From a virus: 26,023 nucleotides of DNA. The stretch spans positions 1 through 26,023 of IMG/VR virus record IMGVR_UViG_3300035162_001372; one strand, given 5' to 3'. This document shows positions 1-26,023 of this stretch, in pieces (the first letter of the stretch is position 1; each line of letters opens with the position of its first letter). The notes beneath the pieces are model-generated. The model did no database searches, was not told the DNA's origin, and saw nothing but the letters and a program-made list of their open reading frames with translations. A program made the position numbers and the translations under genes.

Positions 1-166
1 TGGTGGTGTTAATACGGAGAACAGATTATTAGAGATATGGAGAATATTAGGTTTGGATTCTGTAAACCCTCAACAAATACGGGATACTTCTATAACTGTT
101 GGGGATATAACTTTAAATATTGTCAATTCAGAGCAGAATGAGCTTACTACTATATCGAGATCCTAA
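1..166 (+). CDS. Partial unknown protein, probably structural module (C-terminal end)
   Basis: An open frame entering from the left edge, read from base 2, gives 54 residues ending at TAA (164-166). The start lies outside the window. The visible part contains a stretch LLEIWRILGLDSVNP followed by a beta-rich, Thr-rich tail. No catalytic motif, signal peptide or membrane segment is visible. The stop overlaps the next ATG (TAATG), so the two genes are translationally coupled. It lies on the opposite strand from the replication block, and in tailed phages such a strand change commonly separates replication genes from virion genes. That is why I guess a virion role, but I do not recognise the family. 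Confidence 0.55.
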   Translation, partial: GGVNTENRLLEIWRILGLDSVNPQQIRDTSITVGDITLNIVNSEQNELTTISRS

Positions 167-426
167 TGACTTTTGCAAGAAGACTAGCTATAGGTACTCG
201 GGGCTATAGAGGCAACTTTATAGAAAATAGTTATATTAATCAGGAGTTTATTATAAAAGAAGATTTCGAAAATGTAAATATTAATTTAGCTTCTATGATA
301 GCCGTACTAGAAGATGTTTCTGTGGTGGTGGATTCAGTTATAGACATAGGCTTCGAAGTAATAAGCGTAAACATTGGCGTTGATGCTACTATAGACCAAC
401 AGGAAGCGACTATAGATAATTGTTAA
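166..426 (+). CDS. Small unknown protein (86 aa), probably structural module
   Basis: The gene starts with an ATG that overlaps the stop of the preceding gene and ends just before a strong terminator, so it is the last gene of the plus-strand operon. The protein has a basic N-terminus (MTFARRLAIGTRGYRG) followed by alternating hydrophobic residues rich in Val and Ile with no long membrane segment, which suggests a beta-rich soluble or assembled protein. There is no recognisable enzyme motif. Position at the end of a plus-strand operon suggests a virion or late function, but this is inference only. Confidence 0.6.
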   Translation: MTFARRLAIGTRGYRGNFIENSYINQEFIIKEDFENVNINLASMIAVLEDVSVVVDSVIDIGFEVISVNIGVDATIDQQEATIDNC

Positions 427-428
427 AT

Positions 429-454
429 AAAAAAGGGGCCGAAGCCCCCTTTTT
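429..454. terminator. Bidirectional rho-independent terminator between convergent operons
   Basis: A 5-bp GGGGC/GCCCC stem (435-439 with 444-448) is flanked by an A run on the left and a T run on the right, so it works on both strands. On the minus strand the loop reads C(TTCG)G, the very stable UUCG tetraloop, followed by a T run. It ends the plus-strand operon (stop at 426) and the minus-strand nrdA-nrdB operon (stop at 458). Confidence 0.9.
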
Positions 455-457
455 ATA

Positions 458-1411
458 TCATTTAAAAATGTCTTGCCAGTTACCAGTAGTACTGGCCTTA
501 GCGTATTCTGTAGAACGATTCTCGAAAAAATTCGTATGTTCTACTGCATTTACCATATAATCAAGCCAAGGAAGAGGGTTGCTTTCTGAATTGAAAATCT
601 TCTTCATTCCTAGCCCTAATAGTCTTTTGTCAGCAATATATCGAATGTACGCTTTTACTTCTTCAGGGGATAGATCTTCCACTTCAGTAGCTCCAAAAGC
701 AACATCAATAAATGCGTCCTCTAACTCTACTACTCTTTCAGCAGCACAGTAAATTTCATACTTAAGTTCATCGTTCCATATTTCAGGGTTCTCTTGAATA
801 TAAGTTCTGAAAAGTTTTGACATTCCTTCAACATGTAAGCTCTCATCTCGAATTGACCAGGTAACAATCTGGCCCATATTCTTCATAAGATTGTGGCGAG
901 GAAAGTTCAATAGAATAGCAAAACTACTAAACAACTGTACTCCTTCCGTAAAGCCACTGTATACTGCTACAGTTTTAGCAATATCTTTCTTAGTATTCAT
1001 ATTGAAGTTAGTCAAATAATCATGCTTATCGGCCATCTCTTGGACGTCCATAAACATTTGATATTCTTCTTCTGGAAACCCGAGAGTCTCTAGAAGAGTA
1101 GAATATGCGTCCTGATGAACGGCTTCCATTGCTGCAAATGCAGACAACATCATTCGTACTTCAGGAGCTTTAAACGTAGGCAGGTAATGCTTCGCATACC
1201 CACAGCAAACGTCTACATCACTTTGCGTGAAAAAACGAAAGATATGTCCAAGCAAACGCTTACTATTATCATCCAAAGTACGATAATCTTTAAGGTCGTC
1301 TGCCATTGGGACTTCTTCCGGCATCCAGTGTAGATGTTGCTGCGTCTTATACGCTTCATACGCCCAGTTATACTGAAACGGTTTGTAATAATTTCTTTCA
1401 TCTGTAACCAT
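458..1411 (-). CDS. nrdB: Class I ribonucleotide reductase beta (radical) subunit
   Basis: This is the small subunit of aerobic ribonucleotide reductase. It houses the di-metal/tyrosyl radical used by NrdA to convert ribonucleotides to deoxyribonucleotides. All canonical residues can be placed: D65, E96, H99, radical Y103 (E-x2-H-x3-Y), E156, and E190/H193 in IRDESLH. The spacings (31 and 34 residues between carboxylates) match those of E. coli NrdB. Because Tyr and all carboxylates are kept, it is not of the Tyr-less (Ic) or metal-free (Ie) type. At 317 aa it is shorter than E. coli NrdB (about 375). It starts three bases after the nrdA stop and is the last gene of the operon, followed by the shared terminator. 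Confidence 0.96.
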   Translation of the reverse strand: MVTDERNYYKPFQYNWAYEAYKTQQHLHWMPEEVPMADDLKDYRTLDDNSKRLLGHIFRFFTQSDVDVCCGYAKHYLPTFKAPEVRMMLSAFAAMEAVHQDAYSTLLETLGFPEEEYQMFMDVQEMADKHDYLTNFNMNTKKDIAKTVAVYSGFTEGVQLFSSFAILLNFPRHNLMKNMGQIVTWSIRDESLHVEGMSKLFRTYIQENPEIWNDELKYEIYCAAERVVELEDAFIDVAFGATEVEDLSPEEVKAYIRYIADKRLLGLGMKKIFNSESNPLPWLDYMVNAVEHTNFFENRSTEYAKASTTGNWQDIFK

Positions 1412-1414
1412 AAA

Positions 1415-3178
1415 TCACCCTTCACAAGCTAGACACGAATCTTCGTCGTCAAATATAAAATCTCTTAGTTTTTCGTCAGATACTACTTCTGCACGTTTGT
1501 ATGCTTCACTTCTTGCATAGTACAATGTTTTCATACCACGTCGCCAAGCAAGCATATGAACATTGTGTAGTTCCTGCTTACTTACATCGGCTGGAAAGAA
1601 TAAGTTTACAGATTGTGACTGGCAAATATGCTGCTGTCGGTCTGCTGCAAACTCTACAACCCAGCGCTGATCAAGCTCAACAGCTGTTTTGAATACATCT
1701 TTCGTCCAAGTATCGAGAAATTCAAGATGCTGAACGCTGCCTCCGTGTGTCATAATATCTTTCCACACTTCATCAGTATTCATGTCAATCTCATCCAAAG
1801 CATGTTCCAAGTACTCATTTTTCAGAAGACTCGTTCCAGACTTTGTTTTCTGGGTAAAAGCATTTGCACGATATGGCTCAATGCTTGGACTAGTGTTACC
1901 ACAAATAATACTACTGCTAGCATTAGGGGCAATAGCAAGAAGATGGGCATTACGAATTCCATAACCGACACCATCAGGACATTCTCCTTTCTCAGCAGCT
2001 AACTGCTGACTGGCTTCGAGTGCGGAAGATTTTAAGTGAGAGAAGGCTCTCATGTTAAAACTCTTCGCCATTGCACTTTCAAAAGCTATATTGTGTCGTT
2101 GAAGGTAGGCATGAAATCCCATTGCTCCAAGACCAATTGAACGTTCTCTCATAGCACTATACTTCGCTTTCTCAAGGGAAGAAGGTGCGTGCTGAATGAA
2201 GAATTCTATTACATTGTCCAACATTCGAACTAAATCTGGGATGAACTCGGGAATATTCTTCCAGCTTTCATACTCTTCCAAATTCACACTAGAAAGACAA
2301 CACACTGCGGTTCTCTCTTCATTAGTAGGGAGAGTAATCTCCGAGCACAGGTTAGAATGGTGAACACGCAGCCCTAAGTTTCTTTGAAACTCGGGAAGAT
2401 CGTTATTCACAGCATCCTCAAACATAATGTAAGGTTCGCCTGTTTCTACACGGTTCTGAATCAGCTTCACCCAGAGTGCTTTCGCTGCCACAGTTTTAGT
2501 CACTTTATTACTATGAGGGTCAATCAATGCCCAACTATCATCAAATCCTGGTTCTTCTGTCGCTTGCGCGATGAGTTTCATGAACTTGTCAGGAATGACC
2601 ACAGCATGATGAAGATTGGTAGATTTTCTATTGATATCGCCACCAGTAGGCTTTCGTACATCGAGAAATTCTTCGATCTCGGGATGAGAAATGTGTAAAT
2701 AAGCTGCATATGAACCCCTTCTAGTTACCCCTTGTGAGAAAGCCAACATCTCTGCGTCAACCACTTTCATAAAGGGGATAACACCAGTGCTTTCGCTTCC
2801 ATTACTCGTGCGGGAGCCTACGGAGCGTATACTGCTCCAGCTTCCGCCAACCCCGCCACCTACAGAAGACAAGAATGCGTTCTCCGTATAGTGTCCTGTT
2901 AGTCCTTCTCTACTGTCTTCAACATAGTTGAGAAAACAAGAGATAGGTAGTCCACGAGTAGTCCCTCCATTCGAAAGAATTGGAGTAGAAAACATAAACC
3001 ACAGATTGCTTGCATAATCATACAATCGCTGTGCATGGCTTTCGTCATCCGCAAAGGCTCTCGCCGCACGTGCGAAAGCGTCCTGAGGCGATGATTCACC
3101 TTCTATTAAATATCTATCTTCTAGCGTCTGGATACCAAACGTAGAAAGAAGACGATCTCTTCCATAATCAATTAACAT
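1415..3178 (-). CDS. nrdA: Class I ribonucleotide reductase alpha (catalytic) subunit, lacking ATP-cone
   Basis: This is the catalytic subunit reducing NDPs to dNDPs. Visible residues: C81 and C293 (substrate-reducing disulfide pair), N276-L-C278-S-E280 (thiyl radical Cys with Asn and Glu), Y553-Y554 (radical transfer pair) and the C-terminal C582-x2-C585 that is re-reduced by glutaredoxin. At 587 aa it is much shorter than E. coli NrdA (about 760). Its first residues already lead into the core barrel domain, so the N-terminal ATP-cone that senses ATP/dATP is absent, implying loss of dATP feedback on overall activity. An AAGGA ribosome site precedes the ATG, which overlaps the exonuclease gene end by 11 bp. 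A phage glutaredoxin at 21709-21933 is a likely reductant. Confidence 0.96.
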   Translation of the reverse strand: MLIDYGRDRLLSTFGIQTLEDRYLIEGESSPQDAFARAARAFADDESHAQRLYDYASNLWFMFSTPILSNGGTTRGLPISCFLNYVEDSREGLTGHYTENAFLSSVGGGVGGSWSSIRSVGSRTSNGSESTGVIPFMKVVDAEMLAFSQGVTRRGSYAAYLHISHPEIEEFLDVRKPTGGDINRKSTNLHHAVVIPDKFMKLIAQATEEPGFDDSWALIDPHSNKVTKTVAAKALWVKLIQNRVETGEPYIMFEDAVNNDLPEFQRNLGLRVHHSNLCSEITLPTNEERTAVCCLSSVNLEEYESWKNIPEFIPDLVRMLDNVIEFFIQHAPSSLEKAKYSAMRERSIGLGAMGFHAYLQRHNIAFESAMAKSFNMRAFSHLKSSALEASQQLAAEKGECPDGVGYGIRNAHLLAIAPNASSSIICGNTSPSIEPYRANAFTQKTKSGTSLLKNEYLEHALDEIDMNTDEVWKDIMTHGGSVQHLEFLDTWTKDVFKTAVELDQRWVVEFAADRQQHICQSQSVNLFFPADVSKQELHNVHMLAWRRGMKTLYYARSEAYKRAEVVSDEKLRDFIFDDEDSCLACEG

Positions 3179-3995
3179 TTATATATTCCTTAACTCGTTC
3201 GTCTATTTCTAGTAGACTATGCCCAGGATGTTCTATAGCTTCAGCGCAATAGCTGACTAAATCCATCATCCTATAATTTTTAAGTATTAGTTCCTTGCTC
3301 GCATTAAGAGCCTGAATATATTTATATCTACTAGGTATAGGTATAGCATCGTAGATATCGAACGCTGTACCGTATTCTTTGAGAAGTTCCGTAGCCCTTT
3401 TTGGCCCTATACCGGCAACTCCATCAACATTATCTCCCTTATCGCCTGTTAGAACTTTAAAAGAGATATAATCTTCTTGAGGAAAATCAAAAAATTCCTC
3501 CCAATTAAACACTGTAGTTTCTTTACGAGTTACTGTAGAGAACCTAGATACATTTTCATTCACGAGTAAGTCCCAGTCACGGTCACTTGAAATCATCCAT
3601 ATATCTTCGATACCCATTTCTTCTCGTTTTGATACTACATAAGCTACCAAGTCATCGGCTTCCACGTTAGCATATCTTAACAAGAGAAACTGTTCCTCTA
3701 AAGCTTCCAGAGTTCTCTCATATTCTTCGAAAAATAACTTAATATCTTTTTTCTCTTGTTCTGTTTGATCTTTATATTTTTCTGCCCTATTAGCTTTATA
3801 CTGAGGGTCAATGAATTTTCTGTAAGCGCTAGATCCTTGATCTCCTGTAATAATAATTTTACTACAATCATATGATTGCGCCAAGCTCTTTACAGTATTA
3901 ACATAGTCTTGTTTAAAGTCTAATTTACCCTGATGTTTCCAGCGAAACGCTAAATTCATGCCATCCACAATGAGAGCATTCTTATTAGGTTCCAT
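3168..3995 (-). CDS. 5'-3' exonuclease / flap endonuclease (PIN-like, RNase H type)
   Basis: The protein resembles the 5' nuclease domain of DNA polymerase I and T4 RNase H. It should remove RNA primers and 5' flaps, a job needed here because the phage polymerase lacks this domain. Motifs with numbering from the chosen Met: LIVDG with D11 near the N-terminus, VEADD, SSDRDW (metal-binding acidic residues) and the helix-3-turn-helix GDKGDNVDGVAGIGPKRA, which binds DNA. The frame is open to 4040, but I chose the ATG at 3995 because family members begin only a few residues before LIVDG and because this avoids a 35-bp overlap with the upstream nuclease gene. The ribosome site there is weak. The gene overlaps nrdA by 11 bp. 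Confidence 0.93.
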   Translation of the reverse strand: MEPNKNALIVDGMNLAFRWKHQGKLDFKQDYVNTVKSLAQSYDCSKIIITGDQGSSAYRKFIDPQYKANRAEKYKDQTEQEKKDIKLFFEEYERTLEALEEQFLLLRYANVEADDLVAYVVSKREEMGIEDIWMISSDRDWDLLVNENVSRFSTVTRKETTVFNWEEFFDFPQEDYISFKVLTGDKGDNVDGVAGIGPKRATELLKEYGTAFDIYDAIPIPSRYKYIQALNASKELILKNYRMMDLVSYCAEAIEHPGHSLLEIDERVKEYINVN

Positions 3996-4005
3996 TATCT
4001 TTTCT

Positions 4006-4449
4006 TTAAAGCTGGCCACGAGTCCACTCCATAGGTTCATTTTCTAGCCACTCTTCAGCTAGACATACATAGCAATCCAACCAAGATAGGTGCATATGCT
4101 TTGTACTTTCCGGTTTTATATTTGTCACTACAAATACTTTTGATCTAGAATACTTAAAGAACAACAAAGGTTGTTGAAGTTTAAGCTCTGCTTGTTTTAC
4201 TATCTTTTCCCACCAAATTAAAAGGTAATTAGTTTTATTCGTAAATACCTTGTCACTAAGCGGAGATTTTTCATAATTCTTTACTTCTATACAAAACGCA
4301 TTATTAGCGTCTGGTATATATAAATCGCCCTTTAAGTAAGCGAGAGCCCCCGAACTGGGGACTCTCTCAAACTGTAGGCCGGACGCATCACGAAGCATAT
4401 CTCGTACAAGATACTCTCCTCGTTGTCCTTTTGCTCTCGGATCTACCAT
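4006..4449 (-). CDS. PD-(D/E)XK family nuclease, Holliday-junction-resolvase-like
   Basis: This 147-aa protein has the signature of a PD-(D/E)XK nuclease: an N-terminal KGQRGE with E12, an SSGA segment followed by GD42, and E55-V-K57, with a basic and aromatic remainder. The layout resembles archaeal Hjc-type resolvases and phage endonucleases that handle branched DNA. Its start overlaps the stop of the gp46-like gene (TAATG), which places it in a recombination and DNA-degradation operon with gp46, gp47 and the 5' exonuclease. Resolution of recombination intermediates or trimming of ends is likely. Specificity cannot be read from the sequence. Confidence 0.8.
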   Translation of the reverse strand: MVDPRAKGQRGEYLVRDMLRDASGLQFERVPSSGALAYLKGDLYIPDANNAFCIEVKNYEKSPLSDKVFTNKTNYLLIWWEKIVKQAELKLQQPLLFFKYSRSKVFVVTNIKPESTKHMHLSWLDCYVCLAEEWLENEPMEWTRGQL

Positions 4450-6245
4450 TATGCTATCAACCTGCTTATATTTGAGCTTTTAATTACTTCCACTTTTTCT
4501 AATAATGGATGAGACCATCCATGATTTACAAGGTAAGTGTTAAGCTCTTCCTCTAGTAAAACTTCTACCAATTTCTCTTTTCCAACCTCATCCAGAACTG
4601 TCATGACTTCATCAAGAAACAGAACATTAATACGGCTAGAAGACAGACTACTCATTAGCTTGCGAATCGCAAGAAGAGTAGCAGTATTTACTCTAGCCAA
4701 TTCTCCGCTCGAAAGCGCGAGAATATCTACTACGTTTCCATTATCTGTAATTTCTACATTAAGTTTGTCGTTGTTTACAGCAAAGTTCAATGTGAAGCGT
4801 CCGTCTGAAAGTTCTGCGAGATACTCGCTCGTTAATTCTTCCAACTCTTTAACAAGATTTTCTATCTTGTATGCAATCAGTCCATTCGTACTGAAAGCTT
4901 TTTTCAAGATTTCAAGATTACCCTTCTTCACTCCTAGAATTTTATATCGAGATACTACTTCTGCAAGTTGTTTATCGAACTCTGCAGTCTGTTCAGTTAT
5001 AACTTCGATCTTAGCGTTATAGGCTGAACGAGCATGATTCTCTCTTTGCATAAGATCTATTTCATTCTTCTGCGTAGCAATATTAGTTCTAATGTTAGTG
5101 ATACGAATTTTCAAGGCTACTTCATCAACTAAAACAGTGGGGAGATTATTATCAACAGAGCGATATAACTCTTCCCACTCCTTCTGTTTACTAGCTTTTA
5201 CTGTGAAACTCTCATTGTTCTCTTGAATCTCTTTAATTTTCTTCTGGATATTTGTGTGTTTGTCTTGTTCGACTTTAATTTTCTCTTGTTCTTCATAGAT
5301 ATGTTTTTTCTTAAAATCCTCTGTAACTGATTGTTCACAGGTAGGACATACATTTTCTAAGTTCTCCATCTTTTTGATGATTTTTTGTCCTGAATTGACC
5401 GACCCCGATATAGCGCCTAGCTGTGACTGCAACTCATCATAAGAAATATGTTCGGATGCTTCAATTGCTTGAATCTCCTGTATGTTAATTTCTTTCAATA
5501 AACTTTTATACTGATTATTTTTAGAAATTTCACGATTTGTTGTTGAAATATTTTTAATTTCAGCCATAAGAGAACTATGTTCTTCTTCATCTTCCTCCGA
5601 TACTTTCGGAAGATTTACAAGTTCTCTTGGGGTAGTGTCCGTCAGTTTGTTATTTTCCAACCATTTTTCAACTGTGGAAATGCGACCTTCAAGGTTTGCG
5701 TACTCTTGGTCAACTTCCTTAGAAGCCTCCCTAAAAATCTCAAAGAGATTGACATACTTTTCTAGCCCAAGTAAGTCTATCAAGAACTTTTTACGGTTCG
5801 CATCAGTAGCAGTGAGAAAATTCAAACTAGCATTAGGATGTTGATATACTACTTGCGTAAAAGTTTTAAAGTCTACGCCAATCACTTCTTGAATAGTCTT
5901 ATAAGTATTCATAGCCGTATGGCTACCAATATCTTCTCCATTCTTAGTAAACTTTACTTTTAAGTTAGACTTTCGTTGAAGGTCGATCTCATACTCATCT
6001 GCTTCCTTACTAAATGTGAGGTGGATAGAGTATCCATTTTGTAACTCTCTATTCGGGATATCGGCTTTCTTGATACCTTTTGAGTTTTTATTAAATAGAA
6101 CTTCTTCCAAAATGAGAGGAATAGAAGATTTTCCAGCGCCATTGTAACCCAATATTTGAGTAAGTCTGGTGGAAGCTAAATCGAGCTCATTGTCTTCTCC
6201 GTAAGAGAAACAATTACTCCACTTCAAGATTTTTAGCGTAATCAT
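4449..6245 (-). CDS. Recombination nuclease ATPase subunit (SbcC/Rad50, T4 gp46-like)
   Basis: This is an SMC-like ATPase that partners the adjacent gp47/SbcD nuclease to process DNA ends for recombination and degrade host DNA. Visible: Walker A GYNGAGKS (33-40) at the N-terminus, two long charged coiled-coil stretches (about 165-290 and 305-470), a zinc-hook C300-P-T-C303 at the turn, ABC signature LSSGE (511-515) and Walker B VLFLDE (541-546). At 598 aa it is close to T4 gp46 (560) and far shorter than E. coli SbcC (about 1,050), so the coiled coil is short. It overlaps the gp47 gene by 32 bp. Confidence 0.95.
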   Translation of the reverse strand: MITLKILKWSNCFSYGEDNELDLASTRLTQILGYNGAGKSSIPLILEEVLFNKNSKGIKKADIPNRELQNGYSIHLTFSKEADEYEIDLQRKSNLKVKFTKNGEDIGSHTAMNTYKTIQEVIGVDFKTFTQVVYQHPNASLNFLTATDANRKKFLIDLLGLEKYVNLFEIFREASKEVDQEYANLEGRISTVEKWLENNKLTDTTPRELVNLPKVSEEDEEEHSSLMAEIKNISTTNREISKNNQYKSLLKEINIQEIQAIEASEHISYDELQSQLGAISGSVNSGQKIIKKMENLENVCPTCEQSVTEDFKKKHIYEEQEKIKVEQDKHTNIQKKIKEIQENNESFTVKASKQKEWEELYRSVDNNLPTVLVDEVALKIRITNIRTNIATQKNEIDLMQRENHARSAYNAKIEVITEQTAEFDKQLAEVVSRYKILGVKKGNLEILKKAFSTNGLIAYKIENLVKELEELTSEYLAELSDGRFTLNFAVNNDKLNVEITDNGNVVDILALSSGELARVNTATLLAIRKLMSSLSSSRINVLFLDEVMTVLDEVGKEKLVEVLLEEELNTYLVNHGWSHPLLEKVEVIKSSNISRLIA

Positions 6246-7170
6246 TATATAATCCTAATATTTCGGGAATTTTATCTTCTGCTATTTCTAGCACGTAAGT
6301 TAAGTATTCTACTAATTCTTCTCCAACGGAGAACTCTTTATCCAAAACAAGTGTTGCTTCAGAACTTCGTTTTACAACTTTTTTATCAAGAAGGTCACTG
6401 GAGCCTACTTTTGCTAAGTCTCCGAGATCTCCCTCTAGCTCGTAAATAACATGGTCATACAGCCCCGTGATCATATCATTGGGGTTACTAACCGTCTTAC
6501 GAATAAGCTGTGGAAGTTCTAACTTTTCCCAATACCAATCCCAATCTTCCATTATAACTAGAACTCCAGTCTCTACTTTCGATCTATGAAAGCTAGTAGT
6601 CATTGGACTTCCAGGGTATATAATGTTCTTTTGGCAGTTAGAGTGGGAGTGTAAATCTCCTGCAAAAACTTTAGGAAAGCGAGCAAATCTATCTAAGTCT
6701 ACCTCCGGAGTCACATGAGGGGGTATTTCACCCCTCACATGAGTAAAGACCGGATAGTCCTTATTTAGCATTTCAATAGAATTCTTCTTGTGTAGGTCAC
6801 AATAAGGAAGAATACTAAAACCTCTTTCATCTTCGTATGCTTCGTCAATAATAGTAACCTTATCATTCAATGAATGAGTCACTTCTTTCAAAGCGGTAAA
6901 GAATGTTTTATTCTTTTTAGTTGCTTCATGGTTCCCATCGTAGATGAGAGTTTCAATCTGGCAACCTTTTACAAAGGTGAAATACAGTTCTAGTTCCTCG
7001 ATAGTCGGAACTCTATCAAAAATATCGCCGCCTATAATATGCAAGTCAGCGTCATCCTCCAACAGATAAATCTGGTGAAAGAAGCTGTCATAGCGAGCAC
7101 GTGCCCAGTTAACAGGTACGTTCTTCTGGCCTAGTTTTATATGCCAATCGGCGGAGAATAGTATTTTCAT
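6214..7170 (-). CDS. Recombination nuclease subunit (SbcD/Mre11, T4 gp47-like)
   Basis: This is a calcineurin-type metallophosphoesterase forming the nuclease half of the gp46/gp47 complex. Metal-binding motifs appear in order: ADWH (D8, H10), GGDIFD (D49), DGNHE (N80, H81), H144 in THVRGE, and AGDLHSH (H174, H176). This full two-metal set indicates an active nuclease. The 318-aa length is similar to T4 gp47 (339). The ATG overlaps the SSB stop (TAATG), and the 3' end overlaps the gp46-like gene by 32 bp, which suggests coupled translation of the two subunits. Confidence 0.95.
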   Translation of the reverse strand: MKILFSADWHIKLGQKNVPVNWARARYDSFFHQIYLLEDDADLHIIGGDIFDRVPTIEELELYFTFVKGCQIETLIYDGNHEATKKNKTFFTALKEVTHSLNDKVTIIDEAYEDERGFSILPYCDLHKKNSIEMLNKDYPVFTHVRGEIPPHVTPEVDLDRFARFPKVFAGDLHSHSNCQKNIIYPGSPMTTSFHRSKVETGVLVIMEDWDWYWEKLELPQLIRKTVSNPNDMITGLYDHVIYELEGDLGDLAKVGSSDLLDKKVVKRSSEATLVLDKEFSVGEELVEYLTYVLEIAEDKIPEILGLYNDYAKNLEVE

Positions 7171-7817
7171 TACGCAATATCAAATTCATCTTCGATGCTT
7201 GCATCTGTGTTTGCGTCTGCACCTGCTCCGGCTGACGCAATGCGTTCCAACAACTCTTTCTGAGCGTCGGGAGTTGGTCTAGGGAGCAATTCATCAATGT
7301 TAGTGGAGGCAGCTACAGCAGTGCGCTCATCCTCAGTTAAAGGACGAATCCCTTTCTGACATTTCAGAGTTTGAAGAGTGTACTCAACATTATATACATT
7401 TGGCCCCGTCTTAGTGCGTTTGAAGTGAATATCCCAGCCAGACTCTACATCAGTAGGATCGCCAAGATCTTCGGCAGCAACTAAAATTTGATCCATTAGT
7501 TTTTTCTTGAGGTTGAACACTTTGGTTTTACCATCTGAAGGGTCAATACACTGTACAGAGTATGACCAGCCACATTTCAAATCAGGATAGAAATCTCTAA
7601 CCCAATCTTTTTCAATGTTTACAAAAGCTTCTTTATTTCGGTCAAAAGATAAGCACTCCATAGGAATGTTTTTATCGTTCTCTCCTTTAACCCAGTAAAT
7701 ATACCGAGGAAGAAGGTCTCCGAAAATACGAACGCAGTTTTCTCCGTTCTTGTATGAAAATTGCTCTAGTGAGGACTTCTTAGCCCCTCCAGCAGATGAT
7801 GTAAATTTAATACCCAT
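7170..7817 (-). CDS. Single-stranded DNA-binding protein (T4 gp32-like)
   Basis: The protein coats single-stranded DNA during replication and recombination. The N-terminus (MGIKFTSSAGGAKKSS) is basic and Ser-rich, as in gp32-type proteins with a cooperativity arm. The middle is rich in aromatic and basic residues suitable for an OB fold. The C-terminal tail is acidic (DASIEDEFDIA), the protein-interaction tip typical of phage SSBs. There is a good ribosome site (AAGGA). Sitting directly before gp47-gp46 supports the call. I identified the family by overall pattern, since gp32 motifs are weak; the zinc ligands of T4 gp32 are not evident. Confidence 0.82.
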   Translation of the reverse strand: MGIKFTSSAGGAKKSSLEQFSYKNGENCVRIFGDLLPRYIYWVKGENDKNIPMECLSFDRNKEAFVNIEKDWVRDFYPDLKCGWSYSVQCIDPSDGKTKVFNLKKKLMDQILVAAEDLGDPTDVESGWDIHFKRTKTGPNVYNVEYTLQTLKCQKGIRPLTEDERTAVAASTNIDELLPRPTPDAQKELLERIASAGAGADANTDASIEDEFDIA

Positions 7818-7829
7818 AGTTATTTCCTT

Positions 7830-8219
7830 TTAGTGTGTGACTTCTTCCCAGCGAAAAAATATTTCATTGTTTACTAGAGATAGTAGTCTGTTGTTGTTAA
7901 TGATTTTACTTGAAACAGGAGATAACTCCCACCGCAAGCTTAGTTTTGTTGTGGCTTGATATTCAGCAAAGCTGCGAAAACTAGCGAGTGCCACATACTG
8001 TGCTAGTTCACGGTCTTGAAACTTACTTCGGTTAGCTATAATTGGTTCAGGGTTACGCAAGAAACTATCCCCCGACCAGTCTTCTAAAGATAACTTATAG
8101 GTAATATCATACTTATTTCTGGGTAGAGTTGGGTATATTATATAGGCCATCAAAGTTACTATTAGATCAGGAGAGCCATTAGTTTCTTCGTATATCTTAG
8201 CCCAATTATAAAAAATCAT
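7830..8219 (-). CDS. Unknown protein (129 aa), first gene of the SSB-gp47-gp46-nrd operon
   Basis: This is a soluble-looking protein rich in aromatic residues (MIFYNWAKIYEETNG at the start) with no recognisable motif, membrane segment or signal peptide. It is real by context: it begins about 20 bases downstream of the start point expected from a consensus promoter (8246-8274), has an ATG with a GGA ribosome site, and ends 12 bases before the SSB gene. As first gene of a recombination and dNTP operon, a replication or recombination mediator role is possible, but there is no sequence evidence for one. Confidence 0.7.
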   Translation of the reverse strand: MIFYNWAKIYEETNGSPDLIVTLMAYIIYPTLPRNKYDITYKLSLEDWSGDSFLRNPEPIIANRSKFQDRELAQYVALASFRSFAEYQATTKLSLRWELSPVSSKIINNNRLLSLVNNEIFFRWEEVTH

Positions 8220-8245
8220 CGTAGTATTCCAAAGTCTGACCGTAT

Positions 8246-8274
8246 ATTATACAGGGAAATAGCAAAAGTGTCAA
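8246..8274 (-). promoter_or_regulatory. Sigma70 promoter for the SSB/gp46-47/nrd operon
   Basis: Read on the minus strand, -35 TTGACA (8274-8269) and -10 TATAAT (8251-8246) are perfect consensus with a 17-bp spacer. An A-rich stretch and GTTC directly precede the -35 box. The expected start point is near 8239, giving a leader of about 20 bases to the ATG at 8219. It is one of seven near-identical promoters in the window. Confidence 0.93.
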
Positions 8275-8286
8275 GAACTTTTTTTC

Positions 8287-9576
8287 TTATAACTCCTTGA
8301 AGGAAATCTTATACTCTTGCTGCAAGTAATGTCCTAGACGTAGTTTTGCTTGCTTCTCTGCCGTTCTACCTTTTAAATTGATATCTACTATTACAGGGTC
8401 TAACTTTTCAGGGTACTCCCTAATAACTCGTCCTACAAGCTGTGTTAGTAGAGGGGTATTATTTACTGGAGTGGCAAGTATTAAACAACTAAGTGGATTA
8501 ACACTAATACCCTCTGAGAAAATACTTTGAGTCCCTAAAAGAATGTCTATCTTCCCACTTTGAACTCTTTCTATTTTCTTCTCCCTCTCCGCTAGAGGTA
8601 CTTCTCCAGTAATTAATTCACAATGTTCCCCAATAGTTTCTTTTACTCTTTTTAGAAAAGCAACTCTATCAGACAAAAGAAGCACTTTGTGTCCTCTCTT
8701 TCTATAAGCCGCAGCTAGAAAGCATACTAGTTTTCCGTACTCTTCTTGTCTAACCAAGTCATTAATTCTATTAGCCCAAGGTATCTTGGCCCCATCCATA
8801 AATCTTATTTTTGTTTGAATAACCTCTATAGTTGGTTCCATATAGTTTTCTTTAGGCGGAGTGAACTTAGTGTGCCCAAAGTAATCTGGCATGACAACGT
8901 GTCTACCATCTTTTCTCTCGACAGTACCTGAAAGTCCTATCTTATACCTAGCATAGCTGGCATCTATTAATCGGTTAAAAGTATTTGCGGGGATATGATG
9001 ACATTCGTCAACAATTAAACATCCGAAAGTTTTTGTAATTTGTTCTTTAACCTTATATAAGGTCTGAACATTACCAACAACTATCGAAGAATCAATATCA
9101 TACTTGCCCGAGCCTATAACTCCTGGTTCTATACCAAACACTTTTCGAATCTCTTTCTCCCACTGAGATCGTAAAGCCACTGTATGAGTTATAACAAGAG
9201 TCTTTTGTCCGAGTTTTGCAGCAATGGCTAAGGCTGTAAAAGTCTTTCCCCAAGATACAAAAGCATTTATAACAGCGTTATCATCTAACTTATCATAGAC
9301 TTCCTGTTGACTATCTCTCAGGGGGAATCTAAACTCTGGGAAATCTACAGGAACTTCTACACGTTTGTCTTTGATTTCGTAGCCTGCGGGGATAAGATCA
9401 GACCTTCCAACAGGTATAGATATAAGGTTACTTCGTAGCTTCCTCAAGTTTTTTATATACTGAGGAGCAACGTCGCTTCTATAGCTATCTATTTTATACG
9501 TTAAAGCTTTATCTATATCCGCGAAGGCGGAGGGCTCTATGTCCATATAAATTCTGTTGGAGATTATTGCTTTCAA
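8287..9576 (-). CDS. SF2 DNA helicase, UvsW/RadD-like
   Basis: This is a superfamily 2 helicase that probably remodels branched or recombination DNA, like T4 UvsW. Motifs: Q-motif region before residue 90, Walker A AFVSWGKT (105-112), DECH box D190-E-C-H193, SGT (216-218, motif III) and motif VI QLVGRVIRE (379-387). An N-terminal domain of about 85 residues precedes the motor. The start codon appears to be TTG (9576-9574), overlapping the TGA of the small upstream gene (TTGA), with GGA seven bases upstream. The first downstream ATG would remove ten residues and lacks a ribosome site. The stop lies just before the promoter of the next operon. Confidence 0.9.
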   Translation of the reverse strand: MKAIISNRIYMDIEPSAFADIDKALTYKIDSYRSDVAPQYIKNLRKLRSNLISIPVGRSDLIPAGYEIKDKRVEVPVDFPEFRFPLRDSQQEVYDKLDDNAVINAFVSWGKTFTALAIAAKLGQKTLVITHTVALRSQWEKEIRKVFGIEPGVIGSGKYDIDSSIVVGNVQTLYKVKEQITKTFGCLIVDECHHIPANTFNRLIDASYARYKIGLSGTVERKDGRHVVMPDYFGHTKFTPPKENYMEPTIEVIQTKIRFMDGAKIPWANRINDLVRQEEYGKLVCFLAAAYRKRGHKVLLLSDRVAFLKRVKETIGEHCELITGEVPLAEREKKIERVQSGKIDILLGTQSIFSEGISVNPLSCLILATPVNNTPLLTQLVGRVIREYPEKLDPVIVDINLKGRTAEKQAKLRLGHYLQQEYKISFKEL

Positions 9577-9743
9577 CTTTTAGTCCACATCTCTTCTTCT
9601 AGGCTTCTTCTTATTCGTTCTCCTTTACGTTTTTCTATTACGAAGTTTTCTACTCCGGCTAATCTATCGGTCAAAGTGTCCAATCTACTTAGCACTTGCT
9701 CTAACTTTCGTGTTAGTTCATCAATAACTACATCTTGTTTCAT
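9573..9743 (-). CDS. Small coiled-coil protein (56 aa)
   Basis: This short gene fills the gap between phoH and the UvsW-like helicase. ATG at 9743 overlaps the phoH stop (ATGA), AAGG lies six bases upstream, and the TGA overlaps the helicase TTG start. The peptide has heptad-like Leu/Val spacing (ELTRKLEQVLSRLDTLTDRL) followed by a very basic segment (EKRKGERIRRS), so it is predicted to be a single coiled-coil helix with a basic tail. SlyX-like or helicase-accessory roles are possible; I do not recognise a specific family. Confidence 0.75.
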   Translation of the reverse strand: MKQDVVIDELTRKLEQVLSRLDTLTDRLAGVENFVIEKRKGERIRRSLEEEMWTKS

Positions 9744-10414
9744 ACAATACCTTTTGTGTATTTCTCTGTAAGATAACTTTTCACAAAGTCACTTCTTACA
9801 ATGTCTGAGATATCGAATTCAATAAAATCAAATTCATTCATATCTTTAATTATCTTCATAAAGTCTTTTAAGCCGCTATTTTTCAAGTCAGACTGGAAAA
9901 AATCTCCGCAAAAAATAATTCTACAATTCTTGCCTACTCTAGTAATGATACTGTCTAGCTCATGAAACGTCATGTTTTGACACTCATCCACGATAATTAC
10001 ACTATCATTAAAAGTTGTTCCTCGTATATAGGAAGTTGTTAGAAAATTAATAACTCCTTTCTGTTTTAACTGTCCATAGGGATTATCCCCACGACTAAAC
10101 AATTCTTGCATAATACTTACATAAGGAGCTTCGTAGACTTTAGATTTTTCGTCCTCTGTTCCAGGTAGAAATCCCATTTCCCTTGTGGGGACGGCGCTTC
10201 TAACTAAAACTATTCTACTATATTCTTCTTTCTGTAAATCATCCAGTGCTAGATAAAGGGAAATAAATGTCTTACCGGTTCCTGCACACCCATGTAACAT
10301 TAAATGTTTATTGGTGTCAAACACTTTGACCTGCGCCCTAGTTAAAGGCTCGATCTCTTTCAAATAGAAATTAAGTGCTGATAAAACGTCTCTCTTTGTA
10401 TTCCTTCTTCCCAT
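9740..10414 (-). CDS. phoH: PhoH-like P-loop ATPase
   Basis: This is a PhoH/RhoL-type NTPase. Walker A GCAGTGKT (42-49), the VRSAVPTREMGFLPG segment characteristic of the family (71-85) and Walker B IVDECQNM (D143, E144) are all clear, and the 224-aa length fits phage PhoH proteins. Its biochemical role in phages is not settled; related proteins are RNA-active ATPases and are widespread in marine phages. Here it lies inside the replication operon between an unknown gene and a coiled-coil peptide. Its ATG overlaps the previous stop (TAATG) and has a good GAGGA ribosome site. Confidence 0.93.
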   Translation of the reverse strand: MGRRNTKRDVLSALNFYLKEIEPLTRAQVKVFDTNKHLMLHGCAGTGKTFISLYLALDDLQKEEYSRIVLVRSAVPTREMGFLPGTEDEKSKVYEAPYVSIMQELFSRGDNPYGQLKQKGVINFLTTSYIRGTTFNDSVIIVDECQNMTFHELDSIITRVGKNCRIIFCGDFFQSDLKNSGLKDFMKIIKDMNEFDFIEFDISDIVRSDFVKSYLTEKYTKGIV

Positions 10415-10911
10415 TAAATTTTCCTCTTGCTATCTACTAGCTTACCTTCTGATAAACCGTATAATAGCCACGGGCGAGAGTTTAAATATAAAACTTGGGC
10501 CCAGTTCATGGCTAAGGGAGGTTCTTTTACTATAAAAGCGAAATTTATTCCTCTCAGCCAAATTCTTGAATGAGTTTCTTGTAAGTCTTTTCTTACAATT
10601 TTTACTGACTTTATTTTTTCAAACTTTGTTTTTGCATAAGAAAATATAAAACCTCTATTATCTATTAGTACTGAAGGGTTCTCCTTTACTATATCTAGAA
10701 ATTCTTCGTACGCATTAACTAGTCTTCTTTTCTTATGGGGCGTCTGCAGTCTTCGCTTCCCAAGAGTATCTCCAGGCTGATTTCTATCATCTATAACTAA
10801 GTCATTAACTAATAATAACCCGTCTCGAACATAAAAGTCTTCTGTGCCTAGAGAATACACAGGGAACTCTATACTACGAAATATCTGTCTATAGGTTAAC
10901 GATACTACCAT
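10414..10911 (-). CDS. Unknown protein in replication operon (about 165 aa)
   Basis: No family is recognised. The protein is basic, with a cluster LGKRRLQTPHKKRRL and a mixed alpha/beta pattern, so nucleic-acid binding is possible. I place the start at the ATG at 10911, which overlaps the polymerase end by 23 bp; a GTG at 10962 would extend it by 17 residues but overlap the polymerase by 74 bp. The 10962 site has an AGGG a few bases upstream, so it cannot be excluded. The stop overlaps the phoH ATG. Confidence 0.68.
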   Translation of the reverse strand: MVVSLTYRQIFRSIEFPVYSLGTEDFYVRDGLLLVNDLVIDDRNQPGDTLGKRRLQTPHKKRRLVNAYEEFLDIVKENPSVLIDNRGFIFSYAKTKFEKIKSVKIVRKDLQETHSRIWLRGINFAFIVKEPPLAMNWAQVLYLNSRPWLLYGLSEGKLVDSKRKI

Positions 10912-13171
10912 ATTTTGTACTGAACTTACCCATTGAGTAGTCTTCACCAACTTCAAAATCACACCCTACAGGAGCACTGGAGATATAAATACCTCTGTCC
11001 TTCTGTATTTCTGTTTGTAATATCTTACTATATTCCTCTACTTCATCATTAGGAACTTCTGCAAGTACTGAATCGTGAACCAAAGCGAAGATTTTACTCT
11101 TCATATTTCTTTGTTTTATAATTCCATGAGCTTCTATAGCCCCTATTAAGTTTATATCGGAAGCAGCAGACTGAACAAGAAAATTAAGTCCCGATCTAAT
11201 AGCGTGTCCTTGAACCCCTCTATTATCCGATTTAACGTCTGGCAATCTTCTTTTTCTACCGAAGTGAGAATAGATATAACCTTGACGTTTGATAGTTTCT
11301 TTTTGTTCTTCAAGCCACTCTTCAAGCCTCCAGAAAGCACCAAAGTATTCCTTGATGATCTGCCTTGCCTGAACAACGGATAGCTTGCCCCCATCCTTAG
11401 TAACCTGCTCACTAATTTTATTCGCTCCAGCTCCATACATGATACCGAAGGTCACAGCTTTAGCAGCCTGTCTGTAAGTTGTATACTTCTCTGCCACCTC
11501 TTCAACTTCGCAGTCTAGTTTAAATACTTTGTGAGCAATTGTAGAGTGAAAGTTTCCTCCAGATCGAAATACATCTTGAAGCTCTAAGTCATCCGCCAAC
11601 ACAGCGGCGACATATACTTCGGCAGTTGTTAAATCCATCGCAACAATCTTATGTCCTTCGGAAGCACGAATGCAGCCCTTAATAATAGGATTGTCTCTAG
11701 GGAGTTGTTGCATATTCAATTTACCACTAGAAGATAGTCTTCCCGAAGTAGTCCCATGAATATTAAAGTTGGTTCGTAAGTGACTATCTCTGTCTAGTTG
11801 CGGAATAATCTTATCAAGATAAGTATTCTTAATCTTAGTTTTCTTACGAACATCTAAAATTAACTGAGGAATCTCGTGCTGAACGGAAAGTTTCTCTAGT
11901 ACTTCTGCGTTAGTAGAATTTTCGCCTTTGTCAGTCTTAATCCCGGTAGGCTTTAAACCAACATAGTCGAATAATAACTTACGTAATTGCAGTACACTGT
12001 TAGGGTTAAACTCTTTACCTTCAGCCACTTGAAAAGCTACTACGCCTACATTACTCTGTAACTTGTCTACAGCTTCCGTAATTTCCGTAAACATAAGATC
12101 TTGACTAGCAACTAGCCTTTCTTTGTCGAAGGGTACTCCGTTATCTTGTACGTCTATAAGAAATCTACAAGCAGGAAGTAAAATATTATCATATACACGT
12201 TTTAAATTAGGGTTGCCTCTTTTTAGTGCATTTTCGAACTTCTCAAAGATAGTGAAAGTAGCACAGGCATCAATGGCAGCATAAGTCTGCATAACTTCGA
12301 AAGGAATCCACTCCCATTTGAAATCATCTTTTAATACACCATGTTGTTTACGATAGTCGTCCATCCAAGTATACATAGGTTTTTCATAGTCTCCGTACTC
12401 CGTATACTTCATAGCGAGCATCTTCAGGCCGTGAGTGCCTGGATTCTCGTCAAGCATATAGTGCATGAGCATTGTGTCTTCAAAACGAGGTATACTCACG
12501 TTGAAATGATACTCAAACATTGGAATATCGAATTTAGCATTGTGGAATACCATACGTTTCTTGTCAAATAATTCTTGTAACTTCTCTTCTACGGATTCAT
12601 CAATAGTATCGGCATTAATATAAGCACCTGCATCAAGTTGATAGCATAAGCTAATACCAAGAATATACCCATTCCTAGGGTACAGACCAGTAGTCTCTGA
12701 GTCGATTCCGATATAGTCGAGGGGCGAGTCAATACATCTTTGAATGTAATCCAAAGTTCCTTCAGTCGTTGTAATACCGACAAATTTTTCGTCATTTATC
12801 ACGGCCTTCTTCTTAGTACCCGACACGTATCCTATAATACTTGTCTGGGCAGTTTCCCAAATCTTTTTAGCTTCTGGCTTAAAAGACAGCATGGCAGGAC
12901 TGATAATAGGTAAAAATTTATCATCTACAATACTTCCTGCATACTGCATAACTTGAGTTACTTTTGTGTAATGTTTTAGGGGTTCTGAGCCAACAAGGAT
13001 TATCCACTCGTAGGCATCCGTATCCAATTCGAGATCCACATCTTTAGCTAATACTTTAGATATGTCAGGATTGGAACTTAAAGAGAAACGATCAAACTCA
13101 AACTCATTATCGAATAAGCGAACATAATCGTGTCTACTTGGTTTTGATTCAATCAAGGCTATACTAGCCAT
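10889..13171 (-). CDS. Family A DNA polymerase with 3'-5' exonuclease
   Basis: This is the replicative polymerase of the phage, 760 aa, with no 5' nuclease domain. Proofreading exonuclease motifs: D157-S-E159, N211-x2-FD215 and Y297-x3-D301. Polymerase domain: TSGRLSSSGKLNMQQLP (475-491), motif A D513LTTAEVY520, motif B R567-x3-K571-x3-F575-G-x2-YG580 and motif C H699-D700-S701. Two departures from the E. coli pattern stand out: motif A reads DLTTAEVY instead of DYSQIELR, and motif C has HDS instead of HDE. The catalytic aspartates D513 and D700 are kept. A GGAG ribosome site precedes the ATG; the gene overlaps the primase by 8 bp. Confidence 0.96.
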   Translation of the reverse strand: MASIALIESKPSRHDYVRLFDNEFEFDRFSLSSNPDISKVLAKDVDLELDTDAYEWIILVGSEPLKHYTKVTQVMQYAGSIVDDKFLPIISPAMLSFKPEAKKIWETAQTSIIGYVSGTKKKAVINDEKFVGITTTEGTLDYIQRCIDSPLDYIGIDSETTGLYPRNGYILGISLCYQLDAGAYINADTIDESVEEKLQELFDKKRMVFHNAKFDIPMFEYHFNVSIPRFEDTMLMHYMLDENPGTHGLKMLAMKYTEYGDYEKPMYTWMDDYRKQHGVLKDDFKWEWIPFEVMQTYAAIDACATFTIFEKFENALKRGNPNLKRVYDNILLPACRFLIDVQDNGVPFDKERLVASQDLMFTEITEAVDKLQSNVGVVAFQVAEGKEFNPNSVLQLRKLLFDYVGLKPTGIKTDKGENSTNAEVLEKLSVQHEIPQLILDVRKKTKIKNTYLDKIIPQLDRDSHLRTNFNIHGTTSGRLSSSGKLNMQQLPRDNPIIKGCIRASEGHKIVAMDLTTAEVYVAAVLADDLELQDVFRSGGNFHSTIAHKVFKLDCEVEEVAEKYTTYRQAAKAVTFGIMYGAGANKISEQVTKDGGKLSVVQARQIIKEYFGAFWRLEEWLEEQKETIKRQGYIYSHFGRKRRLPDVKSDNRGVQGHAIRSGLNFLVQSAASDINLIGAIEAHGIIKQRNMKSKIFALVHDSVLAEVPNDEVEEYSKILQTEIQKDRGIYISSAPVGCDFEVGEDYSMGKFSTKYGSIVNL

Positions 13172-13988
13172 ATAGTTTTCTCCGTAACTCTGTTACTTCA
13201 GTTTGTGTAAGGTCTCCAGGATCTCCTGAAGCCAGTCTTATCTCATTAACTGGAAACATTCCAGCTATTTTTTTAATTTGTTGTGCAGCTTCTTTACCTG
13301 CCTTATCAGCATCAAATATTAAATCTATTGCGGATACACCTGAAATTTTAAGATCATTCAATTTATTTTCATTAAAATTCTTCACTCCAAAGCAGCATAC
13401 TGCATTATCTAGTCCTTTATCATGTAAGTTAAGCATGTCAAACAAGCCCTCTACTAAAATGATGCGGCCCTGAAATGGGCGGGCTAGCGGGAACAAAGGA
13501 ACCTTAACTCTTGCAGGGTAGAAAAGATACTTTCTATCTCCGTCTATAGTATTTCTTCCTTGAAAAACTACTATTCTGCCACTTGCTTCTCTAATAGGGA
13601 AGTTTATCCTACCCGTAAAATGGGGGGCGTGGTGGTGAAAAGCACCGAACTTTTTATAAGTCTCGGGGGATATATTTCTGTAGTTTCCAATATAAGAAAC
13701 ATAGCCCTCTGGCATGTCAAGACCAACGCCAGAAGATCTTAAGTTAGTCATAAGTCTTCTCAGTTGCTCCCTCCTTATCTCTAGCTCGCTATAGTCTACA
13801 TCATAGTGTCTGAACAAACTACCTTTGAATCCACATGAAAAACAATTAAACATGCCCAGTACTTTATCTATTCTCATACTAGGACTGCTATCATCATGCT
13901 CAGGGTTGAGACATCTTATTAAGATATCTTGTCCAGCTACTTTATAATATATACCTCTTTCTTCTAGTAAGTCTATTACAGCGCTCAT
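13164..13988 (-). CDS. DNA primase (DnaG-type, zinc finger plus TOPRIM)
   Basis: The protein synthesises RNA primers for lagging-strand DNA. An N-terminal zinc-binding domain (C26, H31, C49, C52; CHC2 type) is followed by a linker and the TOPRIM catalytic core with VEGLFD (E180, D184), FDADKAG (D226, D228) and a GDPGDL segment. At 274 aa it is a compact phage primase with no helicase or DnaB-binding domain of the E. coli length. It overlaps the helicase gene by ATGA and the polymerase by 8 bp, so helicase, primase and polymerase form one coupled unit. Confidence 0.93.
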   Translation of the reverse strand: MSAVIDLLEERGIYYKVAGQDILIRCLNPEHDDSSPSMRIDKVLGMFNCFSCGFKGSLFRHYDVDYSELEIRREQLRRLMTNLRSSGVGLDMPEGYVSYIGNYRNISPETYKKFGAFHHHAPHFTGRINFPIREASGRIVVFQGRNTIDGDRKYLFYPARVKVPLFPLARPFQGRIILVEGLFDMLNLHDKGLDNAVCCFGVKNFNENKLNDLKISGVSAIDLIFDADKAGKEAAQQIKKIAGMFPVNEIRLASGDPGDLTQTEVTELRRKLYG

Positions 13989-15319
13989 GATATTTCATAG
14001 TCCTCTTCTGCTTCATTTTCACTAGGTACTTGCCCAGTCTCTGGCCCAAGTTTTAGATTAGCCCAATCGATTTTAGAAGTAAAACTTCGTTCCTCTGCGT
14101 TCCTCATCTTAACACAATTAAAACTCATTATATCATGTTCTTTTTGATGGTCATCAAGCACATAAGCAGCATCCATGGAGTCAAGAATACCTTTAGCAAA
14201 CCTAGTCTCACCAGAAGTATCAATTTGATACGCAGTTACCATCAATATATTATAATCTTGAGCATAAGTTTTCAACGCCTTACTTACTTCTATCTGTTCT
14301 GTCCAATCATACTGACCCATTCTAGGGTTGAAGTTGGCACTCCTTTTTACCTGATTAATATAATCCACTATTACCATCTTAGGCTTTAGTCTAGTGATCT
14401 TTTTATCTAGTTCTGATCGTATATTACTCAGGCTAAGAGAGGGACTATATATAATATCTAGCTGCGTTTCTCTTAGTGGCTGACGAGATAGTACGTTATG
14501 AAACTTGTCAAAGTCACGGGTTTTTAAATAATTGTCAAATAATCTTTCCCCGTCTTCATATCTTTTAGCCCACCAATGTGCTACGGATTCCCATTCTTTT
14601 ATAGAAAGATTTCTTTTTCTTAAAGCTTCTTGGGGAACTCCTGTGGCTATAGAACAACATCTTTGCATAATCTCTCGACCTTCCATCTCTATCGTAAAAT
14701 ACAAGACCGAGTTACCTGCCTCATAAGTATTTACAGCAAGATTAGAACAAAGCAAGGATTTACCCTTACCTTTTTGCCCCCCAAAAGCAATATACTGCTT
14801 TGGGCCAAAAGTTTGGACTCTATCGAAATCTTGATTTATACCTAGCGCTACATAGTTGTCCAGAGAAGTCTGTGGCTCGAACAAAGACATTTTTTGCATA
14901 TTGTTTTCAATAGGCTTTAGGTCTACCTTCTCTTCGATATTTAAAACCATTTCCTGCAAGTATTCAAGGTTCTCAGCCGCAGATTCAGTAGCAATAGTAT
15001 TGGTAAGAAATTTTTCTAACCCATCCATAATCTCTAGCTGGGTATACTCATTCTTTAGGTACTCTAGTAAAGTAGCCCCATCTATATCTAGGTCTTCTAC
15101 TTTCTCTAGCGCCATGAATTTGTTGCGTAAAGGAGAGTCCCTTAGTGATATTTTTAGGTCGTTAAAGGTGGGAAGTCTACTATGATCCTGCACATAGTCA
15201 TCTACGCAGGCCCATACTGTTTCATACTCTGTTGGAAAATAATTTTTCTGGCAATTCGACCAAGTTTCTACATCGCCTTGCACGATAATAGTCTTCAGTA
15301 AAATGCTTGCCAGATTCAA
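13985..15319 (-). CDS. Replicative DNA helicase (DnaB/T4 gp41-like)
   Basis: This is the hexameric replicative helicase. The C-terminal RecA-type motor shows Walker A GQKGKGKS (181-188), an ExE-like YFTIEME segment (207-213), and Walker B MVIVDY (D319). The N-terminal about 150 residues are helical, as in gp41/DnaB. The start codon is TTG (15319-15317), supported by a GGAGAG ribosome site five bases upstream; no ATG with a ribosome site occurs nearby. It is the first gene of the helicase-primase-polymerase-PhoH-UvsW unit and lies after a terminator, with no consensus sigma70 promoter of its own. Confidence 0.93.
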   Translation of the reverse strand: MNLASILLKTIIVQGDVETWSNCQKNYFPTEYETVWACVDDYVQDHSRLPTFNDLKISLRDSPLRNKFMALEKVEDLDIDGATLLEYLKNEYTQLEIMDGLEKFLTNTIATESAAENLEYLQEMVLNIEEKVDLKPIENNMQKMSLFEPQTSLDNYVALGINQDFDRVQTFGPKQYIAFGGQKGKGKSLLCSNLAVNTYEAGNSVLYFTIEMEGREIMQRCCSIATGVPQEALRKRNLSIKEWESVAHWWAKRYEDGERLFDNYLKTRDFDKFHNVLSRQPLRETQLDIIYSPSLSLSNIRSELDKKITRLKPKMVIVDYINQVKRSANFNPRMGQYDWTEQIEVSKALKTYAQDYNILMVTAYQIDTSGETRFAKGILDSMDAAYVLDDHQKEHDIMSFNCVKMRNAEERSFTSKIDWANLKLGPETGQVPSENEAEEDYEIS

Positions 15320-15338
15320 TTACTCTCTCCATATATAA

Positions 15339-15344
15339 TTTATA
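15339..15344 (-). promoter_or_regulatory. Candidate -10-only promoter before the replication operon
   Basis: On the minus strand TATAAA (15344-15339) sits between the upstream terminator and the helicase TTG. No -35-like hexamer lies 16-18 bp upstream. The box is exactly 10 bases after a GGC that is followed by the terminator T run, the same arrangement as at 24911-24929. It may be an activator-dependent or late-type promoter, or merely AT-rich sequence. Confidence 0.35.
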
Positions 15345-15349
15345 GCAAT

Positions 15350-15379
15350 AAAAAGCCAGAGTGGGGCCTCACGCCCCAC
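15350..15379 (-). terminator. Hairpin terminator after the Myb-like repeat gene
   Basis: A perfect 7-bp stem GTGGGGC/GCCCCAC with a 5-base loop (15361-15379) is followed on the minus strand, after six bases, by five T residues (15354-15350). It lies 23 bases beyond the stop of the 240-aa gene. The gap between stem and T run makes it imperfect, so partial read-through into the helicase operon is plausible. Confidence 0.65.
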
Positions 15380-15401
15380 CCCAGCAGGGGGAACTAAGGG
15401 A

Positions 15402-16124
15402 TTAGCCCGCAGCTTTTGCTGCTTTTGCTGCACCATCATAGTTAGAGGCTGTAAGTCCGCGACGAGTCAACATAGTCTTGACACCTCGGGCAGTCTTGCC
15501 AATTTGCTCTGCAATCTCTTCTACAGATAGGCCAGCTACATCAACTCCATCTAAAGGATCAACACGGCTTGCAGCCTTGCTTTCCTTCTGTGCTGGAATG
15601 GACGAGATGGAACCTTGACGTAAAAGTGACAAAGCTTTACCACGTACTTGATTTACTGTTCGGCCAAGAGCCTCTGCGATATCTTCTAAGAAAGCACCAT
15701 CGCTTGCGTGAGCAACGAAAGTGGTTTCTTCTTCAGGAGTAAAAGAACGAATAGCTTCTGCCTTAGGCTGCTTTTTAACGTGCTCTGTAAGCTGCATAGA
15801 TAACAGCTTGCCCTGAATTTGCTTAGAAGAAAATTCGCCATCTTCAAAAGCTTCTGCGATTTGACCGTAGGTATAAGTACCTGCGTTATCAACAACAAAA
15901 CTATTGAGAGTAGCTTCTTGTGCTTCAGTAAACGCACGAGTAGCTACAGAAGCAGAAGATTCTACTTCGTGACCCATTTTACGCAGCTTAGAAGCTACAG
16001 AACGGGGTGATGTTTCAAGCTGGTCAGCAGCTTCAACAACCGTAGGATAAGTTACTGGGGATTCAGCACCTACGAAATTAGTAAGAGTCGCTGTGCGCTC
16101 ATCAGTCCACTTTGGAATTGCCAT
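15402..16124 (-). CDS. Protein with four Myb/SANT- or HTH-like repeats (240 aa)
   Basis: The protein is built from four degenerate helical repeats of about 45 residues: 6-50 (KWTDERTATLTNFV ... SPRSVASKLRKMG), 65-112 (FTEAQEATLNSFV ... SSKQIQGKLLSM), 128-170 (FTPEEETTFVAHA ... TVNQVRGKALSLL) and a shortened 199-226 (LSVEEIAEQIGKTARGVKTMLTRRG). Each has an aromatic-T/S-x-E start and a basic recognition-like helix, as in Myb/SANT or other HTH domains. The first repeat resembles the 119-aa protein at 19261-19620. The tail is Ala/Lys-rich (GAAKAAKAAG). It probably binds DNA, either as a regulator or as an abundant DNA-packing protein; neither role is proven. AGGAA ribosome site; four-base gap to the ligase gene. 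Confidence 0.8.
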   Translation of the reverse strand: MAIPKWTDERTATLTNFVGAESPVTYPTVVEAADQLETSPRSVASKLRKMGHEVESSASVATRAFTEAQEATLNSFVVDNAGTYTYGQIAEAFEDGEFSSKQIQGKLLSMQLTEHVKKQPKAEAIRSFTPEEETTFVAHASDGAFLEDIAEALGRTVNQVRGKALSLLRQGSISSIPAQKESKAASRVDPLDGVDVAGLSVEEIAEQIGKTARGVKTMLTRRGLTASNYDGAAKAAKAAG

Positions 16125-16128
16125 AAAT

Positions 16129-16881
16129 TTAATTTCCTAATAATTGGTTAAGGTTTGTAATGATAGAGACTCCATTGTCTCTAGCTTTTTTGGTTTTTGA
16201 AGATTCTAGTCCACTCTCGTTTATTAGGATGGTTACTTCTCTAGTCAAAGAGGGTTTTGTAATATATCCTTTGCTAATGAGAGCTTTCTCTGCTTCTGCT
16301 TTTGTTTTAAAAGATGTCAGTTTTCCACTAATGCACACAACACCTTTAGGCTCAATTACAGATACTACTTCATTTGATTCAAAAGAAAATGGTAGCCACT
16401 TGTACTCACGGAGAAACAAGGTATTGTACCAGGCCAGCAAATTATTGCTTGCCTTAGGGCCAAGCCCCGCTTTAGTACAAGCGTCTTCATTTAAATCATA
16501 GATACTACTTATTACTGCGCATAACTTAGAAGAGGCCGATCTTCCTATCAATGGAATAGAAAAAGCGGGTAGAATTTCGGAAAGACTAGCTTTCTTGGAT
16601 TCTTGTATCTCTTCAAGAAGCTTAGTAGCAAGTTTCTCGGAGTTAAGAGACTCTACCATCTCACCCAAACTCAGCTCATATATTTGTGGTATTGAAGTAA
16701 TTCTGAGTTTCTGGATTGAAGACGGCCCTAGTCCTTTAATTTTCAAAGTAGATGAGAAGTGTTCGATTAACTTATAAGTCTTAGACTCACAAGAAGCATT
16801 GTAACAGAACAACTGATCGTTCTCCCACACCAGAGGTGAGGAACAACTCGGACAGTGTGTTGGTGCTACAATTTCGTTCAA
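16129..16881 (-). CDS. ligB: NAD+-dependent DNA ligase, C-terminal subunit (Zn finger, HhH, BRCT)
   Basis: This encodes the DNA-binding half of a bacterial-type NAD+ ligase as a separate protein. It has a Cys4 zinc finger (C10, C13, C26, C31), helix-hairpin-helix segments (IKGLGPSSIQKL at 48-59, FSIPLIGRSASSKL near 107-120, AGLGPKASNNL at 138-148) and a C-terminal BRCT domain (about 176-250). There is no adenylation domain; that half is at 17591-18541, two genes upstream. Phage T5 also has a two-subunit NAD+ ligase. The start is TTG (16881-16879) with AGGAG eight bases upstream. The gene has its own consensus promoter (16909-16937), so the two halves are separately transcribed as well as possibly co-transcribed. 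Confidence 0.9.
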   Translation of the reverse strand: MNEIVAPTHCPSCSSPLVWENDQLFCYNASCESKTYKLIEHFSSTLKIKGLGPSSIQKLRITSIPQIYELSLGEMVESLNSEKLATKLLEEIQESKKASLSEILPAFSIPLIGRSASSKLCAVISSIYDLNEDACTKAGLGPKASNNLLAWYNTLFLREYKWLPFSFESNEVVSVIEPKGVVCISGKLTSFKTKAEAEKALISKGYITKPSLTREVTILINESGLESSKTKKARDNGVSIITNLNQLLGN

Positions 16882-16908
16882 AAGACTTTCTCCTACATTT
16901 GAATAGAT

Positions 16909-16937
16909 ATTATACGGGGTTTAAGTTGAAAAGTCAA
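16909..16937 (-). promoter_or_regulatory. Sigma70 promoter for the ligase C-terminal half
   Basis: Minus strand: -35 TTGACT (16937-16932, one mismatch), 17-bp spacer, -10 TATAAT (16914-16909), preceded by AAAAAATAGTTC. The TGA within the -35 box is the stop codon of the GIY-YIG gene. The expected start point near 16902 leaves about 21 bases to the TTG start. Confidence 0.9.
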
Positions 16938-17302
16938 GAACTATTTTTTGCGGGTATAGCTAAAATAATCTCTTTCTTTATTTCGAAACACTCGGTGTAC
17001 CCGCCAAAGTGGTGCTCGGGTACATACTTATACTGTTTATATTCTTCGTGCAATGCTTGTTCTAGCGTCCATACATTAAAAAGTGAGTCGTGATAAGTTC
17101 TCTGTATACGAATATCATATCCTTTGAACCCACGACTCCTCTTCAACACATCTTTCCAATTCCTTCCTGAAGCGATGCCTATCTTGAGACATTCTCGCTT
17201 CATAGTGCGGGTATTAACCAGTACTACGCAATAGAGTACCCCCTCACGGGTAGCTTCTTCAGGATGATTCTGAAAATAAGTAAGGTTATAAACTCCACTC
17301 AT
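16934..17302 (-). CDS. GIY-YIG-type nuclease domain protein (T5orf172/MUG113-like)
   Basis: This 122-aa protein has the GIY-YIG layout of the T5orf172/MUG113 group: LYCVVLV (23-29), LKIGIA (39-44), an arginine-rich segment (R55, R57), LEQALHEEY (80-88) and G-G-Y-T-E104-C-F. It may be a DNA-nicking or repair nuclease, or a homing-type element; it has no extra DNA-binding domain. It lies between the two halves of the NAD+ ligase. Its TGA stop is inside the -35 box of the next promoter, and its start overlaps the preceding gene by four bases. Confidence 0.75.
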   Translation of the reverse strand: MSGVYNLTYFQNHPEEATREGVLYCVVLVNTRTMKRECLKIGIASGRNWKDVLKRSRGFKGYDIRIQRTYHDSLFNVWTLEQALHEEYKQYKYVPEHHFGGYTECFEIKKEIILAIPAKNSS

Positions 17303-17598
17303 CTAATAATTTTAGGGAACTGGATAACATTGTCGTTAGTTTTATCTTCTACAGAATCGCTAGACTCTGATACATAAATAATACCATCTTCAACGTCTTC
17401 TAAACGCTTCTCAAATTCTGGGTCAAGATATGCTTCTAAAGCAGTAATCCAGCCTCTCAGAATCTTTTCACGAGTTTCTTGTTTGATCGACCAGAAATAA
17501 TCGTATAAGCCTGTGGCTGATACATAATGATTTCCGTTGTCCTTCAGACCAACCCACCCAAAAATGTTCTCGTCTTCAGTATCTCTATCATCAAACAT
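17299..17598 (-). CDS. Unknown acidic protein (99 aa)
   Basis: This acidic protein (MFDDRDTEDENIFGW at the start, many Asp and Glu) has a central aromatic/helical stretch (YDYFWSIKQETREKILRGW) and a basic C-terminal end. There is no recognised family, membrane segment or signal. It overlaps the ligase N-terminal gene by eight bases and the GIY-YIG gene by four, so it belongs to the same transcript. High acidity would fit a protein-interaction or DNA-mimic role, but this is speculation. Confidence 0.7.
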   Translation of the reverse strand: MFDDRDTEDENIFGWVGLKDNGNHYVSATGLYDYFWSIKQETREKILRGWITALEAYLDPEFEKRLEDVEDGIIYVSESSDSVEDKTNDNVIQFPKIIR

Positions 17599-18541
17599 TC
17601 ACTTCTCCTTCTATGCGTCTCACGACTCTTGGTATAATTTCACCGGATCGAATTACTTCGACAGTACATCCTATCTCAAGGTTAAGCTCGTTGATATACC
17701 GCATATTATGTAATGTGGCACGACCAACAGTAGCTTCTCCAATGAGTACAGGCTCTAGGATAGCAACGGGGGATACCACTCCGGATTTCCCCACTTGCCA
17801 TATCACATCAAGTAGTCGTGTAACGACACCTGGAGGTTTTTCTTTCAAAGCAAAGGCACCACGAGGATGGTGAGAGGTGTAACCCATCTCTTCATACTCC
17901 GCATTGTTATCAACACGAAACACTAACCCATCCTGTGGGTATCCTGTCCAATCGGATGCAAGAACAGTGTCGAAATTGTCCGTAGAGAGATTCGACATGT
18001 CTTCCGTCCACAACTTTTCCACACGAGGCTGAATATCATAAGCCACGAAGCGAACTTCTCGGGTGAGAAACTCTTCTTCAGACTTGAGATTCAACGCACC
18101 AGAAGCATAGTTTCTAGCGTTAGGAATAGTCTCCGGGGCAACAACTTCTCCCGTAATCTGAACAACACCCTTACGAGTGATGCTAGTAGGGACAAGATGT
18201 TTAACTTTATTCATAATATTTCTACCCTTCCTACCATTACCCCGAGTAAGAGCCAGCACTAATTCACCATCGTAGTAGCCCAGCGAAACCGCTGCTCCAT
18301 CTAACTTGGGTGTGATTATTGTTGCTCCTGCCGTGTGGTCGTAAGGAGGGTGTTCTTCACCTACAAATGCTTTCTGCAAGCTATACATAGGATACATGTG
18401 ATCGAACTCAAAGAATTCGTCACTATAACCTACTAAAGCGTAGTCAGCATCTGCGGCAAGAACATCAAACTCAGCGTCAGAAATTATGGGGTTGCCCTCA
18501 TAATAAGCTTTGGCTGCTTTGGCTAGAAACATATTAGTCAT
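17591..18541 (-). CDS. ligA: NAD+-dependent DNA ligase, N-terminal subunit (adenylation and OB domains)
   Basis: This encodes the catalytic half of a split NAD+ ligase. A Ia-like segment (AYYEGNPIISDAEFDVL, 12-28) for NAD+ binding is followed by the nucleotidyltransferase domain with PMYSLQKAF (51-59), the adenylated lysine in K79-L-D-G82, TGEVV and DGLVFR motifs, and an OB fold (WQVGKSGVVSPVAILEPV). The sequence stops after the OB fold; the zinc finger, HhH and BRCT parts are at 16129-16881. The Ia region is shorter than in bacterial LigA. ATG with AAGG upstream, and a consensus promoter (18565-18593) giving a leader of about 17 bases. Confidence 0.93.
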   Translation of the reverse strand: MTNMFLAKAAKAYYEGNPIISDAEFDVLAADADYALVGYSDEFFEFDHMYPMYSLQKAFVGEEHPPYDHTAGATIITPKLDGAAVSLGYYDGELVLALTRGNGRKGRNIMNKVKHLVPTSITRKGVVQITGEVVAPETIPNARNYASGALNLKSEEEFLTREVRFVAYDIQPRVEKLWTEDMSNLSTDNFDTVLASDWTGYPQDGLVFRVDNNAEYEEMGYTSHHPRGAFALKEKPPGVVTRLLDVIWQVGKSGVVSPVAILEPVLIGEATVGRATLHNMRYINELNLEIGCTVEVIRSGEIIPRVVRRIEGEVNV

Positions 18542-18564
18542 AAATACCTTGATTTAAAAAGAAT

Positions 18565-18593
18565 ATTATGAGGGCATTTCGGTAAAATGTCAA
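18565..18593 (-). promoter_or_regulatory. Sigma70 promoter for the ligase N-terminal half
   Basis: Minus strand: -35 TTGACA (18593-18588), 17-bp spacer, -10 CATAAT (18570-18565, one mismatch), preceded by AAAAATAGTTC. The TAG in this upstream box is the stop codon of the PC4-like gene. Confidence 0.9.
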
Positions 18594-18596
18594 GAA

Positions 18597-18875
18597 CTAT
18601 TTTTGATATAGCTCTCGAATAATGTCTCCGAAATGTTCCTCTAGTACTTGTTTACTCTCTGCTAGAGATAGAATCTCCGCCATAGCAATAAACAATTCTT
18701 TTGAGGTTTCGACTTCAAGAGGGATAGAAAGACCTTTATTAGAGGGCTTCCACTCTTCATCAAAATCGAGAAAGTACTCCCGAAAATGAAGATATTCTTC
18801 CTCTCGAAACTCATTCACCGTTAGGCGAACCTGTCTATAAGGTTCAGATACGATAATTTTCGAGTATGCGTCCAT
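18597..18875 (-). CDS. PC4-like single-stranded DNA-binding protein
   Basis: The central segment from R17 to about residue 55 matches the PC4/p15 fold pattern: VRLTVNEF, then HFREYFLDFD, then W42-K-P-x2-KG48-L-S-I-P-L, corresponding to the PC4 R-E-Y ... K-P-x2-KGI-x-L core. PC4 proteins form dimers that bind single-stranded DNA; phage T5 encodes a homologue implicated in recombination-dependent replication. A C-terminal helix follows. I use the ATG at 18875, which overlaps the previous TGA (TGATG) and has GAGGA upstream; the in-frame TTG one codon earlier is less likely. Length is 92 aa. Confidence 0.8.
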   Translation of the reverse strand: MDAYSKIIVSEPYRQVRLTVNEFREEEYLHFREYFLDFDEEWKPSNKGLSIPLEVETSKELFIAMAEILSLAESKQVLEEHFGDIIRELYQK

Positions 18876-19138
18876 CAATCATTCCTCAGCACTGTGGATA
18901 AGGGCACGACCGATGTAACATTGTCAGCTTTCATAAGGCGAAAGGAATCTGTATCCCAACAAAACATTAGGACAGTTTCTTCATCTTCTTTCGCTCTATT
19001 TTTCTTGTCTTGAATATAAGGAGTGGAGAAGTCAATAGTACAAACATTGTACTTTGTCTTACGGGAGTTTGGGCTCCTATAAGTTATTACTGCATCTCCA
19101 GCACTCGTTATTTTCTTTCTTAGCTCGTCTTTTTTCAC
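18875..19138 (-). CDS. Small basic protein, SH3-like beta-barrel (DUF2693-like)
   Basis: This 87-aa protein begins MKKDELRKKITS and ends LMFCWDTDSFRLMKADNVTSVVPL. The closing pattern, a Trp-containing strand followed by an FR-x-M/I-x2-D/N-x-V strand, resembles small phage SH3-fold proteins (DUF2693-type). The function is unknown; a nucleic-acid-linked role is likely from its neighbours. The start is GTG (19138-19136) with GGAG six bases upstream; the ribosome site directly follows the base of an RNA hairpin (19151-19188), so folding could affect translation. Confidence 0.72.
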   Translation of the reverse strand: MKKDELRKKITSAGDAVITYRSPNSRKTKYNVCTIDFSTPYIQDKKNRAKEDEETVLMFCWDTDSFRLMKADNVTSVVPLSTVLRND

Positions 19139-19150
19139 TTGTTACTCCAG

Positions 19151-19188
19151 TATTACGTGAGCAAAACCTCTTTTGCTTCATTGTAATA
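19151..19188 (-). other. Two-part RNA hairpin in leader of the SH3-like gene
   Basis: Inverted repeats TATTAC/GTAATA (19151-19156 with 19183-19188, 6 bp) enclose AGCAAAA/TTTTGCT (19160-19166 with 19171-19177, 7 bp), separated by a small internal loop and capped by a 4-base loop (GAGG on the minus strand). On the minus strand the 3' base of the stem lies just before the GGAG ribosome site of the next gene. It is not followed by a T run, so it is not a simple terminator. Confidence 0.6.
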
Positions 19189-19202
19189 TCGTGAACTAAC
19201 AG

Positions 19203-19255
19203 TGGTTGCCCCACGAAGATGGCTGAGCGGCTAAGCGCAACCAAGCTTCGTGGGG
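19203..19255 (-). other. Interleaved perfect inverted repeats (possible switch or processed RNA)
   Basis: Two perfect inverted repeats are interleaved: TGGTTGC (19203-19209) with GCAACCA (19237-19243), 7 bp; and CCCCACGAAG (19209-19218) with CTTCGTGGGG (19246-19255), 10 bp. The order A-B-A'-B' allows alternative hairpins or a pseudoknot. On the plus strand the 10-bp stem is followed by ACTTTTTA, but there is no plus-strand gene here. On the minus strand it follows the 119-aa gene by five bases and has no T run. Its role is unknown. Confidence 0.7.
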
Positions 19256-19260
19256 ACTTT

Positions 19261-19620
19261 TTATGCCGCTACTTTAGCGAGCGCGTCGGCAAAATACTGG
19301 GCAGCTTTGCCCGTCAGCTTAGAAACAATATCTTCGTCAATAGCTACACCAGCATCTGTAAGAGCTGCTGTGAGTGCTTCTTGAGCACCAGCCTTACTGA
19401 TTCGAGTTCCACCAGTAGGGGCAGCTTTAGCACCGCCACTAGCAGCAGGAGTTTTCTTAACATATACCCCAGCTTTTGTTAGAATCATTCGTACACCGTT
19501 AGGGCTTTCACCCATTTCTTCGGCAATACTTTTTACAATTTCCATACTATTTTCTGGAGTTGGTTCTTCGTTCGTGTAGGCTTCGATAGCCTGTGCTTTA
19601 GATTCGTCTGTCCAAGGCAT
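19261..19620 (-). CDS. Myb/SANT-like DNA-binding protein (119 aa)
   Basis: A single N-terminal domain, PWTDESKAQAIEAY ... SIAEEMGESPNGVRMILTKAG (about residues 2-52), matches the repeats of the 240-aa protein at 15402-16124. It is followed by an Ala/Gly/Thr linker with Lys (TPAASGGAKAAPTGG) and a C-terminal helical domain (about 75-119). A DNA-binding or regulatory role is likely. The frame is open to 19737, but that ATG would fall at or before the transcription start expected from the promoter at 19738-19766. The ATG at 19620 has a fine AGGAG seven bases upstream, so I use it; this leaves a leader of about 110 bases. Confidence 0.82.
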   Translation of the reverse strand: MPWTDESKAQAIEAYTNEEPTPENSMEIVKSIAEEMGESPNGVRMILTKAGVYVKKTPAASGGAKAAPTGGTRISKAGAQEALTAALTDAGVAIDEDIVSKLTGKAAQYFADALAKVAA

Positions 19621-19737
19621 CTTTCTGCTCCTGTTAGGTTTAAATGGTAGACCGGCAGCATTGCCTGTCTGGTCAAGTTGTCTCATGTAAAAATTGTAGC
19701 CCACTTTTTTTGGTCTCTTCTCAATCTTTGAAAACAT

Positions 19738-19766
19738 ATTATAAGGGCTTTAGATAAGTATGTCAA
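19738..19766 (-). promoter_or_regulatory. Sigma70 promoter for the Myb-like/PC4-like operon
   Basis: Minus strand: perfect -35 TTGACA (19766-19761), 17-bp spacer, perfect -10 TATAAT (19743-19738). The TGA in the -35 box is the stop codon of the upstream membrane-protein gene. The upstream box is CAATTATTC, slightly different from the AAAAATAGTTC seen in others. The expected start is near 19731. Confidence 0.92.
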
Positions 19767-20017
19767 GAATAATTGTCTCTTATGTACTCAACAATATTTT
19801 TATAATAGTTCTCGCTACGGAATATAAAAATTAGAAAAAATATTGGGGCAAGGGCAGTTACTAATACAATAGTAGTTGCGTAGTACACAAAACTTTCGGT
19901 CATACCTAGAGTAAGTTGAGCGGCACGAATAGCTTTAATTTGTAGCCACATTACACAAAGCACTGTGGTAATACAAAATATAGCATAGTAACTAAATGCG
20001 TCCAGTATTAATTCCAT
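19763..20017 (-). CDS. Small membrane protein (84 aa, two transmembrane segments)
   Basis: Two strongly hydrophobic segments (about residues 5-26 and 43-67: FSYYAIFCITTVLCVMWLQI and YYATTIVLVTALAPIFFLIF) are joined by a short loop containing IKAIRAAQLTLGMTES; the tail is charged. It is predicted to insert in the host inner membrane. The role is unknown; small phage membrane proteins often act in superinfection exclusion or lysis control. It overlaps the upstream helix-turn-helix gene by 26 bp, and its stop is embedded in the next promoter. Confidence 0.75.
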   Translation of the reverse strand: MELILDAFSYYAIFCITTVLCVMWLQIKAIRAAQLTLGMTESFVYYATTIVLVTALAPIFFLIFIFRSENYYKNIVEYIRDNYS

Positions 20018-20639
20018 AAGTTTTCAAATGCTCCAATTTACCGAGATCATACGCGGGAACAAAAGCATTATAGCCTCCCCCAATATTGTCCTCGTTACTT
20101 AACTCTCTTATCCATACACGATAACAGGCTCCGTAACCTTGTTCGTGTTTGGCATCAAGAGTTGCCATTACTTCACACGAAGTGTGGTACTTGGCTGACC
20201 AAGCAACTTCCCCAACAGAAAAATCGCTTGAGGTACACTCATCAGGAAGATATTCTACCTCGTATCGTTCATCTCCGGCTACCCTTCCAGGCACGCCTAA
20301 CGTCTCCACAATGTTTTTGACAAAGGAGACAGAGCGAAATATTCTTCTAGCAATGTCAGTAAAACTTTGGCCTACTAGGTAAGACTCTACGATTTCTGCA
20401 ATTTCAGCATTGTCAGCGGGTCTGCCACGCTTCTGGGCTTTTCGGGTTTTTCTATACTCTTGGTCGCTCTCATAATCTTCAATAACTTTAGTAAGGCGAC
20501 TGGTATTATAGCTAATATTAAGAATACTACACGCTTCTTTTTTTGTAATCGGCTTTTCCGCTGACAAAAGTCGTATAACCTTTTTAATGTTTGCATCAGT
20601 TAGATTTTCTCCTTCTTGTTTTTTAATACCTCTTCTCAT
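19992..20639 (-). CDS. Helix-turn-helix DNA-binding protein (215 aa)
   Basis: Two helix-turn-helix-like segments are visible, ITKKEACSILNISYNTSRLTK (about 31-51) and SFTDIARRIFRSVSFVKNIVE (about 92-112), separated by a basic stretch with an AT-hook-like core KRGRP (70-74). The C-terminal half (about 130-215) contains a Cys/Trp/Tyr-rich beta domain (AWSAKYHTSCE ... GYGACYRVWIREL) of unknown type. It probably binds DNA through the N-terminal half, as a regulator or recombination factor. The ATG is directly abutted to the stop of the upstream gene. Confidence 0.75.
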   Translation of the reverse strand: MRRGIKKQEGENLTDANIKKVIRLLSAEKPITKKEACSILNISYNTSRLTKVIEDYESDQEYRKTRKAQKRGRPADNAEIAEIVESYLVGQSFTDIARRIFRSVSFVKNIVETLGVPGRVAGDERYEVEYLPDECTSSDFSVGEVAWSAKYHTSCEVMATLDAKHEQGYGACYRVWIRELSNEDNIGGGYNAFVPAYDLGKLEHLKTYGINTGRI

Positions 20640-21242
20640 TTATGCTGCCCTTGTAATTCGTTGTTCATAGTCTGCGAAGTCTTCATCCCACCAGTAAGGC
20701 TTATCTCTATACTTCCAGCTTGCAAAAGTAGCTTTGTCAAGATGGTAGTAGCGTCGATAAGATTCTACTGGGTCGTCATAATCTTTTAGTTCCTCTGGCA
20801 TTGCAAGCCCAAAGGTGGTGAAGCCTAGACGTAGCATTCTCTTAGGCTCTGGTAATTTATTTACTACTTCGGCTATAGATTTGTGGTCTTTGCCATAGCG
20901 GTAACGATATTCTTCGTTAAGTGCATTACCGTAGCAGTGAGTCCATTCATGGTTATCTAGAGAAGACCTCGCCCATATTGTGCAAGGATGATTATACATC
21001 ATTGGTAGGTACGGGGTTAAGGGTCTTTCCTCTGAAGGAAGATGTTTGATTTCTGCCTTTAGACCGTTAAGATAGTCTCGTTCTGGTTTATCTAGTGCAC
21101 GGGGCACGAAGCCTAGATACTCATCAATCCATATGGAGGTACAAAGTATCTGGGCTACTTCCAGAGGCATTTTAACAATGTGTTTATCGACGTGAAACTC
21201 GGCACAACGGTCGAGGTCATCGTCAAGGTAAAATAAATTCAT
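20640..21242 (-). CDS. Conserved phage protein of unknown function (200 aa)
   Basis: The sequence follows a pattern I associate with a widespread family of phage hypothetical proteins: an N-terminal YLDDDLDRCAEFHVDKHIVKM, a central YNHPCTIWARSSLDNHEW, then YRYGKDHKS, a GFTTFGLAMPEE segment and a C-terminal YYHLDKATFASWKYRDKPYWW. Conserved His, Asp, Cys and Trp residues suggest an enzyme, but the activity is not established to my knowledge. It starts about 20 bases downstream of the transcription start predicted from the consensus promoter at 21269-21297, with AAGAG upstream of the ATG. Confidence 0.8.
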   Translation of the reverse strand: MNLFYLDDDLDRCAEFHVDKHIVKMPLEVAQILCTSIWIDEYLGFVPRALDKPERDYLNGLKAEIKHLPSEERPLTPYLPMMYNHPCTIWARSSLDNHEWTHCYGNALNEEYRYRYGKDHKSIAEVVNKLPEPKRMLRLGFTTFGLAMPEELKDYDDPVESYRRYYHLDKATFASWKYRDKPYWWDEDFADYEQRITRAA

Positions 21243-21268
21243 AACACACTCTTTTCACAATTTCCATA

Positions 21269-21297
21269 ATTATAACAGTTGAAGAAAAAAATGTCAA
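21269..21297 (-). promoter_or_regulatory. Sigma70 promoter for the HTH operon
   Basis: Minus strand: perfect TTGACA (21297-21292), 17-bp spacer, perfect TATAAT (21274-21269), preceded by CAAAAATAGTTC. The expected start is near 21262, giving a leader of about 20 bases. Confidence 0.93.
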
Positions 21298-21316
21298 GAA
21301 CTATTTTTGCCCTCAA

Positions 21317-21478
21317 CTACCAGTGATGCAGTGTATTAGCAATTATGAAGAAGCAGGTAACAAAGTTTACTAGAACGAGAATGCTACGAAACAGCATAAC
21401 GTGATTGTCGTAGCCTTCTGTTTTATCATCGCTAAAAGAACCGATAGCAAACTTCCAGATTGTAGTTAGCTTACGCAT
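21317..21478 (-). CDS. Small membrane protein (53 aa)
   Basis: ATG at 21478 overlaps the mazG stop by eight bases and the frame ends with TAG just before the next promoter. The peptide has a polar N-terminus (MRKLTTIWKFAIGSFSDDK) and one hydrophobic segment near the C-terminus (MLFRSILVLVNFVTCFFIIA, about residues 28-47), so it is predicted to be a single-pass membrane peptide. No family is recognised. Support is from position and coding pattern, not from homology. Confidence 0.65.
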   Translation of the reverse strand: MRKLTTIWKFAIGSFSDDKTEGYDNHVMLFRSILVLVNFVTCFFIIANTLHHW

Positions 21479-21722
21479 AATCCTGCTGCTTCATTTTGGT
21501 TAGGCGTTTCTGAACCAAATCCTCCAGGTTACTGCCCTCTACATGGTAGGCATCTTTAAGGATTCTAATCATGGCAATAACATCCGCCATTTCTTCCGTA
21601 AGATTTTGTAGATACTTAGGATCCTCTTCAGTTCCGTGTCTTAATACTTTAGAACACGCCCTAATTAACTCGCCACATTCTTCCATTGTAATTACTAGCT
21701 GTTTCAATTTATTCAATTCCAT
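21471..21722 (-). CDS. mazG: MazG-like nucleotide pyrophosphohydrolase
   Basis: This is an all-helical MazG-type NTP pyrophosphatase of 83 aa. The metal-binding pattern is present: E14-E15-x2-E18 (MEECGELIRA) and E44-x2-D47 (LTEEMADV). Such enzymes cleave NTPs or dNTPs to monophosphates; in phages they are thought to alter nucleotide pools or clear non-canonical nucleotides. Alteration of the host alarmone ppGpp has also been proposed. It lies between glutaredoxin and a small membrane gene and overlaps glutaredoxin by 14 bases. Confidence 0.88.
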   Translation of the reverse strand: MELNKLKQLVITMEECGELIRACSKVLRHGTEEDPKYLQNLTEEMADVIAMIRILKDAYHVEGSNLEDLVQKRLTKMKQQDYA

Positions 21723-21933
21723 TTGTGTATTCCATTAGCTCTTCGAACCCTCCGATGCACGTTCCATCTACAAAAATCTGAGGAAAGGTTTTAAATTTAA
21801 CCTTTGCCCACAGTTCCATAATAGTATAGTGATCGTCTAGGTGATAATACTTATAATCTAGTTTAAGGTTTTTGCATACGTTCTGTGCTTCCACGCAGAA
21901 GTTACAGTCCATCTTCCCATAAATCTCTATCAT
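21709..21933 (-). CDS. Glutaredoxin
   Basis: This is a compact thioredoxin-fold redox protein of 74 aa. The active site is C10-N-F-C13, followed by the cis-proline segment TFPQIFVDG and the glutathione-binding C-terminal IGGFEEL. It should reduce the C-terminal cysteines of NrdA (C582/C585) with glutathione. It is encoded some 18 kb away from nrdAB but on the same strand. Its ATG overlaps the previous stop (ATGA). Confidence 0.92.
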   Translation of the reverse strand: MIEIYGKMDCNFCVEAQNVCKNLKLDYKYYHLDDHYTIMELWAKVKFKTFPQIFVDGTCIGGFEELMEYTNGIE

Positions 21934-22064
21934 AGGTTTCTATTTTTTAAGAATGTAATGTACTCAGGCCATCTAAACAACCCACCCCTTATATGGCAGT
22001 AGAACAGTCCGTTATAGGGAGCTTTACTGACATCTTTCGCAAAATTTAATTGTGTCTGTCTCAT
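21930..22064 (-). CDS. Unknown small protein (44 aa)
   Basis: A short frame fills the gap between the FkbM gene and glutaredoxin. ATG at 22064 has an AAGGA ribosome site six bases upstream and the TGA overlaps the glutaredoxin ATG (ATGA). The peptide is basic and aromatic (KAPYNGLFYCHIRGGLFRWPEYI in part) with no membrane segment and no recognised family. The good ribosome site and tight coupling support it being real. Confidence 0.65.
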   Translation of the reverse strand: MRQTQLNFAKDVSKAPYNGLFYCHIRGGLFRWPEYITFLKNRNL

Positions 22065-22073
22065 AGTTTTTCC

Positions 22074-22718
22074 TTATTGTTGTGGCGCAAAAATATCATC
22101 TCTCATTAGCCTGTCTATTTTTACATAGTTAAATGTTTCCTTCATCCATTCTACTACCTTAGGAGCCCCTCCTAAAGAACCTCCGAAGCCTGGAATGAGT
22201 CCTTTATTCTCAAGCACTATTATTGGTTTACATAAATTTATAGTGTTTACAGCTCCTTTTAGAGCCTCTACTTCCGATCCTTCTATGTCAAACCATATTA
22301 AATTAACATTTCTTAACTCCAAAGAATCAAGGGGTACCACAGGTATACTTCCTGTATTGGACATATGTATTTGATTTGCACCATGATTTTTACTGTCTAT
22401 AACTACTTTATCCGCAGTGCCTTTAGCAGAACCCAGACCCATTCTATGTAGCTCTATACTTTTAATATGAGGCCTATCTGCTAGGTTTTGTTGAAAAGCT
22501 TGATAAGTTTCAGGAATAGGTTCAAAGGTTATTACTCTTTGAAAATATTCTGATAGTTTTATAGGGAATAATCCCGCGTTCCCTCCAGCCTGAACTACTG
22601 TATTCTTAGTTTTTACCAGGTCACAAATTACTTGCCCCTTCTGAGTCCATTCATTATAGACCGCAGGAGGAGTAGCTTCGTCTCCGTCTGGGAAGTATAA
22701 ATCTCTATATTTTTGCAT
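22074..22718 (-). CDS. FkbM-family SAM-dependent methyltransferase
   Basis: This is a class I methyltransferase of the FkbM type, which O-methylates sugars or other small groups. Motif I VVQAGGNAGLF (41-51), an acidic SAM-ribose motif TFEPIPETY (64-72) and the family hallmark FDIEGSEVEALKGA (143-156) are clear. Placed with a glycosyltransferase and a sulfotransferase, it probably modifies a glycan, either on the host surface or on the virion. It overlaps the endonuclease VII-like gene by 14 bp. Confidence 0.9.
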   Translation of the reverse strand: MQKYRDLYFPDGDEATPPAVYNEWTQKGQVICDLVKTKNTVVQAGGNAGLFPIKLSEYFQRVITFEPIPETYQAFQQNLADRPHIKSIELHRMGLGSAKGTADKVVIDSKNHGANQIHMSNTGSIPVVPLDSLELRNVNLIWFDIEGSEVEALKGAVNTINLCKPIIVLENKGLIPGFGGSLGGAPKVVEWMKETFNYVKIDRLMRDDIFAPQQ

Positions 22719-23058
22719 AAGGTTCCTTATTTAAATAAAGTTGTATTTTTGACATAAGATCGGGTGTTTTCTCTAGGAAGCCTAGCAGGGCGTTACATGA
22801 AGGGCAAAGAATGCCTCTAACTTCTCCTGACCCAAAATGTTGGTGATCTATAACAGCGCTTTTCCCTACTCCTGAATGGAGGGGGTATTCCTTAGTCTCA
22901 CAGATAGCACATTTATGATCTTGTCTCCTGTACATTTCTCTTTGTTGTAAGGTATTTAACCCATACCTTGAAATACCGTTCCTACATCTCTTACATTTAT
23001 TTGATACGTCGAATTTAGTTTCTTCATCCGTAGCAAAGCAAAATTGGCATGTTTTCAT
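22705..23058 (-). CDS. Recombination endonuclease VII-like HNH nuclease
   Basis: The protein follows the endonuclease VII pattern: a segment RYGLNTLQQREMY, zinc Cys pair C50-x2-C53, catalytic D71-H72-Q-H74, and RGILC85-x2-C88N. An extra N-terminal Cys4 knuckle (C4, C7, C22, C25) precedes it. T4 endonuclease VII resolves branched DNA; shorter relatives of this kind (117 aa) are often free-standing homing endonucleases. Its position in the middle of an unrelated glycan cassette favours a mobile homing gene, though resolution or packaging roles remain possible. Confidence 0.88.
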   Translation of the reverse strand: MKTCQFCFATDEETKFDVSNKCKRCRNGISRYGLNTLQQREMYRRQDHKCAICETKEYPLHSGVGKSAVIDHQHFGSGEVRGILCPSCNALLGFLEKTPDLMSKIQLYLNKEPYAKI

Positions 23059-23654
23059 TTTTTATATCCAAATAAGTTAAAGTCTATTCCGGCCCATTCT
23101 TGTACTTTCTCTCTCCTTTCTTCACTAAGTAAAGTTTTCCAGTTAATATGGTTATTTTTATGTAGGGTAGGTAGTAGAACAGGCTCGGGTATAATATTTT
23201 TACTCACTAAATCTTGTAATAATGACTCTTGTTTTATATGGGTATCCCACCCAATAGGCTCCAGGTACTTCCACAGAGGAAATAGTCTAAAAACATTGTC
23301 GTCTTTAGTATAAGAATCTTCACTTAATAGACTAATATGGTGGTCTAAAAATATATCAAAGTTTTCCTCTGTGTGTTCATTAGGAGTGCAATTAGGCACA
23401 ACTTTATCAAGAACTCCTCTAGCTATATGATAGAAATAGTGACTGACTATTCTTGAGTAGGGGTTCCTAACACTAACTATCTTTTTATAGTTTTTCGCTT
23501 CGTCAGGTATGTCTCTGCAATGCTTCTTGAATTTATTAGAGCTGCTGTACATATAGCTACTGATATAAATCTTCTGTAGTACGGCCTCTATAGTGGAAGA
23601 CGCAGTTTTTGGGGGGTCTATATAGACCATATTTTTTTGTTTAACTATTAACAC
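23055..23654 (-). CDS. Sulfotransferase family protein
   Basis: The PAPS-binding signature is present: 5'-phosphosulfate loop PPKTASST (14-21) and 3'-phosphate motif IVSVRNPYSRIVS (59-71, with R63 and S67). Such enzymes transfer sulfate from PAPS to carbohydrate hydroxyls. At 199 aa it is compact. The start is a GTG (23654) overlapping the glycosyltransferase end by seven bases; the ATG eight codons in is an alternative that keeps both motifs. It is likely to sulfate the glycan made by neighbouring gene products. Confidence 0.87.
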   Translation of the reverse strand: MLIVKQKNMVYIDPPKTASSTIEAVLQKIYISSYMYSSSNKFKKHCRDIPDEAKNYKKIVSVRNPYSRIVSHYFYHIARGVLDKVVPNCTPNEHTEENFDIFLDHHISLLSEDSYTKDDNVFRLFPLWKYLEPIGWDTHIKQESLLQDLVSKNIIPEPVLLPTLHKNNHINWKTLLSEERREKVQEWAGIDFNLFGYKK

Positions 23655-24268
23655 CAGTACTTACCTACATGTTGTAAAGTCTCGTGGGGGTCTGGTTTAC
23701 CATGATATAGTATAATTTTACAATCTTTAGGGATATGAAACTCAGGGCTTAATATTTCAAATTTATAGCTCCTAACCCACTCTTTTGGGTACACCACCGC
23801 TATTTCTTTGGAAACCTGAGTAATCCAGGCTTGATCGCCCCACAACTGTTCAGCGTACTTTTTATGGAAAGAAGTAAAAATAGTGTTCATGGTTCCTACA
23901 GTAAAGTTCATTATAGAGGAGTTAAATCCATTAGCGGGAAAATAATCTGCTAGTATAGAAAATTTATTAGTAGTATCTAAACAATCTATATTGTCTACAA
24001 TCACTAAGTCTAGGTCTAGAGTTATTACTCTTCCTTGAATAAACTCTTCTAATAAGGGATGGAAAAAACATATCTTGTGCCACCAGCCAACATAATCTTG
24101 TTCCAGTAAAGGAACTATATTTATGCAGGGGTTGATACCTTCCGAATTGTCTGTCATGCAATAAAAATTAAATTCTTTAGAATAATGTCTCTGCACCATG
24201 TTATATAATATGTTTACATAGTCTACAGAGTATTTATCCCCCCATTTTAAACATAAAAAATTAATCAT
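23648..24268 (-). CDS. Glycosyltransferase (GT-A fold, GT8-like)
   Basis: The protein has a GT-A layout: N-terminal strand-helix, a variable region, a metal-binding D85-L-D87 in ITLDLDLVIVD, an NSSIM segment, and G144-DQAW as found in GT8-like enzymes, ending with YHGKPDP. It should transfer a sugar from a nucleotide sugar to an unknown acceptor. It is flanked by a MptE-like protein and a sulfotransferase, with eight- and seven-base overlaps, so these are co-translated. The acceptor could be host surface polysaccharide or a virion protein. Confidence 0.82.
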   Translation of the reverse strand: MINFLCLKWGDKYSVDYVNILYNMVQRHYSKEFNFYCMTDNSEGINPCINIVPLLEQDYVGWWHKICFFHPLLEEFIQGRVITLDLDLVIVDNIDCLDTTNKFSILADYFPANGFNSSIMNFTVGTMNTIFTSFHKKYAEQLWGDQAWITQVSKEIAVVYPKEWVRSYKFEILSPEFHIPKDCKIILYHGKPDPHETLQHVGKYWC

Positions 24269-24887
24269 TTGTTAGACTCTGTAATGCTTCCTCTAAGTCC
24301 ATATACTTGAACATCGTTAAAGCAGAATTGGGGGTACAGTTTATTATTCTTTCTTTTATTTCTGGTTGTATAGTGCCATAGGCCTTTACAAATTGAGGAT
24401 AGGGGCTTACTTTAGTTAACCCGTCTGCGTGCTCTCCAAAGAAGTGAGCTTTACTCTCTACTCTTTGCATGTTGTAACCTACTAACAATAATTTAGTACA
24501 GCCCATTAACAGAGCTAGATTTAACATCTGGAAGCCTGAGTTAGAGCCGTAGTGTATTAGATTACGGGATAAGCTTACTCCAGGAGCGTGCTTTCCAGGA
24601 GTAAATCTAAGATTATAGGTATTTCTTATGTCCTCGTTTGGGCACTGTGACCAACTATTTAGGGCGGGAAATCTTCTTCTAAACTCCTCTCCCTTCATAA
24701 GCCACCATTTGTCATCACAGGCATAATGCTCGTCCAGAAAAGGAACGCGTAAAAAAGCATCATTACAGGCAAACGTAACCACTAAGTGTTTATATTTTTT
24801 TAAGGTTAGAACAACGTCTTCTGTAAGAGAGGGCCCGGTCGCAACTAGAACAGCGGTTCTGCCGGGGTATTTTTCAGGAATGAACAT
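24261..24887 (-). CDS. MptE/DUF115-like Rossmann protein, glycan-related
   Basis: An N-terminal nucleotide-binding segment AVLVATGPSL (12-21) and the pattern FACND, HYACDD, then GSNSGFQMLNLALLMGC (114-130) with LLLVGYNM and HFFGEHADG are typical of DUF115/MptE-like or sialyltransferase-like phage and flagellin-glycosylation proteins. It probably handles a nucleotide-linked sugar or transfers a sugar. It is the first gene of the glycan cassette, following a terminator and a possible -10 box. The ribosome site is weak (AGAG). Function within the family is not settled. Confidence 0.7.
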   Translation of the reverse strand: MFIPEKYPGRTAVLVATGPSLTEDVVLTLKKYKHLVVTFACNDAFLRVPFLDEHYACDDKWWLMKGEEFRRRFPALNSWSQCPNEDIRNTYNLRFTPGKHAPGVSLSRNLIHYGSNSGFQMLNLALLMGCTKLLLVGYNMQRVESKAHFFGEHADGLTKVSPYPQFVKAYGTIQPEIKERIINCTPNSALTMFKYMDLEEALQSLTND

Positions 24888-24910
24888 TAATAAACTCTTC
24901 TTTAAGTTAG

Positions 24911-24916
24911 ATTATA
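24911..24916 (-). promoter_or_regulatory. Candidate -10-only promoter before the glycan cassette
   Basis: On the minus strand TATAAT (24916-24911) lies 24 bases before the ATG at 24887, directly after the terminator T run. There is no -35 hexamer at 16-18 bp. The spacing GGC-T run-TATAA is the same (10 bases between GGC and TATAA) as at 15339-15357. It could be an activator-dependent or late-type promoter. Confidence 0.35.
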
Positions 24917-24919
24917 AGT

Positions 24920-24946
24920 AAAAAAAGCCGGACATTTCTGCCCGGC
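24920..24946 (-). terminator. Rho-independent terminator after hsp20 and the 36-aa gene
   Basis: On the minus strand GCCGGGCA-GAAA-TGTCCGGC (24946-24927) forms an 8-bp stem with one G-T pair and a GNRA-type GAAA loop, followed by seven T residues (24926-24920). It starts ten bases after the stop of the 36-aa gene. Confidence 0.92.
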
Positions 24947-24955
24947 CTACCGTTA

Positions 24956-25066
24956 TTAAGCAGAAACGTAGCTTACGGCCATATATGCTAGCGGTGCTGT
25001 TACACACACTAGAATTTGAAATACAGCCTCAAGTACATCCCACTTATCTTTTACGAAGTTCTTCAT
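24956..25066 (-). CDS. Small membrane peptide (36 aa)
   Basis: The ATG at 25066 has GGAGA upstream, and the frame ends ten bases before a terminator. The peptide MKNFVKDKWDVLEAVFQILV... has a short polar N-terminus and a hydrophobic stretch over about residues 13-35, predicting one transmembrane helix. It lies directly after hsp20. No family is recognised. A holin-like, signalling or exclusion role is possible but unsupported. Confidence 0.68.
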   Translation of the reverse strand: MKNFVKDKWDVLEAVFQILVCVTAPLAYMAVSYVSA

Positions 25067-25079
25067 TGAATTCTCCAAG

Positions 25080-25475
25080 TTACCCAATAGGTATAGATGT
25101 GGGCTTACTAGAGGGCGAATACATTAGATTTATCTGTAACATTCCATCTTCCATAATAGCTTCGACAACCTCTAAGGTGTTATCAAGCTTAAGATTCTTC
25201 TCGAAACTTTTACCGGAGATGCCCTTATGAATCCATTCTTTTCCACTGCTATCTTCTTTCTTATCTCCACGAATGGAGAGAATACGGTTGTGAACGTTCA
25301 CTGATACTTGTTCTCGTTTCCAGCCTGGTACTGCTACATGCACTATGTAACCGCTGGGAATTTTTTCAATGTTATAGCGTGGATACTCTGGAGTCTGCTG
25401 ATGCTGTGCATACATGGGACTGTTAATTAAATTGTCGAAACCGACAAAAAACCTATCTAAATCTATTTTATTCAT
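25080..25475 (-). CDS. Small heat shock protein Hsp20 (alpha-crystallin domain)
   Basis: This is an ATP-independent chaperone that holds unfolding proteins. The alpha-crystallin domain spans about residues 33-115 with YNIEKIPSGYIVHVAVPGW and VHNRILSIRGDK, and the C-terminus carries the I-P-I (IxI) motif used for oligomer contacts (SIPIG). At 131 aa it is typical of the hsp20 genes in marine phages. A strong AGGAG precedes the ATG; the consensus promoter (25585-25613) gives a leader of about 100 bases. Confidence 0.93.
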   Translation of the reverse strand: MNKIDLDRFFVGFDNLINSPMYAQHQQTPEYPRYNIEKIPSGYIVHVAVPGWKREQVSVNVHNRILSIRGDKKEDSSGKEWIHKGISGKSFEKNLKLDNTLEVVEAIMEDGMLQINLMYSPSSKPTSIPIG

Positions 25476-25584
25476 AGTTTTCTCCTTATAAGAAAGAATA
25501 CCTGCCCCTTTCGGAAGCGTAACAATCGTTTTAATTTACGGATTTGAAAAAGACACAGTTAGACTGGTATCAATTTCAGAGTAT

Positions 25585-25613
25585 ATTATATCACCTACAC
25601 CAAAATGTGTCAA
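25585..25613 (-). promoter_or_regulatory. Sigma70 promoter for hsp20
   Basis: Minus strand: perfect TTGACA (25613-25608), 17-bp spacer, perfect TATAAT (25590-25585), preceded by CAAAAAAATTTC. The expected start is near 25578. It points away from the thyX promoter 38 bp further right. Confidence 0.93.
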
Positions 25614-25651
25614 GAAATTTTTTTGCCCGACTACCTTCGGCTAAATAATTC

Positions 25652-25680
25652 TTGACACAAAAGCCGTAACATCGTATAAT
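25652..25680 (+). promoter_or_regulatory. Sigma70 promoter for thyX
   Basis: Plus strand: perfect TTGACA (25652-25657), 17-bp spacer, perfect TATAAT (25675-25680), with AAATAATTC before the -35 box. The expected start near 25687 leaves an 18-base leader with AGAGGAGA before the ATG. It is the only plus-strand promoter seen in the window. Confidence 0.93.
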
Positions 25681-25704
25681 ATATACTTAATCAGAGGAGA
25701 TTGT

Positions 25705-26023
25705 ATGAAAGTAAACCTAGTTTGGATTACCCCCAAAGCCATGAAAGTCATTGCATATTGTGCGAGGGTTAGTAATCCAGCAAATCAGGACAATGAGAGA
25801 ACAGCCCCGAAATTGCTGAAGTATCTTAAAAAAGAAGCACACTTCAGTCCCTTTGAAATGGCAAGCGCTTGCATTGAAATCGAGACTACGAGAGATATTG
25901 CTCGCCAGATTCTGCGGCATCGCTCTTTTAGTTTTCAGGAATTTAGTCAACGCTATGCAGACCCTACCCAAGCATTGGATTTCTCTACGAGAGAAGCTAG
26001 GCTACAAGACCCCCGGAATAGAC
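25705..26023 (+). CDS. thyX: FAD-dependent thymidylate synthase ThyX (partial, N-terminal)
   Basis: The frame runs off the right edge after 106 residues. It contains the ThyX signature R71-H-R73, seven residues, S81, then R83 (RHRSFSFQEFSQR), which binds FAD and dUMP. ThyX makes dTMP from dUMP with methylene-tetrahydrofolate and FADH2, replacing ThyA. With NrdAB, glutaredoxin and MazG it completes a dNTP-supply set. Start ATG with AGGAGA upstream. It is divergently transcribed from hsp20. Confidence 0.95.
   Translation, partial: MKVNLVWITPKAMKVIAYCARVSNPANQDNERTAPKLLKYLKKEAHFSPFEMASACIEIETTRDIARQILRHRSFSFQEFSQRYADPTQALDFSTREARLQDPRNR

Follow-up and report, generated by a model that had tools for sequence, protein, structure and literature searches.

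The window analysed here, a stretch of 26,023 bases, is a complete virus record, and its minus strand carries nearly all of its genes, among them those for a DNA polymerase, a DnaB-like helicase, an NAD-dependent DNA ligase, a D3-like DNA-binding protein and a D5-like regulator. The gap described below (19139-19260) accordingly has the minus strand as its coding strand. Its surroundings, in the order D2-like / D3 / phrog_3696 / PC4-like / ligase, are arranged much as in T5-like phages (Demerecviridae) of Proteus and Vibrio. The gene for the D3-like protein (phrog_1725; 19261-19704, minus strand) probably starts at GTG 19704 and not at ATG 19737, since most relatives align from about residue 12 and the -10 box of a promoter ends at 19738. 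This sigma70-type promoter, identified by a promoter scan at 19738-19766 (minus strand; TTGACA-17-TATAAT), matches the consensus at 12 of 12 positions and ends one base 5′ of the first ATG in the D3 frame (19702-19737 region). It is the probable promoter of a unit composed of D3, phrog_3696 and the PC4-like gene. A single transcript of these three genes is the simplest reading, because a perfect promoter precedes D3 and the scan found none within the gap, including the space between its two hairpins. A small RNA had been proposed for the gap in an earlier note on this DNA; the missing promoter between the hairpins argues against it, as does the presence of promoter-like matches in just 4 of the 97 distinct D3-phrog_3696 gaps of relatives. 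A promoter-like sequence before the ligase gene (TTGACA-17-CATAAT, 11 of 12 positions; 18565-18593, minus strand) closes the unit. Searches for tRNA and tmRNA genes in the window returned none.

The gap itself comprises 122 bases between the D3 stop (19261) and the GTG start of phrog_3696 at 19138. Its minus-strand RNA folds with -50.5 kcal/mol, compared to -27.8 +/- 3.8 kcal/mol for dinucleotide shuffles (z = -6.0; 0 of 200 shuffles as low), and this energy lies below that of all 864 sliding 122-nt windows on the minus strand of this stretch. The plus strand of the gap folds well too (z = -4.9), which inverted repeats would lead one to expect. The strongly structured gap of the earlier note is thus real, and so are its parts: a two-part hairpin at 19151-19188, whose outer pairs extend to GGAG at 19148-19145 and hence touch the ribosome site; perfect repeats of 7 and 10 bp interleaved as A-B-A′-B′; and the absence of a T run 3′ of either hairpin on the coding strand. 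The statement that the genome has almost no other gaps was wrong, as intergenic DNA in the window amounts to about 1.2 kb and several gaps measure 140-230 nt. The gap consists of two independent RNA modules and not of one, because some relatives that have no upstream hairpin retain the leader hairpin next to the ribosome site. A read-through of the D3 stop was considered and rejected from the sequence, the frame in the window being shut again about 10 codons further on.

The leader hairpin of the phrog_3696 gene (element 1; 19139-19201, minus strand), a proposed translational operator, was delineated by folding, by covariation and by a covariance model match of 37.3 bits at 19140-19200. It is built from three stacked helices. 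The apical hairpin P3 (19161-19176, minus strand) has the sequence GCAAAA-GAGG-TTTTGC, seen in the fold and in relatives, and is lengthened in the window by the three pairs of TGA 19180-19178 with TCA 19160-19158. P2 (19151-19188, minus strand), identified by covariation in relatives, pairs TATTAC 19188-19183 with GTAATA 19156-19151 and is separated from P3 by loops. The outer pairs P1 (19140-19201, minus strand), based on the fold and on compensatory changes in relatives, consist of TGTTA 19201-19197 with TAACA 19144-19140 plus TTCA with TGGA, and cover part of the Shine-Dalgarno sequence GGAG (19145-19148, minus strand, identified from the sequence) of the GTG start at 19138.

Scans with both flanking proteins yielded 160 loci, to which more were added later, giving 97 distinct gap sequences in the first set and 158 in the extended set. 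The gaps of relatives differ in length, and nearly all of them end in a hairpin beside the ribosome site of phrog_3696. Three alignments (A1, A2 and A10) were made with MAFFT from sequence alone and the structures were taken from folds of the same sequences; as a control the pairing partners were slid, and the cells counted for covariation are sequences and not independent evolutionary events. With this reading of the counts, 91% of cells were paired in A1 (class A, 20 sequences with a GAGG loop) compared to 33-46% in the slid controls, the covariation score was 0.575 compared to at most 0.124, and two-sided changes occurred in nine of 12 pairs, specifically in 5/5 pairs of P2 and 4/7 pairs of P3. 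The GAGG loop was invariant in all 20 of these sequences. A2 (class B, 27 sequences) reached a covariation score of 0.423 (slid controls at most 0.142), and in A10, a third lineage with eight sequences, 100% of cells were paired and 6/12 pairs showed two-sided changes, including all five pairs of the apical helix. Judged from these alignments, the leader hairpin is a conserved RNA structure that is kept by compensatory changes in all its helices. The commonest internal loop between P2 and P3 in the predicted structures, found in 18 sequences, has YAC as its 5′ strand and AAC as its 3′ strand. It occurs in both class A and class B despite the differing helices around it and is the leading candidate recognition site. 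The copy in the window does not have this loop and carries the three additional P3 pairs instead; it is also the lowest-scoring of class A (37 bits compared to 43-64), and is a somewhat divergent member of its family. Two further features were seen in individual gaps. Loci L108 and L119 share, in the same gap, a conserved hairpin loop GTAARGCTCCTAACCCGAGYAG, and an AGGAG upstream could pair with CTCCT as a pseudoknot. In L021 (1361-1433) and L022 a tRNA gene is inserted between D3 and phrog_3696, supported in L021 by an Rfam tRNA match.

The structure overlaps the ribosome-binding site, as Shine-Dalgarno bases lie within P1 and this helix shows compensatory changes in relatives. In eight sequences of 95% identity a CCUUNN/NNAAGG helix includes the start of AAGGAG, is paired in 100% of cells and contains simultaneous two-sided switches from U-A to A-U and from G-C to A-U. 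Sequences of the third lineage hold most or all of AAGGAC within a helix of about 8-11 pairs. The mean pairing probability of the Shine-Dalgarno sequence over all relatives was 0.74 compared to 0.61 after shuffling, a moderate excess; the corresponding values for the window (0.75 compared to 0.51) are not significant alone. A simple complementarity test of the outer helix, with shuffled upstream sequence as the control, was likewise not significant, the shuffled stretches being very short. Masking of the Shine-Dalgarno sequence thus has good support in some lineages; for the window, partial masking is suggested.

Two covariance models (R1 and R2) found one strong match per record, directly before phrog_3696, in records of up to 92 kb. 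All additional matches had E > 0.1 with one exception in Vibrio phage Pontus, and this weak R2 match was attributed to chance since it sits inside a tail gene. One 75 kb record (L160) gave weak matches only. At E <= 0.01, R2 recovered 68 of 74 further loci, nearly all of the matches ending at the start codon and many of the loci being close to the training set. Among GTDB genomes there were four protein matches, all in metagenome-assembled bins that possibly hold phage contigs, and two of them came with an R2 match at the threshold just given. In isolated T5-like phages of Vibrio, Proteus and Salmonella the gap at this position is short and such a hairpin is absent, so the leader switch is not essential to the phrog_3696 gene family. 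Searches against Rfam 15 (4227 families) gave no match in the window at the gathering cut-off, the best hit near the gap at a permissive threshold having E 1.2 and lying far under its cut-off, and the gaps of relatives matched tRNA only. The hairpin has the features of a cis-regulatory leader family, namely a covarying structure with far lower values in slid controls and a fixed place before one gene family. As an RNA family it is new, of a known kind, and has no counterpart in Rfam. The regulatory leader put forward in the earlier note is supported for this one of the two elements, given its compensatory changes, its fixed place before one gene and its paired Shine-Dalgarno bases.

The upstream hairpin (element 2; 19202-19260, minus strand) lies directly 3′ of the D3 stop, in the slot of a terminator, and was delineated by its fold, its covariation and the signature of its flanks: AAAGTCC, then a long nested hairpin, then GGGCAACCAC. 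In plus-strand coordinates, the 7-bp repeat consists of TGGTTGC 19203-19209 and GCAACCA 19237-19243, and the 10-bp repeat of CCCCACGAAG 19209-19218 and CTTCGTGGGG 19246-19255. The form in the clade of the window is AAGTCC - stem - GGCAACCAY. The stem and its nested inner helix covary, with two-sided changes in 8/18 pairs and a score of 0.401 compared to at most 0.187 in slid controls. The 7-bp pseudoknot helix, in the register of the window, was paired in 52.5% of cells and showed no two-sided change. Compensatory changes in both repeats had been named as the check on the proposed structure; they were found for the 10-bp repeat and the nested inner helix and not for the 7-bp pairing. It is therefore very unlikely that the element is an H-type pseudoknot or a two-hairpin switch that regulates the next gene. 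The interleaved repeats and a tail (GGCAACCA) that is invariant across eight distinct sequences fit such an arrangement, but evolution favours the nested hairpin: the inner helix, which is mutually exclusive with the 7-bp pairing, has several compensatory changes and is more stable (-10.3 compared to about -7.8 kcal/mol), no linker spans the 10-bp stem, and the leader hairpin is kept in relatives that have no upstream element at all. A terminator for transcripts of the opposite strand is somewhat less improbable, though we still regard it as unlikely. On the plus strand of the window the stem is followed by ACTTTTTA with a T run of five; against this, relatives have a T run of down to 3-4, no convincing genes run in that direction nearby, and the element was absent from a terminator scan on either strand, though the loop limit of 8 in that scan may exclude it.

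As for termination on the coding strand, no T run follows the stem in the clade of the window, and many relatives have one in this slot. Of 97 distinct gaps, 49 had a terminator-like hairpin in the upstream slot and several were empty there, with the reservation that some obvious terminators escaped this simple scan. A second, distant lineage (L142, L143, L434, L317, L403, L330 and L350) has the same flanks, AAGUCC and GGCA, around unrelated stems; six other flank words returned no match. From sequence, the AAGU of that lineage could pair with AYUU after a CA bulge. A search of all viral contigs with AAAGTCC...GGGCAACCA was set aside, as it returned almost only chance matches and the real ones were at the same locus. 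The upstream element is real and constrained. Our best guess is a role for the D3 message in 3′-end formation, pausing or stability, and the hairpin may also serve in RNA processing, as the earlier note had considered.

Two proteins would be under the control of the leader. The phrog_3696 gene (18875-19138, minus strand) encodes a protein of 87 aa, predicted by AlphaFold2 and structure comparison to be a single-domain WYL/Sm-like barrel. The model has a pLDDT of 94.4 and shows an N-terminal helix followed by a five-stranded barrel, and its nearest PDB structures are the WYL domains of PafBC, BrxR and CapW, with Hfq next. Similarities to the WYL domains were middling (Z up to 6.5, best Foldseek E 0.02) and the product had no Pfam match at E 0.1; WYL/Sm-like is accordingly a predicted fold assignment and not a proof of family. 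A PDB sequence search with the phrog_3696 profile matched designed TIM barrels alone, via short stretches, and was disregarded. The second gene (18597-18878, minus strand), whose start overlaps the phrog_3696 stop by four bases, encodes a PC4-like ssDNA-binding protein homologous to T5 p15 (PF02229, E 1.4e-10, 40.9 bits with a curated cut-off of 25; PDB 4bg7, E 3.2e-13). PDB 4bg7 is a protein from phage T5, and T5 p15 has been predicted to bind ssDNA and to promote recombination (PMC8545432). Binding of ssDNA is known for the WYL domains of PafBC, and binding of ssRNA for some proteins with an Sm fold (PMC11804915). The WYL, Sm and PC4 folds each include cases that bind single-stranded nucleic acid (PMC11804915, PMC8545432).

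Taken together, the two hairpins are in our view best explained as a translational operator of the phrog_3696 / PC4-like pair plus a separate upstream module, a reading that we hold with fair confidence, and the leader hairpin is probably a previously undescribed switch for the phrog_3696 protein and the neighbouring DNA-binding protein. We infer translational control, its sign and its ligand from analogy: a hairpin that holds the Shine-Dalgarno sequence, a nucleic-acid-binding fold and an overlapping gene for an ssDNA-binding protein resemble the autogenous operators of T4 genes 32 and 43 (PMC3014915), which makes autogenous control most likely. One early transcript from the consensus promoter before D3 would bear both RNA elements. 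The leader, which would act in cis, stacks three helices: an A/U-rich apical hairpin, a middle helix set off from it by an internal loop, and an outer helix that occupies part or all of the Shine-Dalgarno sequence. In the closed state the ribosome site would be masked. A ligand recognising the internal or apical loop might keep the leader closed or open it. The likeliest ligand would be the WYL/Sm-like phrog_3696 protein or the PC4-like protein when DNA-free and in excess, comparable to T4 gp32 and gp43, and control would reach the PC4-like gene through the overlapping stop and start. A more specific version is speculative and we give it limited credence: the stand-alone WYL domain might be an RNA-binding autoregulator that senses free single-stranded nucleic acid. 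When no DNA targets are left for it, it would attach to its own leader at the internal loop and switch off both its own production and that of the PC4-like protein; the AAGUCC...GGCA hairpin would be an additional conserved signal, for processing or pausing.

Other explanations of the leader hairpin would do without a switch or without a phage ligand. It could be an element of RNA processing or stability, that is a site for RNase III or RNase E or a protection of the 5′ end after cleavage; its predicted helices of about 11-25 pairs and its location between two genes of one transcript, often behind another hairpin, would agree with this. Processing, however, would require neither the recurring internal loop nor the Shine-Dalgarno pairing, the helices are interrupted and short for RNase III, and the hairpin keeps to the start codon of a single gene, so we consider this explanation improbable. 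Similarly low is the likelihood that the ligand is a small molecule, as in riboswitches, or a host protein such as Hfq or CsrA. The GAGG loop that is invariant in one class and the internal loop that recurs could serve such a ligand, yet the hairpin is small and simple, has no Rfam match and occurs before one gene family only, and no single host factor would fit the apical loop, which varies between classes. That neither hairpin regulates anything, both being incidental structures of the ordinary terminator-like sort, seems the least credible of these possibilities: about half of the distinct gaps do have a terminator-like hairpin in the upstream slot, but the leader hairpin has no T run, sits on the Shine-Dalgarno sequence and covaries over very divergent sequences.

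The proposed translational operator can be compared with several known systems. Autogenous leaders of ribosomal protein operons, e.g. of S15, are small conserved structures that lie at the ribosome site and precede one gene family; they differ in belonging to cellular genes, and often mimic rRNA. The operator of gene 43 in T4 and RB69 is likewise a hairpin, placed ahead of the ribosome site of a gene for DNA replication in a lytic phage (PMC3014915). It is, however, a hairpin of 16-18 bases with a UAAC loop and DNA polymerase as its ligand, whereas the leader described here has three stacked helices with an internal loop, precedes a WYL-like gene and has candidate ligands in the proteins of its own unit. 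The gene 32 leader of T4, T2 and RB69 is an RNA that controls an ssDNA-binding protein, and the unit described here includes an ssDNA-binding PC4-like protein (PMC3014915, PMC535899). In gene 32 the control region is a pseudoknot about 67 nt upstream plus an unstructured A+U-rich repeat region, in contrast to a nested hairpin that reaches the Shine-Dalgarno sequence and is followed by the PC4 gene as the second gene. It is mainly in T4 relatives that phage genes of DNA metabolism are known to have autogenous operators. According to a review of 2010 the gene 32 pseudoknot is perhaps the sole viral example of its kind (PMC3014915). Regarding the protein, PafBC, BrxR and CapW share the predicted fold of the phrog_3696 product, but they are multi-domain regulators with DNA-binding domains and phrog_3696 is a stand-alone domain.

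The RNA family defined by the leader hairpin has been retained throughout a large group of marine T5-like phages, most of them uncultured. It sits on two adjacent genes, one for a WYL/Sm-like protein and the other for a T5 p15-like ssDNA-binding protein. A second case of an operator supported by covariation, in T5-like phages, would permit a comparison with T4 relatives, and it gives phrog_3696, a family of unknown function, a testable role. If true, a WYL autoregulator would be a second way, with no relation to gp32, in which phages match the supply of ssDNA-binding protein to replication. Furthermore, two other gaps of the window have strong predicted folds, with -29.0 kcal/mol in 82 nt at 15320-15401 and -58.5 kcal/mol in 192 nt at 24888-25079, both on the minus strand.
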